Assembly: GCA_017623575.1 (NCBI GenBank)
Contig: JAGAOS010000064.1
Span: forward strand, 1 to 37,766
DNA: 37,766 nucleotides
Source of the DNA: Clostridia bacterium
GTDB lineage: Bacteria > Bacillota > Clostridia > Oscillospirales > Acutalibacteraceae
Direction of reading: 5' to 3'
This document shows, piece after piece, positions 1-37,766 of the stretch (the first letter of the stretch is position 1; each line of letters opens with the position of its first letter). The notes below the pieces were generated by a model. It had not been told where the DNA came from, searched no databases, and saw nothing but the letters and a program-made list of their open reading frames with translations. The translations under genes were made by a program, and so were the position numbers.

Positions 1-200
1 ATCTTACATAGCAAAAACCTGATTTTCCTAATTGTTTGAAATTCGGCGTCTTTGACGTCTGTTTTGTTATGCCTTTTTTGCCGTCATACAATTCACAACA
101 TTTTTTAATTTTTAGACTTGACTTTTAATAGTTAGTCTTTCGCATGTAATCAAAATAATCACTAATATTCGGCAATTGTCGACATTGCATTAATAATTAT

Positions 201-240
201 ATCTGTATTACAGATAAATGTCAATATCTTTATTACAGAT
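201..240. promoter_or_regulatory. Paired XRE operator-like palindromes
   Basis: Two 15-bp elements lie 25 bp apart, start to start. The first (201-215) is a perfect palindrome, ATCTGTA-T-TACAGAT. The second (226-240) is ATCTTTA-T-TACAGAT, one base off perfect symmetry. They sit 29 bp before the start of the small XRE regulator, which is the usual place for autoregulatory operators. That the neighbouring protein binds them is inference. I see no other gene in 1-268. Confidence 0.55.
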
Positions 241-268
241 ATTGCATAATAATTTTGAGGTGATTGTT

Positions 269-484
269 ATGCTGTTTAGAAATTTACGAGGAATAAGAGA
301 AGACAGAGATATTAAACAAAAAGAAATTGCCGCATATTTAAATGTATCGCAAAATACTTATTCTCAATATGAAACAGGGGTAATTTCTTTAACCGCAGAA
401 ATATTAATTAAAATAGCAAATTATTATAATGTGAGCATAGATTATCTTTTGGACAGAACCAATAATCCTAAACTGCAAAAATAA
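269..484 (+). CDS. Small XRE-family HTH transcriptional regulator
   Basis: A 71-residue protein that is almost entirely one Cro/C1-type helix-turn-helix domain. The visible pattern is LRGIREDRDIKQKEIAAYL, then SQNTYSQYETG and a hydrophobic stretch ending in IDYLLDRTN, typical of XRE domains (SMART HTH_XRE). An in-frame ATG at 218 is possible, but it would lie inside the operator-like repeats and has no ribosome site. The ATG at 269 is preceded by TTTGAGGTG (254-262) and starts right before the domain, so I chose it. It is probably a DNA-binding repressor acting on its own promoter through the 201-240 palindromes. The next gene is rightward with its own promoter, so co-transcription is uncertain. 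Confidence 0.85.
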   Translation: MLFRNLRGIREDRDIKQKEIAAYLNVSQNTYSQYETGVISLTAEILIKIANYYNVSIDYLLDRTNNPKLQK

Positions 485-497
485 GTTGTTTTTATAC

Positions 498-526
498 TTG
501 CAAAATATGTAATTTTATGAGATAAT
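498..526 (+). promoter_or_regulatory. Sigma-A-type promoter of the symporter gene
   Basis: TTGCAA (498-503), a 17-bp spacer, then GATAAT (521-526), lying 31 bp before the symporter ATG and followed by the ribosome site AAAGAGGG (545-552). Confidence 0.5.
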
Positions 527-557
527 AAATGGAATTATATTTTTAAAGAGGGTTATT

Positions 558-1934
558 ATGGAAATTAATGCAAAAAAACAACGAAGTAGCTTTACAGGCA
601 AAATCGGTTTTGTGCTTGCTGCGGCAGGCTCTGCGGTAGGTTTGGGTAATATATGGCGATTCCCTTACCTTGCTGCAAAATACGGCGGCGGAACTTTTTT
701 ACTTATTTACATTATTTTATCAGTAACCTTTGGCTTTGCTCTTATGATTGCCGAAATTGCAATAGGTAGAAAAACAGGTCTTAGTCCTATTGGTGCTTAT
801 GAAAAGCTAAATAAAAAGTATTCTATTGTTGGTTATTTAGGCGCTTTGGTACCCGTTATAATACTCCCCTACTATTCAGTTATAGGTGGTTGGGTAACAA
901 AATATTTCTTTGCTTTTGTTACCGGCGATGCCGGTAATGCCGCCAATCCCGATTACTTTGGTAACTTTGTTTCCTCAACCGGAAATCCCTTGTTATGGTT
1001 TGCAGTATTTTTAGGTATTACCGCTGTTGTTGTTCTTTTGGGCGTTGAAAAGGGAATTGAAAAGGTAAGCAAAATTATGATGCCTGTACTTATATTCCTT
1101 TCAATAGGAATTGCTGTGTACACTATGTTTATTCCCGGCGCTATAGACGGCGTTCTTCACTATATTACACCTGATTTTTCAAATATGACCGCATCCAAGC
1201 TTTTATTAACGGTTGTTGCCGCTATGGGTCAGCTTTTCTACTCTATGTCCCTTGCAATGGGTATTATGATAACATACGGCTCATATATGAAAAAGGATGT
1301 TAATATTGAATCCTCTGTTCATCAAATAGAAATTTTTGATACCGGTGTTGCTTTTCTTGCAGGTCTTATGATTATTCCCGCCGTATCTGTTTACTCCCCC
1401 GATAAACTAGGTACTCAGGCAGGTCCTGGACTTATGTTTGAAACACTCCCTTCAATTTTTGCAGATATGCCGGGCGGTGCCATAATTGGCGCGGTATTCT
1501 TCCTTCTTGTTTTATTTGCAGCCCTTACATCCTCTATTTCTCTTATGGAAACGGTTGTTTCCATATTCCAAGATAAGTTTAAATTAAACAGAAAGTTTGC
1601 CTGCTTGGTTGTATTGTTAATTTGCATACTATTGGGTCTGCCCTCATCCTTAGGTTACGGAATCTGGGATAGCGTAAAAATTCTTGGTATGCAATTGCTT
1701 GATTTCTTTGACTTTATAAGCAACAGCGTAATTATGCCTATTGTTGCATTCCTTACCTGCATTTTTGTTGGCTTTGTTATTAAGCCAAAGGCTATTGAAG
1801 AAGAAATTGAGCTTTCAGGCAAGTTTAAATATAAAGCATTGTTTAATGTTATGATTAAATATGCAGCCCCTGTATTTCTTCTTTTAATTCTTGGGTCATC
1901 CATACTCAGTGCATTTGGAATTATAAGTCTTTAA
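558..1934 (+). CDS. Sodium:neurotransmitter symporter (NSS/SNF family) transporter
   Basis: A 458-residue polytopic membrane protein of the NSS family (TC 2.A.22, LeuT fold), which couples sodium entry to uptake of amino acids or related small amines. Residues 24-38 hold the TM1 signature GSAVGLGNIWRFPYL, whose unwound segment binds sodium and substrate in LeuT. About eleven hydrophobic segments follow and the length fits bacterial members (roughly 440-510). The ATG follows AAAGAGGG with five bases of spacing. The substrate cannot be read from sequence; many bacterial homologues are annotated as tryptophan, tyrosine or branched-chain amino acid transporters. It stands alone between the XRE gene and an ABC transporter, with a hairpin after the stop, so it is likely its own transcription unit. 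Confidence 0.93.
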   Translation: MEINAKKQRSSFTGKIGFVLAAAGSAVGLGNIWRFPYLAAKYGGGTFLLIYIILSVTFGFALMIAEIAIGRKTGLSPIGAYEKLNKKYSIVGYLGALVPVIILPYYSVIGGWVTKYFFAFVTGDAGNAANPDYFGNFVSSTGNPLLWFAVFLGITAVVVLLGVEKGIEKVSKIMMPVLIFLSIGIAVYTMFIPGAIDGVLHYITPDFSNMTASKLLLTVVAAMGQLFYSMSLAMGIMITYGSYMKKDVNIESSVHQIEIFDTGVAFLAGLMIIPAVSVYSPDKLGTQAGPGLMFETLPSIFADMPGGAIIGAVFFLLVLFAALTSSISLMETVVSIFQDKFKLNRKFACLVVLLICILLGLPSSLGYGIWDSVKILGMQLLDFFDFISNSVIMPIVAFLTCIFVGFVIKPKAIEEEIELSGKFKYKALFNVMIKYAAPVFLLLILGSSILSAFGIISL

Positions 1935-1941
1935 AGTCATT

Positions 1942-1969
1942 AAAAGCTCCGCTCTTTGGCGGGGCTTTT
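1942..1969 (+). terminator. Hairpin terminator after the symporter gene
   Basis: AAAAGCTCCGC (1942-1952) pairs with GGCGGGGCTTTT (1958-1969) around a short loop, with one G-U pair. The T-run is only four bases, so termination may be partial and could leak into the ABC transporter gene 33 bp downstream. Confidence 0.55.
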
Positions 1970-2002
1970 AGAGATTATAAATATTCAAGCGGAGCGATAA
2001 AA

Positions 2003-3763
2003 ATGAAAAGTCAAAAACCAAAGCAAAACACAAAGCTATTAAAAAGATTTTTACCCTATTATAAAAAATATAAAAAGACCCTTGTTTTGGATTTATTATG
2101 TGCCGCCCTTACAACAGTTTGCGAGCTTATTTTGCCACTTATTGCAAGGCAAATTACCGGCTATGCAACCGAAAACATTGCAGCGCTTACCACAAGGCTT
2201 ATTTTAACCTGGGCAACCTTTTACATAGTTTTAAGAATTATAGATACTTTAGCCAATTATTATATGGCATCTGTCGGTCACATAATGGGCGCCAAAATTG
2301 AATCGGATATGCGACACGACTTTTTCTATCATCTGCAAAAGCTTTCCTTTACTTATTATGATAAAGCAAAGGTCGGCACACTGATGTCACGAATTACCAA
2401 CGACCTTTTTGACATTACCGAATTTTCTCACCACTGTCCCGAGGAATTTTTTATTGCTGGAATAAAAATAGTTGCATCCTTTATTATTCTTTGCACAATG
2501 AATGTACCTCTGACCTTAATTGTTTTTGCAGTAATACCGATTATGGTTTTGGTTCTGGCTAAATATCAACGAAGAATGAAGGAAGGTTTTCGTGATTCGC
2601 GCACCCAGATTGGCGAACTCAACTCCCAAGTTGAGGATAGTCTGCTTGGCATACGAGTAGTTAAATCCTTTGCAAAAGAAGATTATGAGCAGAAGAAATT
2701 TGACAAAGGTAATCTGACCTTTTTAAGCGTTAAAGAACGCGTTTATAAAATTATGGGTGCATTTCAATCCTGCACCCGCCTTTTTGACGGCATAATGTAC
2801 ATTATTGTTGTGGCAGTTGGTGCATTCTTCCTCAAGGATGGATACATAACTGCAGGTGATTATGTTGCCTATCTACTTTTTGTAACCACCCTTATGACAT
2901 CAGTAAGAAGAATTGTTGAGTTTTCTGAACAGTTCCAACGCGGTATGACGGGTATTGAACGCTTTTCGGAAATATTGGATATTGAGCCTGATATTAAGGA
3001 TAATAAAAATGCAAGTGAGCTTAAAAATGTTAAAGGAGAAATTGAATTAAAAAATGTTTCATTCCATTATAACGAGGATAAACGCGATGTTATCTCAGGT
3101 CTTAATCTTTCGGTAAATGCGGGTGAAAGTATTGCCCTTGTAGGACCTTCAGGCGGTGGAAAAACAACTCTTTGTTCACTTCTCCCCCGTTTTTATGACA
3201 TAACCGAGGGTGAAATTACAATTGACGGCACAGATATTAAATCCATAACCCTAAAAAGCTTAAGAGAAAACATTGGTATGGTAGCGCAGGATGTTTATTT
3301 GTTTTCGGGCAGCATAAGAGAAAACATTACCTACGGCAATCCCGATGCTACGGATGAAGAAATTATTGCTGCCGCAAAGCTAGCGGGAGCAGATGAATTT
3401 ATAAGCGAGCTCCCCGACGGATATGATTCATATGTAGGTGAACGCGGAATAATGCTTTCAGGTGGACAAAAGCAAAGAATATCTATTGCCAGAGTTTTTC
3501 TTAAAAATCCCCCAATTTTAATTTTAGATGAGGCAACAAGTGCTCTGGATAATGAAAGCGAACGACTTGTACAGCAGTCCCTTGAACGACTTGCAAAGGG
3601 TAGAACCACCTTTACCATTGCCCACCGCCTTACAACAATTAAAAACGCCGACAGAATTTTAGTGCTTACCGAAAACGGAATTGAGGAATCGGGAAGTCAT
3701 AAAGAACTCCTACAAAAAGGTGGACTTTACAGCGAGCTTTATAAGCTATATTCTGCGGAATAA
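2003..3763 (+). CDS. ABC exporter, fused permease/ATP-binding protein
   Basis: A 586-residue type IV ABC half-transporter (MsbA/LmrA-like, MdlB class). Residues 1 to about 320 form the six-helix ABC_membrane domain and about 350-586 the nucleotide-binding domain. The ATPase motifs are all intact: Walker A GPSGGGKTT near residue 381, signature LSGGQKQR near 486, Walker B ILILDEATSALD near 503-514, and the H-loop IAHRL near 541. It should act as a dimer exporting a lipid, peptide or drug-like compound. No partner half-transporter is adjacent, so a homodimer is likely. The ATG follows GGAG (1991-1994). No substrate can be assigned. Confidence 0.93.
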   Translation: MKSQKPKQNTKLLKRFLPYYKKYKKTLVLDLLCAALTTVCELILPLIARQITGYATENIAALTTRLILTWATFYIVLRIIDTLANYYMASVGHIMGAKIESDMRHDFFYHLQKLSFTYYDKAKVGTLMSRITNDLFDITEFSHHCPEEFFIAGIKIVASFIILCTMNVPLTLIVFAVIPIMVLVLAKYQRRMKEGFRDSRTQIGELNSQVEDSLLGIRVVKSFAKEDYEQKKFDKGNLTFLSVKERVYKIMGAFQSCTRLFDGIMYIIVVAVGAFFLKDGYITAGDYVAYLLFVTTLMTSVRRIVEFSEQFQRGMTGIERFSEILDIEPDIKDNKNASELKNVKGEIELKNVSFHYNEDKRDVISGLNLSVNAGESIALVGPSGGGKTTLCSLLPRFYDITEGEITIDGTDIKSITLKSLRENIGMVAQDVYLFSGSIRENITYGNPDATDEEIIAAAKLAGADEFISELPDGYDSYVGERGIMLSGGQKQRISIARVFLKNPPILILDEATSALDNESERLVQQSLERLAKGRTTFTIAHRLTTIKNADRILVLTENGIEESGSHKELLQKGGLYSELYKLYSAE

Positions 3764-3794
3764 TATCACAAAGCAAACCTTTTAAATTTTTTTA

Positions 3795-3822
3795 TTGACT
3801 TCTGTTTAAAAATAATTATAAT
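3795..3822 (+). promoter_or_regulatory. Near-consensus sigma-A promoter of the oxidoreductase-amidohydrolase pair
   Basis: TTGACT (3795-3800), a 16-bp spacer and a perfect TATAAT (3817-3822), located 45 bp before the ATG of the Gfo/Idh/MocA gene. It is strong enough to suggest high basal expression or control by a separate operator. Confidence 0.65.
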
Positions 3823-3866
3823 AAATTTGTAAAAGAATTTTTATGCAAAGTAAAGGAGATATTTTT

Positions 3867-4937
3867 ATGGAACCTATTAAAATTGGTATTGTGGGTATCG
3901 GTCGTGCAGGATGGGGTGCCCACACAAATGAAATTGCAGACAAGGAAGATATGTTTAAAATCGTTGCCGCTTGCGATATTATTGATGAGCGCAATGAGAT
4001 TATGGCAGAAAAATACGGTTGCCGTACATACACAAAGGTTGAGGACCTTGTAAACGATCCCGAGGTTGAGCTTGTAGACATTGCAACCCGCTCAATTGAC
4101 CATTACAAACACGCTAAGATGGCTTTAGATGCAGGCAAGGCTGTTTTGGTTGAAAAGCCGCTTTCTGTTGAATATGAAGAAGCTAAAGACCTTATGGATA
4201 ACAGCAATAAGCCGGGCAAACCCAGACTTTTTGTTCGTCACAACCGCCGTTTTGAGCTTGCCTTTAACGAAGTTTTAAAAACAATTAACTCCGGTATTTT
4301 GGGTGATGTTTATGAGGCAGGTACAACCCAGCGTAGCTTTGAATTCCGTGACGACTGGCAGACCTTAGAGGAGTTTGGCGGCGGACTTTTCAGAAACTGG
4401 GGTCCCCACCTTATAGACCATTGCTTACATCTTTTAGGCGCACCCGTTGCCGATACATACAGCGAATTCAAACAGGTTACTGCAGGCGGTGACAGCGAAG
4501 ACCACATTTATATTCGTCTTATGGGTGAAAATGACCGTACCGTAACGCTTTCACTTACAGGTGCCGCCACACTCGGAGTTGGACGCACCTTCTATGCATA
4601 TGGTAATCGTGGCTCGATGGAGGTTATTGGTAATCACGTTAAGCTTCGCTACATAAATCCCGAACAGGTCATACCCGAGCCTGTTGCCAATCCCGGCGCA
4701 CCCGCAATGAGTTTTGGCAAAAGCGGTACTTTCGCTACCAAAACTCCTATTGAATGGATTGAAAAGGAATACGATTTAGAGGGAGAAAACCTTTCGCAGA
4801 TGTGGACACACCTTTACAAGGATTTCCGTGAAGGAATCCCCTATCCTATCACCGATGAAGAGGCTCTGGAGGTTATCAGAGTTATTGCAATGATTAAAAA
4901 TAACACCAAGATAACCAAAATTAAAAAGAGTAAATAA
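3867..4937 (+). CDS. Gfo/Idh/MocA family NAD(P)-dependent oxidoreductase
   Basis: A 356-residue dehydrogenase of the Gfo/Idh/MocA family, cytoplasmic enzymes that oxidise or reduce sugars, inositols and related polyols with NAD(P). The N-terminal Rossmann fold shows GIVGIGRAGWGAH within the first 20 residues. The family EKP motif (VEKPLS, catalytic-type lysine near residue 97) is present, followed by the alpha/beta substrate domain. An upstream in-frame ATG at 3843 exists, but the ATG at 3867 has an ideal AAGGAG site (3853-3858) and starts exactly at the Rossmann strand. It shares a promoter with the amidohydrolase 12 bp downstream, suggesting the two act on one sugar-type substrate. The exact substrate is unknown. 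Confidence 0.92.
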   Translation: MEPIKIGIVGIGRAGWGAHTNEIADKEDMFKIVAACDIIDERNEIMAEKYGCRTYTKVEDLVNDPEVELVDIATRSIDHYKHAKMALDAGKAVLVEKPLSVEYEEAKDLMDNSNKPGKPRLFVRHNRRFELAFNEVLKTINSGILGDVYEAGTTQRSFEFRDDWQTLEEFGGGLFRNWGPHLIDHCLHLLGAPVADTYSEFKQVTAGGDSEDHIYIRLMGENDRTVTLSLTGAATLGVGRTFYAYGNRGSMEVIGNHVKLRYINPEQVIPEPVANPGAPAMSFGKSGTFATKTPIEWIEKEYDLEGENLSQMWTHLYKDFREGIPYPITDEEALEVIRVIAMIKNNTKITKIKKSK

Positions 4938-4949
4938 TTAGGTGCTTCA

Positions 4950-5654
4950 ATGTATAATTGTCTATCTTTACCAAAGTTAACACACTCTCCCATCGATATT
5001 CATTCCCATTTTAACCATGGTTCGGAATTTGATTGTCCTGAAACAGCAATCCATATTAGAGGAATTGATTTTGTTGAATCGGTATATCAAAAAGCAAATA
5101 TTTCGCAGGTTGGAATTTCCACCTTTCCATCCGTATTTGAACACACAGAAAGTATCGTAGACGAAAATGAATATTTACATAAACTAACAGACGAAAAAGA
5201 ATGGGTATATCAGTGGGTGGTGATTGATCCAAGGCAAAAGCAAACCTATAATCAAGCGAAAAAAATGCTACCTCACCCCAAAGTTTTAGGTATCAAAATA
5301 CATCCATCTTTTCACGAATACGATTTTTTAGATTATGCAGACGAACTCTTTGCCTTTGCAAACGAGAATAAATCGGTTGTATTGATGCATCCACAACATA
5401 TATCACAAATGCCATCGCTTATAGATAATTATCCTGATATGAAGCTCATAATCGCACATCTGGGTTCGGTGGAACACATAGATGCTATCGCCAATACACG
5501 GCACGGTAATATTTATACTGATACCTCCGGTAGTGCAAGTTCATTCAATAACGTTATTGAATATGCCGTAAAGCAAGTAGGCTCAGAAAAAATTCTTTTT
5601 GGAACTGATACCTACGCTTTTGCTTTTCAATTTGGTAGAATTGCGCTTTCGTAG
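4950..5654 (+). CDS. TIM-barrel amidohydrolase (amidohydrolase_2-like), ended early by an amber codon
   Basis: A 234-residue metal-dependent hydrolase of the amidohydrolase superfamily. Visible metal-site motifs in order: IDIHSHF near the N-terminus, GIKIHPSFHEYDF, VLMHPQH, LIIAHLGS and the late FGTDTYAF aspartate. Such enzymes hydrolyse lactones or amides, or decarboxylate ring acids. The frame stops at TAG (5652-5654), but the same frame continues for 23 sense codons to TAA at 5724-5726. That extension encodes an amphipathic helix ending NLFPKAFK, the usual end of this family (an N-A-x-x-L-F helix). TAG serves as a normal stop in hrcA, grpE and other genes here, so recoding is unlikely. A recent nonsense mutation, a sequencing error or a tolerated truncation are the alternatives. 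It follows the oxidoreductase gene by 12 bp. Confidence 0.82.
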   Translation: MYNCLSLPKLTHSPIDIHSHFNHGSEFDCPETAIHIRGIDFVESVYQKANISQVGISTFPSVFEHTESIVDENEYLHKLTDEKEWVYQWVVIDPRQKQTYNQAKKMLPHPKVLGIKIHPSFHEYDFLDYADELFAFANENKSVVLMHPQHISQMPSLIDNYPDMKLIIAHLGSVEHIDAIANTRHGNIYTDTSGSASSFNNVIEYAVKQVGSEKILFGTDTYAFAFQFGRIALS

Positions 5655-5753
5655 CTCTCTTTTGAGGATAAAGAAAACATTTTTTGGAAAAACGCAATAA
5701 ACCTGTTTCCTAAAGCATTCAAATAAACTATTCTTAAATAGGATGGATTGTCA

Positions 5754-5788
5754 AAAAAATGCAGACGATTTTTTCGTCTGCATTTTTT
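5754..5788. terminator. Bidirectional terminator between convergent genes
   Basis: A perfect 15-bp stem (5754-5768 with 5774-5788) around a five-T loop. The core is ATGCAGACGA/TCGTCTGCAT, with A- and T-runs on the flanks. It can end both the rightward amidohydrolase transcript and the leftward AraC transcript. Confidence 0.9.
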
Positions 5789-5831
5789 GTATTGAGATTT
5801 CTAACAATCATTTAACCAATAGATTTTGTTT

Positions 5832-6641
5832 TCATTTGTGCTCGGTTGGATTTATTGAAGCACTATTTTTATAGACAAATGGTGATAAACCAACCTTGCT
5901 TTTAAATATTTTGCACAGATATGACGCTGAACAAAAACCGACTAACTCAGCAATTTCCTGAGTTGTTTTTTCAGGTGCGTCTAAAAGTATTTCTTTTGCC
6001 ATCTCAATCTTTTTATTAAGTATATATTCCATAGGCGGAACACCAAAATTTTTAATAAAAAGTCTTCGCAAATGTGCAGGCGAATAACCTGAAATTTGTG
6101 AAAGAAAAGAAGGCGTTATTTTTTTGTAATAGTTAATGTTTATATATTCTATAGTTGATAAAAGCTTATGTTTATCCGTATAGACCTCGCTTTTTTCCAG
6201 TCTTTTTAAGCAAAGCAGATATAAAAGTTTTAAAAATAATTCGGCAATTTTAATTTTAGACAGATATGCGCCAGAACGGTGAACCTCGCCTATTTCCTTG
6301 AATAAGTTAAGAGCGTTTAACTCTTTTGTTACGGTATTAATTTGAAAATCAAAATCATATTCACAATAAAAAGAAATAAAGTAATATGAAATATCTTCAT
6401 TCGAAACATTTGTAAAAGTAACCTTTTCAAAACTCCGGATAAAAACAATATCGCCTGCATTGCAAATTTCATTATACTCTTTAGTGCAAACCCCCATTTT
6501 ACCCGATTCAACATAAAAAAATGCAGCACATTCAGTAGCTTGTGTACACTCCCAACCAGCACGATGCCTATAATAACCCGCATTTTTAAATGCCTTTATT
6601 GGATTTGCAGTAAAATTGTCAAAATCATTTATATTCTTCAT
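5832..6641 (-). CDS. AraC-family transcriptional regulator (lyase operon)
   Basis: A 269-residue AraC/XylS regulator. Residues 1 to about 150 form a cupin-like sensory domain (AAFFYVESGKMGV, then a GDIVFIRSFE strand). Residues from about 165 carry the two-HTH DNA-binding domain, with SPAHLRRLFIKNFGVPPMEYI in the first half and TQEIAELVGFCSASYLCKIF in the second. The ATG follows AAAGGAA on the minus strand. It is divergent from the five-gene lyase operon, and the shared intergenic region holds two TGAGCG half-sites 21 bp apart next to the -35 of that operon. I infer it activates the operon in response to a sugar-type ligand. It is convergent with the amidohydrolase gene. Confidence 0.93.
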   Translation of the reverse strand: MKNINDFDNFTANPIKAFKNAGYYRHRAGWECTQATECAAFFYVESGKMGVCTKEYNEICNAGDIVFIRSFEKVTFTNVSNEDISYYFISFYCEYDFDFQINTVTKELNALNLFKEIGEVHRSGAYLSKIKIAELFLKLLYLLCLKRLEKSEVYTDKHKLLSTIEYININYYKKITPSFLSQISGYSPAHLRRLFIKNFGVPPMEYILNKKIEMAKEILLDAPEKTTQEIAELVGFCSASYLCKIFKSKVGLSPFVYKNSASINPTEHK

Positions 6642-6670
6642 ATTTCTATTTCCTTTTTAATGTTATATTT

Positions 6671-6699
6671 ATTTTATATAAATATAATTTATTTGTCAA
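6671..6699 (-). promoter_or_regulatory. Promoter of the araC-type regulator (leftward)
   Basis: On the minus strand: TTGACA (6694-6699), a 17-bp spacer, then TAAAAT (6671-6676). This is a full-consensus -35 only 2 bp from the proposed AraC half-sites, so autoregulation is plausible. Confidence 0.65.
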
Positions 6700-6700
6700 T

Positions 6701-6732
6701 ATAAATGAGCGAATTATTATATAAATTGAGCG
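6701..6732. promoter_or_regulatory. Putative AraC operator: two direct half-sites 21 bp apart
   Basis: ATAAATGAGCG (6701-6711) and ATAAATTGAGCG (6721-6732) are direct repeats sharing TGAGCG exactly 21 bp apart, two helical turns. This is the geometry of AraC I1/I2-type sites. The second copy ends 9 bp before the -35 of the rightward promoter, a class II activator position. Binding is inferred. Confidence 0.6.
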
Positions 6733-6741
6733 TAGATTATA

Positions 6742-6770
6742 TTGAAATATGTGCACTATGATTGTATAAT
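6742..6770 (+). promoter_or_regulatory. Promoter of the lyase operon
   Basis: TTGAAA (6742-6747), a 17-bp spacer, and a perfect TATAAT (6765-6770). The first gene starts 29 bp downstream behind AAGGAG. Confidence 0.7.
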
Positions 6771-6799
6771 TACAATAATAAAATATATAAGGAGTAGCT

Positions 6800-7804
6800 A
6801 TGAAAGCGTTAGTTGCAATACAAAAGAATGAAACCTTCGATACTTTTTTCACAAAAGATAATATTGCCTTTGCCGAATCACTCGGTACAATTGTATGGCA
6901 TAATACAGCAAATGAATCTTTGGATGAATTAAAAGCAAAAATAAAGGATTGCGATACCTACATAACCTGTTGGGGTTCACCGTCACTCACGCCCGAAATG
7001 CTTGAGTGTGCACCAAAACTAAAATTGCTGACTCACCTAGGTTCTACTGTAGCCCCTGTTGTATGTAGCGAGGTTTATGAGCGTGGTATAAAGGTCATAA
7101 GCGGATTTGACTATTTTTCAAAATCAACAGCTGAAGGTACAGTAGCATACATGTTATCGGCAATGCGAAAGATACCTTTTTATAATCATAGATTGAAAAA
7201 CCAAAAAATATGGCGTGAAGCAGATGATTATACAGACAGCGTTATATATAAAAAGGTAGGGCTTGTTGGCTATGGTGGCGTTGGTCGATATGTTGCTAAA
7301 ATGCTTAGTAATTTTGATGTTGATATTAAAGTAAACGACCTTCTCGCACTGCCGGAAAAAGATAAAAAACTTTTTGGCTTTACAGAATGCAGCATAGAAG
7401 AAATTTTTGAAACCTGCGATATCATATCAATTCATCTGCCGTACAACAACAGCACACACCATATAATTGATGATACTTTGCTTTCAAAAATAAAACCCGG
7501 CTCGCTGCTTGTTAATACGTCCCGTGGTGCTGTAATTGATGAGGCGGCAATGATAAAGCACCTTCAAAACAATGATTTTAATGCAGCCCTTGATGTTTAT
7601 GAACAAGAACCTATTAATATGTGCAACCCTATGTTGTCACTTCCCAATGTTTTAATGCTTCCACATCAGGCCGGAGTTACCGTAAATTTGCGTGCAGTAC
7701 TTACGCATAATCTACTACAGGAAAGTGCCGACTTCATTGATAAAGGAATACCTGTAAAAAATGAAATATCTGCTGAAAAAGCTAGAAATATGTCTAAATT
7801 TTAA
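6800..7804 (+). CDS. D-isomer-specific 2-hydroxyacid dehydrogenase family protein
   Basis: A 334-residue NAD-dependent dehydrogenase of the phosphoglycerate/2-hydroxyacid dehydrogenase family, which interconverts 2-hydroxy acids and 2-keto acids. The nucleotide fold shows VGLVGYGGVGRYVA. The catalytic triad can be placed: Arg242 in NTSRGAVIDE, Glu270 in YEQEP and His289 in LPHQAG. There is no regulatory ACT domain, which argues against a serine-biosynthetic SerA. It is the first gene of the AraC-controlled operon, 11 bp ahead of the lyase gene. I infer it reduces or oxidises an intermediate of uronate or aldonate breakdown. The ATG follows AAGGAG. Confidence 0.92.
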   Translation: MKALVAIQKNETFDTFFTKDNIAFAESLGTIVWHNTANESLDELKAKIKDCDTYITCWGSPSLTPEMLECAPKLKLLTHLGSTVAPVVCSEVYERGIKVISGFDYFSKSTAEGTVAYMLSAMRKIPFYNHRLKNQKIWREADDYTDSVIYKKVGLVGYGGVGRYVAKMLSNFDVDIKVNDLLALPEKDKKLFGFTECSIEEIFETCDIISIHLPYNNSTHHIIDDTLLSKIKPGSLLVNTSRGAVIDEAAMIKHLQNNDFNAALDVYEQEPINMCNPMLSLPNVLMLPHQAGVTVNLRAVLTHNLLQESADFIDKGIPVKNEISAEKARNMSKF

Positions 7805-7815
7805 GGAGAAGAACT

Positions 7816-9768
7816 ATGCTTAATTCACCATATAAAAAGCCTTATATCACTCCACCAAATGAACACCCCCGTGTAATGTTCAGACAGTCAGATAAAGAAA
7901 GAATAGTCAACAACTTTTCTCACATAGAAAATCATCGCGCATATGACCTCTGGCAACGCATCTGCAAAAAAGATTTCCGCCAGTTTTATGATGATATTGC
8001 TATAGGTCGCTATAATCTAATGGTCTGCTTTATGATAGAAGCAAAGGCTTTTGAGGCATGGGTTCTTGACGACGACAAAAAGGCTCGAGACATTATTGAA
8101 AACACCAAAAAGATATTGGAACTATACAGCATTGACCGAAATGTAAATCTTATGCTTTGCCGTTATACAGGCCATATTGTTTTCGTGTCATCACTCGTTT
8201 ACGACTGGCTTTACAAAAATCTCACCGAAGAAGAAAAAACTTTTTTTATTACCAAATGTGAGCAATTTTTAGAGGCGGCTATGGAGGTTGGATATCCACC
8301 CGTAAAACAACGCAATACACATTCTCACTCACACGAGGCACAGTATCTTCGCGATATGCTTGCTTTTTCTATAGCCGTCTATGATGAACGCCCCGATATA
8401 TATGACTTTGTTGCCGGTAGAATTATTGATGATTTGGTGCCATTTTATAAATTCAGTTTTTCCGCAGGCATACATAATCAAGGTGCATCTTATGGTGCTT
8501 ACCGTCAGGTTTCGGTTCTTTGGGCGCAACTGCTTTTCTACCAAATGAGCGGACAAAAAATATTTGACGAATGTGTAGAAAATGCTGATTGTTATTATTA
8601 TCTTACCAGAGCAGACGGAGAAAACCTACGCATAGGTAATGATTGCCACGATGACAAAGGCGGAGGTCATGCAATAAAGCATCCGTTTACCATTGTAAAT
8701 TTCTTTGCGGCGGCACTAACAGGTAATGAAAGTTATCGTAAATATTATTTTGAAAATTCCCGTGACGAGATTTTAATGCCAACTCATTACGGAAGGGATT
8801 TATATAAAACCGATGTTTACGGTGAGGGACTTTATTCTCCTGTAGTACATCTTATATTCAATCGTCTCACAGAGCCTTTTACTCCCGCACCTTATGAAAA
8901 AACAAGATATTTCCCATATCCTGCAGGTATTACAATCTATAAGGATGAGGATAAAAAAACCACTGTTTATATGAAAATAGGTGAACTTTGGTGTCAGGGC
9001 CACGAGCATTATGATACGGGTGATTTCCAGATATATCATAACGGCATTTTGGCATCAAGCTCGGGTGCATATTATTGGTATGGCTGTGAGCATTTTTATA
9101 ATTATGACACTAGAACCTCATCGCATAACTGTCTGACCGTTCGCGACCCAAAGGTTAAAACCCTGGGTCAGATAACCGAATGGGGCAAAACCTTTGATTA
9201 TATAAATGACGGGGGCACTCGTATGCCAAGTCCCACTACAGATTATGATTTTGAGCCTGATTTGGCTGCTGCTTGGCAGCGTGACTGCAAAATGGCAAAG
9301 GTGTTATCGCACACAGAAACTGATGAAAAGGTTGAAATTGTCGGCGATTTAAGTATGGCCTACCCCGATACAGCCGAAAAAATAATAAGAAAAATGACCT
9401 TCTTGCCAAAGGAGGGTGAAAACGGTATATTTACCGTAGAGGACGAGGTTGTTTCAAAAAGCGAGGACTTCATTAAGTGCTTTCATATTCATATGATGGA
9501 AGAGCCTGAAATTGAAGGCAATGTAATTACCATTAAACACAAGGGCGGTAAATTACGCTGTACCGTTATAGAACCCCGAAACGCAAGTATTACTGCAATC
9601 GGTGGCGGAGACAACCGCTTTACCATAGTGGGCAAGCCTATACCTGTACCAAGTGAATATTTAGAAAATCGTGAATGCGGTTGGGGTAAGGTAATTATTT
9701 CACCTACCGATAAAGCAAAAGCACACAAATTCAAGGTAATAATGGAAATACTTGACAACGAAATTTAA
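7816..9768 (+). CDS. Heparinase II/III-like polysaccharide (oligosaccharide) lyase
   Basis: A 650-residue protein with the heparinase II/III layout: an N-terminal alpha/alpha-toroid (about 1-340) and a C-terminal antiparallel beta-sandwich. The early HPRVMF strand, the histidine-rich NTHSHSHEAQ (residues 167-176), GASYGAY, the GHEHYDTGDFQIYHNG block (His396/His398 region) and TRTSSHNCLTV are hallmarks of the family. Such enzymes cleave uronate-containing glycans by beta-elimination. No signal peptide is visible (it starts MLNSPYKKPYITPP), so it probably works in the cytoplasm on imported oligosaccharides. It is the second gene of the operon. I cannot assign a PL family or substrate; heparin specificity should not be assumed. 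Confidence 0.88.
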   Translation: MLNSPYKKPYITPPNEHPRVMFRQSDKERIVNNFSHIENHRAYDLWQRICKKDFRQFYDDIAIGRYNLMVCFMIEAKAFEAWVLDDDKKARDIIENTKKILELYSIDRNVNLMLCRYTGHIVFVSSLVYDWLYKNLTEEEKTFFITKCEQFLEAAMEVGYPPVKQRNTHSHSHEAQYLRDMLAFSIAVYDERPDIYDFVAGRIIDDLVPFYKFSFSAGIHNQGASYGAYRQVSVLWAQLLFYQMSGQKIFDECVENADCYYYLTRADGENLRIGNDCHDDKGGGHAIKHPFTIVNFFAAALTGNESYRKYYFENSRDEILMPTHYGRDLYKTDVYGEGLYSPVVHLIFNRLTEPFTPAPYEKTRYFPYPAGITIYKDEDKKTTVYMKIGELWCQGHEHYDTGDFQIYHNGILASSSGAYYWYGCEHFYNYDTRTSSHNCLTVRDPKVKTLGQITEWGKTFDYINDGGTRMPSPTTDYDFEPDLAAAWQRDCKMAKVLSHTETDEKVEIVGDLSMAYPDTAEKIIRKMTFLPKEGENGIFTVEDEVVSKSEDFIKCFHIHMMEEPEIEGNVITIKHKGGKLRCTVIEPRNASITAIGGGDNRFTIVGKPIPVPSEYLENRECGWGKVIISPTDKAKAHKFKVIMEILDNEI

Positions 9769-9791
9769 AAAAATCAAAAAGAGGAAAGCTT

Positions 9792-11093
9792 ATGGACATA
9801 TCCCAAATTAAAGATACTATTTTAACTACTGCACAAGAAGTAAATGAGTGGGCAAAAAATATCGCAAGCGAAATTTCCAAAAATCCTGAAATGGGTTTTT
9901 GTGAAGAAAAAAGTTCTGCAATAGTTAGAAAAGCGTTCGATGAATTAGGTATAAATTACCAATATCCACTCGCTCTTACAGGAGTTAAAGCTACACTAAA
10001 AGGCAGAAGTAGCAACTTTAACATATGTATAATCGGCGAGCTTGACGCAATAGTTTCGCCGGAACATCCTGACGCTAATTCTAACGGTGTCGTACACGCT
10101 TGTGGTCATTCGGCACAAATTGGTGCAATGCTGGGTGCGGCTTATATTCTTAAAAAAAGCGAGGTTATGGAGTATTTAGACGGTGACATAACCTTTATGG
10201 CTGTTCCCGCTGAGGAGTTTAACGAGCTTGAATGCCGCGCTACGCTAAAAAATCAGGGTAAAATTAAATATTTTAGTGGCAAACAACAGCTTGTTTATGA
10301 GGGCGCCTTTGATAATGTAGATATGGCAATTATGTTTCACGCTATGGGTGATGAACCAAATGCCAAGTTATATGTAAGAGGAAATAATTTAGGATTTATT
10401 TCAAAAAAACTTATTTTTAAGGGCAAGAGCGCACACGCAACCCAGCCCGACCAAGGGATTAATGCATTAAATGCGGCGGCACTTACTATTTTAGGCATAC
10501 ATTCCAATCGTGATACATTCCGTGAGGATGAGCGTATAAGAATACATCCCATAATCACCAAGGGCGGTGATGTTGTAAACTCTGTACCCGGTAGGGTGGA
10601 AATGGAAATGCAGGTTCGTGCGGCAACGCCTGAGGCAATCTCTAAAGCGAATGAAATTGTAAATCGTGTAGCAAGTGGAGCCTGCCAAATGATAGGCGCA
10701 GAATTTGAGACCGAAGATTTAGTGGGATATTTGCCACTTAAAGAAGATGAGCAAATAACTTGTGTTATGGAAGGAATTGCCAAAGACCTTATTGGTGAGG
10801 ATAACATTGTGAGTAATTACACTCTTGTGGGCTCTACCGATATGGGTGATATAAGCAGCATAATGCCCGCTGTTCAGCCGTCAATAGGCGGTTTTACAGG
10901 TGGTCTTCATTCAAAGGATTTTAAAATCGTAAATGAAGATACTGCGATAATGCTACCGGCAAAGCTTATGGCATTAACTGCGGCAGAGTTGCTTTTTGAT
11001 AACGCAAAAGGTGCAAAACTAGTTAAAGAAAATTTTAAACCACTTTTTACAAAACAAGAATATCTTAAATATTTAGAAGGAGAAATAAACTAA
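9792..11093 (+). CDS. M20 family amidohydrolase (AbgB/hippurate-hydrolase-like)
   Basis: A 433-residue metallohydrolase of peptidase family M20. The metal-binding elements are visible: GELDAI (Asp85), VHACGHSAQ (His102, His106) and VPAEEF (Glu141/Glu142). It also has the inserted dimerisation domain with GKSAHATQPDQGINALNAA and the C-terminal GGLHSKDF histidine. Members remove acyl or aryl groups from amino acids, p-aminobenzoyl-glutamate or amino sugars. Its place in a lyase operon suggests deacylation of an N-acylated sugar fragment, which is inference. The ATG follows AGAGGA. Its TAA overlaps the next gene's ATG by one base, indicating translational coupling. Confidence 0.9.
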   Translation: MDISQIKDTILTTAQEVNEWAKNIASEISKNPEMGFCEEKSSAIVRKAFDELGINYQYPLALTGVKATLKGRSSNFNICIIGELDAIVSPEHPDANSNGVVHACGHSAQIGAMLGAAYILKKSEVMEYLDGDITFMAVPAEEFNELECRATLKNQGKIKYFSGKQQLVYEGAFDNVDMAIMFHAMGDEPNAKLYVRGNNLGFISKKLIFKGKSAHATQPDQGINALNAAALTILGIHSNRDTFREDERIRIHPIITKGGDVVNSVPGRVEMEMQVRAATPEAISKANEIVNRVASGACQMIGAEFETEDLVGYLPLKEDEQITCVMEGIAKDLIGEDNIVSNYTLVGSTDMGDISSIMPAVQPSIGGFTGGLHSKDFKIVNEDTAIMLPAKLMALTAAELLFDNAKGAKLVKENFKPLFTKQEYLKYLEGEIN

Positions 11094-12121
11094 TGTCGCA
11101 TAAGCTTTGGACAGAAGAAAAACTAAACGAACTTTTATCAACCCCAAGCAATGCTTTGGTAGAGGATATAAAGAAAATAAAAGGAGATATTATGGTGCTC
11201 GGTGCAGGTGGTAAAATGGGGCCAAGCCTCTGTCTGCTTGCAAAAAATGCCATTGATAAGGCAGGAATAATCAAAAAGGTTTATGCCGTATCCCGAGGCA
11301 GTGATAAAATCGCCACAGAACTTATGCTTAAAAATGGTATAGAAGTAATTGCCTGTGATTTATTAGATAAGGAAAAGCTTTACACTCTGCCCGAGGTAGA
11401 TAATATTATCTATATGGCGGGGAAAAAGTTTGGTACCAATGGTAATGAGTGGCAAACTTGGGGAATGAACTCTGTGTTACCCACATTTGTTGCCGATAAA
11501 TTCAAAAAATCTAACATAGTTGTATTTTCATCGGGCAATATTTATCCTATTGTACCACTCTCTTCCGGCGGTTGTACCGAGGAAGACAATGTGGGCCCTA
11601 ACGGTGAATATGCTATGAGTTGTCTTGCACGTGAACGCACATTTGAATATGCTGCTAATACATACGGCACAAAGGTTTTTATCTATCGTCTTAATTTTGC
11701 AGTTGATCTTCGTTATGGTGTAATATTTGATGTTGCAAACAAAATCTTAAAAGGTGAGCCAATAAGCCTTTCTACCCCTTGTTTCAACTTTATTTGGCAA
11801 GGTAGTGCCAACGAATACGCTATAAGAGGCTTATTGCACGCAACCTCTCCTGCAACTATTATGAATATAACAGGACCTGAAACTATATCTATCAAAAAAA
11901 TGGCTATAAAATTAGGTTCTTATCTTGGTAAAAAACCAATTTTTGAAAACGAGTACGGTTTTGATGCTTATCTTAATGATGCATCAAAAGCAATGGAAAC
12001 ATTCGGTTATCCTAAGTTTAGTGCTGAAACACTTATACGTTGGCAAGCTGAGTGGTTACTTGACGGCGGCAGAACACTTGACAAGCCTACCCATTTTGAA
12101 GAAAGAAAGGGCAGTTACTAA
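11093..12121 (+). CDS. NAD-dependent epimerase/dehydratase-like extended SDR, YxxxC variant
   Basis: A 342-residue protein with an extended-SDR Rossmann fold. The nucleotide loop is MVLGAGGKMGPSL (residues 34-46), preceded by a 33-residue leader. The strand with the SDR serine is VFSSGNIYP (Ser146/Ser147). At the active-site helix the sequence is EYAMSCLARER, so Tyr173 is followed by Cys177 where the general SDR motif YxxxK has lysine. Either catalysis differs, the lysine role is filled elsewhere, or the protein is a non-redox partner. A second good ribosome site (AAGGAG, 11181-11186) lies before Met34, but the upstream start is tightly coupled to the M20 stop, so I keep it. The substrate is unknown. 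Confidence 0.87.
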   Translation: MSHKLWTEEKLNELLSTPSNALVEDIKKIKGDIMVLGAGGKMGPSLCLLAKNAIDKAGIIKKVYAVSRGSDKIATELMLKNGIEVIACDLLDKEKLYTLPEVDNIIYMAGKKFGTNGNEWQTWGMNSVLPTFVADKFKKSNIVVFSSGNIYPIVPLSSGGCTEEDNVGPNGEYAMSCLARERTFEYAANTYGTKVFIYRLNFAVDLRYGVIFDVANKILKGEPISLSTPCFNFIWQGSANEYAIRGLLHATSPATIMNITGPETISIKKMAIKLGSYLGKKPIFENEYGFDAYLNDASKAMETFGYPKFSAETLIRWQAEWLLDGGRTLDKPTHFEERKGSY

Positions 12122-12123
12122 TT

Positions 12124-13191
12124 ATGGTAAGACATTTAAAAGCACTTCAGATTTTAAAAAAAGGTACAGTTATTCCGGCAACACCCTTAGCATTGGATGA
12201 AAACAGGAATTTTGACGAATACTCACAACGATTACTTATGAAGTATTATTTAAACTGTGGTGTTGGCGGTATTGCAACAGCTGTTCATTCTACACAGTTT
12301 GAAATTCGAGATCCAAAGGTTAATCTTTTTGAACCAATCTTAAAATTGGTATCGGAGGAGATTACTGATTTTGAAAATAAAACCGGCAAAGTAATCGTTA
12401 AGGTTGCAGGTGTTTGTGGTAAAATTGGACAAGCAGTAGCAGAGGCAAAACTTGCCCAAAAATACGGCTATGATGCGGTATTGCTAAGCCCCGGTGGGTT
12501 AAATGATTTATCAGAAGATGAGTTTGTTACTCATACAAAAGCAGTAGCAGAGATTATTCCTGTTATTGGTTTTTATTTACAAACCGCAGTAGGAGGCAGA
12601 CATTTCTCATATAAATATTGGCAACAAATTTGTGAAATTCCAAATGTAGTTGCCATAAAAGTAGCTCCGTTCAATCGTTATATGTCTTTAGATGTTGTTC
12701 GTGCAGTTGCACTTTCTACACGCAGAGATGAGATAACTCTTTACACAGGTAATGATGACAACATCGTAATCGACTTACTTACTACATATAAATTTGACGT
12801 TGACGGTACACATTATGAAAAAGGATTTGAAGGCGGATTGTTAGGTCACTGGTCAGTATGGACCAAACGTGCGGTAGAACTTTTTGAACTTTGCAAAAAA
12901 GAAAAGAGTAAAGGGCAGATTTCTGCCGAAATGTTATCACTTGCAAATGCTGTTATCGATTCAAATGCCGTTCTTTTTGACGGAACGAACGGTTTTGCAG
13001 GCTGCATCCCCGGTCTTCATTATGTGCTAAAAAAGCAAGGTCTTATGAAAACTCTTAACTGCATAAACCCAAATGAAGTGTTATCTTGCGGTCAGGCTGA
13101 AGAGATAGAGAGAATTTATGATATGTATCCTCAACTTGTAGACGATGATTTTGTAAAAGAAAATATTGAAAACTGGAAATCAGAATTATAA
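12124..13191 (+). CDS. Dihydrodipicolinate synthase (DapA)/NAL-family aldolase, divergent
   Basis: A 355-residue class I aldolase-type TIM barrel of the DapA/N-acetylneuraminate lyase family. The barrel start PATPLALDENRNFDEY, the central tyrosine Tyr151 in GFYLQTAVGG and the Schiff-base lysine Lys179 in VAIKVAPFNRY are recognisable. The usual GTTGE motif after strand two is replaced by AVHSTQFE, and the protein is longer than DapA (about 290), so lysine biosynthesis is unlikely. Family members cleave or form 2-keto-3-deoxy acids using pyruvate. As last gene of the lyase operon (2 bp after the SDR gene) it may perform the final retro-aldol step. A bidirectional terminator follows. Confidence 0.88.
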   Translation: MVRHLKALQILKKGTVIPATPLALDENRNFDEYSQRLLMKYYLNCGVGGIATAVHSTQFEIRDPKVNLFEPILKLVSEEITDFENKTGKVIVKVAGVCGKIGQAVAEAKLAQKYGYDAVLLSPGGLNDLSEDEFVTHTKAVAEIIPVIGFYLQTAVGGRHFSYKYWQQICEIPNVVAIKVAPFNRYMSLDVVRAVALSTRRDEITLYTGNDDNIVIDLLTTYKFDVDGTHYEKGFEGGLLGHWSVWTKRAVELFELCKKEKSKGQISAEMLSLANAVIDSNAVLFDGTNGFAGCIPGLHYVLKKQGLMKTLNCINPNEVLSCGQAEEIERIYDMYPQLVDDDFVKENIENWKSEL

Positions 13192-13210
13192 AGCCATATT
13201 TCTATAAAGC

Positions 13211-13244
13211 AAAACTCCGTGCGAAATTAAACGCACGGAGTTTT
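13211..13244. terminator. Bidirectional terminator after the lyase operon
   Basis: A perfect 13-bp stem AAAACTCCGTGCG/CGCACGGAGTTTT (13211-13223 with 13232-13244) with an 8-base loop. It separates the rightward lyase operon from the leftward permease gene. Confidence 0.9.
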
Positions 13245-13271
13245 ACTATATATTATAATCTCCCCTAAAAA

Positions 13272-14234
13272 CTAAAAAATCAAATCCTTTAATGCAGCAA
13301 TAGATTCGGCATTAATTGCCAGAGCAACAATTGCTATGACCGCTAAAACAATTCCAAAAAGCTTCATTTTATCTATTTTTTCCTTGAAGAAAATCACAGA
13401 ATAAACCGCCGAAAGCACCAAAACGCCACCGTTATCAATAGTATAAAGGATTGTAACAATATTGCCCAAAAGAGGTATTAAAATCATATACACATTTATT
13501 GCCGTTGCCGCAATAAAAAGGCACAAAATAAGCGGTAATACTGCTTGTTTACCAATTTTAAAGGCGGCTGCAGTTTGCTTTTTCTCTTTAAAAGCAAGCT
13601 GTATTAAAGCGATTATGCCCATAAGCCCATATGTAATTATTATCATTTCATTGCTTTCTTTTTCGGCATGGCCGCTTTGTACCTTCATAAACACACCGTA
13701 AAGACCGTTGCATACAAACAAAATTATACAGTATATATAATAAATAAGTGGCGTGCCTTTTAACTTCATATCCTTATAATTCATAAGAACAAAGGATAAA
13801 AGCATAACGGCAATTGCAATGTAGTGGTGCAGCTCTAACATATGGCCCGTAAACATTTCATAAATGGCGGGGATAACTATTCCGCCAAAAAGCATTGCTA
13901 CATTCATGAATGCATATGAACCTTTATCGGCTGCCTTTATAATTGCGATGTTATAACCAAACAAAGCCACTGCATTAAATACGCCTATTACAACGGTAAA
14001 AATAGACGGAGCAAAATGAAAACCTTCCCAACTTGCAAAAACACCGCTTTCTGAGGCACCTATGCCAAACGCCATCCACACAAGGGTAAAAACAACTATA
14101 AATGCACCTTCTAAAACACAAAAAACCAATGAAGAGAGCTCTTCTTTACCCTTATATTTACGATTAAAGAATGTACAAAAAAGCGTTTGCAAGCTATAAA
14201 GCAAAACAATAGATATAATTAAAATCGCCTGCAT
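13272..14234 (-). CDS. DMT/EamA-like membrane transporter
   Basis: A 320-residue, very hydrophobic protein with about ten predicted membrane helices, typical of the drug/metabolite transporter superfamily. The last helix pairs include the short cytoplasmic FFKEKIDKMKLFGIVLAVIAI, a standard ending of EamA-type proteins. It lies 2 bp downstream of the uncharacterised gene at 14237-15106 on the same strand, so the two are translationally coupled. It could import a product needed by the nearby catabolic genes or export a by-product; neither is shown. The stop is TAG, followed by the terminator shared with the lyase operon. Confidence 0.82.
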   Translation of the reverse strand: MQAILIISIVLLYSLQTLFCTFFNRKYKGKEELSSLVFCVLEGAFIVVFTLVWMAFGIGASESGVFASWEGFHFAPSIFTVVIGVFNAVALFGYNIAIIKAADKGSYAFMNVAMLFGGIVIPAIYEMFTGHMLELHHYIAIAVMLLSFVLMNYKDMKLKGTPLIYYIYCIILFVCNGLYGVFMKVQSGHAEKESNEMIIITYGLMGIIALIQLAFKEKKQTAAAFKIGKQAVLPLILCLFIAATAINVYMILIPLLGNIVTILYTIDNGGVLVLSAVYSVIFFKEKIDKMKLFGIVLAVIAIVALAINAESIAALKDLIF

Positions 14235-14236
14235 AA

Positions 14237-15106
14237 CTATTCACCTAGTTCGATGTTTTTGTTCTTTTCTATCCAATTTCTAAGCCAATATTCACTTGGC
14301 AAACCAATTCCCATTACGCAGTTGGTTAAGAAAATCATACCGTCTATCTGATTTTCTTTAAGCATTTTAAGACCAAATTCGCACTGATGCTCCATTAAAT
14401 CATTTGGAATGGGCTCACCTGACATATAGTCATAAATATAAATGCCCAAATAGAGCTTTTTATTTGGAAATGCTTTTTTGACAGCATTAAAATTGGTTTC
14501 AAGTTTTGGCAAATCCTTCATCTCCCAAGTCCAGAGAGATAGCCCTGTAAAGTTGTTCCAAAATTCGGGATTTTCGTCCCAAAGTCTTGCCTCAGCATTG
14601 CTTATGTAAACGGTTGCCCAAAGCTCCATTGGCTTGCAAGCATTTTTAAAGGTAGAAGTTACGCTATTTAAAATCGCCTGATTTTTTTCTTTTTTCTCAG
14701 TAAGCTCCTTTAAAAGCGCTTCATCTTCTATATTCCCAAGGTCATCGTTAAAAAATAAATCGTCAGCAAAACCACCCATAACATTGGGGTATTTTTTTGC
14801 CATATCACAAATGAAAGCCTCTTCATTACCGCTTCTAAAACCGCCCGAGCCCGTAACGCTCCAAAGCACTCTATCCAAACGGCAAAAGCTTTCGGCATAA
14901 CCCAAAGCGTCATATGAAAATGGCACAGGCTCACCACCCGATGAACCAACCATAATAATATTAGGTATATCAAGCATAAAACAACCCTCAGCGGGCGTAA
15001 TGCGAGATTTTTTTAAATAGCGATGATGTGTAGGCGATTTACCAAGCGATGGATCATCGTCATGAGCGCAACTGGCAAAAAGCCATAGTTTATCTCTTAC
15101 TGTCAT
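14237..15106 (-). CDS. Conserved-looking protein of unknown family (possible TIM-barrel)
   Basis: A 289-residue soluble protein I do not recognise. It begins MTVRDKLWLFASCAHDDDPSLG and has no signal peptide. Alternating hydrophobic strands (IPNIIMVGSS, LWSVTG, VMGGFADDLFF, MELWATVYI, LSLWTWEM, KLYLGIYIYDY, IDGMIFLTNC) suggest an alpha/beta barrel such as a glycoside-hydrolase-like fold. Acidic ends of several strands (GGFADD, LWTWEMKD, YIYDYMSGEP) could form an active site; this is inference. A GTG nine bases upstream (15113-15115) is possible, but the ATG at 15106 is better spaced from AAAGGA. It overlaps nothing and is coupled to the DMT permease, suggesting a shared substrate. Confidence 0.75.
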   Translation of the reverse strand: MTVRDKLWLFASCAHDDDPSLGKSPTHHRYLKKSRITPAEGCFMLDIPNIIMVGSSGGEPVPFSYDALGYAESFCRLDRVLWSVTGSGGFRSGNEEAFICDMAKKYPNVMGGFADDLFFNDDLGNIEDEALLKELTEKKEKNQAILNSVTSTFKNACKPMELWATVYISNAEARLWDENPEFWNNFTGLSLWTWEMKDLPKLETNFNAVKKAFPNKKLYLGIYIYDYMSGEPIPNDLMEHQCEFGLKMLKENQIDGMIFLTNCVMGIGLPSEYWLRNWIEKNKNIELGE

Positions 15107-15139
15107 AAAAAACACATCCTTTTTTTATTATGCCTATTA

Positions 15140-15168
15140 ATAATAACTTAAATAATATGAAAAATCAA
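15140..15168 (-). promoter_or_regulatory. Promoter of the unknown-protein/DMT permease pair
   Basis: On the minus strand: TTGATT (15163-15168), a 17-bp spacer, TATTAT (15140-15145), 33 bp before the ATG at 15106. Confidence 0.5.
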
Positions 15169-15248
15169 TCTGTTTGTATATAACTTTTCAAACTTTTTGG
15201 TATATGGCTTAAATGTATTATATAAACAATGTGCCCTACTACATACCA

Positions 15249-15277
15249 AAAGCAGGTTGCGGATTGCAGCCTGCTTT
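15249..15277 (-). terminator. Terminator after nrdR
   Basis: AAAGCAGGTTGC (15249-15260) pairs with GCAGCCTGCTTT (15266-15277), with one G-U pair, around a five-base loop. It lies just past the nrdR stop in the direction of its transcription. Confidence 0.65.
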
Positions 15278-15287
15278 AAACATAATC

Positions 15288-15743
15288 TTATTTTGTATTA
15301 AGCAATTTATTAAGTTCGCTCATAAAGGTGCCGATATCCTTAAACTGGCGGTAAACCGATGCAAAACGCACATAAGCAACCTCATCTACTTCCTTAAGCT
15401 TATCCATAACAAGCTCGCCGATTTTATCGCTGGAAACCTCACGGTCAAGAGAATTTTGAAGAACAACTTCAATATCATCTATCATATTTTCAAGTTTTTC
15501 AAGCGAAACAGGGCGCTTTTCACAAGCCCTTAACAAACCGTTTAAAAGCTTATCACGATTAAACACCTCTCGTGATTTATCTTTTTTAATAACGATAATG
15601 GGAAGGCTTTCAATTATTTCATAGGTAGTAAAGCGTTTTTGACAACTTAAACACTCGCGTCTACGACGAATGCGTTCACCCTCATCGGTGGGACGGGAAT
15701 CAATAACCTTGCTTTCCTCAAAGGAGCAATAAGGACACTTCAT
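15288..15743 (-). CDS. nrdR: Transcriptional repressor NrdR
   Basis: A 151-residue protein with both NrdR domains. The zinc ribbon has Cys3/Cys6 in CPYC and Cys31/Cys34 in CLSC, with [17 protein letters not shown] after it. The ATP-cone domain follows ([32 protein letters not shown]). The length is standard for the family. NrdR senses ATP/dATP and represses ribonucleotide reductase genes through NrdR boxes; no nrd gene or obvious NrdR box lies in this window. It is leftward behind its own promoter, 73 bp after nagB on the same strand. Confidence 0.97.
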
Positions 15744-15778
15744 AAAGTAGTAACCGCCTTTTTAAATAATTTTTATAC

Positions 15779-15807
15779 AGTATACCACACCTTGTAGAAA
15801 ATTGCAA
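15779..15807 (-). promoter_or_regulatory. nrdR promoter
   Basis: On the minus strand: TTGCAA (15802-15807), a 17-bp spacer, TATACT (15779-15784), in the short gap after nagB. Confidence 0.6.
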
Positions 15808-15816
15808 GTATTTATG

Positions 15817-16527
15817 TTAATTTTCGCTATATATAACGGTTAAATCGGGATGAAGCTGTAAAATGGATGCGGGAATCTGGGGGGTAATGGGACCAAAGAA
15901 AGCTTTTTCAAGTATTTCTTTTTTATTTTGTCCGTTTGCAATAAGCAAAATCTTTTTAGCCTGCATAATAGAAACCATACCCATTGTTACAGCCTTTGTG
16001 GGAACCTCATCTCTACTTGCAAAGAAGCGGGAGTTAGCCTCAATAGTAGACTCGTGAAGGTCAACAACATGAGTGTTCTTAATAAAAGAATCGTCCGGCT
16101 CATTAAAGCCGATATGACCATCCAAACCAATACCTAAAAGCTGAAGGTCAATGCCTCCAAGCTCTTTTATTTTAGCATCATAAGCCTCACACTCAGCATT
16201 AAGATCCTCGGCACAACCGTTGGGAACAAAGGTGTTTTCCTTTTTAATATTTATACGGTTAAAAAAGTTATTATTCATAAAATAACGATAGCTTTGGTCC
16301 TTATCACCACTAAGTCCAACATACTCATCAAGATTTACAGAAATGGTATTTGAAAAATCAATATCACCTTTTTCGTACCAATTGATAAGCTGCTTATATG
16401 TACCTATCGGTGAGGAACCTGTAGCAAGTCCCAACACACAATCAGGCTTAATAATAACCTGTGCCGAAATAATATTTGCCGCCTGACGGCTTAATTTTTC
16501 ATAACTGTCTACCTTTATAAACTTCAT
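15817..16527 (-). CDS. nagB: Glucosamine-6-phosphate deaminase
   Basis: A 236-residue NagB, slightly short compared with E. coli (266) but usual for Gram-positive forms that lack the allosteric C-terminal extension. It converts glucosamine-6-phosphate to fructose-6-phosphate and ammonia in amino-sugar catabolism. LGLATGSSP binds phosphate. Catalytic residues by family alignment are Asp67 (NLDEYVGL), Asp136 and His138 (GLDGHIGFNEP) and Glu143. The ATG follows AAAAGGGG. No nagA is adjacent. It may process amino sugars produced by neighbouring glycan-active genes, which is inference. Confidence 0.96.
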   Translation of the reverse strand: MKFIKVDSYEKLSRQAANIISAQVIIKPDCVLGLATGSSPIGTYKQLINWYEKGDIDFSNTISVNLDEYVGLSGDKDQSYRYFMNNNFFNRINIKKENTFVPNGCAEDLNAECEAYDAKIKELGGIDLQLLGIGLDGHIGFNEPDDSFIKNTHVVDLHESTIEANSRFFASRDEVPTKAVTMGMVSIMQAKKILLIANGQNKKEILEKAFFGPITPQIPASILQLHPDLTVIYSEN

Positions 16528-16558
16528 AAAAATTCCCCTTTTAACATATTATGATATA

Positions 16559-16586
16559 ATTTTACCACATAAGCAAAAATATTCAA
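16559..16586 (-). promoter_or_regulatory. nagB promoter
   Basis: On the minus strand: TTGAAT (16581-16586), a 16-bp spacer, TAAAAT (16559-16564). Confidence 0.5.
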
Positions 16587-16638
16587 TAGTATTATAAGGT
16601 AATTTTATTTATTAAAAGTGATTATTAATATATAAACA

Positions 16639-16671
16639 GCACCCTGCTTTGAAAATTCAAAACAAGGTGCT
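16639..16671 (-). terminator. Hairpin after the DUF5107 gene
   Basis: AGCACC (16639-16644) pairs with GGTGCT (16666-16671), and the stem continues inward through TG and TTTG/CAAA pairs with two mismatches. It lies just past the DUF5107 stop. The T-run is weak, so termination may be partial. Confidence 0.5.
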
Positions 16672-16677
16672 TATATT

Positions 16678-18690
16678 TTAATGTGTTCTGAAATCAAGCT
16701 TGCCTAAGGGGTATTTCTCCTCTACTAATCTGTCAAGCTCGGCTTCATCGGTTATGCCTAAATTCTTAGAGATAAGGGCGCCGTAAAGCTCGCGCCAGAG
16801 GTCTGAAAGATCGGTGTCAGCCTCTTTCATATCAAGCATTTCAAAACCAGGCTTTAATATATCAGCCGCTTCTTCATATCTGCCCTGCTTCATAAGAGCA
16901 GATACATAATAAAGCTGAAGTCTGCCGTCCGATTTTACAGTATCAGGAGCATTTTCAAAAGCCTCTAACCAAAGCTCAGGTTTTTCTGCTCTTAAATATG
17001 TAGTTGCGGCATCAAGCCAAATTCCGCGACAATTCTTTTGAAGTTTTACTGCGGCGGTAATGTATTCTGTAGCCTTAACATTATTCTGGTACTCATTGCG
17101 CCAAAGCATTGCAAGGTTGCGATTTGCCCAAGCATTTTGACGATATTTAAGGGATTCTTCAAACGCTTCTCTTGCCTCATCCAGTAAGCCTAAGGCATAG
17201 CGCATAACACCAAGCTGCATATATGCATACCAGTTGCGGTTTTCAGTATTTTCAAGGGCAGCTTCAAGGCGTTCACACCATTTTTTATCAACCAAATATC
17301 CTAACGGCCTATCCTCTACCCTGCGTTCTGAGAGTCTTCCGTTTTCTAAAAGATTAGTCCACTCGCGTTGAGCTTCGGTTAAAGAAAACTCAGGAAATTC
17401 AAAAACATCTGAAAGGGATTTTTCATTATCTGCTGCGCGACGAACATTTTCAAGAGCTCCCCAACCTGAACCAATATGTATAAATTCCAAAGGTGTTGCA
17501 TCAAGCTCCTTAAGAACAGAAAGCTCGCCTTCCATATCACCATTAAAATTGGTGCTAAGGGCGGTTTCAACCTCTTTAACAGCGCCCTGCCATTCGCCGT
17601 GCATTACATCTGCGCTACCACTAAAGGCACCATAGCCTTCAACCCAAGTCCACACTTCGTCAGCGGGCATAGGAATATGTTCAAGCTGTGTTCTGGCAAG
17701 ACCTGCCTGAATTTCAATATAACCGCTGTTGTTACCGTCAGACAGGAAGTTATTCCAATTTTTACCACCTGCGCCTTTACCCCAAACAAAAAGCTTTCTA
17801 CCCTTAAGCTCTTTAGTAGAGCACTGAATAAGTCCATAACCGTTTTTATCTACAGCGGTTATCCACTTTTGCTCTGAATCGGGAATACGGTAAAAGAAAT
17901 CCAAAGAACGCTTTAAATTGTTTGGATAGCTTACATCGGTATCAAGAGCATTAGGAACAGGAGATGCATCTAAAACATAGTGATTATTACCAAAATAGTT
18001 AATAAAGCATTCGGAAGTAGGAACTACAACACGAGTTTCAGCAGTTTCCGGAACGGCAATATTGCTCCACCAGTACATCCAAACTTCTTTTCCTGTACGA
18101 TTTTCAATTCTGGGACGAATGTAGAGCATTTTAGAATCTTTAGGAAGCCAAGTATCAAAGCCGTAAGCCACACCGCGAATACGCTCATATTCATAAAAAC
18201 GAGCGCCGATAGTACCATCCTGCATTTTAATTTTTTTTACAAAAAGACTATCACAGGTAAGTGGGTTATGCCCTTTTATGGAAACATTAAATTCTACACC
18301 GCCGCTGAACCAAGCATTACGAAGCGCCAGATTTCCGGGCTGATAAACGGGGTTACAGTAAAGCAGATCCTTGCCTGTTTCTTTATCTATTAAAGACCAG
18401 AGTCTGCCGCCAAGCTCAGGCAGAAAAACCGCCTTTAAATATTTATTCTCCAAAACAACTGCGCGGTAAACCTTATCGGCGCGATTGCGGTCATATCCGT
18501 TTTGCTCCATATAAGGAAGCAAGGTTGGAATCATACCGTCGCCAATATGTTTTTTATCTTCATTGGATACATTTTCAGTAACCTCAATTTTTGCGTGGAT
18601 ATAAGCATTATTTTTAATATCGGGCAACGGGTTCAACTCACCCATATTTGCCGATGGAATTACATAGGATTCAACATAGCATTCTGACAT
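16678..18690 (-). CDS. DUF5107 and TPR-repeat protein (carbohydrate-related)
   Basis: A 670-residue cytoplasmic protein. Residues about 40-370 look like the DUF5107 beta-sandwich, a fold related to aldose epimerases: LKAVFLPELGGRLWSLIDKETGKDLLYCNPV and GGVEFNVSIKGHNP are visible. The C-terminal part (about 460-650) is helical with TPR-like units, for example WYAYMQLGVMRYALGLLDEA followed by REAFEESLKY. Such proteins occur with carbohydrate-use genes, but no enzyme activity is established that I can cite. It is divergent from the second AraC regulator, from a near-perfect promoter, so co-regulation is likely. The ATG is preceded by AAGGAA. Confidence 0.87.
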   Translation of the reverse strand: MSECYVESYVIPSANMGELNPLPDIKNNAYIHAKIEVTENVSNEDKKHIGDGMIPTLLPYMEQNGYDRNRADKVYRAVVLENKYLKAVFLPELGGRLWSLIDKETGKDLLYCNPVYQPGNLALRNAWFSGGVEFNVSIKGHNPLTCDSLFVKKIKMQDGTIGARFYEYERIRGVAYGFDTWLPKDSKMLYIRPRIENRTGKEVWMYWWSNIAVPETAETRVVVPTSECFINYFGNNHYVLDASPVPNALDTDVSYPNNLKRSLDFFYRIPDSEQKWITAVDKNGYGLIQCSTKELKGRKLFVWGKGAGGKNWNNFLSDGNNSGYIEIQAGLARTQLEHIPMPADEVWTWVEGYGAFSGSADVMHGEWQGAVKEVETALSTNFNGDMEGELSVLKELDATPLEFIHIGSGWGALENVRRAADNEKSLSDVFEFPEFSLTEAQREWTNLLENGRLSERRVEDRPLGYLVDKKWCERLEAALENTENRNWYAYMQLGVMRYALGLLDEAREAFEESLKYRQNAWANRNLAMLWRNEYQNNVKATEYITAAVKLQKNCRGIWLDAATTYLRAEKPELWLEAFENAPDTVKSDGRLQLYYVSALMKQGRYEEAADILKPGFEMLDMKEADTDLSDLWRELYGALISKNLGITDEAELDRLVEEKYPLGKLDFRTH

Positions 18691-18751
18691 AACACAACAT
18701 TCCTTCCAGCCTACTTTATGTTACCATAGAATTTCATAACATATCATTCTA

Positions 18752-18780
18752 ATTATATTACCTATATATTTTTCTTTCAA
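18752..18780 (-). promoter_or_regulatory. Promoter of the DUF5107 gene
   Basis: On the minus strand: TTGAAA (18775-18780), a 17-bp spacer, perfect TATAAT (18752-18757). The leader of about 60 bases carries small inverted repeats (for example ATGTTA at 18718-18723 with TAACAT at 18737-18742), which may be regulatory. Confidence 0.6.
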
Positions 18781-18832
18781 TGCACAATAAAGCCAATTTT
18801 TGTATTATTTGTCCATAAATTGTTATTTATTC

Positions 18833-18861
18833 TTTACATTGAAAATTTATTATGTTAAAAT
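18833..18861 (+). promoter_or_regulatory. Promoter of the second araC-type gene
   Basis: TTTACA (18833-18838), a 17-bp spacer, TAAAAT (18856-18861), divergent from the DUF5107 promoter 52 bp away. Confidence 0.5.
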
Positions 18862-18889
18862 TAAATAAAATGTTTTTGGTGGTGTTTCT

Positions 18890-19666
18890 ATGCAGCTTTT
18901 TCACGATATACGCATTGGCAAAATGTCTATAATAGTTCAAAAAAAGGAAAAATCCAATTTTATTTTTAACTGCATAAGCAGAAATTTTGACGGATTTATT
19001 TTTATTACCGACGGTGACGGCTTTTTTATCGATGCCTCGGGCGAGCATCACCTTAAAAAACATTCGGTTATGCTTTTGCAAGCAAAACACAAATATATTT
19101 TTAAAGGCGGCAAAAATGGAATAACTTATATAACAACAGGCTTTTCCCTTCACCCTGAGGGTGGTTTCGACGAGCTTGGATTACCCACTTATATTGATAC
19201 CGAAAAACACCCGTATGTTTTAAAGCAAGCCGAAGAAATGCTTAACCTATGGGAAAACCGCTCCCCCTTTTATATTATGGAATCCAGACTTAAGGCTGAG
19301 CATATACTAATTGACTTAATAAATATCTGCAACAATGCATCAACAGGTTATGAGTTTGGCGGAAGACTCTCCCCCGCACTTACCTTTATTAATCAGAATT
19401 ATGATAAAAACATAACCAATGAACAATTGGCCGACCTTTGTGATTTAAGCACCACCCACTTCAGACGGCTTTTTAAGGAACAGATGAAGCTTTCGCCTAT
19501 GCAATACCGTGAAAACATACGCATACATTGGGCTATAAAGCTACTTGAAAGTCAGATGTTTACCATTTCTGAGGTTGCCGAAAAGCTTGGATATTCAGAT
19601 ATATACCACTTCAGCAAGGTTATAAAAAGACATACAGGTAATCCACCATCCTTTTACAAAAAATAA
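18890..19666 (+). CDS. AraC-family transcriptional regulator (second)
   Basis: A 258-residue AraC/XylS regulator. The N-terminal half is a cupin-like sensor (FDGFIFITDGDGFFIDASGE and the HSVMLLQAKHKYIF strand). The C-terminal 100 residues hold two HTHs: ITNEQLADLCDLSTTHFRRLF, with SPMQYRENIRIHWAIKLL as linker helix, and TISEVAEKLGYSDIYHFSKV, ending in a typical GNPPSFYKK. The ATG follows GGTGGTG. It is divergent from the DUF5107 gene and upstream of the secreted SGNH gene. Two perfect 20-bp repeats lie between it and the SGNH promoter and are the likely target, which is inference. Confidence 0.93.
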   Translation: MQLFHDIRIGKMSIIVQKKEKSNFIFNCISRNFDGFIFITDGDGFFIDASGEHHLKKHSVMLLQAKHKYIFKGGKNGITYITTGFSLHPEGGFDELGLPTYIDTEKHPYVLKQAEEMLNLWENRSPFYIMESRLKAEHILIDLINICNNASTGYEFGGRLSPALTFINQNYDKNITNEQLADLCDLSTTHFRRLFKEQMKLSPMQYRENIRIHWAIKLLESQMFTISEVAEKLGYSDIYHFSKVIKRHTGNPPSFYKK

Positions 19667-19670
19667 AGAT

Positions 19671-19710
19671 TAAATGTGAAAAATAAACATTAAATGTGAA
19701 AAATAAACAT
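19671..19710. repeat. Two perfect 20-bp tandem repeats, probable AraC operator
   Basis: The 20-bp unit TAAATGTGAAAAATAAACAT occurs twice back to back (19671-19690 and 19691-19710), preceded by a half copy AAATAAAGAT at 19661-19670 that overlaps the end of the araC-type gene. The array ends 15 bp before the -35 of the SGNH gene. A 20-bp period is about two helical turns, as expected for side-by-side AraC-type binding. Confidence 0.65.
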
Positions 19711-19725
19711 ATTTTTTTGCTTTTA

Positions 19726-19754
19726 TTGACACAAACTTCTTTTTTATATAAAAT
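19726..19754 (+). promoter_or_regulatory. Promoter of the secreted SGNH protein gene
   Basis: A perfect TTGACA (19726-19731), a 17-bp spacer and TAAAAT (19749-19754). The 20-bp tandem repeats lie just upstream and a palindrome lies at the expected transcription start. Confidence 0.65.
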
Positions 19755-19758
19755 GAAA

Positions 19759-19779
19759 TTATGATATCAAATATCATAA
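19759..19779. promoter_or_regulatory. Perfect 9-bp-arm palindrome at the expected start site
   Basis: TTATGATAT (19759-19767) and ATATCATAA (19771-19779) flank a CAA centre. The element covers the expected +1 of the SGNH promoter. It could be a repressor operator or a 5'-end RNA hairpin; the sequence does not decide. Confidence 0.4.
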
Positions 19780-19800
19780 TACTTAAAAAGGAGAATATTT

Positions 19801-22800
19801 ATGAAAAAACTTCTAGCACTACTTTTATTCGTCTGCTTAATGGCGACGAGTATGTTTACCGGTTCAGTATATGCGCTTGATGACGTAGATATGGATGTGG
19901 GTATGGATACGGAGGATGGATTTTCAGACTACTCTACATCGTTCGAAGAATATACAGTTGGTGATTCTTTGGTTCATACGGACCAAAGCACTCAGTTCCC
20001 TTCCGTCGGGGAATGGGGCGGAATTAAAACCGCAGGATATAGAGGTCAAACCTTTGCAGGCACCTTCTATGATAATCAGGGTAACGAACATACCCAATAT
20101 ACATCCGGCAGTTATTCATCCGCAATAGAAGTAACTTCTTCATCCAATTATTTCTATTCGGGAAGCAAATCTCTTTATTTCAAAGGTTCCGGTTGGGCTT
20201 TTGCAACGGCTATTGAGAATGTTGAGCCCGGCAAAACCTATACGGTATCTTACAGAATAAAACGCGACCCAACCGTAACTGCCAGAACCTTACTTAAAGC
20301 TACGGCTGTTTTGACTACTTTGAATATTGGTCTTAATAATGTAGTTGATTCTAATTTTAATAATCACATTTGTAACCTTTATAATACCCTTGCACTTTCA
20401 GTTAAAAAAAGCATAGATATTTCAAGCGACAACTGGGAGCTTATTTCCATGGAATTCACCCTTCCCGAAAAGGCAACAAATCTTACTACAGTTTATCTGG
20501 TTATGGATTCAACGGGTAATGGTACTAATATTGTTAATCAGTTCTATATGGACAACCTTACCGTAGCCGAAAAAAAGGAAGAAATTAAAATTGATGAAAT
20601 TCCGGTTGAGTTTGTAAATATTAAAGGTGAAGTTGTTGAAGACTCCAATGCTTACGGTGAAGTTGAAATTGACACTAACGATGATAATACTGTAAATCTT
20701 GCGGTAAAATATATTGATTCATTCGCTTATGATTTCTTAGGCTGGTATGATGCCGATGACAATCTTGTGAGTCAAGAAACCACACTAAAAAATGTTGCCC
20801 CCGAAGATGCCGCAAATTATACAGCAAAGATTAAAAGCTCCAATATGATGCCTGCCGCTTCTTTTGAAGGATATGAAAATGGCACCATTCTTGTGCACAC
20901 AAATAAAAACGAAGAAGCACCTAGCGGTGTATACTTCGGCGGTCAAAAAACAGCCGGATACCGTGGTCAAACCTTTGCAGGCACAATATACGATAATAAG
21001 GGTAACGCCTACACCCAAACTGCAACCGGAAGTTACAGCAATATATCAACCGTTACAATAACCGATTCCCAAGCCCATTCGGGTAATCGCTCACTTTATT
21101 TTGAGCAACAACACTGGGCAACCGCAACAGCAATTTCAAATGTCAAGCCAGGTCGTACCTACAACCTTTCTTTCTGGCTAAAACGCGGTGAAACAACTAA
21201 CACAAAAATAAAGAATATTGCCGTTACAACAACAGTTAACTTCGGTTCAAGCGGTATTGCGGGAACCAGTACAGCTCACCTTTGTAACAACTATCCTACC
21301 TTTGGACTCACCCTTTCAAACGGTGAAACTTCTCTAAAGGATTTTAATATTTCCAGCGGCGATTGGGAAAAAGTTGATTTTAAGTTCACTGTTCCGGAAA
21401 CTGCTGTCAATCTTAATACGGTTTATTTAATTCTTGATTCATCAGGTGTTTCGTACGGTACTGAAAACACTGCAAAATTCTACATTGACGATATTTCAGT
21501 TTCAGAAGTATTTGACAGAATAAAAACCGCCTATAACGATGCCGCCGCTCTGCGCACCGCAGCCGCAAGCTCCACAGGCAAAAACGGTATGCGAATTTAC
21601 AATAAAATCAATAAAGATTTTATTACTGAATATGGTATTACCGAATATGGCTCGGTTGTTGCTTTAAATTCAAAACTTGAAGGCGAGCTTACATTAGATA
21701 GTGAAAATAGCGTTAAAGGCATTGCTTACAACAGCAATACCGTAACAACGCCCATTCTTTTTGATACTACAGATACTGCAAACATTTATACTGCATACCT
21801 TACAGGTATTCCCACAAGCAATTATGATGATGAATATATTATTCGCGCATATGCTATAGACGGTACAGGTACTGTTTATTACGGAGAGCCAACAGCCTTG
21901 AGTGTGTTTGATGTTGCCACCGCAATTGATAACGGCAACGGACCTTCGGCACAAACCGAAGAAGATATAACTGCATTTAATGTATTCGCAGGCGGTAAGG
22001 ACGGTAAATTTACTATGTATGATAATTATTTAAAATCCGAACTTAAATTCGCAGGTAAGCTCAGAAATATTGCTAAGGCAGAAGACACCCTTAGCGGCGC
22101 TGACCTTACCAAGGCACTTGAGACCGACGGATACTATGAGCCTTTCTTTGAAAGAGCAATAGCAAATATGGGCAACCGCGCAATGCTTAAAGCTATGTTT
22201 GAAAAGGCAGAGCGTGGTGAGGATATTACCGTTGTAGGCTTTGGCGGCTCCATTACCCAGAAGGCCGCTTGTACAAACGAGCTTGACAGTTACTCTCACC
22301 TTGTTGCCGTATGGCTTAGAGAAAAGTTCCCGAACATAACGGTTAATTGGCACAATGCAGGTATTGGCTCTACAACATCTGTTTTAGGTATTGCAAGAAT
22401 GCAGGATCATGTGCTTAGCTTTAATCCCGACCTTGTAATTCTTGATTTTACCACCAATGACCAGCCCAACGATTACCACGCAGGCTCTTATGAGGCTATT
22501 CTCCGCACCCTTTACGAAAAGCAGATTGCAGTTATTACCATTACATTCGGTAATGTAAACAGTAGCGAATATAATAAAGGTGTTTGCCTTAGAGGTACAA
22601 ATCGTGAGGATTTGCACGGTCCCGTAATGCTTTACAATGATGTTCCCGTTATTGACTACTATGGCGTAATGTGGGATTGCTACTTAGATTCAGACGGTGA
22701 CGGATATAATGTGGAGTCCGATGCCGCACATTGGAAGAAGCTTTGGGCGGATTATATTCATCCCACCCAAATCGGTCACAAGCTTGCCGCTAACGCAATC

Positions 22801-23277
22801 AATCACTATTTAGGCAAGGTTTATGCCGATATGGATAACATAACCGAAGCCGTTACCTACCCCAACGCTCCCCTTGATAAGTACACCGAATACTTTATGG
22901 GTACTATGATGTACGGTGAGGCAAATATTGGCGATTTACTTACAGATTCCTACAATGTTACAATTGGTACATATTCCAACTACGATTCTACTACCGTTTC
23001 TAACTGGACTATATGGCAGATTGAGCAAGGCGGATATGTTGAATTTACCATTGATAAGTGCAAGCTTTTTGCTCTTATGAGCATTAACTGTCCCGAAGCC
23101 CCCGTTGCTAAAATTTATATAAACGGTACACTCGCGGCAACACACACCGCAAAACGAGATAGCAATCTTAATTGGATGAACTTTATAAAGTTCTTTGACG
23201 GTAACGATACTGTTACGGTAAAAATTGAATGTACCAGTGGTAGCTACCGTATAACCAGCGCACTTATTGCAAAATAA
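19801..23277 (+). CDS. Large secreted SGNH-hydrolase protein with duplicated beta-sandwich modules
   Basis: An 1158-residue exported protein with a signal peptide (residues 1-25, cleavage after SVYA). Residues about 40-255 and 349-570 are two copies of one module, sharing GYRGQTFAGT, YDN(Q/K)GN and the order of later strands; they resemble carbohydrate-binding (CBM4/9-type) jelly rolls. An InlB/Listeria-Bacteroides-like repeat (about 258-345, FLGWYDADDNLV) lies between them. After a linker region (about 575-740) comes the SGNH esterase domain: Ser817 in GFGGSITQ, Gly854 in NAGIGS, Asn886 in TTNDQ and Asp984/His987 in DYIHPTQ. A final beta-sandwich ends the protein. No sortase motif or S-layer repeat is seen, so it is probably secreted. 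Likely role: deacetylating a plant or host glycan. AAAAGGAG precedes the ATG. Confidence 0.88.
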   Translation: MKKLLALLLFVCLMATSMFTGSVYALDDVDMDVGMDTEDGFSDYSTSFEEYTVGDSLVHTDQSTQFPSVGEWGGIKTAGYRGQTFAGTFYDNQGNEHTQYTSGSYSSAIEVTSSSNYFYSGSKSLYFKGSGWAFATAIENVEPGKTYTVSYRIKRDPTVTARTLLKATAVLTTLNIGLNNVVDSNFNNHICNLYNTLALSVKKSIDISSDNWELISMEFTLPEKATNLTTVYLVMDSTGNGTNIVNQFYMDNLTVAEKKEEIKIDEIPVEFVNIKGEVVEDSNAYGEVEIDTNDDNTVNLAVKYIDSFAYDFLGWYDADDNLVSQETTLKNVAPEDAANYTAKIKSSNMMPAASFEGYENGTILVHTNKNEEAPSGVYFGGQKTAGYRGQTFAGTIYDNKGNAYTQTATGSYSNISTVTITDSQAHSGNRSLYFEQQHWATATAISNVKPGRTYNLSFWLKRGETTNTKIKNIAVTTTVNFGSSGIAGTSTAHLCNNYPTFGLTLSNGETSLKDFNISSGDWEKVDFKFTVPETAVNLNTVYLILDSSGVSYGTENTAKFYIDDISVSEVFDRIKTAYNDAAALRTAAASSTGKNGMRIYNKINKDFITEYGITEYGSVVALNSKLEGELTLDSENSVKGIAYNSNTVTTPILFDTTDTANIYTAYLTGIPTSNYDDEYIIRAYAIDGTGTVYYGEPTALSVFDVATAIDNGNGPSAQTEEDITAFNVFAGGKDGKFTMYDNYLKSELKFAGKLRNIAKAEDTLSGADLTKALETDGYYEPFFERAIANMGNRAMLKAMFEKAERGEDITVVGFGGSITQKAACTNELDSYSHLVAVWLREKFPNITVNWHNAGIGSTTSVLGIARMQDHVLSFNPDLVILDFTTNDQPNDYHAGSYEAILRTLYEKQIAVITITFGNVNSSEYNKGVCLRGTNREDLHGPVMLYNDVPVIDYYGVMWDCYLDSDGDGYNVESDAAHWKKLWADYIHPTQIGHKLAANAINHYLGKVYADMDNITEAVTYPNAPLDKYTEYFMGTMMYGEANIGDLLTDSYNVTIGTYSNYDSTTVSNWTIWQIEQGGYVEFTIDKCKLFALMSINCPEAPVAKIYINGTLAATHTAKRDSNLNWMNFIKFFDGNDTVTVKIECTSGSYRITSALIAK

Positions 23278-23294
23278 ACACTTTTAAAATTACA

Positions 23295-23330
23295 AAAAAA
23301 GGATGCTTCAAATTTGAAGCATCCTTTTTT
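23295..23330. terminator. Perfect bidirectional terminator after the SGNH gene
   Basis: An uninterrupted 36-bp palindrome: AAAAAAGGATGCTTCAAA (23295-23312) followed by its exact complement (23313-23330), ending in six T. It separates the rightward SGNH gene from the leftward DUF368 gene. Confidence 0.93.
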
Positions 23331-23336
23331 ATAAAA

Positions 23337-24152
23337 CTATTTACTATTCTCCAGCCTCTGTAAAAGGTAGATAAATCCAAAGCCAAGCACAAAGGTCAAA
23401 ATACAAATCGGAATGTTAATTCCTGTAGGAATACCGGGAAAAAGCTCAGGTAACGAGCCAAGTAAAAAACCAAACACTATAAGATATGTGGCTTCGGGGT
23501 ATTTCTGCATTGCTTTATCCATAAGCTTTGCAGATAACAAGCTGCCTATTACAACACCTAAAGCCAGTGGTATAAATGGCAATAAGTTAAAGGTGGTAAT
23601 AGCTGAAACAACACTGCCGTAAAGACCGAGCATTAAAAGTAGCTGTGAAACGCTTATTCCGGGAAGTATCAGTCCGATTGCAATAATTATACCGCCCAAA
23701 AACTGCAAAACCATATTACCAAGTGTTAATTCATTGCCTGGCGCAAACAAGCCCTCCGGAATAATAGCAATCAGCAAAACAAAAATTATTCCGATTACGG
23801 GATAAATAATTGCATTAAGATTAAACTTTTTTACACCTGCTGTTTTATAAATCATAGGTATTCCACCCGCAACAGCACCAAGGAAAAAATAACTTACCTG
23901 AAGCGGAAATGCGTTAAGCAATGGAGTGATTACAAATCTTGAAAACAACGCTATTCCAAATACCGCGCCAAGTCCGAATTTAATTAAAAATACAGCATTT
24001 TTTGCAGGTGATTTTCTAAAATTGGCTATACCTTCAATAAGGCGATTGTATATTCCCAAAATCATTGCCATCGAACCGCCGCTAACTCCGGGAACCATCA
24101 TAGTGCCGCCTACAAAAAAGCCTTTAAATATCACTAATAACGATTTTAACAT
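23337..24152 (-). CDS. DUF368 family membrane protein (PopT-type undecaprenyl-phosphate translocase)
   Basis: A 271-residue membrane protein with about eight hydrophobic segments. The start KGFFVGGTMMVPGVSGGSMAMILGIY and the internal repeat GLILPGISVSQLLLMLGLYG are the two DUF368 signature motifs (PGVSGG, LPGIS). Recent work places DUF368 proteins (PopT) with DedA-type UptA in returning the lipid carrier undecaprenyl phosphate across the membrane for cell-wall synthesis. It is the last gene of the leftward operon, 9 bp after the TIGR03936 gene. The name is by family; which carrier recycler this strain depends on is not visible. Confidence 0.9.
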   Translation of the reverse strand: MLKSLLVIFKGFFVGGTMMVPGVSGGSMAMILGIYNRLIEGIANFRKSPAKNAVFLIKFGLGAVFGIALFSRFVITPLLNAFPLQVSYFFLGAVAGGIPMIYKTAGVKKFNLNAIIYPVIGIIFVLLIAIIPEGLFAPGNELTLGNMVLQFLGGIIIAIGLILPGISVSQLLLMLGLYGSVVSAITTFNLLPFIPLALGVVIGSLLSAKLMDKAMQKYPEATYLIVFGFLLGSLPELFPGIPTGINIPICILTFVLGFGFIYLLQRLENSK

Positions 24153-24161
24153 TTTATCTAC

Positions 24162-24821
24162 CTACTCAAATTTTGTACCGTCTGCCAAATACAAGCCGGT
24201 ACGGATAACGGTGTAAAAACCGTTTTGCTCCCCTATTTCGGCTAAATACTTATCAACAAGTATTTTGGGATTAATATTATCCTCACCGCCTGCGGGAAGT
24301 TTAATAAAAAGGGTTAATTCATCATCTGACAAAATTTTGTACTCTTTAATTTTGGGCGCAAGGTCTATTTCTTTAGTCCCGCCCTTTTTAGTGGTTTTTG
24401 AAACAATAATTTCCTTTAGGTTTAAAAAATCCTCAAGGGTTTTGGCTGTTGCTGATGAATCTTTAAAAAAGGTAATTTTAAAATCTGCCAAGGCGATTTT
24501 TCCGCTTTTAAAAACAGGCTCCTTAAGGGCTATAACCTCTATGCCTTCGGGGCATACATCTGAAATCATTTTTTCTGCTACAGAAATATCAAAATTATCA
24601 TTTTCATCATCAAAACGAAAATCCATAACCTCATATTCACTTGAAAAACCTAAAGAAAGTGGCAAGGCAAAGGTAATGTATGGATGACGATTAAAGCCCT
24701 CTGTATACCATATGGGCACTTTAGAAAGGCGTAAAAGTCTTGTCATAACCCTATTCATATCCAAATGGGAAACGAAGCGCAAGGGTCCGCTTTTTTTAAA
24801 GAACATTCTTACATTTTTCAA
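24162..24821 (-). CDS. TIGR03936 family radical-SAM-associated protein (DUF2344)
   Basis: A 219-residue protein matching the radical-SAM-linked family TIGR03936/DUF2344: MFFKKSGPLRFVSHLDMNR, the GFNRHPYITFALPLSLGFSSE block and a C-terminal beta-rich part. It nearly always follows a TIGR03960 radical SAM gene, as here. The start is uncertain. I chose TTG at 24821 because AAAGGG lies 8 bases before it and the product then begins MKNVRMFFKKSG, as family members do. ATG at 24806 has no ribosome site. With the TTG start it overlaps the upstream gene by 26 bp, suggesting coupling. It is thought to be related to modification of a tRNA or other RNA; the role here is unproven. The stop is TAG. Confidence 0.87.
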   Translation of the reverse strand: MKNVRMFFKKSGPLRFVSHLDMNRVMTRLLRLSKVPIWYTEGFNRHPYITFALPLSLGFSSEYEVMDFRFDDENDNFDISVAEKMISDVCPEGIEVIALKEPVFKSGKIALADFKITFFKDSSATAKTLEDFLNLKEIIVSKTTKKGGTKEIDLAPKIKEYKILSDDELTLFIKLPAGGEDNINPKILVDKYLAEIGEQNGFYTVIRTGLYLADGTKFE

Positions 24822-26655
24822 AGCAAACACCCTTTCCGTATTTATTGGCACCACAACCCGCACACTTCTCGCGACAGTTTGGTGTTGTGGTTTCTTCAAT
24901 AGCAAGATTATACTCTTTTATTAAAAATTCCTTTGAAACGCCGTAATCAAGATGATCCCAAGGATTTATTTCGTCTACTGCTCTTTCGCGGTTGGAGTAA
25001 AATTCAGCAGAAAGTCCCGCCTTTTCAAAGGCGTTCATCCACAAATCATAGCTAAAGGATTCGCCCCAGCTATCCATTTTAGCGCCCATATTAAAGGCGT
25101 TAAGCAGTACCTCACCCATTCGGCGATCACCACGAGCCAAGGCACCCTCTAATGCGCTGGTATCACTATCGTGCCAGCTAAGAGAAATCTTTTTTGTTGT
25201 TATGCTGTCTCTTAGCAGCTGTTGACGACGGCGCATTTCATCCTTGGATATCTGAGGACAAAATTGGAAGGGTGTAAACGGCTTTGGAACAAAGGTAGAA
25301 ACACTTATAGAAACATTAACGCCCTTACCCTTTGGTCTGCCTTCCACATTATAATAAAGGTCAACTATTTTTTGTCCAAGCTTTGCAATACCTATAATAT
25401 CCTCATCGGTTTCGGTGGGAAGTCCTATCATAAAATAGAGCTTAACCGCAGTATAACCGCCTGCAAAAGCGGTAGCGCAGGATTTCATAATATCCTTTTC
25501 TGTTATATTTTTATTTATAACATCACGCAGACGCTGTGTTCCCGCCTCGGGCGCAAAGGTAAGACCGCTTTTTCTTATCATCTTCATTTTTTCTAATAAC
25601 TCGGGAGAGAAATTATCTATTCTAAGAGATGGTAACGAAAGGCTTATTTTATCCTCATCGGTCCATTCTATCATACGGGCAAGCAATGGCTCAATTTCGG
25701 TATAATCACTTGTGCTAAGGGATGAAAGTGACATTTCATCATAGCCTGTACTATCACAAAGAGCCTTTGCCTCAGCATTTATTACATCTGCAGATTTTTC
25801 CCTTACAGGTCTGTAAATAAAGCCTGCCTGACAAAAGCGGCAACCACGAATACAACCGCGGAATATCTCCATAACGGCTCTGTCGTGGACAATTTCGGTA
25901 AAGGGCACAACAAAGTTCTTGGGATAATATGATTTATCCATATCTGCCATAATGCGCTTATGAACAACGGCAGGCGCGCCATCTTTGGGAATATATTTGG
26001 TTATTTTACCCTCACTGCCATACTCCACATCATATAAAGAAGGTACATAAACGCCCTCGATCTGAGAGGCAAGCTTTAAAAATTCTCGCTTATCGTTACC
26101 GCCCTCAGCTTTGTATTTTTTGTAAAGGTCAATAACCTCTAAATCAACTTCCTCACCCTCACCAAGGAAGAAAATATCAACAAAATCGGCAAGCGGTTCA
26201 GGATTACAGGCACAAGGACCGCCCGCAACAACCAAGGGTGTAAGGTCGGTACGGTCGGCAGACCTAAGAGGAACACCCGACAAATCCAGCATATTTAAAA
26301 CATTTGTATATGATAACTCATATTGAAGTGTAAAGCCTATAAAATCAAACTCGCTTACAGGGTCGCGGCTTTCAAGAGCGAAAAGAGGAATATCTTCCCT
26401 GCGCATAACATCCTCAAAATCCATCCAGGGTGCAAAAACTCGCTCACACCAAATATCCTCTCGCTCATTAAAAAGACCATAAAGGATTTTCATACCCAAA
26501 TGTGACATTCCTATTTCGTATGTATCGGGAAAGCAAAAAGCAAAACGAACATCCACCTTGGATTTATCCTTAATTATGCTTCCCATTTCGCCACCGGAAT
26601 ACCTTCCCGGTTTTTGAACCGTTAAAAAGAACTGTTCAAGTCGCTTGTTATCCAC
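24796..26655 (-). CDS. TIGR03960 family B12-binding-like radical SAM protein
   Basis: A 619-residue radical SAM protein. An N-terminal Rossmann-like B12-binding-type region (CFPDTYEIGMSHLGMKILY) is followed by the radical SAM core with Cys268, Cys272 and Cys275 in RGCIRGCRFCQAG, and a C-terminal cysteine-rich tail (CREKCAGCGANKYG and two more Cys). It matches family TIGR03960, whose reaction is not firmly established. A longer in-frame ATG would overlap the M50 gene. The GTG at 26655 has GGAGG seven bases upstream and starts MDNKRLEQFFLTVQKPGRY, as the family does, so I chose it. It is the third gene of the M23-M50 operon, a gene order often conserved in Clostridia. Confidence 0.92.
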   Translation of the reverse strand: MDNKRLEQFFLTVQKPGRYSGGEMGSIIKDKSKVDVRFAFCFPDTYEIGMSHLGMKILYGLFNEREDIWCERVFAPWMDFEDVMRREDIPLFALESRDPVSEFDFIGFTLQYELSYTNVLNMLDLSGVPLRSADRTDLTPLVVAGGPCACNPEPLADFVDIFFLGEGEEVDLEVIDLYKKYKAEGGNDKREFLKLASQIEGVYVPSLYDVEYGSEGKITKYIPKDGAPAVVHKRIMADMDKSYYPKNFVVPFTEIVHDRAVMEIFRGCIRGCRFCQAGFIYRPVREKSADVINAEAKALCDSTGYDEMSLSSLSTSDYTEIEPLLARMIEWTDEDKISLSLPSLRIDNFSPELLEKMKMIRKSGLTFAPEAGTQRLRDVINKNITEKDIMKSCATAFAGGYTAVKLYFMIGLPTETDEDIIGIAKLGQKIVDLYYNVEGRPKGKGVNVSISVSTFVPKPFTPFQFCPQISKDEMRRRQQLLRDSITTKKISLSWHDSDTSALEGALARGDRRMGEVLLNAFNMGAKMDSWGESFSYDLWMNAFEKAGLSAEFYSNRERAVDEINPWDHLDYGVSKEFLIKEYNLAIEETTTPNCREKCAGCGANKYGKGVCFEKCKNVL

Positions 26656-26684
26656 CTTAGCGCCTCCAAATACAATAGTTAATT

Positions 26685-27323
26685 TCATTTTACTATATTT
26701 AAAGGCATTTTGCAATCATTCTTTTGCTTTTTTGACAGTAAAATTCCTAAAAATAAATAAAGTCCCATTAAAATCAAGGTAATATTGGATTTTGTATCAC
26801 TTAAAACGCAAATTCCAAAAGCTATAATCAGTGTTACGGTAATGATTGAAAGAGCAAATATAATTCTACCCACCGTTTGAGCTTTTAAAAAAGCTCCAAG
26901 GACTGCATTTAAAATACTTCCACCATCCAGACCGACAATAGGCAATAAATTAAATAGCCCTATAACCAACATTACAATACTAAAAGTAAGCAAAATTTCA
27001 ATGTCTGACAGATAATACAAAAAATATAAAATAAAAAAAAGAAAAATATTTAAAACAGAGCCTGCCGCAAACATAACTATTTCGCTGCTGCGACTAAGTA
27101 CAAAGCTACCTGATATACCCACTGCTCCAACCTTAAGCTCGACTCTTTCCGGCTTTGCTTTTAAAAGCATCAATGCCGCTATATGCCCAGCTTCGTGAAG
27201 CGTAATAGCTGTAATAGTCGGCAACATAAGTCCTGCCCTGTCAATATAAAGCATTAAAGTAAGAACTCCCATAAATCCCACTGATACTACAAATTTTATA
27301 CCGAAAATCGTAAATGTAATCAT
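26685..27323 (-). CDS. M50 site-2-type intramembrane metalloprotease (SpoIVFB-like)
   Basis: A 212-residue membrane protease. The zinc site is complete: HEAGH at residues 43-47 and the second metal aspartate Asp133 in LLPIVGLDGGS. Five or six hydrophobic segments surround these. Site-2 proteases cut membrane-embedded substrates; SpoIVFB releases pro-sigma-K in sporulation. The gene overlaps the preceding M23 gene by 4 bp (ATGA), the same pairing as spoIVFA-spoIVFB. A sporulation role is therefore plausible but not proven, and no sigK or bofA lies in the window to confirm it. Confidence 0.9.
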   Translation of the reverse strand: MITFTIFGIKFVVSVGFMGVLTLMLYIDRAGLMLPTITAITLHEAGHIAALMLLKAKPERVELKVGAVGISGSFVLSRSSEIVMFAAGSVLNIFLFFILYFLYYLSDIEILLTFSIVMLVIGLFNLLPIVGLDGGSILNAVLGAFLKAQTVGRIIFALSIITVTLIIAFGICVLSDTKSNITLILMGLYLFLGILLSKKQKNDCKMPLNIVK

Positions 27324-28018
27324 TTGTTTTCTATTTTTATAAAGGGTGTTGGATCTATTCTAGTGTCCCCTATTCGTATTTCAAAATGAAGGTGAGGTCC
27401 TGTAGAGCGCCCCGTACTGCCTACCGTAGCAATAATATCACCTGATGATACTTTTTCACCAACATCGGAATAGAGCTTTTCGCAGTGCCCGTAAAGGGTT
27501 TTAAAGCCACCGTGGTTTATAATTATGTAATTGCCGTAATCTCCACCTGATTTTTGGGATACTTCAATTACGCCATCCATTGCGGCTTTTATTTCTGTCC
27601 CCTTTTCGGCGGCAATATCTATACCGTTATGTGATGCAATTTCACCTGTAAATGGGTCGGAACGATAGCCGTAGCTTGAGGTTTGCACTCCCGAAACAGG
27701 TAGCACAAAGCCTTTTGATAAATCTACCTCACCCACCTCTAAAGGTCCGCCTGTCCCGTAATTTTCAGCCGTATCTTCAAGCACTAAAGAAGCATCTGTA
27801 TCCTGATTCATATTTTTATCATACCAGGTTTTTATCTCGCCAAAAAAATTCCCAAAAAAGGTTTTGATAATAATACAGATTATTATTACCGCCGCACATA
27901 TAACCCCCTGCAGAATAAATATTGAAATGTGCGGATCGTATTTTTTGCTTTTGTGCGCGATTTCAGTTGTTTCTTCTTCATTATGTGCGTCAGGTGCTAA
28001 ATAATAATCCTGTTCCAT
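27320..28018 (-). CDS. Membrane-anchored M23 (LytM) metallopeptidase, SpoIVFA-like position
   Basis: A 232-residue protein: a polar N-terminus, one membrane helix (about 31-52), a linker and an M23 domain (about 105-228). The catalytic set is intact: His130 and Asp134 in SHNGID, His178 in LYGHCE, and His209/His211 in GPHLHFE. M23 enzymes cut peptidoglycan cross-bridges. In Bacillus, SpoIVFA, which sits in this position, has a degenerate domain. So this one may be an active hydrolase or a SpoIIQ/IVFA hybrid in function. First gene of the five-gene leftward operon; the ATG is preceded by GAGAGGAATA. Confidence 0.9.
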   Translation of the reverse strand: MEQDYYLAPDAHNEEETTEIAHKSKKYDPHISIFILQGVICAAVIIICIIIKTFFGNFFGEIKTWYDKNMNQDTDASLVLEDTAENYGTGGPLEVGEVDLSKGFVLPVSGVQTSSYGYRSDPFTGEIASHNGIDIAAEKGTEIKAAMDGVIEVSQKSGGDYGNYIIINHGGFKTLYGHCEKLYSDVGEKVSSGDIIATVGSTGRSTGPHLHFEIRIGDTRIDPTPFIKIENK

Positions 28019-28081
28019 TTTGTATTATTCCTCTCTTATGGTTTTGTTTAATTATATGATATGTTATACTTAAAAAATGCT

Positions 28082-28112
28082 AAAAACCGCCTTGTTAAAC
28101 AAAGCGGTTTTT
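28082..28112 (-). terminator. Terminator after the TPR-like membrane protein gene
   Basis: AAAAACCGCCTTG (28082-28094) pairs with CAAAGCGGTTTTT (28100-28112) with one mismatch and a five-base loop; runs of T/A flank both sides. Confidence 0.8.
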
Positions 28113-28129
28113 TTTAATACTTCTTTAAA

Positions 28130-28939
28130 TTAAAATACATTGCTTATCCATAAAGCATATATAATACCAATAGCAAGAGCAACTACTGTTAAAGCTATAC
28201 CTAATATCAAATTATTTCTGTTACCTGTTGCCTTAATATCGGGTAATATATAAGAAGGATTGAGTTTCTTTAACTCTGTGTAAAATGTTTCCACCGCATT
28301 TTTATCATAAATAGCGGTTTTGCAAAATTTTATATGTCTAAAATGCAAATCAAATGTTTTTTCTAACAACCAAGCCTTTTTATTTCTATAAAATTCATCA
28401 TCATCGCAAGTTTTTTCTATTGCTGTAAAACAATGAATAAAAATTCCACTAATTTGAATACTTCTTTTTCTTGATTCATGTCTTGCTTTGCTAGTTGCAT
28501 CCAAGCTAGTAGCTGCACCAAATATACCTGTCATTGCCATTGTTCCATTGCCCTCGGTAATTGACTTGTAAAAATTTTCGCTTGCCGAGGTTAACCATAA
28601 AGCTGTTTTGTAACACTGGTCTAGAACCTCTTGAACAGCTTTTTTCTGTTCTTCATTATCGCTAATTGTATTTTTTATAAGCTCGAACACCTTTGGTAAA
28701 CAGTTTTGAACACTAGCTGCAGCCGAGGCAATTTCTCCGTTTTTTATGCTATTAGTTTTTAAAATCACAAGATAAAACATAGCTTCCCAACTGTTTGGAT
28801 TTATTGCACTGATTTCCTCATAATGCTTTAATGCAGTTGCATCATCTGAGGTTTCTCTTGCATTGCGTGCAGCTTGAAACAACTTATCAAGTTTTTCGTT
28901 TTGCTCATTACCATTTGTTTGTCCTAAAATTTCAGTCAT
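28130..28939 (-). CDS. TPR-like protein with C-terminal membrane anchor, unknown function
   Basis: A 269-residue protein I cannot name. Residues 15-65 form a TPR-like helix pair (KLFQAARNARETSDDATALKHYEEISAINPNSWEAMFYLVI). A long helical middle follows, and a single hydrophobic helix near the C-terminus (NLILGIALTVVALAIGIIYALW) suggests a tail anchor. An earlier in-frame start at 29026 would lie within the promoter region. The ATG at 28939 has GAGG seven bases before it and starts MTEILGQTNGNEQ, so I chose it. It is divergent from an XRE regulator, and XRE-type repeats overlap its consensus promoter, so it is probably repressed by that protein. Function is unknown. Confidence 0.75.
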   Translation of the reverse strand: MTEILGQTNGNEQNEKLDKLFQAARNARETSDDATALKHYEEISAINPNSWEAMFYLVILKTNSIKNGEIASAAASVQNCLPKVFELIKNTISDNEEQKKAVQEVLDQCYKTALWLTSASENFYKSITEGNGTMAMTGIFGAATSLDATSKARHESRKRSIQISGIFIHCFTAIEKTCDDDEFYRNKKAWLLEKTFDLHFRHIKFCKTAIYDKNAVETFYTELKKLNPSYILPDIKATGNRNNLILGIALTVVALAIGIIYALWISNVF

Positions 28940-28976
28940 TTTCATTCCTCTTTCGATATTTATTAAAGACAAAATG

Positions 28977-29048
28977 TAAATTCTTATCTTTAACACAATT
29001 ATAACCTCAAAATATGTTAATGTCAAGATAAATTCTTATCTTTAACAT
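28977..29048. promoter_or_regulatory. Two 20-bp direct repeats (XRE operators) around the leftward promoter
   Basis: The near-identical 20-mers TAAATTCTTATCTTTAACAC (28977-28996) and the same with a final T (29029-29048) are 52 bp apart. The second lies within the inverted repeat AAGATAA-attc-TTATCTT (29025-29042). One copy covers the expected start of the leftward transcript and the other overlaps its -35, a repression geometry. The binding protein, presumably the adjacent XRE protein, is inferred. Confidence 0.6.
28998..29026 (-). promoter_or_regulatory. Consensus promoter of the TPR-like gene
   Basis: On the minus strand: perfect TTGACA (29021-29026), a 17-bp spacer and perfect TATAAT (28998-29003). 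Both hexamers match sigma-A consensus, so strong activity is expected when not repressed. Confidence 0.75.
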
Positions 29049-29069
29049 AAAATATATAGAGGTGTTAGT

Positions 29070-29315
29070 ATGAAAATTTATGATTATAATGGTAAAAAGA
29101 ATATTTGTGGTGAAAGAATACACGAAGCCAGATGCAAATTAAGGCTCACCCAAAGTGATTTAGCCGCAAAGCTACAAATTAACGGAATAATAATTGAACG
29201 GGACAGCATATCCAGAATCGAAATAGGAACCCGTTTTGTTGCAGATTATGAATTGCGCGAACTTTCAAAAATACTAAAGGTTTCTGTAAATTGGTTATTG
29301 GGAATGGATGAATAA
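29070..29315 (+). CDS. Small XRE-family HTH regulator (second)
   Basis: An 81-residue protein with one HTH_XRE domain: IHEARCKLRLTQSDLAAKLQ, then ERDSISRIEIGTRFV and ELRELSKILKVSVNWLLGMDE, the standard ending. It shares a short divergent region with the TPR-like membrane gene, and its likely operators lie there. The ATG is preceded by AGAGGTG. The DUF3885 gene follows 40 bp downstream, possibly co-transcribed. It is distinct from the XRE protein at 269-484; their operator sequences differ, so they are probably separate circuits. Confidence 0.88.
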   Translation: MKIYDYNGKKNICGERIHEARCKLRLTQSDLAAKLQINGIIIERDSISRIEIGTRFVADYELRELSKILKVSVNWLLGMDE

Positions 29316-29355
29316 TTATTTAGGATATGTTATAATATCTTAAAGAGGTGTTACT

Positions 29356-29991
29356 ATGACTTTACTTAATCGTTTTTATAATACATTAAATAACTTTGGG
29401 ATGCAGGATATTGAATATCCTATATTTTATTCTGCTAAAATCGGAATACGCTTTGATATCGGTGATTCTTCAGAGTTGGAGGTATATTCAAAAAAGCACA
29501 CCATCAACCCCTTATACATAGAACATTGCCTTAACAAAACCACTCAAATACTCGGTTCACTTAATCCCGAACCTGATATACTGGCTATACTGCTATACTA
29601 CGTTGATGAAAATGAATTAGAGAAGGATATTAAAACTGTTTTATCCGTTGCGAATTTGCAACCGCCTCACGAAATAAATAAAAAAGAAATCATTGAGGAT
29701 GATGATGTTTGCAATACAGCACTTCTTTTATGGGACTTATCAACAACAAACTTCTCAAAAGAAAACTTATTAAAAGAAATTATTATTTCTGATTTAGGTG
29801 GTGAGCATTTATTTACAGCTTCGGTTTTCTGGATTTGCTCAGATAATAAAATAATGTTTCATTTATACGATGACAGAGGTGCTGATTTGGTAGCTTCGGA
29901 AAAATCAGCAATTAAAGATACTTACGTAAAGTTTAATAAATGGATATTGGACTACGACCGAGAAAAAATAGAAGCTGTTTTTGAGGATTAA
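29356..29991 (+). CDS. DUF3885 domain-containing protein
   Basis: A 211-residue soluble protein. The C-terminal part FHLYDDRGADLVASEKSAIKDTY followed by FNKWILDYDREKIEAVF is the DUF3885 pattern, and the N-terminal PIFYSAKIGIRFDIG also fits. The function of DUF3885 is not known. It lies 40 bp after the XRE gene behind AGAGGTG, and a very strong terminator follows, so regulator and DUF3885 form one short unit. No toxin-antitoxin or phage hallmark is evident. Confidence 0.8.
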   Translation: MTLLNRFYNTLNNFGMQDIEYPIFYSAKIGIRFDIGDSSELEVYSKKHTINPLYIEHCLNKTTQILGSLNPEPDILAILLYYVDENELEKDIKTVLSVANLQPPHEINKKEIIEDDDVCNTALLLWDLSTTNFSKENLLKEIIISDLGGEHLFTASVFWICSDNKIMFHLYDDRGADLVASEKSAIKDTYVKFNKWILDYDREKIEAVFED

Positions 29992-30019
29992 TGCCGTATT
30001 TCTTATTCAACAAAATAAC

Positions 30020-30062
30020 AAAGCCTCGTTCTGTGACCTTTCGACCACAGAACGAGGCTTTT
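30020..30062 (+). terminator. Strong terminator after the DUF3885 gene
   Basis: A perfect 16-bp stem (30020-30035 with 30046-30061), with arms AAAGCCTCGTTCTGTG and CACAGAACGAGGCTTT, around a 10-base loop and followed by T. Its orientation also suits the end of the leftward capG transcript. Confidence 0.9.
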
Positions 30063-30166
30063 GTATTCTAAAAAACTATGTCAAAAATTGCCTTATACTC
30101 ACAAACGAAATGGATACGAGGTATAAGCCAAGCTACATCTACTGACCTATTCGTAATAAATCAGGT

Positions 30167-31351
30167 CTAGGACCGGCGCCATACCATTTTGTTTACAATT
30201 CCTGTATAAGACTGAATAATTTTAACAACCTTTGAGGAAACATTTTCTTCTACATAATCGGGTACGGGGATACCGTAGTCGCCGCTTTCGTTCATCTCTA
30301 CTGCGGTTATTACAGCTTGAAGCAGGGATTTTTCATCAATACCCGCAATAACAAAGCAGGCCTTATCCAAAGCCTCGGGGCGCTCTGTAGATGTGCGAAT
30401 ACAAACAGCGGGAAAAGGATTACCCACACTTGTAAAGAAGGAGCTTTCCTCAGGTAAAGTACCGCTATCCGAAACAACCGCATAGGCATTCATCTGAAGC
30501 TTGTTGTAATCGTGGAATCCCAGAGGCTCGTGCTGAATAACACGACTGTCAAGCTTAAAGCCGCTCTGCTCCAAACGCTTTTTAGAACGCGGATGGCAGG
30601 AATAAAGTATAGGCATATTATATTTTTCAGCAAGCTTGTTAATGGCAGTAAATAGTGATAAAAAGTTAGCCTCGGTATCAATATTCTCCTCCCTGTGAGC
30701 AGAAAGAAGTATATAGCGCTTAGGTTCTAAACCAAGCTTTTCTAAAATGTCACTTGCCTTAATATCCTCTAAATTATTGTGAAGCACCTCTGCCATAGGC
30801 GAACCTGTAACATAGGTTCTCTCCTTAGGAAGTCCACATTCGTGCAGATAACGACGGGCGTGCTCGGAATAGGCTAAATTAACATCCGAAATAATATCTA
30901 CTATTCGACGATTGGTTTCCTCGGGCAGACATTCATCCTTACAACGATTGCCCGCCTCCATATGGAAAATAGGAATGTGTAATCTTTTGGCCGATATTGC
31001 CGAAAGGCAGGAATTGGTATCACCTAAAATGAGAAGCGCATCAGGCTTTATCTGATTCATAAGCTTATATGAACAATTTATAATGTTACCAACCGTTGCG
31101 CCTAAATCATCGCCAACTGCATCCATATAAACCTCAGGTGCATCCAGCTTTAAATCCTTAAAGAATACGCCGTTAAGATTATAATCATAATTCTGACCCG
31201 TATGTGCCAAAACAGTATCAAAATATTTTCTACATTTATCAATAACTGCCGCAAGACGAATTATTTCAGGTCTTGTGCCTACAATTATTAAAAGCTTAAG
31301 CTTGCCGTTATTTTTAAAGCTTACATCAGAATAATCGGTTTTAATTTGCAT
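30167..31351 (-). CDS. capG: Non-hydrolysing UDP-sugar 2-epimerase (CapG/WbjD-like)
   Basis: A 394-residue WecB-family epimerase. It starts with the GT-B N-domain LLIIVGTRPEIIRLAAVID and TGQNYDYNLN, and has GDTNSCLSAISAKR, HMEAGNRC and the UDP-binding SDSGTLPEESSF region. The family includes UDP-GlcNAc 2-epimerase (WecB/MnaA). Its tight link to the capF gene (2-bp gap, ribosome site GGAGGAATAAAAATG inside the capF end) points to the CapG/WbjD subgroup, which epimerises the UDP-L-talosamine derivative to UDP-N-acetyl-L-fucosamine. Subgroup assignment rests on context; WecB activity remains possible. Confidence 0.85.
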   Translation of the reverse strand: MQIKTDYSDVSFKNNGKLKLLIIVGTRPEIIRLAAVIDKCRKYFDTVLAHTGQNYDYNLNGVFFKDLKLDAPEVYMDAVGDDLGATVGNIINCSYKLMNQIKPDALLILGDTNSCLSAISAKRLHIPIFHMEAGNRCKDECLPEETNRRIVDIISDVNLAYSEHARRYLHECGLPKERTYVTGSPMAEVLHNNLEDIKASDILEKLGLEPKRYILLSAHREENIDTEANFLSLFTAINKLAEKYNMPILYSCHPRSKKRLEQSGFKLDSRVIQHEPLGFHDYNKLQMNAYAVVSDSGTLPEESSFFTSVGNPFPAVCIRTSTERPEALDKACFVIAGIDEKSLLQAVITAVEMNESGDYGIPVPDYVEENVSSKVVKIIQSYTGIVNKMVWRRS

Positions 31352-31353
31352 TT

Positions 31354-32523
31354 TTATTCCTCCACAGGTAGATAGAATGTATCGGGATTATTTTTATCAA
31401 ACTGTTCGTTCGCCCACATAAGGGTTACTAAATCTTCACTGTCACTAAGATTTATTATATTGTGGGTATATCCGGGCAACATATGTACTGCTTCAATTTT
31501 ATCACCCGAAACATAAAAGTTCAAAACCTCATCGTCATTGATATTTCGCTGCTGAATAAGTCCCTTGCCCGAAACAACAATAAAAAATTCCCATTTGCTG
31601 TGATGCCAATGCTGACCCTTGGTAATACCGGGCTTTGATATATTAACACTGAACTGACCGCATTTTTCGGTTTTTAAAAGCTCGGTAAAGCTCCCCCTTG
31701 CATCTGCATTCATTTTAAGCGGAAAGCTTACTTTGTGCTTTGGCAGATACGAAAGATATGTGGAATATAGCTTTTTAGCAAAAGAATTATTTGGTATTTC
31801 GGGCATAACAAGGTTTTGAGGCTGACGACTAAATGTTTCAATAAGGGTTGCAATCTCACCCAAGGTAACCTTATGTGTACAAGGTACATAGCAAAATTTT
31901 CCCTTTTCATTTGGCTCCGGCTGAGTACCACTGTAGTCACAATAATGAGCCTTACCCTCAAGTACCAACAGCATCTCACTAACAAGGTCATCAATATAAA
32001 GCAGTTCTAATTCTGCGTTGGGGTCATTTACTTGAATTGGAAGTCCATTGGCAATATTATAACAGAAGGTTGCAATAACCGAATTATAATTAGGTTTGCA
32101 CCATTTACCAAACAAATTAGGGAAACGGTAAATAAGGGTTTTATTACCGTTCTGCGCACCAAAGGCTCTGAGAAGCTCTTCGCCTGCAAGCTTGGATTTT
32201 CCGTAATCGGAATCAGCATACCGCCCAATAAGACTTGCCTGAATAGAGCTTGCAAGCATTATGGGGCACTTATTTGACTTTTCTTTTAGTACATTTAAAA
32301 CCTTATCTACAGAAGAATAATTGCCAATTAAAAATTCTTTTGAATCCTTAGGACGGTTTACTCCTGCAAGATAAAATACAAATTCACAGTCCCTGCAATA
32401 TTCCTGCAAAAGCTCTTCGGATGTATCAACATCATATTCGTATACTGTGTGTTCCTTTGTTTTTAAGGTAGCGCAGAGATTTTTTCCCACAAAGCCTTTT
32501 GCGCCTGTAACCAGAATTTTCAT
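31354..32523 (-). CDS. capF: Bifunctional UDP-sugar reductase/cupin epimerase (CapF/WbjC)
   Basis: A 389-residue protein with the CapF layout: an N-terminal extended SDR (KGFVGKN at residues 9-15, Tyr107 and Lys111 in DYGKSK) and, from about residue 275, a C-terminal cupin (GQFSVNISKPGITKGQHWHH, KWEFFIVVSGKG, MLPGYTHNIINLS). CapF works on the UDP-4-keto-2,6-dideoxy-hexosamine intermediate to make the L-talose-configured sugar for CapG. It lies 22 bp after the rodA-like gene on the same strand, behind AGAGGGG. The first enzyme of the pathway, CapE, is not in the window and must be encoded elsewhere if the pathway is complete. Confidence 0.9.
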   Translation of the reverse strand: MKILVTGAKGFVGKNLCATLKTKEHTVYEYDVDTSEELLQEYCRDCEFVFYLAGVNRPKDSKEFLIGNYSSVDKVLNVLKEKSNKCPIMLASSIQASLIGRYADSDYGKSKLAGEELLRAFGAQNGNKTLIYRFPNLFGKWCKPNYNSVIATFCYNIANGLPIQVNDPNAELELLYIDDLVSEMLLVLEGKAHYCDYSGTQPEPNEKGKFCYVPCTHKVTLGEIATLIETFSRQPQNLVMPEIPNNSFAKKLYSTYLSYLPKHKVSFPLKMNADARGSFTELLKTEKCGQFSVNISKPGITKGQHWHHSKWEFFIVVSGKGLIQQRNINDDEVLNFYVSGDKIEAVHMLPGYTHNIINLSDSEDLVTLMWANEQFDKNNPDTFYLPVEE

Positions 32524-32545
32524 TTTAAAATCCCCTCTTTACAGA

Positions 32546-33679
32546 TTAATCATAAAGACGCATATGCCGCGAATTACGATGCATATATACACTCATTATA
32601 ACACCAATTCCCGCAAAAAGGCAGAGCAGTGATGTTCCGCCTGCGCTGAAAAATGGTAATGGAACACCAATAACGGGAGTAATTGAAAGGCACATTCCAA
32701 GATTTATAATTATTTGTGAAAAAAGCATTGCAAACATTCCAACACACATAAGCTTTCCTCTTTTTTCACGGGCAATTGCGCCTATTCTGAGTATTCTGAT
32801 GCATATTACCGCAAGCAAAGCAACACAAACAAGGCAGCCTATAACTCCAAGCTCCTCACCTATACTTACAAATATAAAATCGTTATAGCTTTCAGGTACA
32901 TCACCAATTTGAGTAAGCTGACCCTTAAATAGACCTTGTCCAAACCAACCGCCGTTGGCAAGCGCTATTCTTCCGCGCCACTGTTGCCAATCAGAGCCCT
33001 GTAAATCATCCTCTAAATCGAAGATTGATTGAAGTCTTGCCTGTTGGTCATCATTCATAACAAGAAAATATATAAGAGGCGCCGCTATTAATACAGCTAC
33101 TATCAAAATTATAAAATATCTTGCTTTAAGTCCTGCCGCAAATAGCATTAAAAGCATAATTGCCGCAAAAATCATTGCCGTTCCGTCGTCGCCCTGAAAA
33201 TGAACAAGCAACACCGGAAAAGCACCGTGTAATACAAGCGGTATCAGATATTTTAAATTATTAATCCGCTCTCCAACCCTTTCCAAATGGATTGAAAAGG
33301 TTATGATAAAGGCTATTTTTAAAAGCTCTGCCGGCTGAAAGGTTAGTCCACCGGGCAATCTTAACCAGGCTTTATCATCTGTACCCTCAGGAGCAAATCC
33401 TATAAAAAAGGTGAGTATAACGGGTATCAGACAAACCAAGGCTATTATCGGCCAAAGCTTTTTATAATGGTTATAATCAAAATGAGAGATAAAAACTACG
33501 CCCACAACACCTAATAAAAGTGTTATTACCTGCGTAAAAAACTGACGGTTACTACCTATATAATTTGTGGCAGACCAAACAGCAATACAACCGTATCCGC
33601 TGGCGGCAATGCACAAAAACAAAAGCAGTTTATCACATTCGCGTATATAATCAGCAATGGAGTTCCATATAGCTCGCAA
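32546..33679 (-). CDS. rodA: SEDS-family RodA/FtsW-type peptidoglycan polymerase
   Basis: A 377-residue polytopic membrane protein of the SEDS family, glycosyltransferases that polymerise lipid II with a partner class B PBP. It has about ten membrane helices, the large extracellular loop and the C-terminal signature TPVIGVPLPFFSAGGTSLL. RodA is preferred over FtsW/SpoVE because it starts with a short N-terminus and has no division genes nearby. That is a moderate inference. The start is TTG (33677-33679); upstream in-frame codons reach a stop within three triplets and no ATG is available nearby. AAGGA lies 11 bases before it. Same strand and 22 bp from capF. Confidence 0.87.
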   Translation of the reverse strand: MRAIWNSIADYIRECDKLLLFLCIAASGYGCIAVWSATNYIGSNRQFFTQVITLLLGVVGVVFISHFDYNHYKKLWPIIALVCLIPVILTFFIGFAPEGTDDKAWLRLPGGLTFQPAELLKIAFIITFSIHLERVGERINNLKYLIPLVLHGAFPVLLVHFQGDDGTAMIFAAIMLLMLFAAGLKARYFIILIVAVLIAAPLIYFLVMNDDQQARLQSIFDLEDDLQGSDWQQWRGRIALANGGWFGQGLFKGQLTQIGDVPESYNDFIFVSIGEELGVIGCLVCVALLAVICIRILRIGAIAREKRGKLMCVGMFAMLFSQIIINLGMCLSITPVIGVPLPFFSAGGTSLLCLFAGIGVIMSVYMHRNSRHMRLYD

Positions 33680-33703
33680 AAACGATCACATCCTTTTCAT
33701 ATT

Positions 33704-33732
33704 ATTATATAAGAAAAATACAAAATGTTCAA
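33704..33732 (-). promoter_or_regulatory. Promoter of rodA-capF-capG
   Basis: On the minus strand: TTGAAC (33727-33732), a 17-bp spacer, perfect TATAAT (33704-33709). Confidence 0.65.
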
Positions 33733-33740
33733 GTAAATAC

Positions 33741-33769
33741 TTTAAATAATTTAAAATTTGTGTTATACT
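33741..33769 (+). promoter_or_regulatory. Possible promoter of tsaE-tsaB
   Basis: TTTAAA (33741-33746), a 17-bp spacer, TATACT (33764-33769). The -10 is good and the -35 weak. It is divergent from the rodA promoter. Confidence 0.35.
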
Positions 33770-33803
33770 TGTTAAAAGAATTGTTATTTGGGGTTAGATT
33801 CAA

Positions 33804-34253
33804 TTGAAAAAAGTATTTAAAACAACTTCTGCAACTGCAACTGCAGAGCTTGGCAGAAAAATAGGCAGTTTAATAAATGAACCTTGTGTTATTGCATTTT
33901 GCGGCGGAATGGGTTCGGGTAAAACCTGCTTTACAACCGGATTTGTAAAGGGCCTTGATTATTACGATGAGGTAAGCTCCCCTACCTTTGCAATTGTTAA
34001 TGAATATTTAGGTGGCAGACTTCCTGTTTACCATTTTGATATGTACCGCATTGCCGACGAGGACGAGCTTTATTCCATAGGCTTTTATGATTATATGGAT
34101 GAGGATGCTGTTTTGGTTATTGAATGGAGCGAAAACATTGAAGATGCTTTACCGCCCGACACAATTTATATAAAATTTTCTAATCAGACTGAAAATAACC
34201 GCACCCTGAGCCTTGAGTGCGCCGAAGAAAAAGATTTTTTAAAGGAGCTATAA
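33804..34253 (+). CDS. tsaE: tRNA threonylcarbamoyladenosine biosynthesis ATPase TsaE
   Basis: A 149-residue P-loop ATPase with Walker A GGMGSGKT (residues 34-41), SPTFAIVNEY, then VYHFDMYRI and VIEWSEN, all typical of TsaE (YjeE). With TsaB, TsaC and TsaD it makes the universal t6A modification at tRNA position 37. The start is TTG (33804) with GGGG about 10 bases upstream; no in-frame ATG precedes the P-loop. The tsaB ATG is one base past its stop, with the ribosome site AAAGGAG inside the tsaE end. Confidence 0.95.
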   Translation: MKKVFKTTSATATAELGRKIGSLINEPCVIAFCGGMGSGKTCFTTGFVKGLDYYDEVSSPTFAIVNEYLGGRLPVYHFDMYRIADEDELYSIGFYDYMDEDAVLVIEWSENIEDALPPDTIYIKFSNQTENNRTLSLECAEEKDFLKEL

Positions 34254-34254
34254 A

Positions 34255-34953
34255 ATGAAGATATTAGCAATAGACTGTTCGGCTAAATCGGTTTCGGCCG
34301 CTATTGCCTTTGACGGCAAGCTTGTTGCCGAGGGCTTTTTAAACATAAAGCTTACCCACTCTGAAACACTTATGCCAATAATAGAACAGGTTTTAAACAA
34401 CGCGCGTCTTACCCTGAATGACATTGACGGCTTTGCAGTAACAGCGGGCCCAGGCTCATTCACAGGAATAAGAATAGGTATAAGCGCAATAAAGGGGCTT
34501 GCCTTTTCAAAGCAAAAACCAGTTTACCCATTTTCTACGCTTGAAGCAATGGCACTGGCTTTTAATGGTGGATTTACCGCAAAAGGTATAATCTGCGGAC
34601 TTATGGATGCAAGAAGGAACCAATTTTATAATGCCATTTTTAAAATTGAAAATGGTGTTATAACCCGCTTTACTGAAGACAGAACAATTGAAGCCGAAAG
34701 CCTTAAAGAGGAGCTTAAAGCATATAATGTTCCCGTAATTCTTATGGGTGACGGTGCAGAGCTATTTAATAATCTTACCAACGGTATATTTACATTGGCA
34801 CCCGAAACAATGCGGGTACAGCGCGCATCAGGAATTGCAGTAAAAGCGTCTTCCGACGAAAACCTTGCTCCTGCTTCCCCTGAAAGCTTTGGGGCAATTT
34901 ATCTTAGAAAATCTCAGGCAGAAAGAGAAAGAGAAGAAAAACTAAAAAGTTAA
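34255..34953 (+). CDS. tsaB: tRNA threonylcarbamoyladenosine biosynthesis protein TsaB
   Basis: A 232-residue ASKHA-fold protein. The N-terminal ILAIDCSAKSVSAAI, THSETLMPIIEQVL and the AGPGSFTGIRIGISAIKGLAF signature identify TsaB (YeaZ), the non-catalytic partner of TsaD in t6A synthesis. The length is usual. It is coupled to tsaE. The common followers rimI and tsaD are absent, and a perfect terminator comes directly after, so those genes must lie elsewhere. Confidence 0.95.
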   Translation: MKILAIDCSAKSVSAAIAFDGKLVAEGFLNIKLTHSETLMPIIEQVLNNARLTLNDIDGFAVTAGPGSFTGIRIGISAIKGLAFSKQKPVYPFSTLEAMALAFNGGFTAKGIICGLMDARRNQFYNAIFKIENGVITRFTEDRTIEAESLKEELKAYNVPVILMGDGAELFNNLTNGIFTLAPETMRVQRASGIAVKASSDENLAPASPESFGAIYLRKSQAEREREEKLKS

Positions 34954-34956
34954 ATT

Positions 34957-34998
34957 AAAATCCCATTCTTTGGAGTTTGCTCCAAAGAATGGGATTTT
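34957..34998. terminator. Long perfect bidirectional terminator
   Basis: A perfect 19-bp stem (34957-34975 with 34980-34998) with core ATCCCATTCTTTGGAG and the four-base loop TTTG. It separates tsaB from the convergent esterase gene. Confidence 0.93.
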
Positions 34999-34999
34999 T

Positions 35000-35761
35000 T
35001 TAAAGTTTTTCTATTTTTGAAAAGGCAACATCATAGTTATTGCCTTTTTCGGTAAACACCTTACTTTTATCCTCTAATGTTTTAAAAACTTCATAATATC
35101 GAAGTCCAAATTCATAAAGAGAAGCAGAATTAAAATGAAGATTATCCGCATTGGCGGTAAGTCCCTCTGCAGAGGCAAAACCTATCATTTTATCGTTTTT
35201 TGCCAATCTTTGAAGTGCTTCATTAACATAGCGATAATTAAAATATAACGGTTCATTTAGTTCTTCTCCGCGAATGGATAAATAATCTCCCAATCCGCCA
35301 ATAATAAAAGGTACATCCTGCAAATTTAAAATTTCTCTTAACCTTAAAAATATATTCTTGGCTTTTCCCTCATACTGTTGCCACAAACCGTCTTTACAGT
35401 CTGATTCGCCCTGATGCCACAAAACACCCGCTATGGTAGAGCTTCTCATTGCAAGCTTTGACATATATACGGCATTTTCAAATAGAGCTTCCCCCTCTGC
35501 CCAGTGGTCAAGAGAGGTGCCACCATCAGCGCAGGGTATAAGTCCTACAGTAACGCTATGCTCCTCGGCATATTTTTCTGCAAAGCTTTCTGCAAGCGAT
35601 ACTCCCGAAAAGGCTCTGTCGCAGTTTACGGGGCGGTACATTGGTTGCCATCTGCCGTTACGCAAAACCTTTATGTTTTCACTATTTACAGGAACAGCTT
35701 CCTTAATATATCCTCTTCCTGCCATATTTGATTGACCAATAAGCAAAAATGAATGAATCAT
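35000..35761 (-). CDS. SASA/DUF303-type carbohydrate esterase (sialate O-acetylesterase-like)
   Basis: A 253-residue SGNH hydrolase of the SASA family (PF03629). Block I is LLIGQSNMAGRG with nucleophile Ser11. The middle block VLWHQGESDCKDG is characteristic, and DNLHF supplies His209. Such enzymes remove acetyl groups from sialic acids or plant polysaccharides (CE6-type). There is no signal peptide, so it acts in the cytoplasm on imported acetylated sugars. It stands alone, with its own promoter. It may complement the secreted SGNH protein at 19801-23277, which is inference. Confidence 0.88.
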   Translation of the reverse strand: MIHSFLLIGQSNMAGRGYIKEAVPVNSENIKVLRNGRWQPMYRPVNCDRAFSGVSLAESFAEKYAEEHSVTVGLIPCADGGTSLDHWAEGEALFENAVYMSKLAMRSSTIAGVLWHQGESDCKDGLWQQYEGKAKNIFLRLREILNLQDVPFIIGGLGDYLSIRGEELNEPLYFNYRYVNEALQRLAKNDKMIGFASAEGLTANADNLHFNSASLYEFGLRYYEVFKTLEDKSKVFTEKGNNYDVAFSKIEKL

Positions 35762-35784
35762 TTTAACAACCTTCTTTCATATTT

Positions 35785-35813
35785 ATTATAAAAGATATTA
35801 AAAACAAATGCAA
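35785..35813 (-). promoter_or_regulatory. Promoter of the SASA esterase gene
   Basis: On the minus strand: TTGCAT (35808-35813), a 17-bp spacer, perfect TATAAT (35785-35790). Confidence 0.55.
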
Positions 35814-35947
35814 GTAATCGTTGGTTACATTTCACATAAACACAAAAACAAGAGCGAATTTTGCATCTTTTTTGTATAATTTAATATACAATAAAACAAA
35901 GGTCAGTAAAAGTCAAAAAAATTCATAAATTTTTAATATAAAACCTA

Positions 35948-35976
35948 TTGACAAATACTTTAATGCGTGGTAAATT
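35948..35976 (+). promoter_or_regulatory. Heat-shock operon promoter
   Basis: Perfect TTGACA (35948-35953), a 17-bp spacer, TAAATT (35971-35976). A perfect TATAAT lies five bases further (35976-35981), but the spacing from the -35 would then be 22 bp. CIRCE begins just downstream. Confidence 0.6.
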
Positions 35977-35985
35977 ATAATACAG

Positions 35986-36012
35986 TTAGCACTCAGAGCA
36001 AAAGAGTGCTAA
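35986..36012. promoter_or_regulatory. CIRCE operator (HrcA binding site)
   Basis: A perfect CIRCE: TTAGCACTC (35986-35994), nine bases, GAGTGCTAA (36004-36012). HrcA with GroEL represses class I heat-shock genes through this element. It covers the expected transcription start of hrcA-grpE-dnaK. Confidence 0.97.
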
Positions 36013-36042
36013 TTCAAAAAATGATAAAAGGCAGGTGCTACC

Positions 36043-37080
36043 GTGGAGCTTACACCAAGAAAAAAGATAATCCTTTCAGAAATTGTCAAGGCTCATATTG
36101 CTCACGGTGAACCTGTAGGTTCAAAGTTTTTATGTGAGGTAACAAAGCTTGGTCTTTCCTCTGCCACCATTCGAAATGAAATGAGCGACCTATGTGAAAT
36201 GGGGTATTTAGAACAGCCCCACACATCCGCCGGCAGAGTTCCCACCGCGGCAGGCTACCGAATGTATGTAACAGGTCTTTTAGATAACAAAAACACACCT
36301 TCCGACCCTGTTAAGGCATCAATAGACAAAGCATTGGAAAAGGTTGCTGATGACCCTGAGCATATGACCGCTACGGCAGGTCAGGTTCTTTCAGATCTTA
36401 CAGGCTTTACGGCAGTTGCCTTAACAATACCCGAGGCTACAGCGTTTATAAAAAGAATTGAGCTTTTGCCAATGGGCAAAAGAATGGCGCTTTTAGTTCT
36501 GGTTACATCTGACGGAATTGCAAGAAGTCGCATATGCCGAACAGGTGATAATTTAAGCACAGCATCAATAAGAACCTTTGACCGAATTGCCGCAGTTGAT
36601 ATTGTTGGTAAGGAGCTTAATGATTTTGGCGGTGCGTTTTTACAAACAGTTGCCGCAAAAATGGGCGAACATTCTCTTGTACTAATGCCACTTATTACCT
36701 CCCTTTTTGAAATGATTGAAAGTGTTTGTCATTCACAGGTAGATTTAAAGGGAGAATCAAACCTTTATTCCGTATATAATAAAGATGTAGACGCAAGGCG
36801 TATTGTAGAGTTTATATCCCGAAGAGATGCAATTTTATCCATACTTTCTGAAATCCCCGATCAGGTCAGCGTTGTTTTTGGCGGTGATTCGGGAATTGAA
36901 GAATTAAAGCCATCCAGTATGGTGGTTGCCAAATTCGGCAGCGAACAAAAAAAGGTCGGCAGAATTGGTGTTATAGGTCCCACCCGTATGGCATATGAAG
37001 ACCTTATACCCAGTATAAGCTACTTTGCCAAGCAGCTTGGAAAGGTATTAGAGCAATCTATCCGTGATTTGGATGATTAG
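36043..37080 (+). CDS. hrcA: Heat-inducible transcription repressor HrcA
   Basis: A 345-residue HrcA. It has the N-terminal winged helix (LTPRKKIILSEIVKAHIAHGEPVGSK, SSATIRNEMSDLCEMGYLEQPHTSAGRVPT) followed by the inserted and GAF-like domains ending in VGRIGVIGPTRMAYEDLIPSI. The start is GTG (36043-36045) behind AGGTG. It represses its own operon through the CIRCE element 31 bp upstream, and binding is kept by GroEL. The stop is TAG. grpE follows 14 bp later. Confidence 0.97.
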   Translation: MELTPRKKIILSEIVKAHIAHGEPVGSKFLCEVTKLGLSSATIRNEMSDLCEMGYLEQPHTSAGRVPTAAGYRMYVTGLLDNKNTPSDPVKASIDKALEKVADDPEHMTATAGQVLSDLTGFTAVALTIPEATAFIKRIELLPMGKRMALLVLVTSDGIARSRICRTGDNLSTASIRTFDRIAAVDIVGKELNDFGGAFLQTVAAKMGEHSLVLMPLITSLFEMIESVCHSQVDLKGESNLYSVYNKDVDARRIVEFISRRDAILSILSEIPDQVSVVFGGDSGIEELKPSSMVVAKFGSEQKKVGRIGVIGPTRMAYEDLIPSISYFAKQLGKVLEQSIRDLDD

Positions 37081-37094
37081 AAAGGATTTATGTT

Positions 37095-37646
37095 ATGAGT
37101 GAAGAAGTAAAGGAAAATATTCCCGAAACAGAAACCGAAGCCGAGGTTAAAGAAGTTAAAGAAGAAACCGAAAAAAAGGCTTCAAAGCCCAAAAAGGCTA
37201 AAGCTAATGCGGAGGTTGAAAAACTAAAGGCAGAGGTTGAAAGTCAAAAAGAACTGCTTATGCGTACCGCTGCTGAGTTTGATAACTTTAAAAAGCGTAC
37301 CGAGCGCGAAAAAATCAAAACTGCAGAATACTCAAAAGCAAATATTTTAAAGCAGCTTTTACCCGTTATTGATAATGCAGGCCGCGCTTTGGCAGTTGAC
37401 CCCTCCTCCCCCGATTATGACAAAGGTGTAGAGCTTATTGTAAAACAGCTTGTGGGCTTGGTTGACACCTTTGGTATGGTGGAGTTAGCCGAGGTTGGCG
37501 ATACCTTTGACCCCGAAATTCACGAGGCTGTTATGCATATTGATGACCCCGAAAAAGGCGAAAACGAAATTGTTATGGTGCTTCAGCAGGGCTACAAACT
37601 TGGCGACACTATTATAAGACCCGCTATGGTGCAGGTTGCAAACTAG
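37095..37646 (+). CDS. grpE: Nucleotide exchange factor GrpE
   Basis: A 183-residue GrpE. A Lys/Glu-rich disordered head (1-45) leads into the long dimerisation coiled coil (about 45-100, ELLMRTAAEFDNFKKRTEREK) and the C-terminal beta domain with GDTFDPEIHEAVMHI and GYKLGDTIIRPAMVQVAN, the family end. It releases ADP from DnaK. The ribosome site is AAAGGA. The stop is TAG. dnaK starts 79 bp downstream. Confidence 0.97.
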   Translation: MSEEVKENIPETETEAEVKEVKEETEKKASKPKKAKANAEVEKLKAEVESQKELLMRTAAEFDNFKKRTEREKIKTAEYSKANILKQLLPVIDNAGRALAVDPSSPDYDKGVELIVKQLVGLVDTFGMVELAEVGDTFDPEIHEAVMHIDDPEKGENEIVMVLQQGYKLGDTIIRPAMVQVAN

Positions 37647-37725
37647 TTTATTACACAATCCGCTATTAAAATAGTTAATTGTGAGAAAAATATTATTATA
37701 AAAACTGATTTTGGAGGAAAAAATC

Positions 37726-37766
37726 ATGGGAAAAATTATTGGTATTGACTTAGGTACCACAAACTC
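37726..37766 (+). CDS. dnaK: Chaperone DnaK (start only, cut by window end)
   Basis: Only the first 13 codons are present. MGKIIGIDLGTTN is the phosphate-1 motif of every DnaK/HSP70. GGAGG (37713-37717) precedes the ATG by eight bases. Its place after hrcA-grpE fixes the identity. Confidence 0.93.
   Translation, partial: MGKIIGIDLGTTN

Follow-up and report, generated by a model that had tools for sequence, protein, structure and literature searches.

The stretch of DNA analysed here (the window; 37,766 nucleotides) carries five consecutive genes of a gut-type bacterium, the products of which probably act within the cell to degrade a portion of a uronic-acid or amino-sugar glycan. Our tentative reading, which draws on sequence comparison, is that these genes form an AraC-controlled cytosolic catabolic operon for oligosaccharides of uronic acids and N-acyl amino sugars, yielding pyruvate. 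In this scheme, imported oligosaccharides containing uronic acid and probably an N-acyl amino sugar would enter the cytosol and be cut there by a heparinase-II-like lyase through beta-elimination, an M20 enzyme would take the acyl group off an amino-acid-like intermediate, an SDR-like protein and a DapA-like aldolase, acting as a consecutive pair, would convert a sugar acid into pyruvate and a short aldehyde, and a 2-hydroxyacid dehydrogenase would dispose of or interconvert the 2-keto/2-hydroxy acid product. The cleaved sugar acid would be a 2-keto-3-deoxy acid derived either from an unsaturated uronate or from an N-acylhexosaminate. We infer the substrate, the order of the steps and the identity of this sugar acid. 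Still more speculatively, the SDR, which is devoid of the canonical lysine, may together with the divergent DapA-type lyase constitute an undescribed two-enzyme step feeding many sugar-acid and amino-sugar pathways into pyruvate, which the window operon would couple to a cytosolic heparinase-like lyase, as a route for uronic-acid glycans without KduI, KduD, KdgK and Eda. The 2 genes are neighbours in numerous microbial genomes, but their function has seemingly not been established; we found no description of the pair or of the five-gene set in the literature, as covered by titles and the beginnings of abstracts. Knowledge of the substrate of the DapA-like family would complete an orphan step in the catabolism of soil, marine and gut bacteria and reveal the pathway downstream of the intracellular heparinase-like lyases in gut Clostridia.

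Organization of the predicted operon

The sequence supports the assignment of the 5 products to families, their catalytic residues, the absence of a signal peptide from the lyase, the repeated occurrence of the genes as a set, and the close pairing of the SDR and DapA-like genes. All 5 genes are on the plus strand, and the intergenic gaps of 11, 23, −1 and 2 bp reported in the first-pass annotation were reproduced from the list of open reading frames; its family calls held as well, with the Pfam scores of all 5 proteins exceeding the respective cut-offs. The genes encode, in order, a D-2-hydroxyacid dehydrogenase family protein (6800–7804), the heparinase-II-like lyase (7816–9768; Hepar_II_III_C, 36.5 bits), an M20 amidohydrolase/deacylase (9792–11093; Peptidase_M20, 44.8 bits), an extended SDR/epimerase-like protein (11093–12121; Epimerase, 38.5 bits) and a divergent class I aldolase of the DapA/NAL superfamily (12124–13191; DHDPS, 31.7 bits). 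Divergent from the operon is the gene for an AraC-family regulator (5832–6641, minus strand; HTH_18, 59 bits; HTH_AraC, 41.6 bits). Its homologue with 66% identity occupies the equivalent place in the closest relative (locus L039), and homologues with 42–43% identity adjoin M20, SDR and DapA-like genes in L022 and L023. We infer that the regulator controls the five-gene operon.

A promoter-like site, TTGAAA-17-TATAAT (6742–6770, plus strand), agrees with the consensus at 11 of 12 positions, a consensus match only, given that the scanned region contains 40 such matches vs 37.7 expected by chance. Similarly, a stem search yielded 7 terminator-like sites in the region (8.0 expected), the longest stem being that of a hairpin downstream of the operon (13211–13244, plus strand) with 13 pairs, 7 of them G-C; the next longest has 8 pairs. 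An EamA transporter (13272–14234, minus strand; EamA, 30 bits) is possibly the importer of the module substrate, an uncertain assignment: an EamA gene lies within the same gene run as the SDR and DapA-like genes in L049 and a protein resembling that of the window is encoded in L068 (N-terminus compared by eye), but no EamA gene adjoins the operon in L039.

The dehydrogenase contains the NAD-binding domain PF02826 (2-Hacid_dh_C, 164.6 bits), whereas all NCBIfam models listed for it score below their cut-offs, including the best one, PGDH (161.2 bits vs 454). Its gene also adjoins the lyase gene in L039, L163 and L164. The M20 protein surpasses the cut-off of TIGR01891 (193.5 vs 153.75 bits), and its closest solved relatives are an IAA-amino-acid hydrolase and HmrA. 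Although 72 of 394 genomes contain some match to this M20 profile, the 7 top scores were all obtained in genomes carrying the DapA-like gene; 2 of these 7 best genes (in G087 and G175) are located on other contigs, apart from the SDR and DapA-like pair.

A leaderless lyase related to heparinase II

Both the best NCBIfam match (HepB, 236.8 bits across residues 13–649) and the closest solved structure (2FUQ) relate the lyase, over nearly its full length, to heparinase II of Pedobacter heparinus (PL21), although the score remains below the curated cut-off of 600 bits. Residues H171, E174, Y226 and H396 are equivalent to His202, Glu205, Tyr257 and His406 of heparinase II, the catalytic roles of which are given in table 4 of PMC12088678. 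The same His, Glu, Tyr, His set is kept in all 9 aligned sequences, that of the window included. By contrast with heparinase II, the lyase lacks a signal peptide, as the first-pass annotation had noticed: the N-terminus has no hydrophobic stretch, the best 12-residue mean within the first 50 residues being −0.55. In G060 and G245, the lyase is fused with a Gfo/Idh/MocA domain, which also agrees with a cytosolic role. Of the metal-site ligands of heparinase II (His408, Asp425 and His464), the 2 histidines are kept (His398 and His437), whereas the Asp425 position is occupied by Ser in the window and in L039 but by Asp in the other 7 aligned sequences.

A further difference from heparinase II concerns sulfatases, which are few in genomes with the window-type set: among the five-family genomes, G000 and G787 have no match and G786 and G297 have 1 each (68 and 32.7 bits). 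This argues against sulfated heparan, the standing of which as a substrate was also lowered by the lack of sulfatase enrichment in lyase genomes (7/10 vs 145/197 in the order). Conversely, G291, which has the lyase but not the pair, contains 7 sulfatase matches, with one sulfatase near its lyase gene. Also against our tentative reading, GH88 was absent from all 8 lyase genomes of the test set.

Recurrence of the five-gene set

Co-occurrence of the 5 families in other genomes, on which the first-pass annotation had made its proposal depend, was observed in 3 other fetched loci, which is more than a chance arrangement. In L039, the 5 genes are in the same order; L051 (apparently the same contig as L032) and L082, from other Clostridia metagenome-assembled genomes (MAGs), display a different gene order. 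Extra genes lie between members of the recurring sets. Consistently, the DapA-like gene is present in 5 of 7 lyase genomes vs 18 of 394 overall (hypergeometric 2e-6); the values are 4/6 (3e-5) without the genome of the window and 3/5 (5e-4) when one member of a same-genus pair is also dropped. Of the proposed route from lyase through deacylase and NAD enzymes to aldolase, the operon-like catabolic unit, the leaderless lyase with intact residues and the co-occurrence are supported, whereas gene order, which differs in L051 and L082, need not mirror the order of reactions, and both the unsaturated acylated sugar as substrate and the individual steps are putative.

The standard route through 4-deoxy-5-keto-uronate (DEH) and KDG comprises KduI, KduD, KdgK and Eda. 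It would likewise end in pyruvate, but none of its 4 genes is among the 5 of the operon, the aldolase of which belongs to another superfamily. The reported absence of a KDG kinase and a uronate isomerase is correct within the window. Outside the five-gene unit, KduI-family and Eda-family genes are present in 5 and 9 of 14 genomes, respectively. The source MAG, which is 70% complete, carries a KduI/IolB-family gene on another contig, in a seemingly unrelated cluster with FAD-oxidase, Fe-S, class II aldolase, PfkB, FGGY and ETF genes (named by eye), and we rejected it as a member of the pathway. In the closest relative, an Eda gene adjoins a PfkB-type kinase gene (named by eye); in the source MAG, this kinase is matched only partially, at 26.5 bits.

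The SDR and DapA-like proteins form a conserved pair

Neither the SDR nor the DapA-like protein has a close solved structure or an NCBIfam model above cut-off. The SDR shares with the extended epimerase/dehydratase family (PF01370; closest solved members TerB and GalE) a GxxGxxG-type NAD motif and the conserved Ser and Tyr, but all 53 sequences deviate from the canonical YxxxK motif: Y173 is invariant, position 177 is C, V, T or S and never K, and R180 is present throughout, as part of an invariant Arg-Glu at Tyr+7/+8. Because the canonical lysine is absent, the protein may not be a plain dehydrogenase. In the DapA-like protein, K179 and Y151 are invariant in 51 of 51 sequences and, on alignment to NAL and DHDPS, fall in the regions of their lysine and tyrosine, as expected for the predicted Schiff-base lysine and catalytic tyrosine of the class I aldolase superfamily, and Ser/Thr-Thr is found at the position of the pyruvate-binding motif. 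Unlike KdgD, NAL and DHDPS, the protein has 355 residues with a C-terminal region of its own, and it scores far below the cut-offs of the KdgD (25.2 and 22.4 bits vs 278 and 373.95) and NAL (24.9 vs 281 bits) models.

Relatives of the DapA-like protein were found in at least 589 stretches from many phyla, of which 80 loci were fetched; gene presence was counted by tblastn, as longest-ORF calls gave antisense artefacts in GC-rich loci. The SDR gene is adjacent in 75 of the 80, lies approximately 5.2 kb away in L051 and L082, and is missing from the fragment in L048, L090 and L110. The deeply conserved unit is thus the pair, which is common to Bacillota, Bacteroidota, Actinomycetota, Alphaproteobacteria, Planctomycetota and others, with the SDR also occurring in haloarchaea; no relative of the DapA-like protein was found in viral contigs. 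The partners of the pair vary and include M20, L-serine dehydratase, Gfo/Idh, GNAT and sugar- or amino-acid-type transporters (Pfam names refer to one representative per group; the larger tally covers 68 of 278 collected neighbour genes). Loci for 3-keto-glycoside degradation combine Gfo/Idh with a xylose-isomerase-like TIM barrel; genes of both kinds are also recurrent neighbours of the pair, and the Gfo-lyase fusion is a further likeness, but no such gene is among the 5 of the operon, and the window gene at 3843–4937 scores far under the cut-offs of the NCBIfam glycoside 3-dehydrogenase models.

Alternative substrates

The M20, L-serine dehydratase and GNAT partners in other taxa suggest a uronate no more strongly than an amine or N-acyl group. 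A pathway for N-acyl amino sugar acids, which we consider rather unlikely, would have M20 deacylate an N-acylhexosaminate (a C1-oxidised amino sugar), with deamination to a 2-keto-3-deoxy acid (elsewhere by L-serine-dehydratase-like enzymes), cleavage by the DapA-like protein and upstream oxidation or epimerisation by the SDR. It is consistent with the M20 and L-serine dehydratase genes that recur alongside the pair in both Paenibacillus and Prescottella, GNAT beside it in 2 Alphaproteobacteria, adjoining Nramp-like and amino-acid-type Liv transporters (the latter named mostly from size and BPD_transp_2 matches), and RidA and PIG-L near a haloarchaeal SDR. However, the L-serine dehydratase scores above canonical cut-offs and the cluster copy (placed by coordinates) is the sole SDH_alpha in 5 of 7 Paenibacillaceae genomes, so that it probably truly acts on L-serine, which weakens the case for a special deaminase paralogue; moreover, no L-serine dehydratase is encoded in the window operon or was found in the incomplete source MAG.

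It is unlikely that the substrate is an unsaturated uronate only, with the lyase product opening to DEH, the SDR reducing it to KDG, the DapA-like protein splitting unphosphorylated KDG into pyruvate and glyceraldehyde, and M20 only trimming the partner sugar. The intact catalytic residues of the lyase and class I residues of the aldolase would suit such a route, as would the genes for a PL8 lyase (L040) and a GH88-family protein (L045) that share a gene run with the pair in related Clostridia; all of these equally favour our preferred reading. The absence of a KduI-family match from G060, G245, G297 and G787 would fit the uronate-only route as well. Known DEH reductases, however, carry the YxxxK lysine that the SDR lacks, the Eda and PfkB-type kinase of the closest relative could process KDG in the standard way, and the M20, L-serine dehydratase and GNAT partners would be left unaccounted for. 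Furthermore, and to the detriment of our preferred reading too, heparinase-II-like matches are confined to 5 of the 80 pair loci (in one, the match is weak and partial), so that the general substrate of the pair need not be an unsaturated uronate. Very unlikely is a serine- or glyoxylate-linked pathway, in which M20, whose closest solved matches are by name hydrolases of acyl-amino acids, would free L-serine from an amide (e.g., a uronoyl-serine amide) for the dehydratase that Paenibacillus and Prescottella encode adjoining the pair or close to it, leaving the remainder to the SDR and DapA-like protein; serine in the substrate has no direct support, the window operon lacks the dehydratase, and sugar-type ABC transporters recur beside the pair. 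In Streptomyces and Glaciihabitans, sugar ABC transporters, SDR, DapA-like protein and hydroxyacid dehydrogenase are encoded together, in favour of our preferred reading.

Conservation of the five-gene set

ORF calls bear out the five-gene operon of the first-pass annotation (2-hydroxyacid dehydrogenase, heparinase-II-like lyase, M20 amidohydrolase, short-chain-dehydrogenase-like protein [SDR] and DapA-like class I aldolase) at window positions 6800-13191 on the + strand, and its family assignments are backed by Pfam and NCBIfam. The AraC gene (5832-6641, - strand) is divergent from the operon, for which a promoter-like site (6742-6770, +) and a terminator-like hairpin of 13 pairs (13211-13244, +) are a plausible start and end, although overall site numbers in both the motif and hairpin scans do not exceed chance expectation. 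The window is one entire contig of a 2.04 Mb MAG in 82 contigs with 70% completeness, so gene absences in its own genome are weak evidence.

Searches with the DapA-like protein yielded matches in 18 of 394 genomes of the order and in 5/398 of a phylum sample, own genome counted in both. Among named genomes, relatives were found in at least 589 stretches, the best 80 of which were kept with flanks. The SDR gene is present in 77 of these best 80 loci, in 75 of them as the immediate same-strand neighbour of the DapA-like gene, and homologue search thresholds place a window-type M20 gene in 11, a 2-hydroxyacid dehydrogenase in 6 (with identity of just 28-30% in three) and the lyase gene in 5 (that of L058 a weak partial match). 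The first-pass annotation had named missing co-occurrence of the five families as grounds for rejecting its proposal; all five occur together in 3 of the best 80 loci, so the proposal is not refuted on those grounds. L039, from the closest relative, has the same gene order as the window, and L051 (judged by its length of 156,733 bp, the contig that also appears as L032 in the order sample) and L082 have the order DapA, lyase, binding-protein-like gene, M20, SDR, TetR-like gene, dehydrogenase, the binding-protein-like and TetR-like genes being named by eye.

At genome level, the lyase family occurs in 7/394 genomes of the order, and 5 of these 7 carry a DapA-like gene as well (hypergeometric test, 2e-6; 3e-5 with the own genome left out; 5e-4 with the own genome and one of a same-genus pair removed). 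M20 relatives are common (72/394), and the seven top M20 scores all fall in genomes with a DapA-like gene; in two of these (G087 and G175) the M20 gene lies on a separate contig with different neighbours. Two genomes, G291 and G192, have the dehydrogenase-lyase pair without SDR and DapA but alongside a xylose-isomerase-like TIM barrel gene, with a sulfatase gene nearby in G291. The five-gene set is real and conserved.

Features of the encoded proteins

Residues H171, E174, Y226 and H396 of the lyase align with the catalytic His, Glu, Tyr and His of heparinase II given in table 4 of PMC12088678, and are kept in all nine sequences, the window's included. No hydrophobic leader was found on the window lyase, whose expected substrates are therefore oligosaccharides already brought into the cell. 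Fusions of the lyase with a Gfo/Idh/MocA domain occur in two genomes of the same genus (983 aa, L161:9507-12458; 986 aa, L162:8744-11704), each next to a second lyase-like gene; the product of this second gene in L161, the locus scanned, is DUF4962+Hepar_II_III, a layout that PMC7904915 reports for exolytic PL15_2 heparinases.

The DapA-like protein retains its lysine and tyrosine in 51/51 sequences and is distant from all named families in NCBIfam, solved-structure and alignment comparisons. The SDR retains the NAD glycine motif, Ser and Tyr; lysine at Tyr+4 is found in none of 53 sequences and Arg at Tyr+7 is invariant, suggesting that its chemistry may differ from simple hydride transfer.

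Partner genes and putative pathway

The SDR-DapA pair is accompanied by L-serine dehydratase alpha and beta, M20 and Gfo-like genes in Paenibacillus; L-serine ammonia-lyase and M20 in Prescottella; an Nramp-like transporter and PQQ-type sugar dehydrogenase in Bacteroidota; sugar ABC transporters, Gfo and hydroxyacid dehydrogenase in Streptomyces and Glaciihabitans; and, within its gene run in related Clostridia, a PL8 lyase (L040) or GH88-family gene (L045). On alphaproteobacterial plasmids, a GNAT gene separates SDR and DapA in 2/3 examined, the third having a TetR gene in that position. Uronic-acid/sugar import is thus one recurring theme, and an amine or N-acyl group is the other. On haloarchaeal plasmids, the SDR (L190, 10001-11008; L182, 12001-13026) has different partners, either Nramp, Gfo and fumarylacetoacetate-hydrolase-family genes or a DegT aminotransferase gene, and no DapA-like gene is among the neighbours listed.

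Sulfatases are no more frequent in lyase genomes (7/10) than in the order (145/197), with 0, 1, 1 and 0 matches in the four five-family genomes, and GH88 occurs in none of the 8 lyase genomes tested and in 4/6 of the other genomes tested; neither distribution matches a textbook heparan pathway. Eda-family genes occur in 9/14 tested genomes, and the standard KDG route may therefore be available in some. The best-supported reading of the sequences is a cytosolic sugar-acid pathway that would end in pyruvate, probably an undescribed catabolic variant.

Other genes in the window and related genomes

Upstream of the AraC gene lies a Gfo/Idh/MocA dehydrogenase and amidohydrolase-2 pair (3843-5654, +), absent from the operon's vicinity in L039. 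A 292-aa protein (14237-15115, -), encoded 2 bp from an EamA gene, has no Pfam or NCBIfam match, and tblastn at E 1e-10 gave no homologue in the set of neighbourhood loci. A secreted-looking 1158-aa protein (19801-23277, +), with what we take, from its motif, to be a GDSL/SGNH-like region, is encoded beside a second AraC-like gene (18890-19666). Elsewhere, the window's genome (L171, contig C24) and its closest relative (L172) share a conserved cluster of genes, named by eye as FAD-oxidase, Fe-S, class II aldolase, PfkB, IolB/KduI-like, FGGY kinase and ETF.
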